Positions 1-55,350 of a stretch of 55,350 nt of DNA are shown here, piece by piece. This DNA is from Candidatus Omnitrophota bacterium. GTDB lineage: Bacteria; Omnitrophota; Gorgyraeia; Duberdicusellales; 4484-171. The DNA lies in the NCBI GenBank assembly GCA_021735445.1, contig JAIPHA010000007.1:1-55350 (forward strand). Reading direction: 5' to 3'. Under the pieces are notes generated by a model, which was given only the letters and a program-made list of their open reading frames with translations, was not told the DNA's origin and did not search any database. The position numbers were made by a program, and so were the translations under genes. How positions within the stretch are numbered: position 1 is the stretch's first letter; every line of letters starts with the position of its first letter.

Positions 1-190
1 GAATTAAAGCAGAAGGGGCTTTGGAATCTTAGCACAAACCTATGGGGACCATCCAGGGACCAAAATTAAGAAAAATAGACTTATAGCAACTAATCAATGC
101 TAATAGATAGAATTGAAAAAGTCTTAATTTTAAAGGTTATTTTAGAAAAGTATTGATTTTATTGGGATAGGAAAAATTGGCTGGATTGGA

Positions 191-229
191 TTTTCAGTCC
201 CTCGCTCTACCGCCTGAGCTACCTCGCCG
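191..229 (-). tRNA. 5' half of a tRNA-Phe(GAA)-like gene, 3' half missing
   Basis: Read on the minus strand from about 228, the sequence gives an acceptor 5' strand (GGCGAGG), TA, a D-arm with GCTC/GAGC around AGGCGGTA, then AGGGA and the anticodon loop CTGAAAA, as in bacterial tRNA-Phe(GAA). After TCC the expected TCCCT stem, T-arm (GTTCGA) and acceptor 3' strand do not appear; AT-rich sequence follows instead. No matching 3' half is visible in 1-190. This is a tRNA fragment, possibly one side of an integration or rearrangement point, and should not give a functional tRNA. Confidence 0.7.
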
Positions 230-232
230 AAA

Positions 233-274
233 TGGCTAATGGCTTATGGCCAATAGCGAATAGTTAATGTAAGA
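233..274. repeat. Heptanucleotide tandem array, TGGCTAA type
   Basis: Consecutive 7-mers TGGCTAA, TGGCTTA, TGGCCAA, TAGCGAA, TAGTTAA and TGTAAGA run in perfect 7-bp phase immediately upstream of the 5' end of the tRNA-Phe fragment. This is one of at least eight such arrays in the window. A short hairpin (GGCGG-AAA-CCGCC, 289-301) lies just beyond it without a T-run. I see no gene in the rest of 275-508. Confidence 0.75.
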
Positions 275-508
275 GAACACGATGTAAAGGCGGAAACCGC
301 CTGCTCAATTAGAAAAAATTATAGCATAGAAAAAGCATTAGGCAAGAAATTTTCAGATAGTTGTCAAGCGAAAGCTAATATTTGCCTTAATTTGCGCATT
401 ACTTTTTAAAACAACATTTATTTTCAACAAGACTCTTTATTATCAATACCACAATATATCCGCAAAATCTTCAAATACAAATTATATTTTCCCCATAAAT
501 AAGAAAGA

Positions 509-536
509 TTGACATAATTAACATAAAGATTATAAC
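509..536 (+). promoter_or_regulatory. Sigma70-type promoter of the PorV-like gene
   Basis: TTGACA (509-514), a 16-bp spacer and TATAAC (531-536) lie about 33 bp before the ATG at 569. The predicted 5' UTR is about 26 nt of AT-rich sequence with no recognisable Shine-Dalgarno. Confidence 0.6.
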
Positions 537-568
537 ATATACTTAAACCACCAAAAATATAAAATAAT

Positions 569-1486
569 ATGATAAAAAAATTCAATATTTATATTTCTTT
601 AATTTTAACATTTATACCTTTATTTACATCTTCTAGCTATGCAGATACAGGATCACGCCCAATGTCTATGGGGGGTGCTTTTATTGCTGTTTCAGACGAT
701 ATTAATGCTACTTACTGGAATCCTGCTGGTTTAACACAAATTAAAAATTTAGAAATTACATATACTGGAACAATCCATAATCGAGATGAGTTTTATTATA
801 ATGACTTTGCAAGTATTGCCATGCCTCTCCGTATCAAAGAAAAAAATTGGGGAAGTTTAGGATTTAGTTTTATAAATTCAGGAAGAAACCAAACACCATC
901 TTCAAAAACCACTGATAGATGGTATTGGCTTTCCTATGGAATTAATTTATTTGATGGTCTATCTTTAGGAACTAACCTAAGAGGGCAGGTATATAAAACT
1001 CAAAGTGGATCTGCAATATTTAAAAAAGATAATACTTCTTTTTTCGCCGCAGATTTAGCTTTACTTTGGTATTATAAGAAATTTTCTTTTGGAATTTTGT
1101 GGCAACGAATAAATGAACCTACAATAAAAGTTTATGGCCAAAAAAACAAATATTCAAGCAACCTCCGCCTAGGAACAGCTTTTCGACCAGATAACAAAAC
1201 AATTATCTCTATGGATATAGATGATACAACAGGAGAAGTCGTAAATCAAAATCTCCGCATTGGCATTGAACGCTGGTTTACTGATAACTTTGCTATTCGG
1301 ATAGGAGGTTATGATTTTAATTCTAACACAAACGCTGCAATCACATTTGGAATAGGACTAAAAACATATCCTAAAAATAATATTTTTAATAGTTTACATC
1401 TAGATTATAACTTGATGTATTGGACAAAACAAACTTCTGGATATAACGATTTTACTCATCAAATAGGTGTCACTTTTAAATTTTAA
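569..1486 (+). CDS. PorV/PorQ-like (UPF0164/FadL-related) outer-membrane beta-barrel protein
   Basis: The 305-aa protein has a signal peptide (about residues 1-25, ending SSSYA before DTG). The hallmark GxRPMxMGGAFIAVSDD followed by NATYWNPAGL is typical of UPF0164/PorV/FadL-like barrels. The body alternates aromatic and hydrophobic residues as expected for beta strands, and the C-terminus ends TFKF, a beta-barrel assembly signal with terminal Phe. In Bacteroidetes, PorV acts in type IX secretion, but in other phyla relatives are generic outer-membrane proteins, so no secretion role is claimed. It is one of few plus-strand genes, has its own promoter, and is visibly more AT-rich in codon choice than its neighbours. 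It is followed by a 132-bp inverted-repeat element and sits beside a tRNA fragment, so recent acquisition is plausible. Confidence 0.8.
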   Translation: MIKKFNIYISLILTFIPLFTSSSYADTGSRPMSMGGAFIAVSDDINATYWNPAGLTQIKNLEITYTGTIHNRDEFYYNDFASIAMPLRIKEKNWGSLGFSFINSGRNQTPSSKTTDRWYWLSYGINLFDGLSLGTNLRGQVYKTQSGSAIFKKDNTSFFAADLALLWYYKKFSFGILWQRINEPTIKVYGQKNKYSSNLRLGTAFRPDNKTIISMDIDDTTGEVVNQNLRIGIERWFTDNFAIRIGGYDFNSNTNAAITFGIGLKTYPKNNIFNSLHLDYNLMYWTKQTSGYNDFTHQIGVTFKF

Positions 1487-1493
1487 TTTAATT

Positions 1494-1664
1494 TTACTTC
1501 AAATATAAATTATAAGCACATTCAAAGATTAGAAAGCAAAAACCCCTCCAAGCATAAGACATGTCACCGTCTGCACACAATGCCTTAAGTTTTGCTTTTT
1601 CTGGAAAAGATTTAAAATGAGGATTCCTTTTTGTAACTAATAAATGAAATTCATCCGTGCAAAA
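1494..1664 (-). pseudogene. Open-frame remnant abutting an inverted-repeat element
   Basis: A frame without a start codon runs about 56 codons on the minus strand, from next to the 132-bp element down to TAA at 1494-1496. The deduced peptide begins FCTDEFHLLVTKRNPHF and ends in an aromatic-rich tail (FECAYNLYLK). I do not recognise a family. It reads like the 3' end of a gene whose upstream part was lost or cut by the element, but chance openness over 170 bp cannot be excluded. With the element it makes up the 329-bp gap between the PorV-like and TPR genes. Confidence 0.3.
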
Positions 1665-1665
1665 G

Positions 1666-1797
1666 GGGGACGTTTCCCTCTGTTATAAGTTACTGCAAAT
1701 AAATGAGTTATAAAGCAATGTTTTCCGAAAATAAGCGGAAAATGCCAGTCTATAAACCATTGATTAGCAAGGGTTTATAAACGAGGGAAACGTCCCC
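1666..1797. mobile_element. 132-bp MITE/REP-like element, copy 1
   Basis: The ends are GGGGACGTTTCCCTC (1666-1680) and its exact complement GAGGGAAACGTCCCC (1783-1797). A central hairpin TTTTCCG...CGGAAAA lies between. Copy 2 at 3058-3189 has the same length and differs at only a handful of positions. It lies between the convergent PorV-like and TPR genes, 18 bp past the TPR stop codon. It has no coding capacity and no transposase is present in the window, so a non-autonomous element or palindromic repeat is inferred. Confidence 0.8.
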
Positions 1798-1815
1798 TTA
1801 ATTCCAAATACCGTT

Positions 1816-2607
1816 TTATTTTCGATATGGCTTCAGCATTTCTAAAAATTCAGGATTTACCCCGGCCCCAAGCTCAATTGCTTTATCACAATGTTTAATA
1901 GCTGACCCGTACTGTTTTTTCTGATAATATATTATTGCTAAGTTATTATGTGCTTTAGCATCGTTAGGGTCGAGGGTTGCAGCTTTTTCTAATACAACCA
2001 CAGCTTCATCTAACATTCCCGTGCTATTATAAATTGCTCCAAGATTAACAAGTGCTTCTGTATTATCAGGATTAAGTTCTAAAGCCTTTTTATATTCTAA
2101 AATAGATTCATCAAACATTCTTTTTTTGTCATAATGTAAACCAAGATTAATGTGTGCATCAATATCATAGGGATCTATAGTTATAGCTTTCCTCCATTCT
2201 ACCGCAGCTTTCTCCCACATCCCGAGTTCTCGATAAGCTACACCAAGACTCCCATATGCATCAGCGTCATTTGGGTTAATCCTTACAGTCTCTTTTAACT
2301 CCACTATACATTGATTAAACATTCCAGAATTGTAGTAATTGGCCCCTTTAAAGAAATGAACGACTCCTTCTTTTTCGAGTTCTCCTTCTGATGTTTCTTT
2401 AATTCGCTCTAACCAAACTTTTGCTGTATTGTGATATAAATTATCTTCTAAAATATCTTCAAATTCTTTTTTGGCCGCATCAAATTTGCCAGCAGCACCA
2501 TATTCTATGGCCTTATTATAATGCTGTTGAGAATTTTGGCTATAACATAAATCTCCTGTTAAAAATAGAACTGTTAAGAATAATGTCCCTATCCTTAAAA
2601 CTTTCAT
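1816..2607 (-). CDS. Exported tetratricopeptide-repeat protein
   Basis: Start chosen at 2607, where AGGAGG lies 6 nt upstream and a signal peptide follows (MKVLRIGTLFLTVLFLTGDLCYS); an upstream in-frame ATG at 2649 would add 14 residues overlapping the neighbouring gene. The 263-aa product carries about six TPR units, clearest from about residue 80 on, with repeated NPDNxEALVNLGxxY and DPNDAKAHNNLAxxY patterns. TPR arrays mediate protein-protein contacts, here probably in the periplasm or at the outer membrane. It is the last of a cluster of exported proteins (2621-3013, 3194-3718). The partner is unknown. Confidence 0.8.
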   Translation of the reverse strand: MKVLRIGTLFLTVLFLTGDLCYSQNSQQHYNKAIEYGAAGKFDAAKKEFEDILEDNLYHNTAKVWLERIKETSEGELEKEGVVHFFKGANYYNSGMFNQCIVELKETVRINPNDADAYGSLGVAYRELGMWEKAAVEWRKAITIDPYDIDAHINLGLHYDKKRMFDESILEYKKALELNPDNTEALVNLGAIYNSTGMLDEAVVVLEKAATLDPNDAKAHNNLAIIYYQKKQYGSAIKHCDKAIELGAGVNPEFLEMLKPYRK

Positions 2608-2620
2608 CACAAACCTCCTG

Positions 2621-3013
2621 TTAACAATGAGTACCGCGCCAAAGCCCATAAAAAAAGAAGATGATAGGCCCTAAAAGATAAATGAGCAAGAATATGAAAA
2701 ATGTCCGACTATTTCCTTCAAACACAAAGATGCCAATCAAAGAGATAAAAATTGCCATTATGCCCACTATAACTGTAAATGTAATTCCTATAATTTTAGA
2801 CAACAATACAAACGGAAAATATATTGTCTTAAATATACCAAATACTCTTTGTTCCTCTTCGATAGCCTCCCAACCTGCATCAGGAGTATAATCATGCGTC
2901 ATTTCTGTTTGTGCTAGAACGAGTGAGGGTTTGCTAAGTATATCTATCTCTGCTACTTTTAGAAAAATAGTAAATAGGCTTAAAAGCATTAAAGAAAATA
3001 TAATCTTTTTCAT
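2621..3013 (-). CDS. Small membrane protein of unknown function
   Basis: This 130-aa protein has an N-terminal hydrophobic segment or signal peptide (1-35, with a possible AQ cleavage site), a short polar stretch (about 36-60, HDYTPDAGWEAIEEE), then two or three transmembrane segments (about 65-90 and 98-122). The start is supported by GAGGAGAG upstream of the ATG. It lies 13 bp upstream of the TPR gene on the same strand, so the two are probably co-transcribed. A 132-bp inverted-repeat element sits just upstream. I recognise no family; the order signal, polar linker, membrane hairpin suggests an inner-membrane accessory protein. Confidence 0.6.
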   Translation of the reverse strand: MKKIIFSLMLLSLFTIFLKVAEIDILSKPSLVLAQTEMTHDYTPDAGWEAIEEEQRVFGIFKTIYFPFVLLSKIIGITFTVIVGIMAIFISLIGIFVFEGNSRTFFIFLLIYLLGPIIFFFYGLWRGTHC

Positions 3014-3057
3014 TTCAATCTCTCCTCGCCTTTAGCACTTCCTATTTTCGTACAGAA

Positions 3058-3189
3058 GGGGACGTTTCCCTCTGTTATAAGTCACTGTAAATAAATGAGT
3101 TATAAAGCAGTGTTTTCCGAAAATAAGCGAAAAATGCCAGTCTATAAGCCATTGGTTAGCAAGGGGTTATAAACGAGGGGAACGTCCCC
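3058..3189. mobile_element. 132-bp MITE/REP-like element, copy 2
   Basis: Same length and ends as 1666-1797: GGGGACGTTTCCCTC (3058-3072) and GAGGGGAACGTCCCC (3175-3189), with the central TTTTCCG hairpin partly degraded (CGAAAAA). It lies only 4 bp beyond the stop codon of the 3194-3718 gene. Both copies thus lie immediately 3' of a minus-strand gene, where the fold could also act on transcript 3' ends. Confidence 0.8.
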
Positions 3190-3193
3190 TTAA

Positions 3194-3718
3194 TTATCTG
3201 ATTATCTTAAAGGAGGCGGCTATGCCATCTAATACCGGTTCAACTTGGTTTTTCATTCCAAATGGCGTCCCTGCTTGAAAGATATAAAATTTAGATGTAT
3301 TTTCAACAGGCAAAATATATGTTTTTAAAAAATAACTAACGCTGCCCCTCCTGGATCTAAAAGTTATCGAATACCCCCTCCGGTATCCAAACATCGTTTG
3401 GTTTCTACTTATTAAAGTTGCCTGCATTTGATTAGTAAAATCAGAGATATAATTATTAATAAAGCCATTTATCCCTCTGTTAGAATTAGTAAGCCTGATT
3501 TGTAAACCGCTTTTACCATCGCCGCTATTGATGTTGGCAAGAACCACACCCGAACGATGTTTACTCGCATTCCAGGACGAAGGATATCTTATTGAATACC
3601 CATATCTGTTATCGACAAATTGCTCTGAAAGATAAAAAGAATAAGCGCTGGGTATAAACAATAAGCAGAGCAAAATGACTGTTAACATCTGAGATTGTAC
3701 AGCTATCTTGTTTTTCAT
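3194..3718 (-). CDS. Exported PsbP/DUF1795-like protein
   Basis: The 174-aa protein has a signal peptide (about 1-27, ending SAYSFY) and then one domain beginning FVDNRYGYSIRYPSSW. This 'F.d..yGFsi.yPs.W' opening is characteristic of the PsbP/Mog1/DUF1795 fold. The strand-rich remainder ends LDGIAASFKIIR, as is common for this family (final strand plus 'sF'). The function of bacterial members is largely unknown; they are usually secreted or lipid-anchored. It lies 19 bp downstream of the 714-aa Big-repeat gene on the same strand, so it may be the last gene of the MoxR-DUF58 operon. Confidence 0.65.
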   Translation of the reverse strand: MKNKIAVQSQMLTVILLCLLFIPSAYSFYLSEQFVDNRYGYSIRYPSSWNASKHRSGVVLANINSGDGKSGLQIRLTNSNRGINGFINNYISDFTNQMQATLISRNQTMFGYRRGYSITFRSRRGSVSYFLKTYILPVENTSKFYIFQAGTPFGMKNQVEPVLDGIAASFKIIR

Positions 3719-3737
3719 TTCTCCTCCTGTTTTTTTT

Positions 3738-5882
3738 CTAAATCGTAAAAGGATACCTTAGGAAAAAAAGCTTAACAATTTTGCCAAAGGGATGCTTTAG
3801 GCTATTTTTTATAATACTTAACCCCTCGTTATACCTTTTCTCAAAGATTTCTGCTTCCTCCGGACTTACTTCTTCCGAACTGTAAACTGCTTTAGAAAAC
3901 TTCATGCCTATATCACTAAAACAATTGTTTTTTGTTTTAAATTTTTTATTTATAAGCCGGGCATGCACCAAGGGCGGATTGCTATAATCATAATCAACAC
4001 CAAATACCGACACAACTTTTCTAAAGTTATCATAAAGAAGATCGATAAATTTTCTCGGATTAGAGGCTTTAGCCTTTTTCAACTTAGCCACTTTTGCTTT
4101 TATCATAAAATAAAATATCATTAGTACCGCCGTAAAAAAACCTACAAGATAGAGCAGAACATTTAATACTTTAATCCAAAAAGGCACAAATACGTCTATC
4201 TTTAAGGGTAAACTTTCTACACCTCTGTACCGGCAGCTTAAAGTAACCTGGCCCTCTTTTAAGGTGACAAAAGAACCTTTACCTTTTTCTTTTATTATCT
4301 CTGAGTTGCTGATATCCCATTGAACTGAATCAGTAATGTCTTTTATGCTTTCATCGGCATAATGCCCTGTAGCCTTAACCTTAAAATTTTTGTTAACACT
4401 TTTTTTAAGATTATATTTATCTAAAGCTATTGAAGTTAATTTAGGCGGGTTGACCCGGATAAAAATAGCATTACTTTTAACCTCCTGAAAAAGCGCCCTG
4501 ATTTCTGCGCTGCCTTGGGCTTGAGGAATAACTTCTTTATTCTTTACCAAAGCAACCTCGGGCTCTGAGCTTACCCAGGTAACTAATCCGGAAACATCTC
4601 TTTTGTATTGATTAGAATAATAAGCTTCTGCTTCAACTTTTTTCTTTTCCCCTAAAGAAACAACGATTTCACTAGGGAATGCTTTTACCGAAATCAATTC
4701 TACCTGGTCGGAAGATAAATTTTCTGCTTCATCTTTTATCTCTTCTGCCATAGTTTTAGTATCCTCTGGTTTATCTCGATCCTGATCTTCGATCTCTTCT
4801 TGCTGAGAGTCACCTTCCTCAGCGACTACCACTCTCAACTGAGTAGAGCTTTTTAAGCCAGGGCTTAATTCAGCTTCAATTTCAATTAAGCCTTCTTTTT
4901 TTAAAATTAGCTGAGCCTTTTCCGGCCAAGACTGCCTGCTTTTAAAATTAGCAATACTCTCATCGGAAACTCTCCAAGATAAATCTCTGGTAATATCTTC
5001 AATCCGATTATTGTAATGAGTAGCAAAACCTCGCAGATGGACTACCTGATCGACGCCTAAAATGGCAAATGAAGGTAAAATCGAAATACTTTTTATGCCA
5101 CTGCGAAAATCAACTCTTTCATTCACTTTCACAGTCTGAACAACGCTTTTTGTTCCTTCGTATTTACAATAGACTTCTACCTCCCCTAAATCGGGAAATT
5201 TTATCTGGTTATCCTCTAAAAGTTGCTCTCCTTCTTGTTGGTCATAGCTATACCAGTTAGTCTTTTTGTCTCGGGAAATATCTCTTATAAAAAAAGTACG
5301 CTTTTCGGAGAATCCCCTCAAAGCCACAAAGGTAAGCCTGTCAAATTGAGTAACGACCGGCTTATCAGGAAGAACTACAGGCCTGTAGTTAACCTCTTCC
5401 TCTTTTGATTTTTCTTTAGGTTTAATATTTACCTTACAAACGTTACTTTCGATTCCTTTATATTCAGCAAAAATATAAGCCTTGCCCGGATTATAAGGCA
5501 TGAAATACCTATTTTTCCCCACTATCCCGGTATCAGACACTTCCCACTTTACTTGTGGAGTAACTTCTTCTGTATGAAAATCCGAATAAGAAAGAAAGGC
5601 CTTTATTTCAAAAGGCTCCCCTACAGTTACATCGTAGCTATAAGGAAAAAGGAAGAGGCCTCCAACTTGAGGCGTTCTTGAGAATTGTACATAAAAAGGG
5701 TTATCCCCCTGATAATACCAATAGTTTTCGTTAACTTTTGAAGGCGAGCCAAACTGCTCCAACGCTTCCTCTTTAGACACACCTTGTACTATTTTTTCCT
5801 GGGCTAGAGTTTCCCCGTAAAAAGTAAAAATGGCTAGAAATAAAACAATGTTGATTACTAAAAATATTGCCTTTTTTTTCAT
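3738..5882 (-). CDS. Membrane-anchored Big-repeat protein with DUF4129-like C-terminus
   Basis: The 714-aa protein has a signal peptide (about 1-27), a short N-terminal module (GVSKEEALEQFGSPSKVNENYW) and a series of Ig-like Big2-type repeats (about 75-155, 265-350, 400-480, 490-565). Each repeat has a 'Vt..v.W.vsd..i' core. An acidic linker (about 355-395), one transmembrane helix (about 569-594) and a cytoplasmic tail follow. The tail (about 607-695, NPRKFIDLLYDNFRKV through AEIFEKRYNEG) resembles DUF4129, the domain that normally ends TgpA-type transglutaminases. The start overlaps the stop of the 1166-aa gene by 4 bp, indicating translational coupling. With MoxR and DUF58 upstream it looks like half of a split TgpA-like partner. 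There is no catalytic Cys-His-Asp transglutaminase core. Confidence 0.7.
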   Translation of the reverse strand: MKKKAIFLVINIVLFLAIFTFYGETLAQEKIVQGVSKEEALEQFGSPSKVNENYWYYQGDNPFYVQFSRTPQVGGLFLFPYSYDVTVGEPFEIKAFLSYSDFHTEEVTPQVKWEVSDTGIVGKNRYFMPYNPGKAYIFAEYKGIESNVCKVNIKPKEKSKEEEVNYRPVVLPDKPVVTQFDRLTFVALRGFSEKRTFFIRDISRDKKTNWYSYDQQEGEQLLEDNQIKFPDLGEVEVYCKYEGTKSVVQTVKVNERVDFRSGIKSISILPSFAILGVDQVVHLRGFATHYNNRIEDITRDLSWRVSDESIANFKSRQSWPEKAQLILKKEGLIEIEAELSPGLKSSTQLRVVVAEEGDSQQEEIEDQDRDKPEDTKTMAEEIKDEAENLSSDQVELISVKAFPSEIVVSLGEKKKVEAEAYYSNQYKRDVSGLVTWVSSEPEVALVKNKEVIPQAQGSAEIRALFQEVKSNAIFIRVNPPKLTSIALDKYNLKKSVNKNFKVKATGHYADESIKDITDSVQWDISNSEIIKEKGKGSFVTLKEGQVTLSCRYRGVESLPLKIDVFVPFWIKVLNVLLYLVGFFTAVLMIFYFMIKAKVAKLKKAKASNPRKFIDLLYDNFRKVVSVFGVDYDYSNPPLVHARLINKKFKTKNNCFSDIGMKFSKAVYSSEEVSPEEAEIFEKRYNEGLSIIKNSLKHPFGKIVKLFFLRYPFTI

Positions 5883-8800
5883 CTTTCCAGCGGTTCCGCT
5901 ACTATTATATTAATCGTCTTTTTATCCTCGTTATACACGGCATAGCCTTGAGTCCGGCCCTTGCTTATCCCATATAAAACCCCTTGCTCATTTATCCAAG
6001 CCACAGAGTTATCTTCTACTTTCCAAGAAACGTCAGATGTAATATCCTTTAAAAATTTCCCTCGATATATTCCCAGACTGCTTAACTGTTTCCTGCTATC
6101 TTCAGCTACCACCACCTGTTTGGGGAAAACAATAAAATCCCAGCCGGGCAATCCTGCTTTTTGAAGCTCTTCTTCTGTATTGTAAAAATTATTGCTGATA
6201 TTTTCAGCTAACTCTTCCAACTCTTCCTTTAATTCCTGGCTAATATTTTCATTATTAAGATAGTTTTCTTTTAACTTTTTCATAATTTGTTCTATTTTTT
6301 CTTCTGTTGTTTTTTCCTGAATGTTGTTCTTTACAGTATTTAAATTTTCCATTAAAGAAATTATTTTCTCCGAACGAAGAGCTTTCTCTCTCTGCCGGGA
6401 AATTTCTTCTATGGACTCTTTTACCTTTTCAGCTTGCCTTTTTAAATGCCTTTGGTTTTCGCTTGGCTTAATTAGTTCCTGCATCTCTTTTTTTATCATT
6501 TCAATTTCAGCTAACGAATCAGATTGAGCCAACCTGGCTTTCATCTCTTGTAATTTTTGTTCTTTTTCTTCATCCTGGATATCAAGCTTCTCTAGCATTT
6601 TACTTAATTGTCCGCTAGCGTCTTCGTATCTTTGTGCTTCTTGCTCTTTAAACATATTCTCTAAAATACTCTTTGCTTGCGCCGCCTTCGAAAAATCCTC
6701 CAGTTCAGACAAAATTTTTTCTTCACTGCTTTGAGAAAGCACCCCTTGCTCCGGCATTTTTTTCACTTCTTCTTCCACTTTTTTAAGATTCTCTTTAATC
6801 TCTTGGCTATTAGCACCTGAATTTTCTAACGACTCTGTTAGTTGTTTCAGCCTATCTTGAGAAAAACTACCTTCTTCTTTTAATTGTTGTCCTATATTTA
6901 TTTTTTTATTTTGCTTAACTGTTTCTAATCTTTCCTTGCCGGTTTTATACCCTTGAGAATTATGAATTTTTTCAGCAAGGTTTTTATGGCTTTTAACTAT
7001 TTCGCTAAGCTTCCCGGCAGATTCTAAAACATTATTATAATCTTGGGAAGAAACTATTGTCTGAAGGTAATCTTTAGCCAATTCGCTCAGATGAGAACCT
7101 TCTTCTGATCCGGATAATTCTTCTGAGGCCTTAGCAAAAAGGAGTTCTGCTTTGCTCTCAGCAATCTCTTTTATATCTTTCCATGCTTGTTGATTTTTAT
7201 TAGCCTTTTTTTGAATTTCGTTTACTTTTTTATATATTTCATTTAGCCGGCTAATCTCTGAAGTTTCTTTTATCTTTTCGAAAGCATCCGCTAATCCGGA
7301 AACATCTTCCGCCTGCTGGGTTTTGCCCTTTAAGGTTTCTTTGAGTTTATTTAATCCATCCTTTAAAACTTGGCCTAATTTTTTGGTCCTTCCCTGTAAT
7401 TTTCTGTTCAACTCCTTATCGACAACCTCTTTATTCACTTCATTTTCCATCTGCTTGGCGGCAGACTTTAATTTTTCCCCTTCTTCGTTCACTTTCCGGC
7501 TCACCTTTTTAAGGCCTGATTGGGATTGAGCTTTTTCTATATCGTTTTTTACGGATTCAGTCGTTTCCTTTAAAACTTGCTCCAATTTACCTGCTTTTTG
7601 GTAAAGCTGGTCTTTTTTAGCCCAATCTAGTTGAGAGTCAGTGATCTGGTCTTCTAGCTTATCGATTTGATCTTTGAGTTGGCTTTTTAACTGGTCAGCG
7701 GCTCTCTGTGCATTCATCTTCTGCATAAATAAGCTATCAGTTGATTCGGAGCTAACCATGTTCTTTAAGTTTTCTGTACCTTGCTTGAGGCTGTTTTCGA
7801 TATCCTTTAGCTTTTGGCCTAAGCTGCTTTTTAGGCTTTCTGAAGCAACATCTTGGTTAACCTGGCTGCTGGCCTCATTTATCTTTTCCTTAATAGTATT
7901 TGTTTTAGCTTCAATATCTTTGCCTACTTCTTTTAAGTCTTGCTTGTCTCTGGCTTGGTCTATCTTTGTATTAACTTCTTCGATTCCCTTGTCTACAGCA
8001 TCCTGGATTTGGGCTGCTTTTTGGTAAAGCTGGTCTTTTTTAGCCTCCTGCGCTAAATTTTTATCCAAAGAATCTAATAACTCTGAAATTCCCTTATCGA
8101 CTTCCTCTTTCATTTGATTAAGAGATTCCTTCATCTTTATCTTCTGCTGGCCAAAAGGCATACTTTCCTGGCCGGCGGTTTCTTCTGTCTCAAGAAATTT
8201 TTCAACTCTCTTCCCGATATCCTTATAGATAGAATAAGCTTGCCACTCTTTAACATCTCTAAATATTTCCTGCAACTCTTTAGCCTCACGGCTTTTAAAA
8301 TCAGGAACTCCTTTTTTTAACTCTCTAGCCTTTTGCCTAAATTCTTCCATATTTTTACTTTTAGAAAATTTGTTTACCTCTATAAATGATTTGATTTTAT
8401 CTTTTAAGGAAACAGAACGATTTTTTATAGTTTTTTTAATAAAGGAGTTTCGTGAATTTCTATTCTCTACTTTTCTTTTTACTTCAGGATATTCTTCAAA
8501 TATCGAAATAAGCTCATCTATTTCTTTTTCTTCTTCTTTTGTATCGGCATCTTTTTTAGCCTTAGCTAAAATCTTATTAATCTTACTTAAAGAATCTTCC
8601 ATATCAGCAGCATTAATTTTTTCTGGAAAAAGAAGCGCGGACAAGGAAGATAAAAATCGCTGCTTTTCTTCCAATGGCTTTATTTTAACGTCCATCCCTT
8701 TTTTATACATCTTTTCCTCCAATGCCCTCAATCTATCCGCTGATGCCGGAAACTTAACTGTTTCTATGTATCCTCTATCAGCATCTAACTTAGGAATTAA

Positions 8801-9379
8801 ACCCTGTTTTGCCAAAACAGCAGCCAGAGCCGCAACCAAAATAAAAAAAACAGCCCCGGAAGTTAATATCATCCCAGAAGACAAAACAGTTTTTGCTCTT
8901 TGGCCGCGCAAGCTTGCTTTGGTGAGCACAATCCATAAGAATAAATAAAATAGAGCCAAAATTATATACCCTAAATTGTCTGTCTCGATAAATAAAGGAA
9001 TTGATAAAAATATTGCCAAGGAAAGAAATTGCAGGTAAGAAGAATACCGTTTATATTTATAATTAAAGCTTAAAATAATAATTAAATAAAATATACCTTC
9101 ACTGAATATTAATATTAAATCTTCAAACACAAAAGAAGAACCGAGAATAGACCGGACCATCCAGAAACAAACCGCTAGAGTACAAGCTCCAATTCCAAAA
9201 TTAACTATTTTGCTGATTTTTCTATTATCTTGAACAAAAAATGAAATAACAAAACCAGCCGTAACAGCAATCATTCCCAAAAAAACATAAAGGGAGCTTA
9301 ATATAAAACTAAAAAGATAAAGGGTTGTTACAACCAGAAAATATAATAAAATTTCCCAGAGAAAAATCTTATTTTTCAT
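5879..9379 (-). CDS. Giant membrane/coiled-coil protein with TgpA-like N-terminus and Big-like C-terminus
   Basis: The 1166-aa protein starts with about seven transmembrane helices (7-27, 29-49, 60-78, 87-104, 116-131, 137-153, 167-190), like the DUF3488 membrane domain of TgpA transglutaminases. About 850 residues of very charged Lys/Glu/Gln-rich coiled coil follow (205-1080). One Big-like Ig domain (about 1088-1166, FPKQVVVAEDSRKQLSS...DVSWKVED) ends it. No transglutaminase core is visible. The coiled coil contains an internal duplication: the DNA encoding AKKDQLYQKA is identical over 32 bp at 7591-7622 and 8014-8045, 141 codons apart. It lies directly downstream of DUF58 and overlaps the next gene by 4 bp, so it is part of the MoxR operon. 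A structural envelope role is inferred. Confidence 0.7.
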   Translation of the reverse strand: MKNKIFLWEILLYFLVVTTLYLFSFILSSLYVFLGMIAVTAGFVISFFVQDNRKISKIVNFGIGACTLAVCFWMVRSILGSSFVFEDLILIFSEGIFYLIIILSFNYKYKRYSSYLQFLSLAIFLSIPLFIETDNLGYIILALFYLFLWIVLTKASLRGQRAKTVLSSGMILTSGAVFFILVAALAAVLAKQGLIPKLDADRGYIETVKFPASADRLRALEEKMYKKGMDVKIKPLEEKQRFLSSLSALLFPEKINAADMEDSLSKINKILAKAKKDADTKEEEKEIDELISIFEEYPEVKRKVENRNSRNSFIKKTIKNRSVSLKDKIKSFIEVNKFSKSKNMEEFRQKARELKKGVPDFKSREAKELQEIFRDVKEWQAYSIYKDIGKRVEKFLETEETAGQESMPFGQQKIKMKESLNQMKEEVDKGISELLDSLDKNLAQEAKKDQLYQKAAQIQDAVDKGIEEVNTKIDQARDKQDLKEVGKDIEAKTNTIKEKINEASSQVNQDVASESLKSSLGQKLKDIENSLKQGTENLKNMVSSESTDSLFMQKMNAQRAADQLKSQLKDQIDKLEDQITDSQLDWAKKDQLYQKAGKLEQVLKETTESVKNDIEKAQSQSGLKKVSRKVNEEGEKLKSAAKQMENEVNKEVVDKELNRKLQGRTKKLGQVLKDGLNKLKETLKGKTQQAEDVSGLADAFEKIKETSEISRLNEIYKKVNEIQKKANKNQQAWKDIKEIAESKAELLFAKASEELSGSEEGSHLSELAKDYLQTIVSSQDYNNVLESAGKLSEIVKSHKNLAEKIHNSQGYKTGKERLETVKQNKKINIGQQLKEEGSFSQDRLKQLTESLENSGANSQEIKENLKKVEEEVKKMPEQGVLSQSSEEKILSELEDFSKAAQAKSILENMFKEQEAQRYEDASGQLSKMLEKLDIQDEEKEQKLQEMKARLAQSDSLAEIEMIKKEMQELIKPSENQRHLKRQAEKVKESIEEISRQREKALRSEKIISLMENLNTVKNNIQEKTTEEKIEQIMKKLKENYLNNENISQELKEELEELAENISNNFYNTEEELQKAGLPGWDFIVFPKQVVVAEDSRKQLSSLGIYRGKFLKDITSDVSWKVEDNSVAWINEQGVLYGISKGRTQGYAVYNEDKKTINIIVAEPLER

Positions 9380-9385
9380 AATTTA

Positions 9386-10645
9386 TTATTTTATAAACTC
9401 CTTTTCTAAAGGTTCATCCCGCTGAAAAAATAAAGACCTAATATTAATATGCGCTAATCTTGCTTCGATATTTTCCTTTACCTGCCTGACATTTTCTTCC
9501 TTTTCCGGAGGGGAACGAAAAGTCGAAGATAAGACAACCAACGCAATAACAGAGATGTTTTTTTCACGCAACGATAAAATTTCGACCAGAACATTTACAT
9601 TCTTTTCAGTGACAAGAACTAAAAGCGTAGAATTGGAAGGAATAAGGTTATAGTATTCCTCAACAAATTCCTGCATATTAATATGGCTTTCAGCTACTGC
9701 TTCGGCATAGAACTTAAACATTTCCTCAAGATACTCTTGGCCTTTATTGGGCATAAAAGAACACACTCTGCCGGCGTGAGACAAAAGGCCAACACAAATG
9801 TCTTTATCGATAAAATATTTACTCAAAGAAGCTGCTATTTTTATCATATATTCGGCAATACTTTTTTTCCCACTGCCTAAGTTTTCTTGCTGGTTGAGGA
9901 GAAAAACCAACGATGCTTGATAAAAATTACACCTTTGAAATTCTTTTACTATCAGTTTGCTTTTTTTAGCTGTAGAAAACCAGTGAATCCGTTTTAACGG
10001 GTCTCCTTTTTTATACTCCCTTAATCCGAAAAATTCATCTTCATCGCCACTTGCAGATATAGTATCCAAGCCAAACCAGGGTAAAACTCCGCGGGTTAAA
10101 GGAGGTACCGACTCAATCCTAAAAGTTTTTGGATAGACATAAAGAACTTCTTTTAGGCCATAGACAGTAGTTATCCGGAAAAAGCCTAAAAAACTAGCAT
10201 AGATTACCTTAAGGGGGCCGAGCGAATATTTACCCCTTTGATTGCATGCGCAACCATAGCTTATTGATAAGCTTTTTTTTGCTTTGACAAAGTCAAAGAT
10301 AAAAAACCTTTCTTTATCTTTTTCGGCGCAGGATAAATAGTCACTAACTTCTATACCGAAAAAGGGTAAAAAATTCCTGTTGTCTAAGACAATCTTTGCC
10401 TTCAGTTCATCTTCTTCGACTAATTTTTCAGGAATAATTCTTCGAAAAGATACCTTTTTTGACACCAAATAATTTATCCCTAACCAAATAATATCCAAAA
10501 GAAAAAGGACAAACACAAACACAAAAAAGAAATCAAAAATCTCTACTGCTGTTTTGGCTTTAAGGATAAAAAGGGTTATCTCAATGATAATTAAAATGAA
10601 AATCTTAGGGGAAATATTCAGTTTTAGATTACGGCCAATACTCAT
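9386..10645 (-). CDS. DUF58 domain protein
   Basis: The 419-aa protein has two N-terminal transmembrane segments (about 13-30 and 38-60), an all-beta region, then the DUF58 signature at 206-236 (FGLREYKKGDPLKRIHW then STAKKSKLIVKEF). A vWA-like C-terminal half follows. DUF58 proteins are encoded with MoxR ATPases and TgpA or Bat proteins and are thought to act in MoxR-dependent assembly or maturation of envelope or surface complexes. The order here is MoxR, DUF58, TgpA-like, with a 41-bp gap after MoxR and 6 bp before the 1166-aa gene, so one transcript is likely. Confidence 0.88.
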   Translation of the reverse strand: MSIGRNLKLNISPKIFILIIIEITLFILKAKTAVEIFDFFFVFVFVLFLLDIIWLGINYLVSKKVSFRRIIPEKLVEEDELKAKIVLDNRNFLPFFGIEVSDYLSCAEKDKERFFIFDFVKAKKSLSISYGCACNQRGKYSLGPLKVIYASFLGFFRITTVYGLKEVLYVYPKTFRIESVPPLTRGVLPWFGLDTISASGDEDEFFGLREYKKGDPLKRIHWFSTAKKSKLIVKEFQRCNFYQASLVFLLNQQENLGSGKKSIAEYMIKIAASLSKYFIDKDICVGLLSHAGRVCSFMPNKGQEYLEEMFKFYAEAVAESHINMQEFVEEYYNLIPSNSTLLVLVTEKNVNVLVEILSLREKNISVIALVVLSSTFRSPPEKEENVRQVKENIEARLAHINIRSLFFQRDEPLEKEFIK

Positions 10646-10686
10646 AAATAACTAAAGGAGAGTTTTTAAATCCAGGAAATAATTTT

Positions 10687-11619
10687 TTATTTTATAGATG
10701 TTTCGTCTACAATTGAAGTGATAACCGTCTTTGGAGTTACTCCAGAAACTGAGGCTTTGGCTTTCAAAACCAGCCGATGCCTTAAAACCGGGAAAACAAG
10801 ACGATAAACATCATCAGGAATAACATAATTTCTGTTCTCCAGCAAAGCCCAAGCTCTGGCAGCATTCATAAGTGCGATTGAAGCTCTGGGAGAAGCTCCT
10901 ATTTCTACATTTTTATTTTTTCGAGTAGCCGATACCATTTTTACAATATAAGCTAATATCTTTTCAGACACTTCTACCTCTTGCGCTTTAGTCTGAAGCA
11001 TTATAACTTCTTCAATGGTTAAAACCGGCTCTATCGAATCCACAGGATGAGCTGACTTTTGCCCTTTAAGCACCGCCATCTCTCCTTCCTGGGACACATA
11101 CCCCATACTCACCTTCATCAAAAACCGGTCAATCTGCGCTTCAGGCAAAGGATAAGTTCCCTGGAACTCTATAGGGTTTTGAGTGGCAACGACCATAAAA
11201 GGCTTCAATAAAGGAAAAGTCTTTCCATCTAAGGTCACCTTGTATTCCTGCATACATTCCAACAAACTTGACTGTGTCCGGGGGTTAGTTCTGTTGATCT
11301 CATCTGCCAACAAAATATTTGTAAATACCGGCCCTTTTTTTAAATCAAAATCTCCTGTTTTGGGGTTATAGATATGGCCTCCGGTAACGTCACTGGGTAA
11401 TAAATCGGGAGTAAACTGTATCCTGGTAAATCCGGCTCCGATTGATTTAGCTAAACTTAAAGAAAGCATCGTTTTCCCTACCCCAGGGACATCTTCCATA
11501 AGAATGTGCCCATTAGTCAGCAAACCAACTATCAAGTATTTTATATTATCAATTTTGCCGATAATAACTTTTTCAATATTTCCTATTAAATCATTTAATT
11601 TTTTTAAAGAATCTTCCAT
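10687..11619 (-). CDS. MoxR-family AAA+ ATPase
   Basis: The 310-aa length is typical of the family. Walker A is GVGKT (46-50) within EDVPGVGKTMLSLSLAK. Walker B is ILLADEINR (102-110), followed by the MoxR signature TNPRTQSSLLECMQE and the sensor/arginine region ATQNPIEFQGTYPLPEAQIDRF. A C-terminal lid domain follows. MoxR ATPases act as chaperone-like remodellers for vWA/DUF58 partners. It is the first gene of the operon, with AAGGAGG 5 nt upstream of ATG and a sigma70-type promoter at 11660-11688. Confidence 0.93.
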   Translation of the reverse strand: MEDSLKKLNDLIGNIEKVIIGKIDNIKYLIVGLLTNGHILMEDVPGVGKTMLSLSLAKSIGAGFTRIQFTPDLLPSDVTGGHIYNPKTGDFDLKKGPVFTNILLADEINRTNPRTQSSLLECMQEYKVTLDGKTFPLLKPFMVVATQNPIEFQGTYPLPEAQIDRFLMKVSMGYVSQEGEMAVLKGQKSAHPVDSIEPVLTIEEVIMLQTKAQEVEVSEKILAYIVKMVSATRKNKNVEIGASPRASIALMNAARAWALLENRNYVIPDDVYRLVFPVLRHRLVLKAKASVSGVTPKTVITSIVDETSIK

Positions 11620-11659
11620 ACAGCCTCCTTTTTATTAATCTGAAATACTATTTATGTTT

Positions 11660-11688
11660 ATTATACACATAAATATTTAACAAATCAA
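11660..11688 (-). promoter_or_regulatory. Promoter of the MoxR-DUF58 operon
   Basis: On the minus strand, TTGATT (11683-11688), a 17-bp spacer and TATAAT (11660-11665) lie about 40 bp upstream of the MoxR ATG. The -10 box is perfect and the -35 matches 4 of 6. Confidence 0.6.
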
Positions 11689-11765
11689 TCCAACTAATAA
11701 TTTATATTCAAGATAAAAAATGAAAGGGAAATAGAAGTGCGATTTGAAATTTTTTAGAAAGTATT

Positions 11766-12128
11766 TCAAAAAATTGCTGCTCTTATAGCGTCTCTCAGCT
11801 TTTCCGTTTCAACCGGTTTAGCTATAAACTGCCTTCCCGCTATAGAACTTTCTGCTTCCTCTTCCCGGATAATAGCGGTAAGAAAAATTATGGGTATATC
11901 TCTTGTGTTGCGGCAATTGGCTAGCTGTTCGGCAACTGCCGGGCCTTCCATGTCGGGAATTAAAATATCTAAAAGGATTAGGTCGGGAATTTCTTTTTTT
12001 GCTTTGTTTAACCCGTCTTTGCCGCTGTTAGAAGTCATTATCTGGAATTCTCCATTGACTTCCAGATTTGATTTCACAAACCAACAAAAATCTTTTTCAT
12101 CATCAATTATTAATATCTTTTTAGCCAT
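11766..12128 (-). CDS. Single-domain response regulator (CheY-like receiver)
   Basis: The 120-aa protein is a receiver domain only: acidic pair D9/D10, phospho-acceptor D54 (LILLDILIPDMEG), switch T84 (IIFLTA) and conserved K104 (FIAKPVE). No output domain follows, so it probably acts by protein contact or as a phosphorelay intermediate. No histidine kinase is nearby. It overlaps the 3' end of the upstream exported coiled-coil gene by 8 bp, suggesting co-translation with a gene not obviously related in function. Confidence 0.9.
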   Translation of the reverse strand: MAKKILIIDDEKDFCWFVKSNLEVNGEFQIMTSNSGKDGLNKAKKEIPDLILLDILIPDMEGPAVAEQLANCRNTRDIPIIFLTAIIREEEAESSIAGRQFIAKPVETEKLRDAIRAAIF

Positions 12129-12456
12129 CCTTATCAGTTTTATCCGTTTTCTTTTCCTTGCTAATCGACTCTTCTATATTTTTTAATTTTTCTTTAAGCG
12201 TTTCGTTTTCTTTTTCGATTTGGGCAATCTTTTCTTCCATCTCGCTAAACCTTCTTGCTACATATTCTAGGCGGCCTTCTAACTTGATTATACCGCCTTC
12301 TTGCTTGCGCACCTTTGTCCCCTCCGGGACTATATAATTGACATTACCAATTTTAATAATTTCCATACCCGGTGGTGCTTGTTCTTCCTCAGCTCTCAAG
12401 TTCAAAGGTATCGAAAATAAAACTACTGCTAAGACAATGGCCTTTATTATTTTCAT
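12121..12456 (-). CDS. Small exported coiled-coil protein
   Basis: The 111-aa protein has a signal peptide (about 1-22, ending LRAEEE), a short beta-like region (GMEIIKIGNVNYIVPEGTKV) and a coiled coil (about 60-100, with EKIAQIEKENETLKEKLKNI) ending in a Lys/Asp-rich tail. I do not recognise a family. It overlaps the response-regulator gene by 8 bp, so the two are coupled. Periplasmic or lipid-free secreted location is inferred from the signal peptide. Confidence 0.65.
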   Translation of the reverse strand: MKIIKAIVLAVVLFSIPLNLRAEEEQAPPGMEIIKIGNVNYIVPEGTKVRKQEGGIIKLEGRLEYVARRFSEMEEKIAQIEKENETLKEKLKNIEESISKEKKTDKTDKDG

Positions 12457-12631
12457 AAATTATCCTTTTACTCTTTAATTAATTATACCATTGTTTAAAG
12501 ATAGTGTAAATTTCAAAAATCATTTAATTCGCAAGATAATTCAGTTTCAAATCCAAAAGCGATTAATTCGTTGGCTGCTTTTTTTGCTAAAGTTAAGTTA
12601 CAAGTTTAAGACCTGACCCCTTTTAGGTTGG

Positions 12632-12997
12632 TTAGAAGTCCCACCATTTGCTGGTTATTTCGCTGCGGTGGTGCTTGAATACAGAATCATAGATATTGTC
12701 TTTGAAGGAATCGGACAGGTTAAGGAATGATACCCCGACTTTGCTTTTGTCCCCTGCTTTTTTTTGCCAAACTACCTTAGCTTTGATGTCTAAGGTGTCT
12801 TCGGGAAATATTAATGATAAGGATAGAGCTTCTTCGATAGAAAAATCCGTCTGGCTGTCAATCAAAAGGCAGGCGCCTTTAAAACTAATATCACCTAAAG
12901 CGCCGGCTAAAATTTCCCGAGAACCAGGGTATCTGCAATCAAAACAAAAAGGCGCTTTAAACCTAGTGCAGCTCCTTTTGTTTTCGAAATTTTTCAT
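12632..12997 (-). CDS. PilZ domain protein (probable c-di-GMP receptor)
   Basis: The 121-aa protein is almost entirely one PilZ domain. It has an Arg-rich start (KRSCTRFKAPF, RxxxR type) and the (D/N)xSxxG motif as DISFKGACL, followed by beta strands and VKVGVSF-like closing elements. Both c-di-GMP contact motifs are recognisable, though the first is degenerate (R-S-C-T-R). It lies 9 bp downstream of a second PilZ gene and is probably transcribed from the same regulated promoter. Targets could include pili, exopolysaccharide or motility functions. Confidence 0.85.
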   Translation of the reverse strand: MKNFENKRSCTRFKAPFCFDCRYPGSREILAGALGDISFKGACLLIDSQTDFSIEEALSLSLIFPEDTLDIKAKVVWQKKAGDKSKVGVSFLNLSDSFKDNIYDSVFKHHRSEITSKWWDF

Positions 12998-13006
12998 TTG
13001 GGTGTA

Positions 13007-13336
13007 TTATTGGTTGATGCCGGTTAAAAATTTGCGGTAATGGCTATCATAGTCCTGGGGCACTTCGGTAAATTTACAGCCTAGGTAATACCTGTCGGAA
13101 AATCTTGCTTTACTGCACCATGCTACTTCGGTCTTAAAATTAAAAACTTTTTTAACTAAGTTCAACTTTACTCTCAAGCTTCTGCCCTTAGGAACAAATT
13201 TATCGCTTAAAATTTTTACACCGCCTAAGCTTAAATCTTTAGTTACGGTATAAGAATATTCGCAAACCCCTGTTCTTTGATGTTCAATCGGGAAAGCCAC
13301 CCGATGCCTTGGATATCTTCTTTTATCAGAAACCAA
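13007..13336 (-). CDS. PilZ domain protein (probable c-di-GMP receptor)
   Basis: The 109-aa protein has a canonical RRYPRHR motif near the N-terminus (residues 6-12) and DLSLGGVKI as the second c-di-GMP motif, with the usual six-stranded remainder (VAWCSKARF, YYLGCKFTEV). The chosen start is TTG at 13334-13336 because GGGAGG lies 5 nt upstream and no ATG is suitably placed. It is the first gene of a PilZ pair. Its leader contains a strong promoter with an overlapping 16-bp palindrome and an intrinsic terminator (separate entries), so expression is probably controlled twice. Confidence 0.87.
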   Translation of the reverse strand: MVSDKRRYPRHRVAFPIEHQRTGVCEYSYTVTKDLSLGGVKILSDKFVPKGRSLRVKLNLVKKVFNFKTEVAWCSKARFSDRYYLGCKFTEVPQDYDSHYRKFLTGINQ

Positions 13337-13370
13337 TATATCCTCCCAATGATTGACTGGCCCATAAAAT

Positions 13371-13412
13371 AAAAAAACCCGGTATTGTCGCCTCCCAACA
13401 ACAATTCCAGGT
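13371..13412 (-). terminator. Intrinsic terminator inside the PilZ leader (attenuator candidate)
   Basis: On the minus strand, ACCTGGAATTGT (13412-13401) pairs with ACAATACCGGGT (13388-13377), with one G-U and one A-A position. A run of seven U follows (13377-13371) and then a further U-rich stretch. The loop contains UUGGGAGG, the same 8-mer that forms the Shine-Dalgarno of the downstream PilZ gene. The predicted transcription start is only 1-3 nt before the stem, so most transcripts would end as an RNA of about 40 nt. Confidence 0.6.
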
Positions 13413-13420
13413 TCGAAAAG

Positions 13421-13463
13421 ACTATAACATATTTTAAAAAAATATGCAAGTAAACGTTTACTT
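13421..13463 (-). promoter_or_regulatory. PilZ promoter overlapped by a 16-bp palindromic operator
   Basis: TTGCAT (13444-13449), a 17-bp spacer and TATAGT (13421-13426), with an extended -10 (TGT before TATAGT), form a strong promoter. The perfect palindrome AAGTAAACGTTTACTT (13448-13463) overlaps the first bases of the -35. Its central CG and symmetry resemble LacI-family operators. No LacI-type gene is in the window. Confidence 0.65.
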
Positions 13464-13471
13464 TTTTTATT

Positions 13472-13627
13472 TTATTTTTCTAACAAACGAATTATTTTAT
13501 CTAATTTTACCGATATTTCCTTAAGTTCTCTAAGTTGTTTACTTTGAAACTCTTCCTGCTTTGCCTGTAATTTCTTCGCCTGGCCGGCCATTTTAGTCAT
13601 ATCGCCGAGTTTATTGAAATCAAACAT
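13472..13627 (-). CDS. 51-aa small protein resembling the N-terminus of YbaB/EbfC
   Basis: ATG at 13625-13627 is preceded by GAGGAGGAGG, a very strong ribosome-binding site; the stop is TAA at 13472-13474. The product starts MFDFNKLGDMTKMAGQAKKL and continues as a charged helix ending KLDKIIRLLEK. The start resembles YbaB/EbfC nucleoid-associated proteins (MF..g.lgdmmKqaqqmq), but those are about 100 aa and have a beta-sheet dimer domain that is absent here. It is the last gene downstream of aroC (gap about 25 bp), directly before the PilZ promoter. A helical-hairpin or oligomeric small protein is inferred. Confidence 0.65.
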   Translation of the reverse strand: MFDFNKLGDMTKMAGQAKKLQAKQEEFQSKQLRELKEISVKLDKIIRLLEK

Positions 13628-13652
13628 CTAAATCCTCCTCCTCTACTGTTTA

Positions 13653-14786
13653 TTATTTTTTTATACTTCTCATATAGGTTTTATAATTACTGCTAATCTG
13701 GCCTAAAGAGTCACTGCCGAACTTATCAAGATAGCCTTCGGTTATCGCTATCGCGCACATGCTCTCAGCTACCACAGAACAAGCTGCTACTGCCGCGGTG
13801 TCGGAGCGAATAACAGAAGCCTTTTTCTTTTTTTTAGTTTTAAGGTCCACTGAATCCAATGGTTTCTCCAAAGTTGCTATCGGTTTCATGGCAATACGGA
13901 CAACTATCGGTTCGCCATTTGAAATTCCCGCCTCTATACCGCCGGAATTGTTGGTTTTATGATAATAACCTTTATCCTTTGCATAATAAATAGCGTCATG
14001 AGATTCAGAGCCTTTTTTCTTTGCATAATCAAAACCTGCCCCGATTTCTACGCCTTTAACAGCGGGGATGCTCATTAAATAACCGGCTATTTTAGCATCG
14101 AGCTTTCTGTCGAAATGCATAAAACTGCCCAAACCCGGCGGTACCGCTTCAACCCAAACCTCAATCACGCCCCCTAAGCTATCCTTATTCTGCCTTGCCT
14201 GGTTGATTCGCTGAATCATTTCCCGCTCATCTTTTTTATCTATCACTTTCATTTGCGACCTTCTAGTTTTAGCCAGAATGGAGCTTATATTTTTAGCGGC
14301 CTTGTTGCTTTTGTAATCTCCGATTTGCCGGATGTAACTTGCGACCTCTGTTTTAAATAACCCGAGGAATTGCTTGCATACCGCGCCCACACAAACCCGA
14401 GCGGCGGTTTCCCGGGCCGAAGCTCTCTCTAAAATATTGTTGATATCTTTTTCGCCATACTTTAAAGATCCTGCTAAATCCGCATGGGCCGGCCTGGCCA
14501 CATTTTTTTCTACCAGGCTATCTTTGCCTTGAGGATTAATTTTTGCGTCATTATTTTTAACCATCATTGCTATCGGCGAACCAAGCGTAATTTTATTCCG
14601 TAGGCCGGATAAAATCTCTACCTTGTCTTTTTCAATCTGCATCCGTTTGCCCCTGCCTGGGCCCAACATTCTTTTTTCCAACTCAGAGTTAATAGCCGAG
14701 TCAACAATCTTTACCCCCTTGGGAAAACCTTCTAAAATAACCGTCAAAGCTTTGCCATGGGATTCACCTGCGGTTATAAATCTCAT
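13653..14786 (-). CDS. aroC: Chorismate synthase
   Basis: This enzyme converts 5-enolpyruvylshikimate-3-phosphate to chorismate using reduced FMN, the last shikimate-pathway step. The start at 14786 is chosen because AAGGAGA precedes ATG and the protein then opens MRFITAGESHGKAL, the canonical N-terminus. An in-frame upstream codon would add a spurious hydrophobic 24-aa stretch from the neighbouring gene. The 377-aa product shows the signatures RPAHADLAGSLKYG, ERASARETAARV and SGGIEAGISNGEPI. It is 16 bp downstream of the prepilin peptidase gene, with aroE one gene further up, so a shared transcript with aromatic-amino-acid genes is likely. Confidence 0.95.
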   Translation of the reverse strand: MRFITAGESHGKALTVILEGFPKGVKIVDSAINSELEKRMLGPGRGKRMQIEKDKVEILSGLRNKITLGSPIAMMVKNNDAKINPQGKDSLVEKNVARPAHADLAGSLKYGEKDINNILERASARETAARVCVGAVCKQFLGLFKTEVASYIRQIGDYKSNKAAKNISSILAKTRRSQMKVIDKKDEREMIQRINQARQNKDSLGGVIEVWVEAVPPGLGSFMHFDRKLDAKIAGYLMSIPAVKGVEIGAGFDYAKKKGSESHDAIYYAKDKGYYHKTNNSGGIEAGISNGEPIVVRIAMKPIATLEKPLDSVDLKTKKKKKASVIRSDTAAVAACSVVAESMCAIAITEGYLDKFGSDSLGQISSNYKTYMRSIKK

Positions 14787-14802
14787 TTTTTCTCCTTTTG
14801 CT

Positions 14803-15624
14803 TTATAAGATAAAGTTCCAAATATTATTACCCCAAACAAAAACAATAAAAGTTGCAATTGATAAATAAGGCAGATAAGGAATCAGATGGGACTTTTTAA
14901 AGATAAGAGCAAAGACGGTATAAGCCAAAGCAACAAAGGGCGCCAGAAAAAAAACTAATATCACCGCTTTTACCCCTAAAAAAGCGCCAATCATTCCCAT
15001 AAAATCTACATCTCCTAAACCCAACGATTCAGTCTCTCCTTCAATAGAATCTTTCTTCTGAAAACCCAGGTAAATACCCATAAAAAAATCACCAAAAAGT
15101 TTAAAAAGATAGGCAAAACCTAAGCCGAAAATCAAATTTTTAACAGTAATAACAACAGGCAGCAAACCTAAATCTACCCCGCCTTGCTTGATTGCTTTTA
15201 TTGTAGAAATTAATGACAAAAATACAGCTAGAGAAATACCCAGAATACATAAATAGGCGGGTATAGCATGATATTTTATATCGATAAAAGAAACAACTAT
15301 CAATAAAATAAACAATATGCCATATTTAAATAAATCCAGGCTAAGCCCGAATTGATTATAAAGAAACAAAAGAACAAAAGCGGTAATTAATTCTACAGCC
15401 GGATAAACAATCGATATTCTTTTTTTGCAAAACCGGCATTTTCCCATTAAAAATAAATAACTCAAAACCGGAATATTGTCATACCAATTAATGGCTTTCT
15501 TGCAATGGGGGCAAAAGGAAGAAGGTTTGACTATAGACTTATTTTCAGGCAGCCTCGCAATGCACACATTTAAAAAACTGCCAACAGATAATCCGACAAC
15601 AAATACAATTGCTAAATCCAGCAT
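14803..15624 (-). CDS. Type IV prepilin peptidase / N-methyltransferase (A24A)
   Basis: The 273-aa polytopic protein carries the Cys-rich cytoplasmic loop with two CxxC pairs (CPHC and CRFC, about residues 38-73) and both catalytic-Asp motifs: DIKYHAIP (about 115) and GLGDVD (about 203). About seven to eight transmembrane helices are visible. The enzyme cleaves and N-methylates type IV pilin or pseudopilin leaders. It overlaps aroE by 1 bp and sits inside an amino-acid operon, a placement seen in some other genomes. No pilin genes occur in this window. Confidence 0.92.
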   Translation of the reverse strand: MLDLAIVFVVGLSVGSFLNVCIARLPENKSIVKPSSFCPHCKKAINWYDNIPVLSYLFLMGKCRFCKKRISIVYPAVELITAFVLLFLYNQFGLSLDLFKYGILFILLIVVSFIDIKYHAIPAYLCILGISLAVFLSLISTIKAIKQGGVDLGLLPVVITVKNLIFGLGFAYLFKLFGDFFMGIYLGFQKKDSIEGETESLGLGDVDFMGMIGAFLGVKAVILVFFLAPFVALAYTVFALIFKKSHLIPYLPYLSIATFIVFVWGNNIWNFIL

Positions 15625-16487
15625 TAATCACCTCTGTTAGTTAAAGATTTTTTCATTACAGCCGCGACCCTATCTACTTCGAGATTAACTTCGCTAAAAT
15701 GAAGAAAAGACTCTGCGCCCTGATAGATGAGCATTCCTAAGCCATTAGAAAACCTTAACCCTTTTTCCTCCGCCGCTGCTAACAGCTTAGTCCTGGCGGG
15801 ATTGTAGATAAGGTCATAGACAATTAAATCTTTATGGAGAAAATTTTTATCAACTAATAAAGGGTCATCTTTTTTTAATCCAACCGGCGTAGCATTTATC
15901 AATAAATCTTTGTTCAAGATATCCAACTCTTCTCTATTCTCAACTTGATTAATCGCTATATCGCTCTTGCAGGCTTCTGCCCATTTTTTAGACTTACAAA
16001 CCAGGCCTTTGCCTTTCTCAAGATCAATATCGAATAAGGAAATAGCTGCAACTTTTTCTTTAATTAAAGAATAAACCACGGCTTTGGCCGCGCCACCGGC
16101 TCCCAACAAAGCGACTCTAAGCCCAGAGAGACTGGTTATCTCCTTAAGATGTTTTGAAAAACCTAAAAAATCAGTGTTAAACCCTTTTATCTTTTTATCT
16201 TTTTTTACAATGGTATTAACTGCGCCAATAGCGGCGGCGCTATCTGATTTACTATCTAAATAAGTTAATATTTTTTCTTTATAGGGAACGGTAACATTTA
16301 ACCCTTTAATTTTTTCTTTGTCTAAAAAACCGTTAAAATTATTAAACTCATCGATTTTCAAAGGATAAAGGCAGTAACGGTAGGGTAAATTAAACTCCCT
16401 AAAAGCTGCATTATGCATCTTGGGCGAGAGAGAATGCTTTATCGGATACCCAATCAAGCCGCATTTTACTATATTTTTGCTATCCAT
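15624..16487 (-). CDS. aroE: Shikimate dehydrogenase
   Basis: This enzyme reduces 3-dehydroshikimate to shikimate with NADPH. The 287-aa protein has GYPIKHSLSPKMHNAAF (substrate site), NVTVPYKEKI with the catalytic Lys, the nucleotide-binding GAGGAAKA and LINATPVGL. It overlaps the preceding hypothetical gene by 8 bp and the prepilin peptidase gene by 1 bp, so translation is tightly coupled in the leuA-hyp-aroE-pilD-aroC segment. Confidence 0.95.
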   Translation of the reverse strand: MDSKNIVKCGLIGYPIKHSLSPKMHNAAFREFNLPYRYCLYPLKIDEFNNFNGFLDKEKIKGLNVTVPYKEKILTYLDSKSDSAAAIGAVNTIVKKDKKIKGFNTDFLGFSKHLKEITSLSGLRVALLGAGGAAKAVVYSLIKEKVAAISLFDIDLEKGKGLVCKSKKWAEACKSDIAINQVENREELDILNKDLLINATPVGLKKDDPLLVDKNFLHKDLIVYDLIYNPARTKLLAAAEEKGLRFSNGLGMLIYQGAESFLHFSEVNLEVDRVAAVMKKSLTNRGD

Positions 16488-16986
16488 TGCGTAATACTAC
16501 ATTCCAAAAATAATCCCAATGCTGCCTCTGGAAACGGGCAAAGGGAAAGCGATACTGATAAATTAACTCTTGCTCTATCTCATCTTGGCTTAGGTATCTT
16601 TTAACCTCAAAATTGCCTTGTTGTTCAGAAACCGGCTCATAGATTAAACGGAAAATATTGTTCCAATCTTGCTGATCAAGCTCTTTTACGAAATTATCCG
16701 GGAAAAAATTCTCTAGCTTCGTCCTCACAAGCATCAAGGATAAAGGCGGTTTCCTCACAGAAGAAGCATTTTGGCTCTGAGCAGGGCCTCTGCCCGCCGC
16801 TGAAGGGAGGTCATAGGTTAATTCGGCATTATGTTTTTTAACCTTAAACCACTCTTTTATGTATTGGATAAAATTTTCTGCTTTGGCCCTATAATTGTAA
16901 TAAGAAGAAGTTTCTTTAAATTCAATAGCTCCAAATACCAGCAAAGCGATAAAAGCTAAAAAAATTATACTGCCTATATATCTCAT
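16480..16986 (-). CDS. Conserved-looking anchored protein of unknown function
   Basis: The 168-aa protein has an N-terminal signal anchor (about 4-22), a polar linker with a low-complexity patch (AAGRGPAQSQNAS, about 63-75), and a C-terminal domain rich in aromatics (QDWNNIFRLIYEPV, YQYRFPFARFQRQHWDYFW). I recognise no family. It is wedged between leuA (4-bp ATGA overlap) and aroE (8-bp overlap), so it is certainly translated as part of the operon, yet its features suggest an envelope rather than metabolic role. Confidence 0.65.
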   Translation of the reverse strand: MRYIGSIIFLAFIALLVFGAIEFKETSSYYNYRAKAENFIQYIKEWFKVKKHNAELTYDLPSAAGRGPAQSQNASSVRKPPLSLMLVRTKLENFFPDNFVKELDQQDWNNIFRLIYEPVSEQQGNFEVKRYLSQDEIEQELIYQYRFPFARFQRQHWDYFWNVVLRNG

Positions 16987-18494
16987 ACAATCCGGTTAAC
17001 TGCATCAAGGTAAGCTTTTACCGAAGCCTCCAAAATATCCGTGCTTGCGCCTCGGCCGACTATCAGCTTTCCTTTAATCTCTACCTCTACCTTGGCCCTG
17101 CCTTGAGCATCTTTGCCCCGGGTTATTGCATCAAGCTTGTAATTGAGAAGTTTTATTTTAAGGCCGGTAATTTTATCGATCGCTTTATAACAAGAATCCA
17201 CCGGGCCATCTCCATAAGCTTTCGCCTGCAACACCTTTCTTTTATGTTTGATCTTTATCGAAGCTTGAGGAGAAATGTCTGTGCCGGTACTGAATCCTAC
17301 AGAAACCAGCTTATAGGCCTGCTTCCTCGGTTTAGTTTCTTCTTCAGCCAAAGCTATTAAATCATCATCAAAAATTTCTTTCTTTTTATCGGCTAAATTT
17401 TTAAATTTTTTAAAGAGTAAATCATTTTTCTTTTTATCAAACCTAAAACCTAATTTTTTAAGCCTCTTAGCCAAAGCATGGCGGCCGGAATGTTTTCCTA
17501 AAACAAGCTGGCTCTTGTCTAAACCGACATCTTTAGGGTCCATTATCTCATAGGTGCTTCTTTTTTTTAAAACCGCGTCCTGATGAATCCCGGCTTCATG
17601 GGCGAAGGCGTTTCGGCCTACAATCGATTTATTGGGAGCTATGGTAAATCCGGTAAGATTGCTTACCAGGCGTGAACTTCTCGATATCTCTTTAGAATTA
17701 ATACCTAATTTAAACCCGGAGAATACATCTTTTCTTGTCTTTATTGCCATCACCACTTCTTCCAAAGACGCATTCCCGGCCCGTTCACCAATTCCGTTTA
17801 TAGTACAATGCGCTTGTTTTGCTCCGGCTGAAAGCGCTGCTAGAGAATTAGCTGTAGCCATCCCCAGGTCATCATGGCAATGAATAGAAATTATAGCTTT
17901 ATTAATATTGGAAACATTATTTTTTATATCCGAGATTAAAGAAGTTATTTCTTGAGGATAGCTATAGCCTACTGTATCGGGAATGTTAATAGTTTTAGCG
18001 CCGCAGCTGATAGCAGCTTCAATAACCCGGTAGAGAAAATCTTTGGAACTGCGGGTTGCGTCTTCCGGCGAAAATTCAATATCATCGCAATGTTTCCGGG
18101 CAAGTCTAGTATACTTTTTAGTTAATGCCAGTATTTCTTCTTCTGCTTTTTTAAACTTATATTTTAAATGAATTCCGGAAGTGGCAAGAAAAATATGAAT
18201 CCGGGGTTTTTTAGCCTTTTTTAATGCTTTTGCAGCTGCTTCTATATCCTTCTTTGTGCATCTGGCTAAACCGCAAACAGAACTTTTTTTTATTTGGGCC
18301 GATACACTGCTTACTGCCTTAAAATCATCGGGGCTGGCAACCGGAAAACCGGCTTCGATTACATCCACTCCTAATCTTTCCAGCTGATAAGCAATTTCTA
18401 GTTTTTGGATAGAAGTTAAGGATGCTCCAGGAGCCTGTTCTCCGTCCCGCAGAGTTGTGTCAAATATAAATATTTTCTCTTTTTTTTTAGGCAT
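16983..18494 (-). CDS. leuA: 2-isopropylmalate synthase
   Basis: The enzyme condenses acetyl-CoA with 2-oxoisovalerate, the first step of leucine synthesis. The 503-aa protein opens with FDTTLRDGEQAPGASLT (HMGL/IPMS family), has the metal-binding HCHDDLGMATANSLA and GIGERAGNAS, and ends with the LeuA allosteric domain (about 385-503), the site of leucine feedback. This is the short (type 1) form. It lies 51 bp downstream of ilvC, separated by a heptanucleotide array, and overlaps the next gene by 4 bp. Confidence 0.93.
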   Translation of the reverse strand: MPKKKEKIFIFDTTLRDGEQAPGASLTSIQKLEIAYQLERLGVDVIEAGFPVASPDDFKAVSSVSAQIKKSSVCGLARCTKKDIEAAAKALKKAKKPRIHIFLATSGIHLKYKFKKAEEEILALTKKYTRLARKHCDDIEFSPEDATRSSKDFLYRVIEAAISCGAKTINIPDTVGYSYPQEITSLISDIKNNVSNINKAIISIHCHDDLGMATANSLAALSAGAKQAHCTINGIGERAGNASLEEVVMAIKTRKDVFSGFKLGINSKEISRSSRLVSNLTGFTIAPNKSIVGRNAFAHEAGIHQDAVLKKRSTYEIMDPKDVGLDKSQLVLGKHSGRHALAKRLKKLGFRFDKKKNDLLFKKFKNLADKKKEIFDDDLIALAEEETKPRKQAYKLVSVGFSTGTDISPQASIKIKHKRKVLQAKAYGDGPVDSCYKAIDKITGLKIKLLNYKLDAITRGKDAQGRAKVEVEIKGKLIVGRGASTDILEASVKAYLDAVNRIV

Positions 18495-18517
18495 TTTATC
18501 TTCTTATTGACTTTAAA

Positions 18518-18552
18518 CCTATGACCTATGACTTGTGACTTGTGACTATTTT
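18518..18552. repeat. Heptanucleotide array, ACAAGTC type (reverse), between ilvC and leuA
   Basis: CCTATGA, CCTATGA, CTTGTGA, CTTGTGA and CTATTTT are in strict 7-bp phase. In reverse complement the unit is ACAAGTC/ATAGGTC, the same family as the long array at 37640-37738. The last unit contains the ilvC stop codon (TAG, 18546-18548). Confidence 0.75.
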
Positions 18553-19535
18553 ATCCAGGGCATCATTTTTCTTAATTTTTTCCCTATTTTTTCTATTAAA
18601 TGTTCTTCCTCTTTTTTCTTTAAAGCTTTATAAACCGGCCGTTTAGCCTGATTCTCCAAAATCCATTCCCGGGAAAATTCTCCTGACTGAATCTCACCCA
18701 GTATTTTTTTCATCTCATCCTTTACTTTATCATTGATAACCCGGCGGCCGCGGGTAAGATCACCGTATTCGGCGGTATCGGAAACAACTTTTCTCATTCC
18801 GCCGATACCCTGTTTGTAAACCAAATCAGTAATCAACTTTAGTTCATGCAAACATTCGAAATAAGCAATTTCCGGCTGGTAGCCTGCTTCAACCAAAGTT
18901 TCAAAACCTTTTTGAATTAACTTAGTAACTCCTCCGCATAAAACAACTTGTTCTCCAAATAAATCGGTTTCCGTTTCTTCGGAAAATGTAGTTTCCAACA
19001 CACCGGCTTTCATTCCGCCAATCGCTTTGGCATAAGAAAGAGCTATCTTTTTGGCTCCTTTGCTAGCATCTTGATAAACCGCAATTAGACAAGGTACACC
19101 CTGGTTTGCCTCATACATTTCTCTCACTAATGTCCCCGGGCCTTTCGGCGCTACCATGTATACGTCTATTCCCGCCGGAGGAACTATTTGATGAAAATGA
19201 ATGTTAAAACCGTGGGAAAAGCCTAAAGCGTTGCCTTTTTTTAAGTTAGGTTCAATCTGCTCTTTATAAACTTTTGCTTGCAGCGTATCCGGAGTAAGGA
19301 TATGGATAATATCTGCCTTTTTTGCGGCTTCAGCCGCATCCAGCGGGTCAAACCCATCTTTTTTAGCTTGTTGATAGTTATCAGTACCTTTAAGCTCTGC
19401 TACCACTACTTTAACCTTTGAATCCCTTAAATTTAAAGCTTGGGCTCTTCCTTGAGCTCCATAGCCGATAACCGCCACCCTCTTTTTTGTTAATGAATTA
19501 GTTTTTAAATCTTTTTCGTAATATACTTTTGCCAT
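18546..19535 (-). CDS. ilvC: Ketol-acid reductoisomerase
   Basis: This enzyme isomerises and reduces acetolactate or acetohydroxybutyrate to dihydroxy acids with NAD(P)H and Mg2+. The 329-aa class I enzyme has the dinucleotide site [24 protein letters not shown], and the metal ligands in the KARI C-domain ([12 protein letters not shown], then ECLHELK). The start is ATG at 19535 with GGAGG 7 nt upstream; an in-frame TTG directly before is unlikely. It lies between ilvN and leuA in the ilvB-ilvN-ilvC-leuA order common in bacteria. Confidence 0.95.
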
Positions 19536-19549
19536 CAATTTTCCTCCTC

Positions 19550-19577
19550 TTCTATTTTCTAACCTCTACCGTATATT
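19550..19577. repeat. Heptanucleotide array, TTCTAAC type, between ilvN and ilvC
   Basis: TTCTATT, TTCTAAC, CTCTACC and GTATATT are in 7-bp phase in the 41-bp gap. On the coding strand the unit reads GTTAGAA/AATAGAA and directly precedes the ilvC Shine-Dalgarno. The same unit type occurs at 40086-40120 and 45907-45955. Confidence 0.6.
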
Positions 19578-19580
19578 CCC

Positions 19581-20051
19581 TTATTTAGCCATTGCAATTT
19601 TGCCGGTCCTTACCAACTCTTTAATCTCAAATTTATTTAAAATCTTAAAAATATCTCCTATCTCCTCTTTATCTGCGCAAATTTCGATAATTTTGTAATC
19701 TTTTTTATCTTCAATAACTCTTACCGATTTATTTGCTTCCACCTTTTTTAAATCTTTTTGATTCTTACCTTTTACTAGCTTTATAAGCATCAACTCTCTG
19801 TCTATATATTCACGCCGGGTAAAATCGATAACTTTTATTACATCGATTAATTTATAGAGTTGTTTTTTTATCTGCTCCAAAATCCTCTCATCTTCGGCGT
19901 TAACTAAAATTGTCATGCAAGATATAGCCGGGTCCTGAGTTTCACCTACCGCTAAAGATGAGATATTGTAGCCGCGCGCGCTAAATAAAGAAGCAACTCT
20001 GGCTAAAACACCAAACTTATTTTCTACCAATGCCTGTATTGTATGCCGCAT
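19581..20051 (-). CDS. ilvN: Acetolactate synthase small (regulatory) subunit
   Basis: The 156-aa protein has an N-terminal ACT domain (HTIQALVENKFGVLARVASLFSARGYNI, residues 3-30 onward) that binds valine, and the ALS_ss_C domain from about residue 82. It activates and gives feedback control to the IlvB catalytic subunit. The gene starts at the base after the ilvB stop codon, so the subunits are translationally coupled. Confidence 0.94.
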   Translation of the reverse strand: MRHTIQALVENKFGVLARVASLFSARGYNISSLAVGETQDPAISCMTILVNAEDERILEQIKKQLYKLIDVIKVIDFTRREYIDRELMLIKLVKGKNQKDLKKVEANKSVRVIEDKKDYKIIEICADKEEIGDIFKILNKFEIKELVRTGKIAMAK

Positions 20052-21740
20052 TTAAGCCATGCCTCCGATCATTCGGTTAATAGCTTCACCAGCTGGAACC
20101 ATGGGAAATACATTTTCTTCTTCCTCAATCCAAAAATCAGCTACAACCGATTCCTTGGATTCAAGAATTTCTTTTATAGCTTTTTTAACTGATGTCTTCT
20201 TTTTAACCCTTATTCCTTTAACCCCATAGCCTTGGGCTACTTTAACAAAATCAGGATTTTTCAGAGGAGTCGCAGAATACCTGCGTTGATAAAAAATCTC
20301 CTGCCATTGCCGCACCATTCCTAAACAATTATTATTTAAGATGACTACTTTGACCGCTATCCCATAGGTAGTCAAAGTAGCTAATTCCTGAATATTCATC
20401 TGAAAAGAACCGTCTCCGGCAATAACCACAACTTCTTTTTTAGGATTAGCGACCTTTGCGCCAATCGCAGCCGGAAAGCCATACCCCATAGTTCCCAAGC
20501 CGCCGCTTGAAAGAAAATGATGCGGTTGGTTAAATTTATAAAATTGAGCGGCCCACATCTGATTTTGCCCAACTTCTGTGGCGATTATTGCTTTACCTTT
20601 GGTTTGCCGGCAAATTTCTTCAATTATATACTGAGGCATAATTCGGTCTTTTTTGCCTTTATCATAAGTTAAAGGATACTTATTTTGCCATCCCTTTATC
20701 TTTTTATGCCAGGAAGAAATTTTTGGCAGTTTGTTTTGGTCTATTTCCTGAGTTAACTGCCCTAACACATTTTTAGCATCGCCTACGATCGGCACATCAA
20801 CTTTTATATTTTTACTAATCGAAGTAGGGTCTATGTCGATATGGATGATTTTTGCCTCCGGAGCAAATCCCTTAACTTTACCGGTAATCCTGTCGTCAAA
20901 ACGGCAGCCTATCGAGATTAAAAGATCAGCTTCGGTAATCGCCATGTTTGCATACACAGTTCCATGCATTCCCGGCATCCCTAAAAATAATTCTTCTTTA
21001 GCCGGAAAACCGCCCAACCCCATAAGAGTAGCCGCAACCGGCGCTTTAATCTTTTTAGCAAAATTAAAAGTTTCTTTATCGGCGCAAGACGTAATTACCC
21101 CGCCTCCGGATATAATAACCGGTTTTTTTGCTTTATATATAGTTTTTAAAGCCTTTTTTATCTGGCCGGGATGGCCAAAAAGGGTCGGGTTATAACTACG
21201 CAAACTTATCTGTTGGGGGTAGTCAAACTCTGTTTCCTGCATTTGGATATCCACGGGAAGGTCTATCACAACCGGCCCCGGCCTTCCGGTTGAAGCCAGG
21301 TAAAAAGCCTCTTTTATGGTTTGAGTTAAATCCTTTACATCTTTTACTAAATAGTTATGTTTTGAGATTGAACGGGTAATCCCGGTTACATCAGCCTCTT
21401 GAAAAGCATCATTTCCAATCAAAGAGGTTTTAACTTGGCCGGTTATCGCAACCAGAGGAATCGAGTCCATATAAGCTGTGGCAATGCCTGTTGTAAAGTT
21501 AGTAGCGCCCGGTCCGGACGTTGCCACACAAACCCCGACTTTACCGGTTGAACGGGCATATCCGTCTGCCATATGAACCGCGCCCTGTTCATGCCTGGTT
21601 AAATAAAAGTTAATCGATTCTCCATAGAGGCTATCAAAGAAAGGAATAACCGAACCTCCCGGATAACCAAAGATGGTATCGACGCCTTCTTTTTTTAAAC
21701 TCTCGATTAGAATTTCTGATCCTTTTAATTTTTTAGCCAT
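20052..21740 (-). CDS. ilvB: Acetolactate synthase large (catalytic) subunit
   Basis: The enzyme makes 2-acetolactate or 2-aceto-2-hydroxybutyrate from pyruvate with TPP, Mg2+ and FAD. The 562-aa protein has GYPGGSVIPFFD, the TPP-activating Glu in RHEQGAVHMADGYAR, a central FAD-binding region, and the TPP motif GDGSFQMNIQEL...LNNN near the C-terminus. It is the first gene behind a good promoter (21775-21802) and the first of ilvB-ilvN-ilvC-leuA. The leader is only about 25 nt, too short for a T-box or peptide attenuator. Confidence 0.95.
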   Translation of the reverse strand: MAKKLKGSEILIESLKKEGVDTIFGYPGGSVIPFFDSLYGESINFYLTRHEQGAVHMADGYARSTGKVGVCVATSGPGATNFTTGIATAYMDSIPLVAITGQVKTSLIGNDAFQEADVTGITRSISKHNYLVKDVKDLTQTIKEAFYLASTGRPGPVVIDLPVDIQMQETEFDYPQQISLRSYNPTLFGHPGQIKKALKTIYKAKKPVIISGGGVITSCADKETFNFAKKIKAPVAATLMGLGGFPAKEELFLGMPGMHGTVYANMAITEADLLISIGCRFDDRITGKVKGFAPEAKIIHIDIDPTSISKNIKVDVPIVGDAKNVLGQLTQEIDQNKLPKISSWHKKIKGWQNKYPLTYDKGKKDRIMPQYIIEEICRQTKGKAIIATEVGQNQMWAAQFYKFNQPHHFLSSGGLGTMGYGFPAAIGAKVANPKKEVVVIAGDGSFQMNIQELATLTTYGIAVKVVILNNNCLGMVRQWQEIFYQRRYSATPLKNPDFVKVAQGYGVKGIRVKKKTSVKKAIKEILESKESVVADFWIEEEENVFPMVPAGEAINRMIGGMA

Positions 21741-21774
21741 AAATATATCCTTTCCTTTTTTTTATATCCTAAAG

Positions 21775-21802
21775 ATTATATCATTGACTCTCGATATGAC
21801 AA
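21775..21802 (-). promoter_or_regulatory. Promoter of the ilvB operon
   Basis: On the minus strand, TTGTCA (21797-21802), a 16-bp spacer and TATAAT (21775-21780) preceded by TGA (extended -10). The start point should fall about 25 nt before the ilvB ATG. Confidence 0.65.
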
Positions 21803-21825
21803 TAATTAAATCAATGATTTCAGAA

Positions 21826-23394
21826 TTATTTTCGTGATTTTAAAAGCTTGTATTCAACTGAATCAACTAAAGCCTGCCAAGAAGCTTCGATTATATTTTC
21901 CGACACCCCGATAGTTGTCCATTTTTCTTGACTATCTTGAGATTGGATTAATACCCTTACCTTTGCTGCTGTGCCTCTTTTTGCATCAAGAACCCTTACC
22001 TTAAAATCAGTAAGATGCATTTCAGAAAGTACTGGGTAAAAACCAATTAAAGCTTTCCTCAAGGCCTTATCCAAAGCATTAACCGGCCCATCCCCTTCGG
22101 CTGCGGTATGTTCAAGGTGGTTATCGATTTTTAATTTAATAGTTGCCTCAGAAATTAATTGATTATCCTGGCGTTTTTCAATCATTACTTTAAACCCTAA
22201 AAGCGTAAAAAACTTCTTTACCTTTTTAAGTTTCTTTTGCAACAAGAGCTTAAAAGAGCCTTCGGCCGCCTCAAATTGATAACCTTCTTTTTCAAGGCGC
22301 TGAACTAATTGATGGATTTCTTTTGCTTTTTTTGATTTTTTATCCAAGTCAAATTCCAACTCTTTAGCTTTGGTCACCAAGGTAGATTTTCCCGCCAGCT
22401 CTGACACAATAAATCTACGTTTATTGCCTACCAATTCGGGTTTTATCTGCTCGTAAGCTAAAGGATTTTTAATCACCGCATCAATATGGATGCCTCCTTT
22501 ATGAGCAAAAGCGCTTTTCCCCACAAAAGGATAATTATCCCTGTGGACCATATTGCAAATTTCACTCACATAATAAGAAAGATGGGTAAGATCGCTGAGT
22601 TGAGCCGAACAACCGAGTTTTTCTCCCATTTTTTTCGCTAAAATCGGAATAACCGTGATTAGATTAGCATTACCGCATCTTTCGCCATAACCATTAACCG
22701 TCCCCTGAATTTGGCTGCAGCCTTGTTTGACCCCGATTAGGGAATTAGCCGCGGCCATCTCCAAGTCATTATGGCAATGGATTCCGTAATTTCTTAAACC
22801 CAACCTTTTTTTTACTTCCCCGCTAATCGCCTCAACTTCCCAAGGCAAAGACCCCCCATTGGTATCACAAAAAATAATTAAATCCGCCCCTGCTTGATGA
22901 GCAGCTTTAACGGTCTTAAGCGCATATTCAGGATTATTTTTATAGCCGTCAAAAAAATGCTCGGCATCATAAAAAACTTTTTTCTTCCTCTTTTTTAAAA
23001 ATTCGATGCTTTTACTAATTAAGTTAATATTTTGAGAAAGGCTGATTCTTAACACTTCTTTTACGTGAAGGTCCCAGGTTTTTCCAAAAATAGTCACATA
23101 CTCTGTATCGGCTTTAATTAAACTGATAAGATTTTTATCTTTGCTGGGAGGTTTTGCCGGATGAGCAGTAGAACCAAAAGGGACTATCTTAGATTTTTTT
23201 AATTTATGTTTAGCAAAATATGCAAATAAATCGGTATCCTTTGGATTTGAATAAGGCCAGCCGCCTTCGATAAAATCTACTCCGAAATTATCCAATCTTT
23301 TGGCAATTGCGATTTTATCCTCTAAAGATAAAGATATCCCTTCAGTTTGAGAACCATCCCGTAAGGTAGTATCATAAATAGATATTTTTCTCAT
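21826..23394 (-). CDS. cimA: (R)-citramalate synthase
   Basis: The enzyme condenses acetyl-CoA with pyruvate, allowing isoleucine synthesis without threonine. The 522-aa protein shows DTTLRDGSQTEGISLS and FIEGGWPYSNPKD, the features that separate the CimA (TIGR00977) branch from LeuA, plus HCHNDLEMAAANSL and GYGERCGNANL. A LeuA-type C-terminal dimerisation/allosteric domain is present (about 405-522). It overlaps lysC by 4 bp (ATGA); a lysC-cimA pair is also known in Geobacter-like genomes. Coexistence with leuA in the window supports two separate functions. Confidence 0.92.
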   Translation of the reverse strand: MRKISIYDTTLRDGSQTEGISLSLEDKIAIAKRLDNFGVDFIEGGWPYSNPKDTDLFAYFAKHKLKKSKIVPFGSTAHPAKPPSKDKNLISLIKADTEYVTIFGKTWDLHVKEVLRISLSQNINLISKSIEFLKKRKKKVFYDAEHFFDGYKNNPEYALKTVKAAHQAGADLIIFCDTNGGSLPWEVEAISGEVKKRLGLRNYGIHCHNDLEMAAANSLIGVKQGCSQIQGTVNGYGERCGNANLITVIPILAKKMGEKLGCSAQLSDLTHLSYYVSEICNMVHRDNYPFVGKSAFAHKGGIHIDAVIKNPLAYEQIKPELVGNKRRFIVSELAGKSTLVTKAKELEFDLDKKSKKAKEIHQLVQRLEKEGYQFEAAEGSFKLLLQKKLKKVKKFFTLLGFKVMIEKRQDNQLISEATIKLKIDNHLEHTAAEGDGPVNALDKALRKALIGFYPVLSEMHLTDFKVRVLDAKRGTAAKVRVLIQSQDSQEKWTTIGVSENIIEASWQALVDSVEYKLLKSRK

Positions 23395-24647
23395 CTTTTC
23401 CCTCTCTTTTTTTTCTTATCCAACTTAAATTCTTTATGGAGTATCCTTAAGGCTTTTTTACCGGATTCTTTTTTAACCAAGCAAGAGATGCTTATTTCTG
23501 AAGTAGAAATCATATCGATATTGATTTTGTTTTTAGCTAAGACCGAAAAACATCTGGCCGCAACTCCGGAATGGCTCCTCATTCCTATCCCGACTACAGA
23601 AATTTTGGCGATATTTTTATTACTTATAACCCGGCCCGCTCCTATATTTTCTGAAATTTCCTTAGTTTTACTGATGGTTTTTTTTAATTTATTTTCGTCA
23701 ACGGTAAAAGAAATATCGGTCATTTTTCTGCGGCTGACATTCTGGACAATCATATCAATATTTATACCGGATTGGGCCAGTTGGTCAAAAACAAAAGCCG
23801 CAATCCCGGGCCTATCCGGAACATCACAGAGAGTAACCTTTGCTTCATCTTCTGCCAAGGTCACCCCTCTGACAATAACTTCTTCGATAAGTGGCGGTTT
23901 TTCCATAATTATAGTCCCCTCCTTTTTAGAAAAACTACTTCTTACATGCAGCTTTAGATTGAATTTTTTTGCGACCTCGATGGCCCTGGTATGCATCACC
24001 TGAGCTCCTGATGAGGCTAACTCCAGCATCTCATCAAAGGCAATAAAGGGAAGCTTCCTGGCAGATTTGACTTTTCTTGGATCTGTAGTATAAATCCCCT
24101 CTACATCTGTATATATTTCACAGAGCTGCGCATTCAAAGAAACTGCTAAAGCAACCGCGCTTAAATCCGACCCTCCTCTGCCTAAAGTAGTAATCTCTAA
24201 AGCGGTGCTTACTCCTTGAAAGCCGGCTACAATAATAATTTTCCCTTTTTCTAATTGTTTTTTAATTCTATCGGTCTCGATTTTTAAAATCTTAGCTTGG
24301 GTATGATAGGTATCGGTAATAATCCCAACCTGCGGGCCGGTAAAAGAAAGCGCGTCAAAGCCTCTTTTATGAATTGCCATAGCTAAAAGGGAAGAGCTAA
24401 CCTGCTCCCCGGTGGACACTAACATATCCATCTCTCTTTCTGAAGGTTCGGGATTTATTTCCTTAGCCAGTTTGATTAATTCATCTGTACTTTTACCCAT
24501 AGCAGAAACCACAACCACAACTTTTTGGCCCGAACGGGCAGAAGATATAACCTTTTCTGCAACTTTTTCGATAGCTTCTTGATCGGCCACCGAACTGCCG
24601 CCGTATTTTTGAACAACTAAACTTTTATTTACTTTTTTTAAACCCAT
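23391..24647 (-). CDS. lysC: Aspartate kinase
   Basis: This enzyme makes 4-phospho-L-aspartate, the entry step for lysine, threonine and methionine. The 418-aa monofunctional form has VQKYGGSSVAD (residues 12-22), TLGRGGSDLSAVALA and two C-terminal ACT domains (about 270-340 and 345-410: VPDRPGIAAFVFDQLAQ and VGIGMRSHSGVAARCF). A GGAGAG ribosome-binding site precedes ATG. A fused homoserine dehydrogenase is absent. It is transcribed between a CstA-type carrier and cimA. Confidence 0.94.
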   Translation of the reverse strand: MGLKKVNKSLVVQKYGGSSVADQEAIEKVAEKVISSARSGQKVVVVVSAMGKSTDELIKLAKEINPEPSEREMDMLVSTGEQVSSSLLAMAIHKRGFDALSFTGPQVGIITDTYHTQAKILKIETDRIKKQLEKGKIIIVAGFQGVSTALEITTLGRGGSDLSAVALAVSLNAQLCEIYTDVEGIYTTDPRKVKSARKLPFIAFDEMLELASSGAQVMHTRAIEVAKKFNLKLHVRSSFSKKEGTIIMEKPPLIEEVIVRGVTLAEDEAKVTLCDVPDRPGIAAFVFDQLAQSGINIDMIVQNVSRRKMTDISFTVDENKLKKTISKTKEISENIGAGRVISNKNIAKISVVGIGMRSHSGVAARCFSVLAKNKINIDMISTSEISISCLVKKESGKKALRILHKEFKLDKKKKRGKR

Positions 24648-24669
24648 CTCTCTCCTAAATATTTTTATT

Positions 24670-26244
24670 CTATCTTATCCTCTTTTTTATCAAACTAGTC
24701 CTTACAAATTCAACCAGAATGAATACCCCTAAAAAGATCAAAACGACTGTTAAAGCTAAATTCAAATAATTTCCTGCCTGAAAAAAATCCCTTAGCATCA
24801 GAGCTAAAGCGGTAATAGTTATTATAAACATAATTAGAGCAGGAAATAAAGTTATTTTATAATTTTTTTTCTTATCAATTAAATAAGCAGTTGCCACAAC
24901 TAAAGCTAACCCGGCTACCAGCTGATTCGAGGCGCCAAACATCGGCCAAAGGGTTTCAAAGGTTCCACTTAAACAAAAAGCCCCGGCGACAACAATCACC
25001 AACAATGTAGCCAAATATTTGTTATCTACATTGAAAAGCTCCTGAGTCAAAAAACGGGTAATCCGGGTTGCCGTATCCAAAGTAGTTAAGATAAATGCGT
25101 TAAGGATAACTAAAGCTATAAACTTTGCGTAATCACCGAGAAAAAAAACTATCTGGCCAAAACCTTGGGCAAAAATCTCAACCGGATTCCTGGTAACAGG
25201 TATATTTTTTAAACCAAAGGCTACACAAAATAAAGCAACAGCCGACAAAACAGCTTCAACAATCATTGACCCATAGCCTATCTTTTTTGCATCGGCTTCA
25301 TTAGGCAGTTGTTTCGAGCTGGTCCCGCTTGCGACCAATGAATGGAAACCGGATATCGCGCCACAGGCTACAGTTATAAACATCAAAGGAAACATCGGCC
25401 CGATTTCAGAGTTAAATTTAAAAAATTGAGCTGTCCCTACCGGCAAAGGTTTCGCAAAAATTCCCAGAAAAGAAATAGCCAGTCCAAATAAAAGAAGAAA
25501 ACTGGAAATATAATCCCGGGGCTGCAATAAAATATCTACCGGTATAATTGACGCAAAAAAAGCATAGATAAAAAGAATCAATACCCAAATCAAATAAGGA
25601 TCCGCAACCGGCAAGATTATCGCTACCTTAGCTCCCAGATAAATCAAAGCCGATAAACAGGCTAACCCAAAAAAAGTCGATAAGACAACGCTTTTTTTAA
25701 GCCGGTAGATAAAAAAACCGATTAACATTGCAATCGGGATAATGCCCAACGACGGTAAAACCACCTCCGGCTCGTTTACAAAACTTTTTGCCGAAGCATT
25801 AGCAAAAACGGCAATTACCAAAATCAAAGCGCACCATAAAAAAATAAGAAAAACAATGCCAGCCGGCCGGGAAATATATTTTTGAGAAATCCTCCCTATG
25901 CTCAAGCCGTCTTCGCGCACCGATATAAACAATGAAACAAAATCATGAACTGCCCCCAGAAATATCGAACCAAAAACAATCCAGATTAATACCCCGATCC
26001 AACCCCAATAAATATAGGCAAAAACAGGGCCAACTATCGGCCCGGCTCCGGCGATTGAAGCGAAATGATGCCCAAAAAGAACCAGCCAATTCTTTGCCGG
26101 TATATAATCAAGGCCGTCTTTTTTGCTAAAAGCGGGAGTTTTACGCTGGTAATCGATTCCTAAAACATTGCTTACCAGCCGGCCATAGATAAAATAGCCT
26201 CCTAGCAAAACCAATAAAACCAAAAAGAAAATAACAGCGCTCAT
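24670..26244 (-). CDS. CstA-family peptide/pyruvate transporter
   Basis: The 524-aa polytopic protein has about 14 transmembrane helices. The CstA signature is clear: DYIPAKNWLVLFGHHFASIAG, GAGPIVGPVFA and GCGxISGFHSLVASGTSSKQL-like (ACGAISGFHSLVASGTSSKQ). Family members import peptides or pyruvate under carbon limitation. This is shorter than E. coli CstA (about 700 aa), as in many anaerobes. It lies 22 bp before lysC and 6 bp after the ApgM-like gene, so it is part of an amino-acid operon. Confidence 0.88.
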   Translation of the reverse strand: MSAVIFFLVLLVLLGGYFIYGRLVSNVLGIDYQRKTPAFSKKDGLDYIPAKNWLVLFGHHFASIAGAGPIVGPVFAYIYWGWIGVLIWIVFGSIFLGAVHDFVSLFISVREDGLSIGRISQKYISRPAGIVFLIFLWCALILVIAVFANASAKSFVNEPEVVLPSLGIIPIAMLIGFFIYRLKKSVVLSTFFGLACLSALIYLGAKVAIILPVADPYLIWVLILFIYAFFASIIPVDILLQPRDYISSFLLLFGLAISFLGIFAKPLPVGTAQFFKFNSEIGPMFPLMFITVACGAISGFHSLVASGTSSKQLPNEADAKKIGYGSMIVEAVLSAVALFCVAFGLKNIPVTRNPVEIFAQGFGQIVFFLGDYAKFIALVILNAFILTTLDTATRITRFLTQELFNVDNKYLATLLVIVVAGAFCLSGTFETLWPMFGASNQLVAGLALVVATAYLIDKKKNYKITLFPALIMFIITITALALMLRDFFQAGNYLNLALTVVLIFLGVFILVEFVRTSLIKKRIR

Positions 26245-26250
26245 AAATTA

Positions 26251-27444
26251 TTAATTTGATAAAAAATACCTAATTAATTCTGTCCCTTTATCAAAATAAA
26301 GCGAGCTTTCCTGGGCAGACTTTTCTGAATAAGAAGAAAAATCACCTTGGCTAAAATTACTCCCGGAAAGCAAAAAAGGAACCGGTTCGCTGGTGTGGGT
26401 TCGGGAAGATAAAGGAGTAGGATGGTCTGGGGTAATCAATATTTTATATTCCTGGCCCTCTAAGGCCTTGATAATTTTGCCTACAACCAGTTTATCTATC
26501 CGTTCAAGACAAGCAATTTTCATACGCAGGTCCTGATTATGGCCGGCTTCGTCAGTAGCTTCAATATGGACGAATACAAAATCCAAATCTTTAAGCGCAT
26601 CAATAGCGGCTTGGGCTTTGCCGGCATAATTTGTATCATAGTAACCGTTTGCCCCTTCTACCTCTAAAACGTCTAACCCAATTATCTTTCCTATCCCTTT
26701 AATCAAATCAACCGCAGAAATCACCGCTCCGTCTAGGCCGAATAAATCTTTAAACAGAGGCATGTTCGCTTTTGGGCCTCCACTCCAGAGCCAAACCATA
26801 TTAGCGGGATTCTCGCCTAAATCTATCCTTACCTTATTTACTTCATGTTCAGGCAATATTGCAGATGAAGCTTCCATTACCTCTTTTAAGATATTGCTAT
26901 TTTTACCGCTGGGAAGATACTTGCTGATTTTTTTGCCGATTATATCATGAGGGGCAAAACACTTCGTTTTATCAATTTTTAAATTTTTGCTATTTTTAAA
27001 AAGAGCTAAATTTCTATAACTTGTCCCAAAAAAGAATTCTAATTCACTTGTTTTTATTTCTTTATTAAGATAATCAATTAAAATCTTTGCTTCTTTATCC
27101 CGAATATGGCCGGCGCTATAATCAAACAACTTCCCATCGGCATTGGTAACAAAATTACAGCGGAAAGCTAAATCATTTTCGCCTAATTCAACTCCAATAT
27201 TTGCTGCTTCAAGCGGCCCCCGCCCCGAATAATATTTTTCCGGATCATACCCCAGCAAAGAAAGGTTAGCTATATCGGAAGCCGGAATAAACCCCTTAGG
27301 CACAGTTTTTACCCTGCCTAATATCCCTTTTTTGGCTAATGAATCAATATTTGGAGTCTCGGCGGCTTCAAGCGGAGTTTTTCCTCCCAACTCCTCTATC
27401 GGCTTATCCGCTGCTCCATCCGGGACTATTATTATCTGTTTCAT
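26251..27444 (-). CDS. ApgM-type cofactor-independent phosphoglycerate mutase / proposed homoserine kinase
   Basis: The 397-aa alkaline-phosphatase superfamily protein has IIIVPDGAADKPIEELGGKTPLE (residues 4-26, metal Asp), ETPNIDSLAKKGILG, FVHIEATDEAGHNQD and ITPDHPTPLSSRTHTSEPVPF, matching the archaeal-type ApgM family. Members next to aspartate-family genes have been proposed as homoserine kinases (TIGR02535). Here it is co-transcribed with lysC and cimA through the CstA gene, which favours that alternative. Sequence inspection cannot decide between the two activities. A promoter lies at 27512-27539. Confidence 0.85.
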   Translation of the reverse strand: MKQIIIVPDGAADKPIEELGGKTPLEAAETPNIDSLAKKGILGRVKTVPKGFIPASDIANLSLLGYDPEKYYSGRGPLEAANIGVELGENDLAFRCNFVTNADGKLFDYSAGHIRDKEAKILIDYLNKEIKTSELEFFFGTSYRNLALFKNSKNLKIDKTKCFAPHDIIGKKISKYLPSGKNSNILKEVMEASSAILPEHEVNKVRIDLGENPANMVWLWSGGPKANMPLFKDLFGLDGAVISAVDLIKGIGKIIGLDVLEVEGANGYYDTNYAGKAQAAIDALKDLDFVFVHIEATDEAGHNQDLRMKIACLERIDKLVVGKIIKALEGQEYKILITPDHPTPLSSRTHTSEPVPFLLSGSNFSQGDFSSYSEKSAQESSLYFDKGTELIRYFLSN

Positions 27445-27511
27445 CGTATTTTCTGATATCTATTCAAAACTTATATGTTGGATTTGTTTCGAACTTCGTA
27501 TTTGATGCCTA

Positions 27512-27539
27512 ATTATATCTTAAAGAGAGTTTATTACAA
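27512..27539 (-). promoter_or_regulatory. Promoter of the apgM-cstA-lysC-cimA group
   Basis: TTGTAA (27534-27539), a 16-bp spacer and TATAAT (27512-27517) on the minus strand, giving a leader of about 60 nt. Confidence 0.55.
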
Positions 27540-27579
27540 ATAGGTTAACCTTGCAAGAATTTTCTAAAAAAGCCATAGC

Positions 27580-27671
27580 CCTTATGCAACATTTCCGTTG
27601 ACCCATTCGGCTTCGCTCAGGGTCAATCCTGAGTATTATCGAAGGATTGACAACACTTTTGTTGCATAAGG
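27580..27671. repeat. 92-bp inverted-repeat (hairpin) element between apgM and lpxA
   Basis: Outer arms CCTTATGCAAC (27580-27590) and GTTGCATAAGG (27661-27671) are perfect complements. Inside are two smaller hairpins, TGACCC...GGGTCA and TCAATCCT...AGGATTGA. The inner TTCGGCTTCGCTCAGG belongs to the CTGAGCGAAG(T/C)CGAAG repeat family also present at 38578 and 38648. No coding potential. Confidence 0.7.
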
Positions 27672-27700
27672 ATTGCTTCCGGATAAATCATCGTCGATGG

Positions 27701-28570
27701 TTATGCGTTTTTTCTTATTTTCAAGAAACGGTCATAGGTAAGGATCTTTGAACGGACAAAATAAGGATAATCTAAAAAAAGCTTATCCCATAAGCTGCTT
27801 TTCTTAGGCCCGGATATCCCTCTTTTCGAAGAAAGGATAAAAAGAGATATCTCTTTTACATTTTTTGAATCAATGGGTTCCAACTGAGACAAAGCTTCTT
27901 TAAGAGGCAAACCTTTTCTATAAAGCAGCCTATAGGCTTGCTTAATTTTTTTTATCTCATCCCTGGCAAAAGAGGCCCGTCTTAAACCCACTAAATTTAT
28001 GCCCCAAACCCGGGAATCTCCTACCACCATCATAAAAGGAGCAACATCCTGGTTGACCCGGCTTAACCCTCCGATCATAGCCAACTTCCCGATTCTTGCA
28101 AACTGATGGACGACCACACAGCCAGAAATAAAAGCGCCTTCCCCCACTTCCACACAGCCGGCTAACAAGCTTCCGTTACAAACCACAATATTATCTGCCA
28201 ATCTGCAATCATGAGCAATGTGGGAAAATCCCATTAAAAAATTATTATTCCCAATAGTGGTCGAACAATTGGCCTTAGTCGCTGTATGTATTGTCACATA
28301 TTCGCGAATAATATTGTTTTTCCCAACGTAAAGTTTTCCTTCTGTCTGGCGCATTCCCAGCATTTGAGGAACTTCCCCCACAACCGCTCCCGTACCCACA
28401 GAAGTAGATTCCCCCAGATAGGTTTTTCCTTTAATATGAGCATAAGGGCCGATTGATACCCCTTTAGCCAAATGCACATCTTTCTCTACCAGAGCATAAG
28501 GGCCGATTGTAACACCTTCTTCAATACAGGCATTTTTATCGACAATCGCGGTTTTATCTATTGTTTTCAT
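27701..28570 (-). CDS. lpxA: Acyl-ACP--UDP-N-acetylglucosamine O-acyltransferase
   Basis: The enzyme commits UDP-GlcNAc to lipid A synthesis. The 289-aa protein has an N-terminal left-handed beta helix of hexapeptide repeats (about 10-195), with the catalytic His in FSHIAHDCRLADN and the conserved NxxGLRRxxF-type turn as NLVGLRRASF. The C-terminal helical domain (about 200-289) is some 25 residues longer than in E. coli (262 aa). Its presence supports a lipid-A outer membrane. No other lpx genes are adjacent; a DUF3108 protein follows upstream. Confidence 0.92.
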   Translation of the reverse strand: MKTIDKTAIVDKNACIEEGVTIGPYALVEKDVHLAKGVSIGPYAHIKGKTYLGESTSVGTGAVVGEVPQMLGMRQTEGKLYVGKNNIIREYVTIHTATKANCSTTIGNNNFLMGFSHIAHDCRLADNIVVCNGSLLAGCVEVGEGAFISGCVVVHQFARIGKLAMIGGLSRVNQDVAPFMMVVGDSRVWGINLVGLRRASFARDEIKKIKQAYRLLYRKGLPLKEALSQLEPIDSKNVKEISLFILSSKRGISGPKKSSLWDKLFLDYPYFVRSKILTYDRFLKIRKNA

Positions 28571-28596
28571 AGTTGAAAATATCCTTGTTACATTAA

Positions 28597-29346
28597 CTAT
28601 TTATCTTCTAAGTTTTCTCTCCTGATGATGACTTTGCCTATCCAGGAAAGAAAATCAAGCCTTAAAGGAATTTTTTCATCCAGCGAAAGCCAGAGGTTAA
28701 ACCTCCTGGCTCCTTTACCCACTAAAAAATAAGCTTCTCTTTTTTTCCCGGCAACTGACACCTTCCTCTTGCTATGAAATTTTATCTGAACCTTTTGGTT
28801 GGGAAGATTAAAAGTCAGCCATTTGCCTTTTTTATCTTCCAGCTTAATCCTTTTTGGGAAGAAATATAAGAGATCTAATATATTATGAATCGGAGTGTCT
28901 TGCTTGTAAACCTCTTTTTTAACTACTTTACCTTTCTTTTTTCTGGTTAAAACTACTTCTCCCTCGTCTTGATTGTACTCCTCCTCAATTGTCTCTTTGC
29001 TTCCAAATAATTTTATCTTCCTTTCTACCCGCACCGGAAGATGGGTCTGGCCATCTAGATAAATTTTTTCAAAGCTAACCAAATCGAGAAATTTAAGAAT
29101 CTTTGTGTCGGATTCAATTACCAGGACATCTACCTTCCGGTTTTCGATTGAATCTTGCCCCTGGTATTTCCAAACTATATAGCCAGACGGTATTCCGTTG
29201 AAAGAAACGTTGTAACGAATTTCTTCCAAGCCATGAAGCCTTTGCTTTAATCCCTGGCTCGGATAAAGGCTAAAAGGCAAGCCCAGGAAAAACACAAAGG
29301 CACAAATAAACTTAAAGTTACGCCAAAAATTGCTATTTTTTCTCAT
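28597..29346 (-). CDS. DUF3108-type exported protein
   Basis: The 249-aa protein has a signal peptide (about 1-29, ending SLYPS) and an all-beta body with the DUF3108 pattern: RYNVSFNGIPSGYIVWK, then VSFEKIYLDGQTHLPVRVERK and a Trp-Leu-Ser-Leu-Asp segment (LWLSLDEKIPLRLDF) near the end. Family members are periplasmic and of unknown function. It lies between lpxA and a tandem ACT gene on the same strand, with gaps of about 26 bp, so co-transcription is likely. Confidence 0.75.
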   Translation of the reverse strand: MRKNSNFWRNFKFICAFVFFLGLPFSLYPSQGLKQRLHGLEEIRYNVSFNGIPSGYIVWKYQGQDSIENRKVDVLVIESDTKILKFLDLVSFEKIYLDGQTHLPVRVERKIKLFGSKETIEEEYNQDEGEVVLTRKKKGKVVKKEVYKQDTPIHNILDLLYFFPKRIKLEDKKGKWLTFNLPNQKVQIKFHSKRKVSVAGKKREAYFLVGKGARRFNLWLSLDEKIPLRLDFLSWIGKVIIRRENLEDK

Positions 29347-29371
29347 TTTGATTAAATTATTTATTTAGCAG

Positions 29372-29767
29372 CTAAGCTGAAATTACCTCTATCGCTTTAT
29401 CGTTGTCGCTGGATGCAAGGACCAACGCCGCCGACTGGCCTTCACCTGAGGTGGTTCCATAGATATGAGTCATATTAACGCCTGCTTCTTTTAACAAATT
29501 CGACAGAGAGTCTAAATTGCCGATTTTATCCGGAACACCAACTATTACTATCTCTTTTTCGCTTATTTCAAAACGGGAAGATAAAACCTCTTTTGCTCTT
29601 TGGTTATCCGATGTTACTACCCTAATCATTGCCGTATCTTGTTGAATCCATCCGGATATCGCCCTGATGTTTATACCCTCTTGTTTTAACAGAGAAGTGA
29701 CTTCGCCTAAGGCGCCTGATTTTTCTTCTAAACTAACGATAAGTTCCGTTGCTTTTACCCCTTTCAT
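29372..29767 (-). CDS. Tandem ACT-domain protein
   Basis: The 131-aa protein is two ACT domains in a row (about 5-65: ELIVSLEEKSGALGEVTSLLKQEGI; about 70-131: VIVGVPDKIGNLDSLSNLLKEAGV). Start at ATG 29767, with AGGAGG 5 nt upstream; a GTG one codon earlier would leave only 2 nt. Stand-alone ACT pairs usually bind amino acids and regulate other proteins. No catalytic domain is attached. The closest functional context is the amino-acid biosynthesis cluster to the left. Confidence 0.8.
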   Translation of the reverse strand: MKGVKATELIVSLEEKSGALGEVTSLLKQEGINIRAISGWIQQDTAMIRVVTSDNQRAKEVLSSRFEISEKEIVIVGVPDKIGNLDSLSNLLKEAGVNMTHIYGTTSGEGQSAALVLASSDNDKAIEVISA

Positions 29768-29793
29768 CACAACCTCCTGTTTAACTAGCCCCT

Positions 29794-31770
29794 TTAACTT
29801 TCTATGCTCAACTTGAGTTTAAACGAATCTTCCTTGGGCCGAAAATAAAAGAGCAGGCTTAACTGCTGAAAAAGAACCTCTTCTCCCGCCTCTGAAGAAG
29901 ACAAAGTATAGATTGGATTAGTATAAACCCTTACCCGGTCAAAATCAAACCGTAACCTAACCGGATAGTTTTTGTCTACAATAATAAAAGAACTATTTTC
30001 TCCTAAATCCTGTTCTTTTCCCAAATTTCCTTTCTTCCCTTCTCCGGCTTCAATCAGCAAGTTAGCAGGGCTAGATAGGGAAAAGTTAAATTCTATACCG
30101 AAATCAAATTTATTAAAAGCTTTTTTTTCGATAAAGTTATATTCGGCTTCTAAGCTGTTTTTCTCAAAGCTTATCTCTTTTAGGAAACTTATCTCCTTTT
30201 CTTCATAGCCAAAACTAAATTTTTTATCGCCATGTTTAAAAAACCGATAAGGCTTATCAGCTAAACTATATATACCCGTTCCTTTTGCAAAATCTGTTAA
30301 GCTTAAATCTTTTTTTATAATATGGTCAACTAAACTTACCTTTTTATAATCATCATATAAAAGGTATTTAGACATTTCCCGGCCCTTAAATTTATCATGA
30401 TAAGGCTCTTTTACTCTATTAACTGTATTTATCAAATTAATTGGTATATTTTTTAGACTCAATTCTTCTAAACTTGCCCCAACTTGTGAAAAAATATAAA
30501 TTTTTCCGCTGGATTTTACAACTATTTCTTTATAGCCATCGAAATTAATATCTTTCCTGTAAAACGAAACAGTTTTAGTGATTTTATCTAAACATTCTTC
30601 GGCCTTAATTAAATAATCATAACAAGCCTTGCGAAGATGAGGCAGGTAAAAGCCTCCGAATACCCCATGCCAATAAACACAATTAGCCTGAGATTTCCAT
30701 AAATTCAAAAAAGCTTCTCTGTCTTTCCCATAATCCAGATTTGAATTTATTCTTTTTGAAAGATCCAGCATCCTCTTATGCATAAAATTAAGGCGGGGGT
30801 ATTTTATAAAAAAATTCTTGAAAGTTTCTCCTTTGATAAATTGCCTGTACCTGCAATAGCTTTTATTTTCTTTTAATAAATCGATTAAACTCTGATAACT
30901 TAAGCAATCTTTATAACTTAAAGCCCATTTTTGCATTTTAGGATAAGTGGTTGCTTCAACATAAACAAGGTCTTTTTCGTCAAACATATCATGAGCCTGC
31001 CGGGAGGTTATTGTTTGGATATCCGGGCTCCTCTCCAGAAGAGTAAAAAACCTCTCCAGCCATTTTTGATTATAAACCAAATCATAGCTGCCCGGCCAAA
31101 GGCCAAACTTTTCCCCGTCACAAAAAAAATTGACTAAAAGGTTATTATCTTTTTTATAGTTAATTAAAATATCGATAATTTCTTCCGGTTGTATAAAAGG
31201 AATCTTATCCGCAAGTAGTTCATCGATAACAAATAAACTTATCGGATAACCCTGGTCTTCGCTTAAATAAAGATTTTTTTTACTTTTATTAACTTTATTT
31301 TTCGCGTAAAAATCTGCTTCATCCAAATAAGTATAGCTTACTCCCAATTCATTCAATGTTTTTGCTAAAGAAGGGTTCCAAACCCTTTCCGGAATCCAAC
31401 AGCCTCGAGGCGTTGCTTTAAAAGTTTTCTCCAGATACTTCTTCATTAGTTGAATTTGGCCGATTTGGTCTTGTTGAGAAACTATTGGAAAAATCGGCTC
31501 AAAGTAACCGCCGCCTATAATTTCAATTTGGCCCCGTTTTACTAATTTTTGAAGCTTCTCAATCCAACCGGGAAAATAAGCTTCAGCGAAACTATACAAA
31601 GCTCCTGAATTATGGATAACCGCTTTTAAATTAGGAAACTTTTCCAGAGTGGATAAAAAAGGCAAGTAGCAGCTGGTAAAAGCTTTCTCGAAGACAGAAG
31701 ACAAATTGCCTACAGGCTGATGGTTATGCAGCCCAAACACAAAAAATATTTTAGAATCTTTATTTTGCAT
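29794..31770 (-). CDS. GH57 alpha-glucanotransferase/amylase
   Basis: Start set at 31770, where the protein begins MQNKDSKIFFVFGLHNHQPVGN, the conserved GH57 opening; an upstream in-frame codon adds 52 residues of non-homologous sequence. The 658-aa product shows GH57 motifs HNHQP, GGYFEPI, GCWIPERVWNP (region holding the nucleophile Glu) and FCDGEKFGLWP (acid/base Asp), then a C-terminal all-beta domain pair as in 4-alpha-glucanotransferase (DUF1925/DUF1926). No signal peptide is seen, so action on cytoplasmic glycogen or maltodextrin is likely. It lies 24 bp upstream of the ACT gene and has its own promoter at 31790-31817. Confidence 0.9.
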   Translation of the reverse strand: MQNKDSKIFFVFGLHNHQPVGNLSSVFEKAFTSCYLPFLSTLEKFPNLKAVIHNSGALYSFAEAYFPGWIEKLQKLVKRGQIEIIGGGYFEPIFPIVSQQDQIGQIQLMKKYLEKTFKATPRGCWIPERVWNPSLAKTLNELGVSYTYLDEADFYAKNKVNKSKKNLYLSEDQGYPISLFVIDELLADKIPFIQPEEIIDILINYKKDNNLLVNFFCDGEKFGLWPGSYDLVYNQKWLERFFTLLERSPDIQTITSRQAHDMFDEKDLVYVEATTYPKMQKWALSYKDCLSYQSLIDLLKENKSYCRYRQFIKGETFKNFFIKYPRLNFMHKRMLDLSKRINSNLDYGKDREAFLNLWKSQANCVYWHGVFGGFYLPHLRKACYDYLIKAEECLDKITKTVSFYRKDINFDGYKEIVVKSSGKIYIFSQVGASLEELSLKNIPINLINTVNRVKEPYHDKFKGREMSKYLLYDDYKKVSLVDHIIKKDLSLTDFAKGTGIYSLADKPYRFFKHGDKKFSFGYEEKEISFLKEISFEKNSLEAEYNFIEKKAFNKFDFGIEFNFSLSSPANLLIEAGEGKKGNLGKEQDLGENSSFIIVDKNYPVRLRFDFDRVRVYTNPIYTLSSSEAGEEVLFQQLSLLFYFRPKEDSFKLKLSIES

Positions 31771-31789
31771 AAAAATTAAAAGTAAAGAA

Positions 31790-31817
31790 ATTTTAACATC
31801 TGGCGAAGTTCTGTCAA
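31790..31817 (-). promoter_or_regulatory. Promoter of the GH57 gene
   Basis: TTGACA (31812-31817), a 16-bp spacer and TAAAAT (31790-31795) on the minus strand, about 20 bp from the chosen ATG. This supports the internal start and implies a leader of about 12 nt without a clear Shine-Dalgarno. Beyond it, 31818-31934 shows no gene. Confidence 0.55.
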
Positions 31818-31934
31818 CTATTGCAAACCCCCACCTCAACGCTAAAAATGATACACTACCACAGCATACCCTGCGTTGGTCCATTTCTTTGCCAATTACT
31901 TCTTTTATGATAAGATAGTTCCTCAATTAACAAA

Positions 31935-32089
31935 ATATGTATACGCTTTTTTGCCGCAGGCAAAACATTCTCCAGATATTACCTAAGAGAATACAGCGTA
32001 TCCATATAATGTATTAGACTCACGAATTACGATGAACTTTATAATGGCTGTTTAATTTTTGTAAGAATAGATAAATAATCAATTACAGG
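31935..32089 (+). repeat. Structured repeat unit A (ATACGC stem), first of a tandem pair before the helicase gene
   Basis: The unit starts at ATATG (31935-31939). Its basal stem ATATGTATACGC (31935-31946) pairs with GCGTATCCATAT (31996-32007), one mismatch, and encloses a GCC-GCA-GGC hairpin and an ATTCTC...GAGAAT hairpin. The 3' half (about 80 bp, GTATTAGACTCACG through AATTACAGG) is nearly identical to that of unit B. Unit D at 38479-38747 has the same ATACGC left arm. Confidence 0.85.
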
Positions 32090-32241
32090 ATGTATGTGAT
32101 ATCCGGCGCAGCCGGATCATTCTCTGGCTATTACCTAAGAGAATCTATCACATCCATATAATGTATTAGACTCACGAATTACGATGAACTTTATAATGGC
32201 TGTTTAATTTTTGTAAGAATAGATAAATAATCAATTACAGA
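32090..32241 (+). repeat. Structured repeat unit B (GTGATA stem), abutting the helicase start codon
   Basis: Basal stem ATGTATGTGATA (32090-32101) pairs with TATCACATCCATAT (32146-32159), enclosing ATCCGGC-GCA-GCCGGAT and ATTCTCT (32119-32125)/AGAGAAT (32138-32144). The conserved 3' half ends AATTACAGA, directly followed by ATATG (32242-32246), whose last three bases are the helicase start codon. Unit C at 38326-38478 is its closest relative. Confidence 0.85.
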
Positions 32242-32243
32242 AT

Positions 32244-34199
32244 ATGAAAAGTTATAAATTAAAACCTTATCAGAACAAAGTAAGCGTTGACTACCTAAAG
32301 GGCTTAAACCCTCAACAAAAAGAAGTGGTAGAAAAAGGTAACGGCCCTGCTTTGGTCCTGGCCGGAGCCGGAAGCGGTAAAACCAGGGTTTTGATTCACA
32401 GGCTCGCTTACCTTCTCCACCAAGGAATAAATCCAAAAAATATACTTCTTGCAACCTTTACTAACCGGGCTGCCGCCGAAATGACCCATCGGGCCGAAAC
32501 GCTTATAAATTCGAGCCTAAAAGGGCTTTGGTCAGGTACTTTTCACCATATCGGGAATCTGATTCTGCGCAAAGAAGCTAAAACCTTAGGCTATTCTTCT
32601 AATTTTTCAATTACCGACTCAGAAGACGCTAAAAGCTTAATTGATGACTGTATCCAAAATTTAGGTTATAACAAAAGGGAGAAAATGTTTCCCAAAAAAA
32701 GAGTTATCTATAATATTTACAGCTTATCGGAAAATTCCCAAACTGACCCTGATAAAATTATTGCGGATTTTTACCCTCACCTGGAGGAATACGCCCACCC
32801 TATAAAAAAAATCATCTCTTATTATCAGGATAAAAAAAAGCAAGCTAACCTTATGGACTTTTCTGACCTGTTAAGCAAATGGCTCCAGGTTTTACAAAAT
32901 CCGGAATTAGCCGAAAAATACTCGCAAATATTCCATTATATTATGGTTGATGAATATCAGGATACTAACAAAATTCAATTTGAGATTTTGAAAAAACTTT
33001 CTGCTCACCACAACAATATCCTGGTTGTAGGAGACGACGCCCAATCTATCTACTCGTTTCGAGCAGCGCAAATTAGCAACCTTCTGGATTTCCCGAAAAT
33101 ATTTAAAACCGATAAAATTTTCAAGCTAGAGACCAACTACCGCTCCAGCCCCCAAATCCTTAACTTAGCAAACCAAATAATACAACACAATGTTTATCAA
33201 TATCCGAAAAAATTAAAAGCTGTAAGAAAAGAATCCGAAACTCCCTGTTTAGTTAGCGCCAAAGATATTTACCAACAAGCAAAATTTGTTGGCCAGCATA
33301 TTCTCAAACTAAATGAAGAAGGCGTGCCCCTTTCTGAAATTGCAGTACTCTTTCGTTCCCGCTTTCAAGCTCTGGAACTGGAAATGGAAATGACAAAACG
33401 CAATATTCCTTATATCGTAAGAGGGGGCCTGCGTTTTTTTGAACAAGCCCATATCAAGGACACCCTTTCCTTTTTAAAGATTATAGTCAACCCTTATGAC
33501 GAAATATCTTTTAAACGAGCTCTTTCTCTCTACCGGGGAATCGGCAAAAATTATGCTTACCGAATCTGGAAAAGCTTGATAATAGAAAAAAATTCTCTAT
33601 ATCAAACTTTAGAAAAAATACCCAAAAGGCAAAAGGGAGGTTTTAAAGAATTCAGCAAATTATTTGAAAAATTAAAAAAACTTACCATCCCTGAAGACGC
33701 TTTAGGCGAAATTCTTAATATGTATAAAGAATACTGCCACTTGAGTTTCGATAACGCCGCAGAAAGGCTCATGGATTTAGATGAGATGGTGAAAATGTCA
33801 GGCAACTATTCTACTATTAAAAAATTCCTCCATGATATCGGCTCATACGAAGAATTTAAAGGAGAGAAGCGTCGAACTGAAGAAAAAAAAGAAGAAGAAT
33901 CCATAACTCTTACCACTATCCACCAGGCTAAAGGGCTTGAATGGGAAGCGGTGTTTATTATCGGCTTCTGCGAATATGATTTCCCTCACGCAAAAGCGCT
34001 TAATTCACAAAAATCTCTCGAAGAAGAAAGAAGGTTATTTTATGTAGCAGCAACCCGGACTAAATCTTTTCTTTATATAACTTACCCGCAAACTAAATTT
34101 AGTTATAAAAACGGAGTTATTATTACACAGCCTTCAATGTTTTCCCGTGAACTACCTCCTTATACCTATGAAGAAATAACCCTCGAAGAAGAGATATAA
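32244..34199 (+). CDS. UvrD/PcrA/Rep-family superfamily 1 DNA helicase
   Basis: This 651-aa ATP-dependent 3'-5' DNA helicase has Walker A LAGAGSGKTRVLIHRLAYLL (about 34-53), motif Ia TFTNRAAAEM, motif II VDEYQDTNKIQ, motif III GDDAQSIYSFRAA, motif IV ETNYRSS, motif V TIHQAKGLEWEAVF and motif VI ATRTK. It starts with a short Lys-rich extension and ends without the long PcrA C-terminal tail. The ATG at 32244 has no Shine-Dalgarno; it is inside an ATATG that ends a structured tandem repeat. The 3' end overlaps the convergent anti-sigma gene by 34 bp. A role in repair or replication restart is inferred. Confidence 0.92.
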   Translation: MKSYKLKPYQNKVSVDYLKGLNPQQKEVVEKGNGPALVLAGAGSGKTRVLIHRLAYLLHQGINPKNILLATFTNRAAAEMTHRAETLINSSLKGLWSGTFHHIGNLILRKEAKTLGYSSNFSITDSEDAKSLIDDCIQNLGYNKREKMFPKKRVIYNIYSLSENSQTDPDKIIADFYPHLEEYAHPIKKIISYYQDKKKQANLMDFSDLLSKWLQVLQNPELAEKYSQIFHYIMVDEYQDTNKIQFEILKKLSAHHNNILVVGDDAQSIYSFRAAQISNLLDFPKIFKTDKIFKLETNYRSSPQILNLANQIIQHNVYQYPKKLKAVRKESETPCLVSAKDIYQQAKFVGQHILKLNEEGVPLSEIAVLFRSRFQALELEMEMTKRNIPYIVRGGLRFFEQAHIKDTLSFLKIIVNPYDEISFKRALSLYRGIGKNYAYRIWKSLIIEKNSLYQTLEKIPKRQKGGFKEFSKLFEKLKKLTIPEDALGEILNMYKEYCHLSFDNAAERLMDLDEMVKMSGNYSTIKKFLHDIGSYEEFKGEKRRTEEKKEEESITLTTIHQAKGLEWEAVFIIGFCEYDFPHAKALNSQKSLEEERRLFYVAATRTKSFLYITYPQTKFSYKNGVIITQPSMFSRELPPYTYEEITLEEEI

Positions 34200-34672
34200 G
34201 ACTGGCTGCTTAAGCTATAACTGTCCAATAATATATCGAATTCATCATCGGCCACCAAATCAACCCCTACTGCAAATAGATCATCTGAAAAATTATTATT
34301 TTGATTGCCGTAAAAATAAACAGCAAACACAAACAAAAATAAGCTAACTGCAACCAAAGCGGTTTTTGGTTTTAAAAAAAACAGGCCTAACCCTCTTACA
34401 AGGTTAGAAAAATAATCTTTAAGCCAAAATAACTTTGCCTTCCCCTTATCTTGATAAGCCTTTTCTTTTACTTTGCCAATAATTTGGTTAAGTTGGCCTT
34501 TTTCTAAATCAACCGGTTTAAAATTTAATTGAGATAACTGTTCTTTTAATTGGTTTAATTCTTTTTGGCATCTCGGGCAAATCCGGAGATGAGCTTCTTG
34601 AGCAGCTGTTTTTTTACTCTCCGGCTCACCATAATAGAATAAAATTAGCTCTTCTTTGCTTAAATGTTTCAT
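34166..34672 (-). CDS. Putative anti-sigma factor with zinc-finger (zf-HC2-like) domain
   Basis: The 168-aa protein has an N-terminal HLSKEELILFYYGE segment and HLRICPRC (H-x3-C-x2-C, about residues 27-34), typical of zinc-binding anti-sigma domains. One transmembrane helix (about 104-121) and a short Ser-rich periplasmic tail follow. It lies 1 bp after the ECF sigma gene, the classic sigma/anti-sigma pair. It would hold the sigma factor at the membrane until a signal. Its last 34 bp overlap the convergent helicase gene. Confidence 0.8.
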   Translation of the reverse strand: MKHLSKEELILFYYGEPESKKTAAQEAHLRICPRCQKELNQLKEQLSQLNFKPVDLEKGQLNQIIGKVKEKAYQDKGKAKLFWLKDYFSNLVRGLGLFFLKPKTALVAVSLFLFVFAVYFYGNQNNNFSDDLFAVGVDLVADDEFDILLDSYSLSSQSYISSSRVISS

Positions 34673-34673
34673 C

Positions 34674-35222
34674 TTATCCTCCTGATTTTACCTTCTTTTT
34701 TAACTTATCGACTGCCCGGAAAAAATGAGTTTTAGCCGTACTTTGAGAACAACCGATTACTTTACTAATTTCTTTAAAAGACAGTTTTTGAAAATGCTTT
34801 AAAATAAAAATATTTTTCTGTTTAGGAGAAAGCTCTTTTAATTTTTCTCTGACTAATCTATTTTTACCATCAAAATCAGGGCTATTTCGATTTGCTTCCA
34901 AGCTGCCGGCCTCTTTATATTTTTCTGCAATTTTTGCTTTCCTTTTCTTCTTGCGAATCAAATCAATTGAGGCGTTAACAGTTATCCGGTAAACCCAACT
35001 AGAAAATTTCGCTTGTTTTTTAAAACCCTTTAATTTTTTATATATCTTTAAAAGAACTACCTGTAAAACATCTTTTGCGTCTTCTTGGCTTAAGCTGTTT
35101 AGGCAAGCAATATTTAAAACATCGCGATGGATAATAGAGGCAATTTTGTCAAAGGCAGATTCCTCCCCCTGACAAAAAGCCTCTATCAACCTATCTAAGT
35201 CTTTGCTAAAACTATCAATCAT
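34674..35222 (-). CDS. ECF-type RNA polymerase sigma factor
   Basis: The 182-aa protein has region 2 (about 15-85: DVLQVVLLKIYKKL and FSSWVYRITVNASIDLIRKKKRK) and region 4 (about 125-175: LKELSPKQKNIFILKHFQKLSFKEISKVIGCSQSTAKTHFFRAVDKLKK), with regions 1 and 3 absent. This is typical of group 4 sigma factors. It is followed by a zinc-finger anti-sigma gene and preceded by an exported helical protein gene, which is likely a regulon member or co-sensor. Confidence 0.9.
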   Translation of the reverse strand: MIDSFSKDLDRLIEAFCQGEESAFDKIASIIHRDVLNIACLNSLSQEDAKDVLQVVLLKIYKKLKGFKKQAKFSSWVYRITVNASIDLIRKKKRKAKIAEKYKEAGSLEANRNSPDFDGKNRLVREKLKELSPKQKNIFILKHFQKLSFKEISKVIGCSQSTAKTHFFRAVDKLKKKVKSGG

Positions 35223-35260
35223 ACCTAGATTTTACCTTTGTTTCTAAGAAAGAGCAACTT

Positions 35261-35980
35261 TTACTCTAAAGATTCGCCAGAATGGCTGTAACCTTCCTCT
35301 GCTTTATCAACTATATAGTCATAAAGCTGAGGGTCCTTTTCTTTAAGCCACTCCATCTTTTTTCCTAAATACTCCGGATTCATCCTTTGGAACTGTTGGA
35401 ACTTTTGAGGGTGATGTTTCTTTTGATTTTTCATCCTGGCCCTTACTTTATCTTTTGCTTCTTCGATAATTTGCTCAAATTGTTCAGGGTTATCCGCCTT
35501 TATCTCTTTTAATTGCTCTTCTCTTTTCTTAACGGCTTTATCTAAAGCTTCCTGGTACTTGTTGCGCAAAGCTACTATCTTCTTTTTTTGCTCATCAGTT
35601 AGAGTCTCAAACAACACCATTTTCCCTATTTTCCCTCTAACCGAACTTCCTTTTCTTTCTCTAACTCTCTCTAGCACTCTTTCTTTAGCCTCAGCCATTA
35701 TCTCTTGAAACTCTTCGGGGTTTTCTTCTCTTATCTCGGCAAGCTCTGCTTTTCTTGCTTCTAATGCTTCCTTTGCGGCGGCTCTAAATTCTTCCCGATC
35801 CTCCTTTTTCAACTCAATCAACTCTTCCTTTACCTCTTGATCCAAGGTCTCAAATAAAAGGCCCAGCCTTTTTCTTTGATCCGGACCGCGGCCCCGCTCT
35901 TGAGAATAAGCTGGTTGATAAGCGATAAGAGTTATCCCTAAAACCAAGAAACTTAAAATGAGAAACTTTACTTTGTTCAT
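35261..35980 (-). CDS. Exported, highly charged helical protein (Spy/CpxP-like character)
   Basis: The 239-aa protein has a signal peptide (about 1-26, ending PAYSQ) and a body of Glu/Lys/Arg-rich helices. Two related stretches, (E)LxEIREENPEEFQEIMAEAKERV (about 75-98) and QLKEIKADNPEQFEQIIEEAKDKV (about 162-185), show internal duplication, and FETLTDEQKKKIVALRNKYQ resembles the LTxxQ pattern of Spy/CpxP-type periplasmic chaperones and zinc/metal stress sensors. AAGGAGG lies 7 nt before ATG. It is the gene upstream of the ECF sigma/anti-sigma pair and probably belongs to that envelope-stress unit. Identification as Spy-like is tentative. Confidence 0.65.
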   Translation of the reverse strand: MNKVKFLILSFLVLGITLIAYQPAYSQERGRGPDQRKRLGLLFETLDQEVKEELIELKKEDREEFRAAAKEALEARKAELAEIREENPEEFQEIMAEAKERVLERVRERKGSSVRGKIGKMVLFETLTDEQKKKIVALRNKYQEALDKAVKKREEQLKEIKADNPEQFEQIIEEAKDKVRARMKNQKKHHPQKFQQFQRMNPEYLGKKMEWLKEKDPQLYDYIVDKAEEGYSHSGESLE

Positions 35981-36049
35981 CTTCTACCTCCTTTTTTTTG
36001 CTTCTCACTAGATAAGACGTAAGGCTTTAACAAAAAGTCTACACCCCTT

Positions 36050-36072
36050 TATCACACCGCGTAGGTGTGATA
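36050..36072. promoter_or_regulatory. Perfect 9-bp inverted repeat between divergent genes (operator candidate)
   Basis: TATCACACC (36050-36058), 5-bp spacer GCGTA, GGTGTGATA (36064-36072). It lies 70 bp from the exported helical gene and 66 bp from pncC, in the divergent spacer. No T-run follows on either strand, so an operator rather than a terminator is favoured. Confidence 0.55.
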
Positions 36073-36122
36073 GAATAAGCTGTAAAAAAGTCAGATAAAA
36101 TCATAGGTTATTTTTATCTTTT

Positions 36123-36131
36123 TGTTATAAT
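36123..36131 (+). promoter_or_regulatory. Extended -10 promoter of pncC, predicting a leaderless mRNA
   Basis: TGTTATAAT (36123-36131) is a full extended -10 box. Only 6 bp (ATTATT) separate it from the ATG at 36138, so transcription should begin at or next to the start codon. No convincing -35 and no Shine-Dalgarno are present. Confidence 0.6.
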
Positions 36132-36137
36132 ATTATT

Positions 36138-36605
36138 ATGCCGGCCACAAAAGTATTTAAAATCTTAAAAAATAAAAAATTAACCGTAGCCGCTGTCGAA
36201 TCGATGACTGCCGGTTACCTCTCTTACCTTTTAACCAAAACTCCGGGCAGCTCTAATACATTTAAAGGCTCTTTTGTGGTTTATTCATTAGATAGTAAAA
36301 ATAGGTTATTTAAACTACCTAAAGAATTACTTAAAAAAACCCAGGGAGTTTCTAAGGAAATAGCAGCTTTTTTAGCCGAAAAAATAAGAAAAAAGCTCAA
36401 AAGTAATATTGGAATATCTATAGTCGGCTTTGCCGGCGCCGGCGCGAAAAAAGGGAAAAAGGCAGGAACCGCTTTTATTGCAATTTCTAACAAAAAAGAA
36501 ATTTTTGTAACCAGCGCAATCATCGACGGTACCAGAGATAACGTGCGGAAAAAAGCTGCTAAATTTGCAACCGAATTCCTCTACCAACACCTTAAAGCTT
36601 TGTAG
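36138..36605 (+). CDS. pncC: Nicotinamide-nucleotide amidase (CinA C-terminal domain)
   Basis: The enzyme hydrolyses NMN to nicotinate mononucleotide and ammonia in the pyridine nucleotide cycle. The 155-aa protein is the stand-alone CinA-C domain: VESMTAGYLS in place of the usual AESCTGG (the catalytic Ser is kept), VVYSLDSKNRLF with the conserved Tyr and Lys, and GFAGAG for the family's GIAGPGG-type loop. These substitutions are unusual but the residues known for catalysis remain. Promoter overlap with the start codon suggests leaderless translation. thpR follows 52 bp downstream. Confidence 0.85.
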   Translation: MPATKVFKILKNKKLTVAAVESMTAGYLSYLLTKTPGSSNTFKGSFVVYSLDSKNRLFKLPKELLKKTQGVSKEIAAFLAEKIRKKLKSNIGISIVGFAGAGAKKGKKAGTAFIAISNKKEIFVTSAIIDGTRDNVRKKAAKFATEFLYQHLKAL

Positions 36606-36620
36606 CTGCTAATGCCGACA

Positions 36621-36655
36621 AACGTAGAACGTTGAACATCGAACGTCGAACGAAA
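36621..36655. repeat. Heptanucleotide array, AACGTCG type, between pncC and thpR
   Basis: AACGTAG, AACGTTG, AACATCG, AACGTCG and AACGAAA are in 7-bp phase and end 2 bp before the thpR ATG. Confidence 0.75.
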
Positions 36656-36657
36656 CT

Positions 36658-37206
36658 ATGCGAGCATTTATTGGATTAGATTTAACCAATCAAACCAAAG
36701 CAAAAATAAAAGAAGTCACCGACAAACTAGAAAGCCTACCAATTAAAGCTAAATGGGTAAATAACAAAAACCTGCACATTACCTTAAAGTTTTTAGGAAA
36801 TATCAACCAAGAACAACTAGATACAGTAAAAAAAATTATTGCCGGTATTAGCGGCCGATATAACCCTTTTGAACTTCATCTGAAAAGTTTTGGTTTTTTC
36901 CCTAACTCCCGTAAACCAAGAATATTTTTTATCAGCTTTTGCCCTGGAAAAAGATTAGAGGCCTTATCAGAAAGTTTGGGAAAAAGATTGAACCAGGTAG
37001 GCTTTAAAGAAGATAAAAAGTTTAGGCCCCATATAACCTTAGCCAGGATTAAAAGCTTAAAAAATATAAAACAATTAAGCGAAAAAATTAATCAATTAAA
37101 AGCTGAAAGTAAATTTAAAATAAATAAGATATCTCTTTTTAAAAGCACCTTAACTCAAAAAGGGCCAATCTATCAAGAAATATTTAAAGCTAACCTCAAA
37201 AATTGA
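36658..37206 (+). CDS. thpR: RNA 2',3'-cyclic phosphodiesterase (ThpR/LigT)
   Basis: The 182-aa 2H-phosphoesterase has two HxT motifs: NLHITLKFLGN (about 41-51) and FRPHITLARI (about 122-131), symmetrically placed as in LigT/ThpR. It opens MRAFIGLDL, typical of the family. It acts on 2',3'-cyclic phosphate ends in RNA metabolism. The ATG has no Shine-Dalgarno and follows a heptanucleotide array. Its 3' end overlaps the convergent pgpA by 34 bp. Confidence 0.9.
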   Translation: MRAFIGLDLTNQTKAKIKEVTDKLESLPIKAKWVNNKNLHITLKFLGNINQEQLDTVKKIIAGISGRYNPFELHLKSFGFFPNSRKPRIFFISFCPGKRLEALSESLGKRLNQVGFKEDKKFRPHITLARIKSLKNIKQLSEKINQLKAESKFKINKISLFKSTLTQKGPIYQEIFKANLKN

Positions 37207-37631
37207 AGAACTAAATTGGCATAGACTCCCGCTATCAAATCATCGCCTACAATTCCCAAAGAACCTTTCTTTTTTTCTAATTTGTTAGCTGGAAAGACCT
37301 TTATGATATCAAAAAGACGGAAAAGGAAAAACCCAACCACAAGAAAAGAAAAAATCTTGGGGACAAACAAAAAAGTGACTAAAATCCCGGCTAATTCATC
37401 GATTACTATCTGTTTTGAATCTTTTTGGCCCAATAACTTCTCAGCCTTACCGGCGACCAGGAAAGCCAAAAAACAAGAAAAAAGAGTTATTAAAAAAAAT
37501 AATGCCTGGTTTCCCGCCAACCAAACAAATAGCAGGCCAAACAAGGAGCCAGCGGTCCCCGGGCAACCGGGAATAAACCCAATCCCAAATAAGGAAGCCA
37601 ACCCTATAATAATTTTGTCTTTCAAATTCAT
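37173..37631 (-). CDS. pgpA: Phosphatidylglycerophosphatase A
   Basis: The enzyme dephosphorylates phosphatidylglycerol phosphate. The 152-aa protein has GLASLFGIGFIPGCPGTAGS, the conserved VIDELAGI (Asp-Glu), FRLFDIIKVFP and GIVGDDLIAG near the C-terminus, and four membrane segments. The start is ATG at 37631; the in-frame TTG upstream lies in a heptanucleotide array. It is located next to pgsA, the preceding pathway step, with the array between them. Its 3' end overlaps convergent thpR by 34 bp. Confidence 0.9.
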   Translation of the reverse strand: MNLKDKIIIGLASLFGIGFIPGCPGTAGSLFGLLFVWLAGNQALFFLITLFSCFLAFLVAGKAEKLLGQKDSKQIVIDELAGILVTFLFVPKIFSFLVVGFFLFRLFDIIKVFPANKLEKKKGSLGIVGDDLIAGVYANLVLQFLRLALNIS

Positions 37632-37639
37632 CCCCAAAT

Positions 37640-37738
37640 ACAAGTTACAAGTTTTAAGTCACAGGTCACAAGTTATATGTTATATGTCATAAGTCACATG
37701 TCACAAGTTAACATGTGACATGTGACTTGTGACTTATG
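37640..37738. repeat. Long heptanucleotide array with a switch of orientation
   Basis: Ten 7-mers of the ACAAGTY type (ACAAGTT, ACAAGTT, TTAAGTC, ACAGGTC, ACAAGTT, ATATGTT, ATATGTC, ATAAGTC, ACATGTC, ACAAGTT) occupy 37640-37709. After one extra base, four more follow in the opposite orientation (ACATGTG, ACATGTG, ACTTGTG, ACTTATG; 37711-37738). The two halves can therefore fold on each other. The array fills the gap between pgsA and pgpA. Confidence 0.85.
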
Positions 37739-37756
37739 GCCTTTAAATCCACGCTA

Positions 37757-38323
37757 TCAAAACGTCTTTATGATTTGCCGGTTAACCCAAAAATAGTAAA
37801 TGCCCGAAAAAAGGGTAATCGCAACGATATACCACATAACAATTGGAATTCCAAAATTATAAAGAAAATCGGTTATCTTTGCTTGAGGAAAGGTTTTAGA
37901 AAGGATTAAAAAAGAAAAAATGATTAATACTCCCGAAATTTGCGAAACAGTTTTATGCTTGCCGAGCCCTTGCGCGGCTAAAACTACTCCCTTACGTAAG
38001 CTGTAAAGGCGCAAGCTGGTTACGATAAATTCACGAAGCAAAATCGCAATCACCATCCAAACACTAATTAAACCAATTTCAACAAAGGCCGAAAAAACAC
38101 CAATTATTAAAATCTTATCGGCGATCGGGTCAAGAATCTTACCTAAATCAGTAGTATGGCCGTGTTTGCGGGCAAAATACCCATCCAGCCAATCGGTAAA
38201 AGAAGCCACTATAAATAGACAAAGCGCTGCTATATGAAATCCGAAAGTATTAAGCAAGATAAAACCTACACAAAAAAAGGCAAGAAATATTCGCAAAAAT
38301 GTGAGTTTATTGGAGATATTCAT
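37757..38323 (-). CDS. pgsA: CDP-diacylglycerol--glycerol-3-phosphate 3-phosphatidyltransferase
   Basis: The enzyme makes phosphatidylglycerol phosphate. The 188-aa protein has the CDP-alcohol phosphotransferase motif in DWLDGYFARKHGHTTDLGKI followed by LDPIADK (DGx2ARx8Gx3Dx3D), and six hydrophobic segments. It opens MNISNKLTFLRI, the family start. The ATG at 38321-38323 is part of ATATG that ends a structured tandem repeat; no Shine-Dalgarno is seen. pgpA follows downstream. Confidence 0.94.
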   Translation of the reverse strand: MNISNKLTFLRIFLAFFCVGFILLNTFGFHIAALCLFIVASFTDWLDGYFARKHGHTTDLGKILDPIADKILIIGVFSAFVEIGLISVWMVIAILLREFIVTSLRLYSLRKGVVLAAQGLGKHKTVSQISGVLIIFSFLILSKTFPQAKITDFLYNFGIPIVMWYIVAITLFSGIYYFWVNRQIIKTF

Positions 38324-38325
38324 AT

Positions 38326-38478
38326 CTTGTAATTGATTATTTATCTATTCTTACAAAACAAAACAGCCATTAAAAAGTTCATCATAATTCGTGAGTCTAA
38401 TACATTATATGGATGTGATAGATTCTCTTAGGTTTAAGCAAGAGAATTATCCGGCTGCGCCGGATATCACATACATAT
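38326..38478 (-). repeat. Structured repeat unit C (GTGATA stem), abutting the pgsA start codon
   Basis: Minus-strand homologue of unit B (32090-32241). Stem arms are 38465-38478 and 38407-38420, enclosing ATCCGGC-TGC-type and ATTCTCT/AGAGAAT hairpins, with a variable loop (TTGCTTAAACCTA). The conserved 3' half ends AATTACAAG and is followed by ATATG (38321-38325), whose last three bases are the pgsA start codon. Confidence 0.85.
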
Positions 38479-38747
38479 CTTGTAATTGATTATTTATCTA
38501 TTTTAACAAAACAAATCTGCCATTATAAAATTCATCACCGCAAGCTCGATGTCATTCTGAGGCGACTGCAAGGAGTCCTGAGCGAAGTCGAAGGGCGAAG
38601 CCGAAGAATCTCAAACCGTTGCGGAGATCCTTCGCCCTGAGCTTGCCCTGAGCGAAGTCGAAGGGGGCTCAGGATGACAAAAAAAATTGAATTCAGAATG
38701 ACACCATAGAAAAATTGTCTGCCTAGCGGCAAAAAGCGTATACATAT
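38479..38747 (-). repeat. Structured repeat unit D (ATACGC stem), interrupted by an insertion
   Basis: Read on the minus strand, the unit starts ATATGTATACGC (38747-38736) with a GCCGCTAGGC hairpin like unit A. The middle is replaced by a 152-bp inverted-repeat insertion (38551-38702), and the conserved 3' half resumes as GATGAATTTTATAATGGC and ends AATTACAAG before the ATATG of unit C. The order D-C here matches A-B at the other locus. Together with unit C and the array at 38801 it fills the 508-bp gap 38324-38831. Confidence 0.75.
38551..38702. mobile_element. 152-bp inverted-repeat insertion of the CTGAGCGAAGTCGAAGG family
   Basis: Ends GTCATTCTGA (38551-38560) and TCAGAATGAC (38693-38702) are perfect 10-bp complements. 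The 18-mer CTGAGCGAAGTCGAAGGG occurs twice inside (38578-38595 and 38648-38665), and a further CTCAGGATGAC (38668-38678) forms a nested end. This motif family is scattered in many bacterial genomes as non-coding palindromic repeats. It sits inside unit D, so it inserted later. Confidence 0.7.
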
Positions 38748-38800
38748 CGTGTTTTTATTTTACCTAAATAAATAAAAAAACTCAAACAATATTTCATATA

Positions 38801-38835
38801 ATACTCGATACTCAATACGCAATACGCAACACTAA
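38801..38835. repeat. Heptanucleotide array, ATACGCA type, at the rimO stop codon
   Basis: ATACTCG, ATACTCA, ATACGCA, ATACGCA and ACACTAA are in 7-bp phase. The last unit includes part of the rimO TAA (38832-38834). Confidence 0.7.
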
Positions 38836-40085
38836 TTAGCTACTAAATCATATTCCAGGCTGTCGGTGACTTTAACCTTAACAAAACAGCCGATATTCAG
38901 CTTTCTTCTTTTTATAAAAACCACTCCATCAACTTCGGGAGCGTCATGCTGAGTTCTTCCGATATAAAAGCCTTGCCTCTTTTCTAAAACCAAAACGGTA
39001 ATTTCTTGGCCGATAAATCTTTCTAAATTTTCTGCCGCAATTTTTCGCTGCGCCTCCATGATCCTGCGCTTGCGCTTTTTCTTGGTCATATGATGAATCT
39101 GGCCGGGAAACCTTGCAGCCTTTGTGCCTTCTTCCTGTGAATAAGTAAAAACACCTAACTTTTCAAACTTTATTTCTTTTATAAAATCAAGCAATTGATT
39201 AAATTCCGATTCAGTTTCTCCGGGAAAACCCACTATAACCGAGGTCCTGATTGCGCAATTAGGTATCTTTTTTCTGATTTTTTTAATCAATGAAATAATA
39301 TCTTCGGGGCTGGTTTTTCGATTCATCAACTTCAAAATTCTCTTATTTATATGCTGAATCGGCAAATCAATATAATTGCAAATCCTTTCTTCTTTAGCTA
39401 TCAAATCAATTAAAGAGCCGGTTATATGCTTTGGATGAGTATAGATTAAACGAATCCATCCTATTTTTTTTGTACCCCGAACTACCTGTTTTAACAAACC
39501 GGCCAAACCTTGCCTTTTTGATAAATCTTTACCCCAACCGGTAATGTCCTGGCCAATTATATTTAACTCTTTTACCCCAGCTTTATCTAATTTTTTTACT
39601 TCCTTTAAAACTTCTTGAGCCGGCCGGCTTATCAAAGGCCCTTTGATAAGAGGGATTGCGCAATAACTACAATTATTGATACAGCCCTCACAAATTTTTA
39701 GAAACTCTACCGGATTTTTTGAGGCCAACCTGTCTTGATAATCTCTTGAAAACTCCTCAATACCCCACCATTTATCGATTTCAGGAAAATGCTTCTTTAA
39801 TTCTTGCTCAAACCTCTGCACCAGGCAGCCAAATACATATATTTTTCTTACCTTTTTTTGCCGTTTTAATTCTATTGCCTCATTTATCGCCTCAATTGAT
39901 TCAATTTTAGCCGGGTCGATAAAGCCACAGGTATTAATCAATAAGATATCGGCTTTATTTTTTCTGCTTAACTTATCAACCGGCAGCAACCGGCTGCTCT
40001 TATCCAGAAACCTCCTGGCCGCTACCTCTGAATCATAACGGTTACGAAAGCAACCCAAGGTTACTATAGAAAGTGTCTTTTCCAT
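38832..40085 (-). CDS. rimO: Ribosomal protein uS12 methylthiotransferase RimO
   Basis: This radical-SAM methylthiotransferase modifies an Asp of ribosomal protein S12. The 417-aa protein has the N-terminal cluster cysteines (LGCFRN, INTCGF, VFGCLVQ), the radical-SAM CINNCSYC (about 146-153), and a TRAM-like end with GRTQHDAPEVDGVV; the DAPExDG motif separates RimO from MiaB. Unlike typical RimO openings, LGCFRNRYDSE replaces LGCPKNxVDSE. The upstream heptanucleotide array supplies the AAGG ribosome-binding element. It lies downstream of rodZ in a ftsK-rodZ-rimO-pgsA-pgpA order. Confidence 0.92.
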   Translation of the reverse strand: MEKTLSIVTLGCFRNRYDSEVAARRFLDKSSRLLPVDKLSRKNKADILLINTCGFIDPAKIESIEAINEAIELKRQKKVRKIYVFGCLVQRFEQELKKHFPEIDKWWGIEEFSRDYQDRLASKNPVEFLKICEGCINNCSYCAIPLIKGPLISRPAQEVLKEVKKLDKAGVKELNIIGQDITGWGKDLSKRQGLAGLLKQVVRGTKKIGWIRLIYTHPKHITGSLIDLIAKEERICNYIDLPIQHINKRILKLMNRKTSPEDIISLIKKIRKKIPNCAIRTSVIVGFPGETESEFNQLLDFIKEIKFEKLGVFTYSQEEGTKAARFPGQIHHMTKKKRKRRIMEAQRKIAAENLERFIGQEITVLVLEKRQGFYIGRTQHDAPEVDGVVFIKRRKLNIGCFVKVKVTDSLEYDLVAN

Positions 40086-40120
40086 TTCTACCTTCTAACT
40101 TCTAATTTCTATCCTTTATT
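40086..40120. repeat. Heptanucleotide array, TTCTAAC type, between rodZ and rimO
   Basis: TTCTACC, TTCTAAC, TTCTAAT, TTCTATC and CTTTATT are in 7-bp phase and fill the 30-bp gap. On the coding strand GGTAGAA next to ATG acts as the rimO ribosome-binding region. The array touches the rodZ stop codon. Confidence 0.7.
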
Positions 40121-40916
40121 TGTTTACGGTAATTCCGGAAGAGTTTATGATTATTTTTATCGGTTTGTGTATCGAAGAAAGTTTAGGAATCGGTTCACCA
40201 TCAACTTCTAAATATACGGCTGAACCATCTCTTATCTCAAACTTTAATTCTTTATCAGCCTTCCAGGTTTCGACTTCGCCTTTGTTTAAAACCCCTTCAA
40301 AGACAACCTTGCCATCAGATATTGCCTTCATATAGCAAGGCTTTTTCAAGGTCAAAGAAGCAGATATCTGGCCGGATTGCCCAATTGGCCTGGTTACAGA
40401 TTGAGCCGGCTCCTTAAGCTCTTTGGCCGGCTCTTCTGCCGGATTTTTAACCGGCTCTTGTTTTTCCGTTTTCGGCCGGTTTCTAAAAAAACCTAAAACT
40501 TTGCGAAAAGAAAACCTCACCCCTAAAAATCCAAACCAAAGAATAATCAAGCTAAGCCCGATAAGTAGTATGTTTTTTCTTACCCGGGGCGGTATTTTAG
40601 CAAAGGTTTGAAAAATTACTTTAAAGAATTTAATAACTGGGTTTTGGCCCGATTGCTTTCTTTGCCGGGGATTTTTTATCTTAGAATCAATTCCGGTTTT
40701 AATTTGCTCCAACTCATCTTTTACCTCAATCCCTAAAAATGAGGCATAAATTTTAATAAAGCCTTTTATATAGATCGGAGTTATCGCTCCCAGGTTGCAA
40801 TTTTCGATATCTTTTATAACCGACGGATGAAGTTTGGTTTTTTTTACAATGTCTTCAATGCTGTAGCCGGCTTCTTTTCTTTTGTCTTTAATTTTTCTGC
40901 ACAAGTCTTCGATCAT
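40116..40916 (-). CDS. RodZ-like helix-turn-helix/transmembrane protein
   Basis: The 266-aa protein has an N-terminal HTH_25 domain (about 1-70: EDLCRKIKDKRKEAGYSIEDIVKKTKLHPSVIKDIE), a basic linker, one transmembrane helix (about 113-131), a Pro/Glu-rich linker (about 145-165) and a C-terminal DUF4115 beta domain (about 178-260). This is the RodZ layout; RodZ links MreB to the cell-shape machinery. It overlaps ftsK by 4 bp, a neighbourhood found in several phyla. Confidence 0.85.
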   Translation of the reverse strand: MIEDLCRKIKDKRKEAGYSIEDIVKKTKLHPSVIKDIENCNLGAITPIYIKGFIKIYASFLGIEVKDELEQIKTGIDSKIKNPRQRKQSGQNPVIKFFKVIFQTFAKIPPRVRKNILLIGLSLIILWFGFLGVRFSFRKVLGFFRNRPKTEKQEPVKNPAEEPAKELKEPAQSVTRPIGQSGQISASLTLKKPCYMKAISDGKVVFEGVLNKGEVETWKADKELKFEIRDGSAVYLEVDGEPIPKLSSIHKPIKIIINSSGITVNK

Positions 40917-43117
40917 ACCAATCCTTTTTCTGCTAAATATTTTTCTTTTTCAACCAGAATGTCCCGCGCTTTGGAGCCGCAAAAAGGCCCGACTATTCCC
41001 TCTTGCTCCATCAAATCAAGCAACCGGGCAGCCCGGGTATAACCAATACGCATTCTTCTTTGTAAAAGCGACGCCGATGCCTGGTCGGTTTGTAAAATGA
41101 TCCTTACCGCGTCATCAAAAAGTTCATCTGTGCCTAAATTCATCTTTTGCTTTTTCTCTTCCTCGGTTATCGATTGCTCATAAACCGGAGCGCCTTGATT
41201 GCGGCAGAAATCAACCAGCTCTTCGATATCCTGGTCATCGATAAAACAACCCTGGCCTCTGGTAAGCTTTGCCGCAGACGGTTGTAAGAATAAAAAATCA
41301 CCCTTGCCAAGAAGCTTCTCTGCCCCCATTGAATCTAAAACTGTGCGGGAATCAACCCGGGATGAAACCTTAAATGATATCCGTGAAGGAAAGTTAGCCT
41401 TAATTACTCCGGTTATAACATCCACCGATGGCCTTTGAGTCGCCAGAATAAGATGAATGCCTACCGCCCTTGAAAGCTGAGCCAGGCGCTGAATAGAAGT
41501 TTCAATGCTCTCCCGGGCAACAGTCATTAAATCAGCCAACTCATCGACGATAATTACAATATAAGACATCTTTTCGGAAGACTTTTTATTGTAGGCGTCA
41601 ATATTTCTTGTTCCTTCTTTAGCTAAAATTTTATATCTTTGCTCCATTTCCCCCACTGCCCAATTCAAAGCGGCAAAAGCTTTCCTAGACTCAGAGATTA
41701 TCGGATGAATCAAATGAGGGATTCCGGAAAAGGGAGCCAACTCAACCATCTTAGGGTCAACCAAAATAAACTTCAACTGATCCGGCCTGGCTTTATAAAG
41801 AAGCGAGGAAATAAGAGAATTAACGCAAACTGTCTTTCCCGCCCCGGTTGCTCCGGCGATTAAAAGATGCGGCATATCTCCCAAGTCAGCGACTATCGGG
41901 TTGCCGGAGACATCTTTGCCCACAGCTAAAGTAAGTTTTGAATTTTCCTTTATAAAACTGTTTTCCTCAAGGACTTCGCGCAAATGAACCAGGTGCTTGT
42001 GAGAGTTGGGAATCTCAATTCCCACCGTACCTCTGCCAGGCAAAGGAGCTACTATTCTCACCCGCGAAGACTTCATCGCCAAAGCGATGTCATCAGAAAG
42101 AGAAGAAATTTTCTGAATCTTTGTCCCGGCCCGGGGCGAAAGTTCATACATAGTCACAACCGGCCCCTTCTGGACACTCACCACCTCAGCTTCGATGCCA
42201 AAATCCAACAAAGCTCTTTCTAGCTTTTTTATATTAGCCTTAATACTGCCTTTGGAATCTGCATAGTCAGAAGAAGGCGGCTCTTTAAGCAAGCTAAGAG
42301 GAGGAAGCTTATAGTTAGAAGGATCAAAACTTTCTTTGTCTAACCTCTTATCTTCCTGGCTGGCTGATTTAAAACCAGCCGGAGCTTTCTCCTTAGTTTC
42401 CCGGCGGCCGGAACTTTGCGGCTGGTAACCGGAAGCAGGCTTTTTATCTTTATTTTTAGGTTGGTATAATTTTATCTGCGGTTTGCTATTTTTTAGCTTA
42501 GGCTGGGCCTGCCTGGCTTTTTCTTGATTTTCTCTTCTTTTTTCTCTAAGTTTCGTAAATGACTGTTTGAAAAAATTTATTAAATTTAAAGCCAGCTTCT
42601 TTAAAATTTTGGAAAAATCCATAAAAAAGAAACCAAAAAGCAAAATAGAATTGATCGCCATAATCAAAGAAACCGTAATAAAAGATCCGGTTAAGCCCAG
42701 GTACTTTTTTAAAAAATCGCTTAATAAAAATCCCAGCATACCTCCTGAACTAAAAATTTGGGTATCCTGGTTGAAAAATAAACTGATAAAAGCCGATAAA
42801 AAAATGATAAAAAAGGAAAAAGCAATTATATTTATAATTTTATTTTTGCCCAAACCATGAAAACGCAGGAATTCTAACTCCGCCCAACCCAAAAAGAAAA
42901 GATAAAAAGGGATAAAATAGGCAGCTTTGCCAAATAAAAAAAATAAACCAAAGGCAATATAGGCTCCGGCTATTCCGATAAAGTTAGAAATTTTATCCGG
43001 TTGGGGAGCAGAAATGGTTGAAATATCCTGAGGAACATAAGAGATAAGGCTTAAAAAAATAAGAAGGAAGCTGAAAAAGAAGATGGTACTTTTTAAAAAA
43101 GAAGAAAGTCTAGTCAT
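40913..43117 (-). CDS. ftsK: DNA translocase FtsK/SpoIIIE
   Basis: The 734-aa protein pumps chromosome DNA at the septum. It has four or five N-terminal transmembrane helices (about 10-175), a Lys/Gln-rich linker (about 190-280), the alpha/beta motor with Walker A AGATGAGKTVCVN (about 425-437) and Walker B IVIIVDELADLM, and a C-terminal winged-helix gamma domain (about 665-734: ASASLLQRRMRIGYTRAARLLDLMEQEGIVGP) that reads KOPS-like sequences. It is downstream of the pnp terminator on the same strand and overlaps rodZ by 4 bp. Confidence 0.95.
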   Translation of the reverse strand: MTRLSSFLKSTIFFFSFLLIFLSLISYVPQDISTISAPQPDKISNFIGIAGAYIAFGLFFLFGKAAYFIPFYLFFLGWAELEFLRFHGLGKNKIINIIAFSFFIIFLSAFISLFFNQDTQIFSSGGMLGFLLSDFLKKYLGLTGSFITVSLIMAINSILLFGFFFMDFSKILKKLALNLINFFKQSFTKLREKRRENQEKARQAQPKLKNSKPQIKLYQPKNKDKKPASGYQPQSSGRRETKEKAPAGFKSASQEDKRLDKESFDPSNYKLPPLSLLKEPPSSDYADSKGSIKANIKKLERALLDFGIEAEVVSVQKGPVVTMYELSPRAGTKIQKISSLSDDIALAMKSSRVRIVAPLPGRGTVGIEIPNSHKHLVHLREVLEENSFIKENSKLTLAVGKDVSGNPIVADLGDMPHLLIAGATGAGKTVCVNSLISSLLYKARPDQLKFILVDPKMVELAPFSGIPHLIHPIISESRKAFAALNWAVGEMEQRYKILAKEGTRNIDAYNKKSSEKMSYIVIIVDELADLMTVARESIETSIQRLAQLSRAVGIHLILATQRPSVDVITGVIKANFPSRISFKVSSRVDSRTVLDSMGAEKLLGKGDFLFLQPSAAKLTRGQGCFIDDQDIEELVDFCRNQGAPVYEQSITEEEKKQKMNLGTDELFDDAVRIILQTDQASASLLQRRMRIGYTRAARLLDLMEQEGIVGPFCGSKARDILVEKEKYLAEKGLV

Positions 43118-43127
43118 TATTAATTAT

Positions 43128-43176
43128 AAAAACCCTGCCAGCTCATCAATCTTTTAAGATAAAAGCTTACAGGGCC
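43128..43176 (-). terminator. Intrinsic terminator after pnp
   Basis: On the minus strand, CCCTG (43174-43170) pairs with CAGGG (43137-43133), with inner AGCT/AGCT and ATCTT/AAGAT pairing, and is followed by TTTTT (43132-43128). It ends the rpsO-pnp unit just before ftsK. Confidence 0.7.
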
Positions 43177-43178
43177 TT

Positions 43179-45260
43179 TTATTTAGCTTGCTTTAGACTT
43201 AGTTTTAATTTACCAAAGTTGTCTTTTCCGATAACTTTTACTTTAACTATATCGCCTTCTTTAAGGTGTTTTCTTACATCCTTAACAAATCCTTCGGCAA
43301 TTTCTGAAACATGGAGGAGGCCGGATTTAGACGGACTAAGTTCACAGAAAGCCCCGTAATCTACGATTTTGTCAACTTTTCCTTCAACGACATCGCCTAC
43401 TTCAAACTCTCTGACTATATTCTCGATTGCTGTGATAGCTTTCTTTAAATCCTCGCTGGTCTCAGCAACCACCGAAACCATATTCCTATCATCGTCGATA
43501 TCAACGGTTACATTGTAATCCCGGCTCATTTTTCTGATATTTTTGCCGCCCGGGCCGATTACCATTCCGACTTTATCCGGATCGACTTCTATCGATTTAA
43601 TCTTGGGAGCATACTTTGAAAGGTCTTCCCGCGGCTGGGCTAAACTTTTGGTCATATTTTCTAATATAAAAAGACGCGCTTCTTTAGCTTTATCGAGAGC
43701 ATCCTTAATCATCGCCGTGCTTATCCCTTCAGTTTTTGTATCAACCTGAATTGCGGTAATTCCTTTGCTGGTACCGGCTACTTTAAAATCCAGGTCGCCG
43801 CAATGATCTTCGATCCCGGCAATATCGGTAAGGATTTTATAATTATCTCCATCAGTAACCATTCCAATGGCGATTCCCGCTACAGAATCTTTTAAAGGGA
43901 CCCCGGCATCCATCATCGAAAGTGACGAAGCGCAAACAGTAGCCATACTTGATGAACCATTTGATTCTAATATTTCAGATACTATTCTAATTGTGTAAGG
44001 GAAATCATCCCGGGACGGAACAACCGGCAATAAAGCTTTCTCCGCTAAAGAACCATGGCCGATATCTCTTCTTGACGGGCCGCGCATAAACTTTACCTCA
44101 CCCACACTAAAAGGAGGGAAGTTATAATGGAGCATAAAATGTTTGGATTTTTTGCCCTCTAAAGCTTCAATAAACTGTTCATCTCCACTTGTCCCCAAGG
44201 TAGTTATTGCCAAAGCTTGAGTTTGGCCTCTTTTAAATAATCCGGTTCCATGGGTGCGGGGAAGTACTCTGGCTTCACTATTAAGTTCTCTTATGTCAGA
44301 AATCCCGCGTTTATCCGGCCTGATACCTTCTTCTAAGACTTTCTGGCGAAAAACTTCTTCTTCAACCGCAGACAAAGCCTTTTTTAGATCTGATTCAGAA
44401 ATTTCTGAATCCTCTGTTATGAATTCATTCTTTAAAGACTCTAAAATTTTGGCTGAAAACTTTGCTTTTTCTTCTTTTTCTTTTATTCCATAGTTAGCCT
44501 GGAGGTCTTTTATTACCTTATCTCTGACCTTTGCCACTAGGCCTTTATCAGTTGTAAACAGTTCTACTTCTTTTTTATCTTTACCTTCTTTTTCGCGCAG
44601 TTCCTTTTGGGCTTTTATGATCTCTTTAATAAAAGGCTTAGCAAACTCAATGGCTGCTAAGACATCTTTTTCATCAACCTGGTCAAAACCACCCTCAAGC
44701 ATAACTGTATTTTCTTCTGTACCCACGATGACAATATCCAATGGTGATTCCTCTCTTTCTTGATAGGTAGGATTAACTACAAAATCATCACCTATTTTAG
44801 AAACCCTCACTGCTCCAATCGGCTTAGAAAAAGGAATATCTGAAATAAAAAGAGCCGCGCTTGCTGCATTCAGGGCCACTACGTCAGGATCATTTTCCCG
44901 GTCGCTTGATAGGACCATCGCAACAATCTGAATTTCATTAGTTAAACCTTCGGGAAAAAGCGGCCGAAGCGGCCGGTCAATCAAACGGCAAGTTAGAATT
45001 TCTGTATCCGAAGGCCTGCCTTCTTTTTTAAAAAATCCTCCCGGAATTCTTCCGGCAGCATAGGTCTTTTCTCTGTATTCAACCATAAGCGGAAAAAATC
45101 CACGATCAGGATAACCTTCTTTCGACATACAGGCAGTTACTAAAACTACAGTATCTCCAAAAGATGCCTTCACACTGCCGTTAGCTTGAGTAGCTATTTG
45201 GCCGGAAGACAAATTCAGAGGGTATTTTCCGATATTAGATGTAGATAATGAAGTAGGCAT
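43179..45260 (-). CDS. pnp: Polyribonucleotide nucleotidyltransferase (PNPase)
   Basis: The 693-aa phosphorolytic 3'-5' exoribonuclease has two RNase PH domains (about 5-215 and 310-540, with GRPSDTEILTCRLIDRPLRPLFP and FMLHYNFPPFSVGE), a helical linker, a KH domain (about 552-610, GMVIGPGGKNIRKM) and an S1 domain (about 620-690, GDVVEGKVDKIVDYGAFCEL). It starts 2 bp after the rpsO stop without a Shine-Dalgarno, so it is translationally coupled. The rpsO-pnp order is widely conserved. Confidence 0.97.
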   Translation of the reverse strand: MPTSLSTSNIGKYPLNLSSGQIATQANGSVKASFGDTVVLVTACMSKEGYPDRGFFPLMVEYREKTYAAGRIPGGFFKKEGRPSDTEILTCRLIDRPLRPLFPEGLTNEIQIVAMVLSSDRENDPDVVALNAASAALFISDIPFSKPIGAVRVSKIGDDFVVNPTYQEREESPLDIVIVGTEENTVMLEGGFDQVDEKDVLAAIEFAKPFIKEIIKAQKELREKEGKDKKEVELFTTDKGLVAKVRDKVIKDLQANYGIKEKEEKAKFSAKILESLKNEFITEDSEISESDLKKALSAVEEEVFRQKVLEEGIRPDKRGISDIRELNSEARVLPRTHGTGLFKRGQTQALAITTLGTSGDEQFIEALEGKKSKHFMLHYNFPPFSVGEVKFMRGPSRRDIGHGSLAEKALLPVVPSRDDFPYTIRIVSEILESNGSSSMATVCASSLSMMDAGVPLKDSVAGIAIGMVTDGDNYKILTDIAGIEDHCGDLDFKVAGTSKGITAIQVDTKTEGISTAMIKDALDKAKEARLFILENMTKSLAQPREDLSKYAPKIKSIEVDPDKVGMVIGPGGKNIRKMSRDYNVTVDIDDDRNMVSVVAETSEDLKKAITAIENIVREFEVGDVVEGKVDKIVDYGAFCELSPSKSGLLHVSEIAEGFVKDVRKHLKEGDIVKVKVIGKDNFGKLKLSLKQAK

Positions 45261-45262
45261 TT

Positions 45263-45529
45263 TTATTTTTTAAACTTTAACTCTTTGGCGACTTCCTGAT
45301 AGCTTTCGCTATCTTTTTCTTTGAGATAGTCGATTAAACGGCGTCTCCTTCCAACCAGGGTGAGAAGGCCGCGGCGGGAATGAAAATCCTTTTTATGCTT
45401 TTTCATATGGTCAGTAAGGTAGTTAATCCTTTCAGTAAGCAGAGCAATTTGGACAGCCACCGACCCTGTATCGCCAAGATGGTCTTTAAATTTCTCAATT
45501 ATTTCTTTTTTTCTGGTTTTGCTAATCAT
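45263..45529 (-). CDS. rpsO: 30S ribosomal protein S15
   Basis: The 88-aa protein has the S15 core GDTGSVAVQIALLTERINYLTDHMKKHKKD and LVGRRRRLIDYLKEKD at full family length. It binds 16S rRNA in the central domain. No Shine-Dalgarno precedes the ATG; the -10 box of a consensus promoter lies only 8 bp upstream, so the mRNA is predicted to be leaderless or to have 1-3 nt of leader. This would exclude the S15 autoregulatory leader known in E. coli. Confidence 0.96.
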   Translation of the reverse strand: MISKTRKKEIIEKFKDHLGDTGSVAVQIALLTERINYLTDHMKKHKKDFHSRRGLLTLVGRRRRLIDYLKEKDSESYQEVAKELKFKK

Positions 45530-45537
45530 AGGCTAAT

Positions 45538-45566
45538 ATAATACAATTTTTAAATTTTCCTGTCAA
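45538..45566 (-). promoter_or_regulatory. Consensus promoter of rpsO-pnp
   Basis: TTGACA (45561-45566), exactly 17 bp, TATTAT (45538-45543) on the minus strand, with 8 bp to the rpsO ATG. A second possible promoter (TTGACT, 16 bp, TACAAT) lies further upstream and overlaps the palindrome GACTAAAA-T-TTTTAGTC (45629-45645). Confidence 0.7.
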
Positions 45567-45659
45567 CCTTATTTTATTTATATTAAAACGAAAGGTTAGA
45601 CACTCTCTCGAGGCATAATTATTGTACCAGACTAAAATTTTTAGTCAATCGTTATTTTC

Positions 45660-45875
45660 TTAAGAATCTTCTTTGGCCCCTTCAAACTCCTTAACTATTG
45701 TTTTTACTTCCATCTCGGTGTTTTCTATCCTCTCCCGGCAGAGTTTTATCAGCTCAACCGCTTTCTTGACCTTAGTTGATACCTGATCAACATCGATTCT
45801 TTCGGCTTCTAAATCCGCTAATATCTGATTTAACTCATCAACCGCCTGGCTATACTTTACTTCCTTCTTTGCCAT
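45660..45875 (-). CDS. xseB: Exodeoxyribonuclease VII small subunit
   Basis: The 71-aa helical protein opens with KYSQAVDELNQILADLEAERIDVD and has the V..A..LI..CR..I segment (VKKAVELIKLCRERIENTE) of XseB. It assembles on XseA to form the single-strand exonuclease. GAGAGG precedes ATG. It lies 68 bp after xseA; the gap contains a heptanucleotide array. Confidence 0.92.
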   Translation of the reverse strand: MAKKEVKYSQAVDELNQILADLEAERIDVDQVSTKVKKAVELIKLCRERIENTEMEVKTIVKEFEGAKEDS

Positions 45876-45906
45876 TTTTCACCTCTCTTTATTTTCATAT
45901 TTATCT

Positions 45907-45955
45907 TTCTAACTTCTCCCTTCTATTCTCTAACTTCTATTTTCTACCCTCTATC
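45907..45955. repeat. Heptanucleotide array, TTCTAAC type, spanning the xseA stop codon
   Basis: TTCTAAC, TTCTCCC, TTCTATT, CTCTAAC, TTCTATT, TTCTACC and CTCTATC are in 7-bp phase over 49 bp. The xseA stop codon (TAG, 45944-45946) and its last three codons lie inside the array, so the repeat has set the C-terminus of XseA. Confidence 0.8.
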
Positions 45956-47308
45956 TTCCTTCCCCTTAACTTCCGACTCAACCTCACCCTTATAAAGGAC
46001 TGTTTTTATTTTATCGCCTATTTCTAAATCATCGATGCTTTTTATAGCTTTATTTTTTAGGTAAGTTACCGAATAACCTCTTTTTAAAACGTTTTTAGGG
46101 TCAAGCAGCTTTATCTTTTCATCGATATGGCTAAGGTAATTTCTGCTATCTTCCAACAACCTCTTGCTAAAAGAACCAATATCTTTTCCTATATTAATAA
46201 TCTTGTTTTTCTGATCCTGAAGGTGCATCTTGGAAAGGTTGACAATAGAATGTTTTTTCTCCAAAAGAAGCTCTTTTTGAACCTGGAAATACCCGGTTAC
46301 AGCAGAATCAAACCTTAAAGCTGTATTCTGCAAGCCTTGTTTCTTGTCTTCGAGAATTTCTTCTGACTTTTCTAAAACCGATCTCTCCAGCTCAGTGAGG
46401 CCATCTAAAAAAACCTGAACCTTTTCAACCAAACACTGCCCGGCAGCTGTGGGAGTTTTACAGCTGGTATGAGCCATCAGGTCAATTATGGTTGTGTTTA
46501 TCTGATGGCCTACCGCAGCAACCACCGGGAAATCAAGGCTGGCTATCTTTTCAGCTATTTTTTGGCTGTCAAAATAACTTAAATCAGCGGTCGAGCCTCC
46601 CCCTCTGGTTACCACGATTAGATCTAACTCCTCTTTTTTTAATTTATTAAAATAGTCCAGCGCTTTAACCACATCCGGCTCCACTAACTTCCCCTGCATA
46701 TGAGCCCCGCAGGCAAAAACCTTAAAGCCAAAACCGCTTGAATCGAGTTCATTGGTAAAATCAGCAAAAGCAGCTGAATTAAGAGAGGTAATTAAGCCAA
46801 CTTTAAGGGGAAGCTGAGGAAATATTTTTTCTTTATTTTTATCTAATAAGTTTCTTTTCTTAAGATCAGCTATGATTTTCTGCCGGTTTTGGGCAATTTT
46901 ACCTAAAGTATAGACCGGATCAATATCAACCACAATAATATTGTAGCGGCCGCTTTTAGGATAGAGGTCGATTTGACAGAGAAGCTTAACTTCTATATCA
47001 TTTTTTAGTTTAAATTCCGGATCAACTGATTTTAGTTTATTAAATATTTTGGGTACCCGTCCGGCAAACAGCGCAGCCGAAACTTGAGCGATAATTGTAT
47101 CTGAGTCAGGGTCTTTTTCCACGCAGTTAAAGTAGATATGCCCTCTACCTCGGGATGCGCGCATATCCTGAATTTCACCACAGACCCAGATATACTGGGA
47201 AAACTTTGCCTTTATCGCATCCTTTACCGCGCTGTTAAGCTCTAAAATCGAATAGACTTTTTCTTTGCTAGTTAAATCATCCATATTCATCTGCCTTGGT
47301 TTATCCAT
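45944..47308 (-). CDS. xseA: Exodeoxyribonuclease VII large subunit
   Basis: The 454-aa protein has an N-terminal OB-fold (about 18-115: IWVCGEIQDMRASRGRGHIYF) and the XseA catalytic domain (LPLKVGLITSLNSAAFADF, VVTRGGGSTADLSYFD, VAAVGHQINTTIIDLMA, SCKTPTAAGQ). A coiled-coil arm and a short C-terminal segment (LKRGYSVTYLKN) follow. It degrades single-stranded DNA with XseB. The final residues (EDRG) are encoded by a heptanucleotide array. The start may be six or eight codons further in; none has a strong ribosome-binding site. A CopG-like remnant lies 12 bp upstream. Confidence 0.93.
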   Translation of the reverse strand: MDKPRQMNMDDLTSKEKVYSILELNSAVKDAIKAKFSQYIWVCGEIQDMRASRGRGHIYFNCVEKDPDSDTIIAQVSAALFAGRVPKIFNKLKSVDPEFKLKNDIEVKLLCQIDLYPKSGRYNIIVVDIDPVYTLGKIAQNRQKIIADLKKRNLLDKNKEKIFPQLPLKVGLITSLNSAAFADFTNELDSSGFGFKVFACGAHMQGKLVEPDVVKALDYFNKLKKEELDLIVVTRGGGSTADLSYFDSQKIAEKIASLDFPVVAAVGHQINTTIIDLMAHTSCKTPTAAGQCLVEKVQVFLDGLTELERSVLEKSEEILEDKKQGLQNTALRFDSAVTGYFQVQKELLLEKKHSIVNLSKMHLQDQKNKIINIGKDIGSFSKRLLEDSRNYLSHIDEKIKLLDPKNVLKRGYSVTYLKNKAIKSIDDLEIGDKIKTVLYKGEVESEVKGKEDRG

Positions 47309-47320
47309 AATTAAAAAACT

Positions 47321-47452
47321 TTATCTAGGTAAAGTAACCTCTTTTGCCTTCTCCCAATCAACATATTTAGTAGAATCGCAAGAACCCCAAAACTTTCTTT
47401 CTTCTGCTTCTGTTCTAAATTTAGGTATCTTATTTTCTTTCATGCTTATCAT
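47321..47452 (-). pseudogene. Truncated CopG/BrnA-like antitoxin
   Basis: A short frame of 40 to 43 codons with AAGGAG upstream encodes KENKIPKFRTEAEERKFWGS and then DSTKYVDWEKAKEVTLPR. This is the N-terminal half of the CopG-family antitoxin pattern 'kIPkFkteaEErefWe.hD.tdYvdw.kak.v.fp'. Family members continue with about 40 more residues containing the ribbon-helix-helix domain, which is missing: TAA (47321-47323) follows directly. No BrnT-like toxin is adjacent. It is either a decaying antitoxin or a functional short form. Confidence 0.6.
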
Positions 47453-47549
47453 AGCTCCTTTTTTCGTTTTTATTCATATTCCTTGCCGATATTACTCTAA
47501 CTAATTTTTTTCTGATAGTAAAGAAATAAATTAAATAGGTGTGACCCCT

Positions 47550-48638
47550 TTAACAACACAACAAACGCTTCACTTCGCCTAAGACTTCTTCTACTTCTAT
47601 CTGCCCGAGGCACCTGTGGCTGTGTTTGCACTCATCTATGCCGAATTTATCGTAACAGGGACGGCAAGGAAAATCTTTACTGATTACTTGTTTTTTATCG
47701 CTAAGTGGATAAGGGCCGTAGGATATTTCGCTAGTTGGCCCGAATAAAGAAACTATTTTTCTATCTAAAGCGGTTGCCGCATGCAAGGTGCCGCTATCGT
47801 TACAAATTACAAGATCAGATTTTGACAACACGGCAAAAAATTGGCGTAAATTTGTTTTACCGCAGAAATTGATTGGTTTATCTTTTAATAATTGGATTAG
47901 ATTATCACAAATCGATATATCCGAATCATCTCCTAAAAGAATTACTTTCACGCCTTCAACCCGCAACTTATTCGCTAACCCGGCAAATTTCTCAAGCGGC
48001 CAGTATTTATACCAGGCTTTATCACCCCAGGCTTTGCCACCGCCGGGCGCAATAGCAACAAGTTTTTGGCCTTCTTCTAGTCCATCTTTTTTTAAAAAAT
48101 CATCGGCCCAATTCTTCTCGCCTTCGCTGATAAATATCTCTGAATTATAAAATTTAGGCTTACCTCCTAAAAACCTAATCAGGCTTAGGTGGTACTCAAC
48201 TACGTGCCGGCCGACAAAACCGCCCATATCCACTTTTTCGGTTAAAAACCGGCCCCGTTTTTTATAATTATAACCCAAACGAGGTTTTACCCTTAAAAGC
48301 GCAACAAATAAACTGTAACGGTGCTCTAGGGAAAGGTCTATATAAAGATTGAATCGAGAAGCAATAATTTTTCCTAAAACCGCCAATCCTTCTTTATAGG
48401 CTTTAATCCTCGATTCTTTCTTTGACTCCTTAAAATCCCCCCGGTTAAAGCCAATGATTGAATCAACATTAGGATTATTTTCTAAAACCGGCGCGCTTCG
48501 TTTCGCAGTTAAAACTGTTATCTGAGAATTGGGGTAATAATCTTTTAAATTTTTAATTAAAGGAGTTGAAAATAATAAATCACCTACCCCAAAAGGATTA
48601 ACAATTAAAATTTTTTTAAATTTATTAGCTTTTCCCAT
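47550..48638 (-). CDS. Glycosyltransferase family 9 (heptosyltransferase-like)
   Basis: The 362-aa protein has the GT9 N-terminal motif KILIVNPFGVGDLLFSTPLI and the C-terminal donor site with CNDSGTLHAATALDRKIVSLFGPT. Four clustered Cys near the end (FPCRPCYDKFGIDECKHSHRC) are common in heptosyltransferase relatives. The start is ATG at 48638, preceded by GAGG; an ATG four codons upstream also exists. It probably adds a heptose or similar sugar to lipid A core. It opens the polysaccharide cluster at its 3' side. Confidence 0.88.
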   Translation of the reverse strand: MGKANKFKKILIVNPFGVGDLLFSTPLIKNLKDYYPNSQITVLTAKRSAPVLENNPNVDSIIGFNRGDFKESKKESRIKAYKEGLAVLGKIIASRFNLYIDLSLEHRYSLFVALLRVKPRLGYNYKKRGRFLTEKVDMGGFVGRHVVEYHLSLIRFLGGKPKFYNSEIFISEGEKNWADDFLKKDGLEEGQKLVAIAPGGGKAWGDKAWYKYWPLEKFAGLANKLRVEGVKVILLGDDSDISICDNLIQLLKDKPINFCGKTNLRQFFAVLSKSDLVICNDSGTLHAATALDRKIVSLFGPTSEISYGPYPLSDKKQVISKDFPCRPCYDKFGIDECKHSHRCLGQIEVEEVLGEVKRLLCC

Positions 48639-48679
48639 AAACAACCTCATCCCGTTCCGCCCCGGAACAAACTTTACCC

Positions 48680-48704
48680 ACTGTCCACACCGGGTGTGGA
48701 CAGT
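48680..48704. repeat. Perfect 12-bp inverted repeat between two glycosyltransferase genes
   Basis: ACTGTCCACACC (48680-48691), one central base, and GGTGTGGACAGT (48693-48704), with weaker flanking pairing TACC/GGTA. No T-run follows on the minus strand, so it is not a classical terminator. The near-zero spacing favours a protein site or cruciform. Confidence 0.6.
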
Positions 48705-48716
48705 AGTGGTAAGACA

Positions 48717-49504
48717 TTACTTCTTTTTATCATTCTTTTTGAATTCTCTATATTTAGCATAACTTAATATCTGATAAAATGCAGAAAGGTAGGCTATCAT
48801 GAATCCAATAAAACCGTCTTTCCATCCTTTTTTCCAAAAAAATGAACCTATAAATCTATCATAAACTCTCCAAAGTGCATGAATAGTATTCATTTTATAT
48901 CTGGCTTTTTTTGGATTTTCAAAAGAATAATCGTACCACTTTTTAGCTTCCAAAGTCGTCTGATTATTTGTCTTTCTTACATAATCTGTCCAATCTTTAT
49001 AATTAAAATGGATAATATCCGACTTTAACTTACCACAATGGCCTTTAAACTCTATAGGAGGATGCACATTTTGCTCTTTGTATCTAAAATAATCCTTCTT
49101 ATACAACCTTAACTTCGGCGCAGGGTACCACCCGCCGCCTCTAATCCAATAATCTCCAATATAATTTTTAAAAGGAATCGAAAACCCTTGATAAGAATCA
49201 TCCTTAATAGCTTTCGATACTTCTTCTTTTAACTCTGGAGTTGGCCGTTCGTCACAATCTAGGCTTAACACCCAATCATTTTTGCCTGGTCTTTAGCCCA
49301 GTTACGATGCTTGCCTTCATTTATCATCTCTTTTACCAAAACTTTCGCTCCCAAACTTTCAGCAATATGTTTAGTATTATCGGTAGATTTATCATCAATA
49401 ACCAAAACCTGATCAGCCCAATCAGAAACCGCTTTTACGCAGTCTCCTATCCTTTTTCCCTCATTTTTAGCAATAATCACAACTGACACCGGCGCTTTAT
49501 CCAT
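48717..49504 (-). pseudogene. GT2 glycosyltransferase (WaaE/KdtX-like) split by a 1-nt frameshift
   Basis: Two overlapping frames form one gene. The first (49504-49265) encodes the GT-A start VSVVIIAKNEGKRIGDCV, VLVIDDKSTDNT and HRNWAKDQA, then stops. The second (from 49271 down) continues VLSLDCDERPTPELKEEV, the expected next motif of LPS beta-glucosyltransferases, up to 48717. One extra A in the A5 run (49279-49283) would restore a protein of about 262 aa through ...KDQAKNDWVLSLD. Either a real disabling mutation, slippage at the A-run (-1 on a Lys codon), or a sequencing error in a homopolymer. All other residues look intact, so the event is recent or artefactual. Confidence 0.8.
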
Positions 49505-49567
49505 TTTACTCCTTCATTTAAAATAATTTTTAGCTCACACCTAACTATATTAAATCCGCTTACTTGC

Positions 49568-50683
49568 CTATTGACTAATATATTTCTTTTTGCTTTGAAT
49601 CGTTTTATAGATTTTACCTAATTCAAGATTTTGGCCTGGACCTAAAACAATAAAATCATAATTATTCTTTACAAAAGAAAATTTATTAAAAATTAACCCT
49701 TTTTTATCTGACACAATAAGGTTAAATCTCTTTATTTTTGAATGGCGCAAATTATCTAATAAAGTAAAGAAAACCGTAACCCAAAAACTAATGAAATTTT
49801 TTTTAATCTTTAGAAGGCAATTAGTATGTTTGATTCCTATCGGCGCTTGCGACACAATATAAATTTTGTCTTGAGCTTTTAGTAATTTTTGGGCCAGTTC
49901 TTGCATTATGGTTATTTCCCCCGGCACCTTGCCTCCTACAATAATAAATATTTTTAAAGGGAATCCCCATTTTTGGTGAAAAATTCTAGCCTTTTCCTTG
50001 AATATTTTATTGAAACCTTTTTCCCCAAGCACTTCCGGATAACTTACATTTTTATAATGATAAACGAAGGCGCCTTTAGCCCTTATGCATTTATACCCTT
50101 TTTCTGTAGCTCTTAAAGAAAAATCCCAATCATCATAATAGGCCGGTGAAAAATCATAATCAAGCCCGCCTGTAGCATTTATCACTTCTCTCTTAACTAA
50201 ATAGCAAAACCCTCTTGCCCAATCAGTATCAACGTATTCGTCTTTTTGCTTAGTTATTATTTGTTTAAAATATTGGTCTCTACTGCCTTTAAATTTTTTG
50301 GGCAACTCCCATAAAGGATTTACTATCCCCACCGCTTTATCATTTCTAAAGCCTTTAACCATTTGTTGAAGCCAGCCTGGATAAACTATTGTATCATTAT
50401 TCATTACGCAAACATAAAAAGAATCTGAATAAAATAATCCTTGATTGACCGCCTTTACCCAGCCTAAGTTGTCTTTATTAAAAATAACATCAATTTTTTC
50501 GCTTCTTTTAATTTCATTCAGATAATTTAAAGTTTCTTGCTTGCTCCCGTTATCTATAACTAAAACTTTATAAGGGTATTTAGTATTTTTTTCTATACTT
50601 TCTAAACACCCTCTGGTAAAACTTAGCTGATCCAAACTGATAACAACTATTAAACAATGCTTTTGATTAGCATCTTTATCCAT
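49568..50683 (-). CDS. GT2 glycosyltransferase with an extra C-terminal domain
   Basis: The 371-aa protein has a GT-A domain (about 8-235) with VIDNGSKQETLNYL, NKDNLGWVKAVNQGL, VMNNDTIVYPGWL (DxD-like) and DYDFSPAYYDDWDFSLRA, as in rhamnosyltransferase-type family 2 enzymes. A further 130 residues form a small alpha/beta domain (IFIIVGGKVPGEITIMQELAQKLL onward) that resembles the first half of a GT-B Rossmann fold but lacks a donor-binding site. It ends one base before the epimerase gene begins upstream, indicating coupling. Confidence 0.82.
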   Translation of the reverse strand: MDKDANQKHCLIVVISLDQLSFTRGCLESIEKNTKYPYKVLVIDNGSKQETLNYLNEIKRSEKIDVIFNKDNLGWVKAVNQGLFYSDSFYVCVMNNDTIVYPGWLQQMVKGFRNDKAVGIVNPLWELPKKFKGSRDQYFKQIITKQKDEYVDTDWARGFCYLVKREVINATGGLDYDFSPAYYDDWDFSLRATEKGYKCIRAKGAFVYHYKNVSYPEVLGEKGFNKIFKEKARIFHQKWGFPLKIFIIVGGKVPGEITIMQELAQKLLKAQDKIYIVSQAPIGIKHTNCLLKIKKNFISFWVTVFFTLLDNLRHSKIKRFNLIVSDKKGLIFNKFSFVKNNYDFIVLGPGQNLELGKIYKTIQSKKKYISQ

Positions 50684-51796
50684 TTACTCTGCCAAGCCTC
50701 TTGTTTTTAGCTCTTCCTGAGCTTTACCGGTTAAGTCTTCAGCCTGCTGGCTCTCTGACCATTCGATTAGCTCCTGCATGCCTTTGGCAAAAGAAACTTT
50801 CGGTTCAAAACCCAGCTTTTCTGTAATTTTTCTTATATCCGCATAACAATGCCTAATGTCGCCGGCTCTGAACTTATTCAAAACTTGCGGGCTTAATTCC
50901 TTCCCGCAAACATCGGCTATAGTTTCAGCTATATCTAAAATCGAATGGCTCTTGCCGGATCCTACATTAAAAAAATCATAATTTGCTTCTTCCTTTTTCA
51001 TTGCCAAAAGATTTGCCGATACAATATCAGCTACATTTATAAAATCCCGAGATTGTTTGCCATCTTCAAAAACAAGCGGCGGTTTATCATTTTTTATTCG
51101 GGATAAAAATATTGCCGCTACGCCGGTATAGGGGTTATTCAATGACTGCCTCGGTCCGTAGACATTAAAATACCTCAAAGCTGTAGTCGGCAGTTTATAA
51201 GCCAAGCCCACCTCAAGGCACATCTCCTCCTGCGAACGTTTAGTGGTTGCATAAATTGAGGTCGGATGCAAAGTTTTTTCTTCCGAAGTTGGGATAGCCT
51301 TAACTATTTTCCCGCATTTTGGGCAAAGCATCTCCCATTTTCTCTCTTGAAGCTGCCGGTGGCTTCTTAAAGCGGGATAAACCAGGCCGCAATCTATACA
51401 ACTATATGCCCCTTCCCCATAAATGGACATACTGGAGGCAACAATTAGCTTTTTGACCTTATGCCGGGAATTTATAATCGCATCCAACAATACCGCTGTA
51501 CCTTCAGAATTATGGCTTACATACTTTTGTATCTGATACATCGATTGCCCAACCCCCACCTGGGAAGCCTGATGAAAAACTACATCTATCCCCTCTAAAG
51601 ACTCTTTGGTTTTTTCTTCATCTCTGATATCGGCAAAAATATATTCGGCCTCCGGGTTCAAAAAAGAAGGTTTGCCGTCTTTGTGAACCTGCTGTTCAAG
51701 GCAATCTAAGACTTTCACTTTATGGCCTTCTTCTATAAGCCTATCTACTAAATGAGAACCAATAAAACCGCAACCGCCAGTTACTAAAATATCCAT
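50684..51796 (-). CDS. NAD-dependent sugar epimerase with zinc-ribbon insertion (dTDP-L-rhamnose 4-epimerase-like)
   Basis: The 370-aa extended SDR has TGGCGFIGSHLVDRL (6-20), the catalytic Ser region SSMSIYGEG and Y182xxxK186. Between Ser and Tyr sits an insertion with C133xxC136 and C158xxC161, a probable zinc ribbon. Such an insertion is known in dTDP-L-rhamnose 4-epimerase-type enzymes (WbiB group), so a role in making dTDP-6-deoxy-L-talose or a related nucleotide sugar is likely but not proven. GT2 genes lie on both sides. Confidence 0.82.
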   Translation of the reverse strand: MDILVTGGCGFIGSHLVDRLIEEGHKVKVLDCLEQQVHKDGKPSFLNPEAEYIFADIRDEEKTKESLEGIDVVFHQASQVGVGQSMYQIQKYVSHNSEGTAVLLDAIINSRHKVKKLIVASSMSIYGEGAYSCIDCGLVYPALRSHRQLQERKWEMLCPKCGKIVKAIPTSEEKTLHPTSIYATTKRSQEEMCLEVGLAYKLPTTALRYFNVYGPRQSLNNPYTGVAAIFLSRIKNDKPPLVFEDGKQSRDFINVADIVSANLLAMKKEEANYDFFNVGSGKSHSILDIAETIADVCGKELSPQVLNKFRAGDIRHCYADIRKITEKLGFEPKVSFAKGMQELIEWSESQQAEDLTGKAQEELKTRGLAE

Positions 51797-51907
51797 AAAC
51801 TCTCCTTGTTAAAATGTTATTAGCTTATTTATATCCCTTTTTAAACAATCTAATACCTTTTCCCTAACTTCGTTACTTATTTTATGGTCCTTTTCTGCTT
51901 TACGGAT

Positions 51908-52792
51908 TTATAACGTTTTTATAATTTTTCCCAAAATCTCTACCTTATAAGGTTTTTCTTTAAGTGTTTTCCAAAAATATTTTCTGGCTAACTTTTTATT
52001 TCCTAATGCCAGCCAATCTTTACCCATTCTCCAGGTAAATCTATACACACTCCAATTATCATCAGATAGCCATTTGATATGTTTTTCCCAAAAATGCTCT
52101 TTACACCTCATTGCTCTGACAGTAAGCTTACCTAAAGATTGATTTTGATGATATTTTATAGATAAAAAACTATTGATAAAATAAATATCAAAATTTTTGG
52201 CAACTCTGACAAAAAAATCAACATCTTCCCAATTCCTCATCTTCTCATCAAAAAAGCCAACTTTATACACAACATCCTTAGGCAGCATCCAAAAAGAAGG
52301 CCAAGGGCTTACAACTTTGGTGGGAAAAATATTTTTATCCCTCTGCTTATTCCCATAAACATTGCAAGAAAGCTTTGGAGCCTTAAAAACACTCTCCTTT
52401 TTTCCATTCTCAAACTTCCATCCATTTGTATAAACTAAGCCAATATTAGAACTATTGTCGTTTTTAAAAACTTCTAACGATAATTTTATTTTATCAGGAA
52501 GCCATTGGTCATCAGAATCCAGAAAGGCAATATAATCACCACAAGACTCTTTTATCCCCGCGTTCCGGGATGCGGCTACCCCTTTGTTTTTAGAAAATTG
52601 AATATATTTAATTCTTTCATCAGCTATCCTGGAAACTACTCTGGAAGTTTCATCATTGGAACTATCATCAACTACAATCAGTTCAAGATACCTATGAGTT
52701 TGATTTAATACACTTTCTATAGCTCTGGGTAAAGTACCGGCTCTGTTATATGTGGGAATAATTACAGAAACTAGTTCAGATTGCATTTTCAA
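51908..52792 (-). CDS. GT2 glycosyltransferase
   Basis: The 294-aa protein has the GT-A opening VSVIIPTYNRAGTLPRAIESVLNQT, VVDDSSNDETSRVV, KGVAASRNAGI, and the metal-binding FLDSDDQW, then WEDVDFFVRVAKNF. It ends with basic-helical sequence but no membrane segment. It overlaps the O-antigen ligase gene by 17 bp. The 111-bp gap to the epimerase shows no gene. The product probably adds one sugar of a repeat unit. Confidence 0.9.
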   Translation of the reverse strand: MKMQSELVSVIIPTYNRAGTLPRAIESVLNQTHRYLELIVVDDSSNDETSRVVSRIADERIKYIQFSKNKGVAASRNAGIKESCGDYIAFLDSDDQWLPDKIKLSLEVFKNDNSSNIGLVYTNGWKFENGKKESVFKAPKLSCNVYGNKQRDKNIFPTKVVSPWPSFWMLPKDVVYKVGFFDEKMRNWEDVDFFVRVAKNFDIYFINSFLSIKYHQNQSLGKLTVRAMRCKEHFWEKHIKWLSDDNWSVYRFTWRMGKDWLALGNKKLARKYFWKTLKEKPYKVEILGKIIKTL

Positions 52793-53963
52793 CCTTATCT
52801 ATTTTTTTAGCCTTAAATACCTGTGTTCCCGCGCCCAATAATAACCAAAATATTACCGGAGCGGCAATTCCGACAAGGATTACACTCATAAAAAACTCTG
52901 ATACTAAAACAGCAAGAAACATAATCATAAAAGAAACATTATACGCATTCGGCTCTTTTTTGATCGCTCTGTAGCCCCGGCGAAAAAACAAAGCTAAAAT
53001 CCAAAGCAGGCTTAAAAGCCCTAAGATGCCCATCTCTGCCAATACTTCTAAATAAGTATTATGAGCATGCAAATGCTTGCGGGCACCTTCAGCTTCATCC
53101 GGATAGTAATTCTGCATTAAGCCGCCGTAATTTCCGGGCCCTACGCCAAATATTGGGTACTCTTTAAATATATTTATTGCTGACGCTGCCGTCTCAAATC
53201 TGACTTCAACACTGCTATAGTTCTCAGATCTCATAACTCTTTCTCTGGCAAAATTAACAGAGCCAATCAAAACAACAACTAATAAACTTAATCCGAATAA
53301 ATAACCTCTCTTTTTACTACATAGAATAATTGTAATAATAAATCCTATTATCAGCCCTAACCATACCCCTCTGGAACCATGAAAAATAAATGCTGTAAAT
53401 ACAGGCACCGCCGCAACAAAAGAGATAAGCTTCAGTTTAAGCGAAGGATGAAAAATCATAAACCCGATTAAAAAAGGTAATGTATATAAAAAGTAAGTTC
53501 CGTAAATAGGCACGCCGAAACTGGTAAGCAGCCGTCTAAGCGAGCCGCCTGAAAACAGATCAATCAATCCTCCCACACTTACAAGCACCGCTCCAATCGA
53601 TAAAGAAAGAATAATCATTTTCACCGCAAACTTTCTTTTGCCAATAAAAGCTCCCACGAAAAATATAAAAAAATAGATTATATATCTGTTAAAAAAAACT
53701 TTCTGTGACTCATACGGCAAAAGGCCAAAAATAGTAGTTAATCCCGCAACGGCCAAAAAACAATATATCGCTTTATTAAGAGGGGTAAATTCAAAAAAAT
53801 TCTTTAAAAAAGGTTTACTCCTGTCATAGGCCCTTAATAAAACAAAAGCTCCGATAGCTATCAAGGCACAAACCTTAGCTATCTTTGTGCTATAAATTCC
53901 TCCCGCCAAAAAAACAGCACAACTGGATAATAAAATCCAATCTAAGTATTTCGCAACAATCAT
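52776..53963 (-). CDS. O-antigen ligase / polymerase (WaaL/Wzy family)
   Basis: The 395-aa polytopic protein has about 11 transmembrane helices and a large periplasmic loop with VGPGNYGGLMQNYYPDE and the WaaL-type HLHAHNTYLEVLAEMGILGL. The family either ligates undecaprenyl-linked glycan to lipid A core or polymerises repeat units; sequence alone does not tell which. It lies between the CapD-like dehydratase (9-bp gap) and GT2 genes, consistent with surface polysaccharide export. Confidence 0.88.
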   Translation of the reverse strand: MIVAKYLDWILLSSCAVFLAGGIYSTKIAKVCALIAIGAFVLLRAYDRSKPFLKNFFEFTPLNKAIYCFLAVAGLTTIFGLLPYESQKVFFNRYIIYFFIFFVGAFIGKRKFAVKMIILSLSIGAVLVSVGGLIDLFSGGSLRRLLTSFGVPIYGTYFLYTLPFLIGFMIFHPSLKLKLISFVAAVPVFTAFIFHGSRGVWLGLIIGFIITIILCSKKRGYLFGLSLLVVVLIGSVNFARERVMRSENYSSVEVRFETAASAINIFKEYPIFGVGPGNYGGLMQNYYPDEAEGARKHLHAHNTYLEVLAEMGILGLLSLLWILALFFRRGYRAIKKEPNAYNVSFMIMFLAVLVSEFFMSVILVGIAAPVIFWLLLGAGTQVFKAKKIDKVENAI

Positions 53964-53972
53964 TTCTTTATC

Positions 53973-55350
53973 TTACCTCCTATAGTCAGGAACCATTTCC
54001 TTAAATTTTTCGATAATCCGGTCATTATCCATGAGGGTGGCCAAGCGTTCGAGTTTTTTGATTTCACGGCGCAGCTGGGCTTGGTTAAAACTATCAGGCT
54101 GGACTATATAAATTTTATCGTGTTTAGTAATCTGGTCGTGCTCTTTATCAAGCAGCATTTCCTCATACATCTTCTCACCCGGCCGAAGCCCGACATATTC
54201 TATCTTTATATCAATGTCCGGCTTAAGCCCGGAAAGAATTATTAAATTTTTAGCTAAATCAACTATCTTTATCTGCTCTCCCATATCTAGTACAAAAACT
54301 TCGCCGCCTTTACCCAGCGCAGACGCCTGCAAAACTAACAAAGCTGCTTCTCGCGCGGTCATAAAATACCTTTTTACCGCAGGATCAGTTATTGTTACCG
54401 GGCCGCGTTGTTCAATTTGTTTTTTAAAAAGAGGTACCACGCTTCCACTTGAACCAATAACATTGCCGAAGCGGACCGCCATAAATTTAGTCTTTGCGGT
54501 TTTTGCCTTAGATTGAACAATCATCTCTGCCAAGCGCTTGGAAGCTCCCATAACCGAAGTAGGCCTTACCGCCTTATCAGTTGAAATCATCACAAAGCTT
54601 TCAACCTGATAGTGTTCGGCAGCATACATCAAGTTTCTGGTTCCGATAACGTTATTTTTAACTGCCGCAGCGGGATTATCCTCTAAAAGCGGCACGTGTT
54701 TATGGGCTGCTGAATGAAAAATTATCTGGGGCCGGTAGCGGGAAAAAGTACTTTTTAACAAGCCGATATCTTTGATATCTCCGATTATAGTCACATATTT
54801 TAAGCCGGGAAAAGACCGGTTTAGCTCTTGCTGAAGGTAGTAAGTATTATTTTCATCGTGATCATAAAGTACGATCAATTGCGGGGAAAAACCAGCTGCC
54901 TGGCGGCAGAGCTCAGAGCCGATAGAACCTGCCGCACCGGTTATCAAAACGGTTTTATTGTAAATAAAGCGGCTAATATCTTTTGTATCTATTGAAACTG
55001 GCTTCCTATCGAGTAAATCCTCAGGGCTGACATCCCTTATGTCGTTTACGGTAACTTCACCTGAGATAATTTTATTTAGCCCCGGTAAAATTTTTATCCT
55101 GGCTTGAGTTTTTTCACATTTTGCAATGATATCCCTGATCACCTGGCCGCTGGCAGAAGGAATACTAATGATAATCTCATCAACCGAATATTTTTCTGCA
55201 ATCTCAGCTATCTCGTCGGTAGTACCCAGAACTTTTCGGCCGGATATCCTACCGTTTTTTTTGCGCTTATCGTCATCAACAAAGCCCACTATATTATAGA
55301 AGGCATTTATCCTTAGTTCGCGCAAAGTCATAATACCGGCTTCTCCTGCC
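53973..55350 (-). CDS. CapD/WbpM-type nucleotide-sugar 4,6-dehydratase, 5' end beyond the window
   Basis: The frame stays open past the internal ATG at 55331: upstream codons read AGEAGI before MTLRELR, matching the conserved GAGEAGxxxxREL of the family's first Rossmann domain, so the gene is cut by the window edge. Visible parts are the regulatory CoA-binding-like domain (to about residue 125 from that ATG) and the SDR catalytic domain with TGAAGSIGSELCRQ, STDKAVRPTSVMGASKR and FMTAREAALLVLQA. Full-length relatives begin with four transmembrane helices. They dehydrate UDP-GlcNAc-type donors on the way to deoxyamino sugars such as QuiNAc or FucNAc. Confidence 0.9.
   Translation of the reverse strand, partial: AGEAGIMTLRELRINAFYNIVGFVDDDKRKKNGRISGRKVLGTTDEIAEIAEKYSVDEIIISIPSASGQVIRDIIAKCEKTQARIKILPGLNKIISGEVTVNDIRDVSPEDLLDRKPVSIDTKDISRFIYNKTVLITGAAGSIGSELCRQAAGFSPQLIVLYDHDENNTYYLQQELNRSFPGLKYVTIIGDIKDIGLLKSTFSRYRPQIIFHSAAHKHVPLLEDNPAAAVKNNVIGTRNLMYAAEHYQVESFVMISTDKAVRPTSVMGASKRLAEMIVQSKAKTAKTKFMAVRFGNVIGSSGSVVPLFKKQIEQRGPVTITDPAVKRYFMTAREAALLVLQASALGKGGEVFVLDMGEQIKIVDLAKNLIILSGLKPDIDIKIEYVGLRPGEKMYEEMLLDKEHDQITKHDKIYIVQPDSFNQAQLRREIKKLERLATLMDNDRIIEKFKEMVPDYRR

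What the first reader, a model, noticed from the sequence alone, without database searches (positions are those of the whole stretch)
31935..32246. A structured two-unit tandem repeat whose basal stem covaries between units
Units A and B share a nearly identical 3' half of about 80 bp but differ in the basal stem: ATACGC/GCGTAT in A, GTGATA/TATCAC in B. Both arms change together and both stems keep the same single T/C mismatch. Each stem encloses two hairpins, one GC-rich (GCC-GCA-GGC or ATCCGGC-GCA-GCCGGAT) and one ATTCTC...GAGAAT. Unit C at 38326 repeats the B type. Compensatory change argues for selection on a folded RNA or single-stranded DNA. I know of no named family with this layout; the integron attC core motifs are not visible.
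Basis: seen in the sequence. Interest (0 to 1): 0.78.

Follow-up and report, generated by a model that had tools for sequence, protein, structure and literature searches.

The report
Tiny mobile DNA carrying its address
The repeat is one member of a large, apparently undescribed family of ~140-bp protein-less mobile DNA elements of Omnitrophota bacteria that insert exactly after start codons or inside tRNA genes, seem to find their site through four bases that pair with it, and bring along the gene end they displace, so the host gene keeps working.

Summary
The two units (31940-32092 and 32093-32246) are an insertion placed exactly between the ATG and codon 2 of a uvrD-like gene; an 81%-identical relative has the empty site. 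Covariance models find more than 150 matches in 25 of 37 genomes of the same GTDB family (Omnitrophota), 1 of ~278 other genomes of its class, and none in Rfam, phages or plasmids. Copies sit at protein start codons or in the T-loop of at least 14 kinds of tRNA gene and of tmRNA, often in tandem. All 19 head base pairs covary. New here: four bases just after the folded head are Watson-Crick complementary to the four bases left of the insertion point and to the element's own last four bases (86 of 111 perfect; shuffled mean 2.35 of 4, observed 3.71). At least 12 target words are matched, and guide-to-right-end distance is fixed (82-88 or 90-94 nt). A second empty site (tRNA-Ala) shows the insertion brings back the 19 nt it cuts off. 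Best reading: a non-autonomous element moving as folded single-stranded DNA with guide-target pairing as in IS608. The enzyme is unknown: Y1 transposases, reverse transcriptases and IS110 do not track it.

The parts
31935..31939 (+). Left target ATATG: original start codon (ATG 31937-31939) of the uvrD-like gene; the insertion follows it
   Evidence: Empty site L129 reads ...AAAAAAATATG|GAAAAATATAAATTAAAACC
31940..32092 (+). Unit A of the element (153 bp)
   Evidence: the inserted stretch is absent from the empty site
31940..32001 (+). Head of unit A: basal stem 31941-31946/31996-32001 enclosing two hairpins
32003..32006 (+). Guide CATA of unit A, complementary to target TATG; follows the unpaired C 32002
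32008..32036 (+). Core AATGTATTAG-N12-CGATGAA of unit A, conserved in the core-bearing class across genera
32093..32246 (+). Unit B (154 bp), ending in the start codon ATG 32244-32246 now used by uvrD
32093..32153 (+). Head of unit B (stem GTGATA/TATCAC, hairpins ATCCGGC-GCA-GCCGGAT and ATTCTC...GAGAAT)
32155..32158 (+). Guide CATA of unit B; pairs with right end TATG (4/4) and with its left target GGATG only 3/4
32242..32246 (+). Right end ATATG of the inserted DNA; next base A
38321..38473 (-). Unit C, ending in the start codon ATG (38323-38321) of a pgsA-like gene; head 38473-38413, guide CATA 38411-38408
38474..38742 (-). Unit D, damaged: left head arm 38742-38736 and tail 38536-38474 remain; a different repeat replaces the middle
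38743..38747 (-). Left target ATATG of the C-D array

Best explanation
The feature is a tandem pair of a miniature, non-autonomous mobile DNA element. One unit (about 125-155 bp, median 142) is: a Y-shaped head (basal stem plus two hairpins), one unpaired base (usually C), a 4-base guide CNNN, a body of fixed length, and a terminal word NNNG. Proposed mechanism: when the strand is single, the head folds and an enzyme acting in trans binds it. The guide pairs with the NNNG left of the head and with the identical NNNG at the unit's right end. The enzyme cuts 3' of both words and releases a circle or single-stranded unit. The guide then pairs with an NNNG|A target elsewhere and the unit is joined in there. 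Repetition or unequal recombination gives tandem arrays. Surviving copies are those whose last bases restore the gene they enter: the start codon of a protein gene, the last ~18-19 nt of a tRNA or tmRNA, or the first 13-14 nt of tRNA-Leu. Changing one or two guide bases retargets the element. Shown: precise insertion, conserved covarying fold, guide complementarity to both ends, fixed spacing, gene restoration. Inferred: single-stranded DNA chemistry, circle, enzyme in trans.
For: Empty sites: uvrD and tRNA-Ala(CGC), where the left flanks of the two genomes are 93% identical. Covarying fold. Guide against left target: 86/111 perfect, mean 3.71/4; shuffled 2.35, maximum 2.61 in 2000; model R2 carries no target-guide pairing. 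Guide against right end: 75/84 perfect, and where the two ends differ the guide fits the right end; base +1 is A in 84/84. Guide-to-cut distance 90-94 or 82-88 although head length varies from 41 to 68. Right ends: 52 in tRNA genes antisense, 50 of them 18-21 nt from the tRNA 3' end; 2 in tRNA-Leu sense; about 20 at start codons; tmRNA. Body and core shared between differently targeted copies of one genus. IS608 gives the precedent: insertion 3' of a tetranucleotide kept in the left flank and paired with a 4-nt guide (PMC5934647).
Against: No enzyme found. Y1_Tnp (PF01797) is missing from 6 of 25 element-bearing genomes, including G017 with 16 copies, and is not enriched (Fisher P 0.39). The guide lies 3' of the head, whereas IS608 guides lie 5' of their hairpins. 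How one body acquires the matching 18-19 nt of different tRNAs is unexplained. Some tRNA copies look shared by several species (Gly-GCC in G000, G002, G004), so not all copies are recent. No reads or experiments show movement.
Confidence: 0.62

Rival explanations
1. Site-specific tyrosine recombination on a folded single strand, as in integron cassettes or CTX-type phages: XerC/XerD or a resident integrase joins a small circle at NNNG|A; the 4-bp target-guide helix completes the recombinase binding site.
For: XerC and XerD are in all 37 family genomes. tRNA T-loops and restored tRNA ends are typical of tyrosine-integrase elements. Integrase genes lie directly upstream of two of the tRNA genes that carry the element. 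Tandem arrays resemble cassette arrays.
Against: Integron core sites not seen. The dif-like site of this family, TTCCGATAATATATCTTATGTTAACT, differs from the element. The extra integrases occur in only a few genomes, and one such int-tRNA pair (tRNA-Lys, L292) has no element. Tyrosine integrases are not known to use a base-pairing guide.
Confidence: 0.22
2. RNA-mediated insertion (target-primed reverse transcription or reverse splicing) of a structured RNA; guide pairing is RNA-DNA and the restored tRNA end is a target-site duplication of about 18-19 nt.
For: The tRNA copies show a direct repeat ending at or near the mature tRNA 3' end; the tRNA-Ala copy has a clean 19-nt repeat. A duplication would let a guide change alone retarget the element.
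Against: Reverse transcriptase (PF00078) is in only 4 of 37 family genomes and in none of G000-G004. At uvrD the right end is not a copy of the native leader; the same tail is found before uvrD, pgsA, dnaG and atpI, so it travels with the element.
Confidence: 0.08
3. Not mobile at present: an old host-maintained structured RNA or DNA element (for example in tRNA trailer processing or leader regulation), spread by duplication and homologous recombination.
For: Some sites look shared across species of the genus with an intact fold (Gly-GCC, Val-TAC, Arg-TCT). Elements abut housekeeping genes.
Against: Two clean empty sites; the precise NNNG|A junction and guide complementarity over at least 12 target words; tandem arrays of near-identical units; insertion inside gyrA coding sequence in G001 (L023).
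Confidence: 0.07

Closest known systems
IS200/IS605 family (IS608, ISDra2)
   Same: Insertion 3' of a short word kept in the left flank; a tetranucleotide guide in the element pairs with that word and the guide sequence sets the target; hairpin recognition; preference for the base after the cut (PMC5934647).
   Different: Here one Y-shaped head, guide 3' of it, one guide for both ends with the same word, plain Watson-Crick pairing, restored gene end, no tnpA/tnpB, no co-occurrence with Y1 transposases.
REP elements mobilised by TnpA-REP (RAYT)
   Same: Short non-coding structured repeats, thought to move as single strands; a tetranucleotide next to the stem (PMC8266576).
   Different: No constant GTAG; target word varies and is complementary to the element; no matching RAYT distribution.
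Integron gene cassettes / attC sites, CALINs
   Same: Single-strand folded site, tandem arrays of small units, precise junction.
   Different: Core site motifs not seen, no ORF, target chosen by pairing, scattered over tRNA genes and start codons.
tRNA-integrating elements (ICEs, satellites) with tyrosine integrases
   Same: Target tRNA genes and restore the tRNA end.
   Different: About 140 bp, no genes, guide-target complementarity, many different tRNAs and start codons hit by one family.
IS110 bridge RNA elements
   Same: Base-paired, reprogrammable target choice.
   Different: No two-loop bridge RNA seen; PF01548 in only 6 of 37 genomes and in 2 of 25 element carriers.
Rickettsia palindromic elements
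   Same: About 100-150 bp structured repeats tolerated inside genes (background knowledge).
   Different: No NNNG|A targeting or guide known for them; sequences not compared here.

Membership tests
IS200/IS605 | Y1 HUH transposase encoded by, or co-occurring with, the element | tested here: not met
   PF01797 absent from G010, G017, G022, G023, G029, G036, which carry elements; 19/25 carriers and 11/12 non-carriers have it
IS200/IS605 | Short guide pairing with the word 5' of the cut | tested here: met
IS200/IS605 | Guide located 5' of the hairpin, with separate left and right hairpins and guides | tested here: not met
   Guide lies 3' of a single Y head and fits both ends
IS200/IS605 | Single-stranded circular intermediate | not testable with these tools
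   No reads or experiments available
REP / RAYT | Conserved GTAG (or similar) 5' of the stem | tested here: not met
   At least 12 different words stand 5' of the head
Integron attC | GTTRRRY / RYYYAAC core sites and IntI | tested here: inconclusive
   Core motifs not seen on reading the aligned heads; PF00589 hits not classified for IntI
XerCD-exploiting elements (IMEX) | dif-like core at the junction | tested here: not met
   Family dif-like site TTCCGATAATATATCTTATGTTAACT is not at the junctions
IS110 / bridge RNA | DEDD recombinase present | tested here: not met
   6 of 37 genomes, 2 of 25 carriers
Retroelements (group II introns, DGR, retrons) | Reverse transcriptase present | tested here: not met
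   4 of 37 genomes
Known structured RNA families (Rfam, incl. HEARO) | Match to a covariance model | tested here: not met
   None at gathering threshold; none relevant at E <= 5
tRNA-integrating tyrosine-integrase elements | Own integrase gene inside the element | tested here: not met
   Units are 124-155 bp

The most novel reading that the evidence does not exclude
A previously unknown class of mobile element whose transposition uses a Y-shaped single-strand structure and one 4-nt internal guide that pairs with both its own end and the target, executed by an unidentified (possibly new) enzyme in trans, and which repairs each gene it enters. Natural retargeting by guide change is recorded in dozens of copies.
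Probability: 0.4. Interest if true: 0.93.

Novelty: new variant of a known kind. Interest (0 to 1): 0.86.

Why it matters
Guide-paired targeting by short DNA elements is known in detail mainly from IS608 and ISDra2, where retargeting was engineered. Here nature appears to have done it: at least 12 target words with matching guides across about 17 genera. If confirmed, it gives a minimal reprogrammable insertion unit of about 140 bp that lands at defined points (after ATG, in the T-loop) without destroying the gene, an enzyme still to be found, and a possible explanation for contig breaks at tRNA genes in these genomes. It also makes testable how an element evolves a new target.

Tried and rejected
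Known RNA families: Rfam search negative. Autonomous version between paired heads: stretches between neighbouring elements in G027, G008, G004 and G028 showed no obvious mobility gene on reading the ORFs. V-ATPase site as origin of the tail: rejected, because the G003 copy has the same tail next to an unrelated native left flank. Simple long target-site duplication: rejected for start-codon copies because one tail is shared by four genes. XerC/D dif mimicry of the core AATGTATTAG: the dif-like site of the family is different. Y1 transposase, reverse transcriptase and IS110 as enzyme: distributions do not fit. tRNA-adjacent integrases as enzyme: found at three tRNA genes only and present in few genomes. 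Virus, phage and plasmid relatives: none. Promoter in the tail: suspected by eye, not supported by the scan. Literature searches found no description, but the library is open-access only.

Full report
WHAT IS THERE. The window is contig C6 of a 1.17-Mb genome whose nearest named relatives are Candidatus Omnitrophota MAGs. Units A and B occupy 31940-32246 on the plus strand. The last three bases of unit B are the start codon of a 651-aa uvrD-like gene. Units C and D lie on the minus strand and end in the start codon of a pgsA-like gene; D is broken by another repeat.

EMPTY SITE. An orthologue 81% identical in protein (L129) reads ...GATAATTCCTAAATTAAAAAAATATG|GAAAAATATAAATTAAAACC. The window reads ...GATAGTTCCTCAATTAACAAAATATG|307 bp|AAAAGTTATAAATTAAAACC. 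The insertion follows the start codon exactly, the native leader stays on the left, and the insert ends in its own ATG. Apart from the ATATG word there is no clear target duplication.

OTHER COPIES. BLAST finds copies in all five genomes of the genus: before rpmH, atpI, dnaG, pgsA, mnmA, aroC and glgA, and in tRNA-Ser and tRNA-Ala genes. A covariance model (R1) finds them in 24 of 37 family genomes; a second model without target-guide pairing (R2) in 25 of 37 and in 0 of 5 genomes of the sister family. In 292 genomes of the class, one outside the family matches (G115), on a contig edge, so transfer or contamination is possible. Right ends fall in tRNA genes antisense (52; 50 of them at 18-21 nt from the tRNA 3' end), in tRNA-Leu sense at 13-14 nt from the 5' end (2), or at start codons, including rpmJ, rpmE and a sigma-70-like gene (gene names here are from reading the translations). 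The tRNA finder adds tmRNA. Tandem arrays are common, with periods of 129-153 bp.

SECOND EMPTY SITE. In G004 the tRNA-Ala(CGC) gene is uninterrupted; in G000 the element sits between TTTG and AACC and ends in ATGGAGCCGATCGGATTTG, a 19-nt repeat of the bases left of it. The left 300 bp are 93% identical. A single unit would be 155 bp; the G000 contigs break inside it (114-base overlap), so an array is possible.

GUIDE AND TARGET. The left flank forms the outer stem with four bases after the head. In 111 unique copies, 86 match 4/4; the mean is 3.71 against 2.35 (maximum 2.61) when guides are shuffled among copies. Words: TTCG/CGAA, TTTG/CAAA, CTTG/CAAG, GTCG/CGAC, ATCG/CGAT, GTTG/CAAC, GTGG/CCAC, GCGG/CCGC, TATG/CATA, AATG/CATT, GATG/CATC, CATG/CATG and others. 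Caveat: R2 was built from hits collected with R1, which did score this pairing; copies first fetched after the R2 search (L220-L239) also match, mostly 4/4. The guide fits the element's own right end even better (75/84 perfect); where left and right words differ (rpmH copies, uvrD unit B, L120, L122, L220, L230, L239), it fits the right one. The base after the right cut is A in 84 of 84; this set was chosen by G|A junctions in the script, so that regularity is partly built in, but those junctions coincide with tRNA T-loops and start codons found independently. Guide-to-cut distance clusters at 90-94 (copies with the core AATGTATTAGGC...CGATGAG) and 82-88 (copies without), while head length varies from 41 to 68.

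HOW IT PROBABLY WORKS. The anatomy matches what IS608 does: insertion 3' of a word kept in the left flank and paired with a 4-nt guide (PMC5934647). A +1 preference is also known there. Differences are the Y head, the guide 3' of it, one guide for both ends, and gene-restoring termini. The enzyme is not identified. Y1 transposases occur in 19 of 25 carriers and 11 of 12 non-carriers; reverse transcriptases and IS110 are rare. XerC/D are universal and remain possible.

WHAT REMAINS OPEN. In start-codon copies the tail travels with the element (same tail before uvrD, pgsA, dnaG, atpI). In tRNA copies the last 18-19 nt match the local tRNA, while body and head resemble those of differently targeted copies of the genus. 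Either insertion duplicates about 19 bp of the target, or tRNA-specific lineages home to the same gene in other cells. The data do not decide. Some tRNA copies appear at the same tRNA in several species with intact folds, so domestication of some copies is possible.

NOVELTY. No Rfam, phage, plasmid or viral-contig relative and no paper found. The principle (short guide, hairpin, word 5' of the cut) is known; the architecture, host-gene restoration and natural range of targets appear new. I file it as a new variant of a known kind, with a substantial chance that it is a new class.

Noticed in passing
window 38550-38705 (-), also L020 (G004 dnaG array): A different repeat (TGTCATTCTGAG...GGATGACA, resembling RAYT-type repeats) sits inside an element unit at pgsA in G000 and at dnaG in G004.
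   Followed up: partly
L023 (G001:C74:1-72): An element head lies inside the coding sequence of a gyrA-like gene (after LEEEM), in frame as far as the contig goes; the contig ends within the element.
   Followed up: partly
L290, L291, L292: Tyrosine integrase genes (363-393 aa) directly upstream of tRNA-Phe, tRNA-Pro and tRNA-Lys; the first two tRNAs also carry the element.
   Followed up: partly
G000:C5:9592-9617, G002, G013, G031, G035: Conserved dif-like site TTCCGATAATATATCTTATGTTAACT (one variant base in G035) in five genomes of the family.
   Followed up: no
window 1666-1803 and 3058-3195: Two 138-bp copies (94% identical), the first with long inverted-repeat arms (62 nt, 71%); possibly another small mobile element.
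   Followed up: no
window 37673-37746: Abutting 37-nt inverted repeat (81% complementary) built of heptamer-like repeats (GACTTGT); similar strings at 18516.
   Followed up: no
L100 and L128 (G009, G036): Element copies in or next to the tRNA-like end of tmRNA genes (L128 judged by sequence only).
   Followed up: partly
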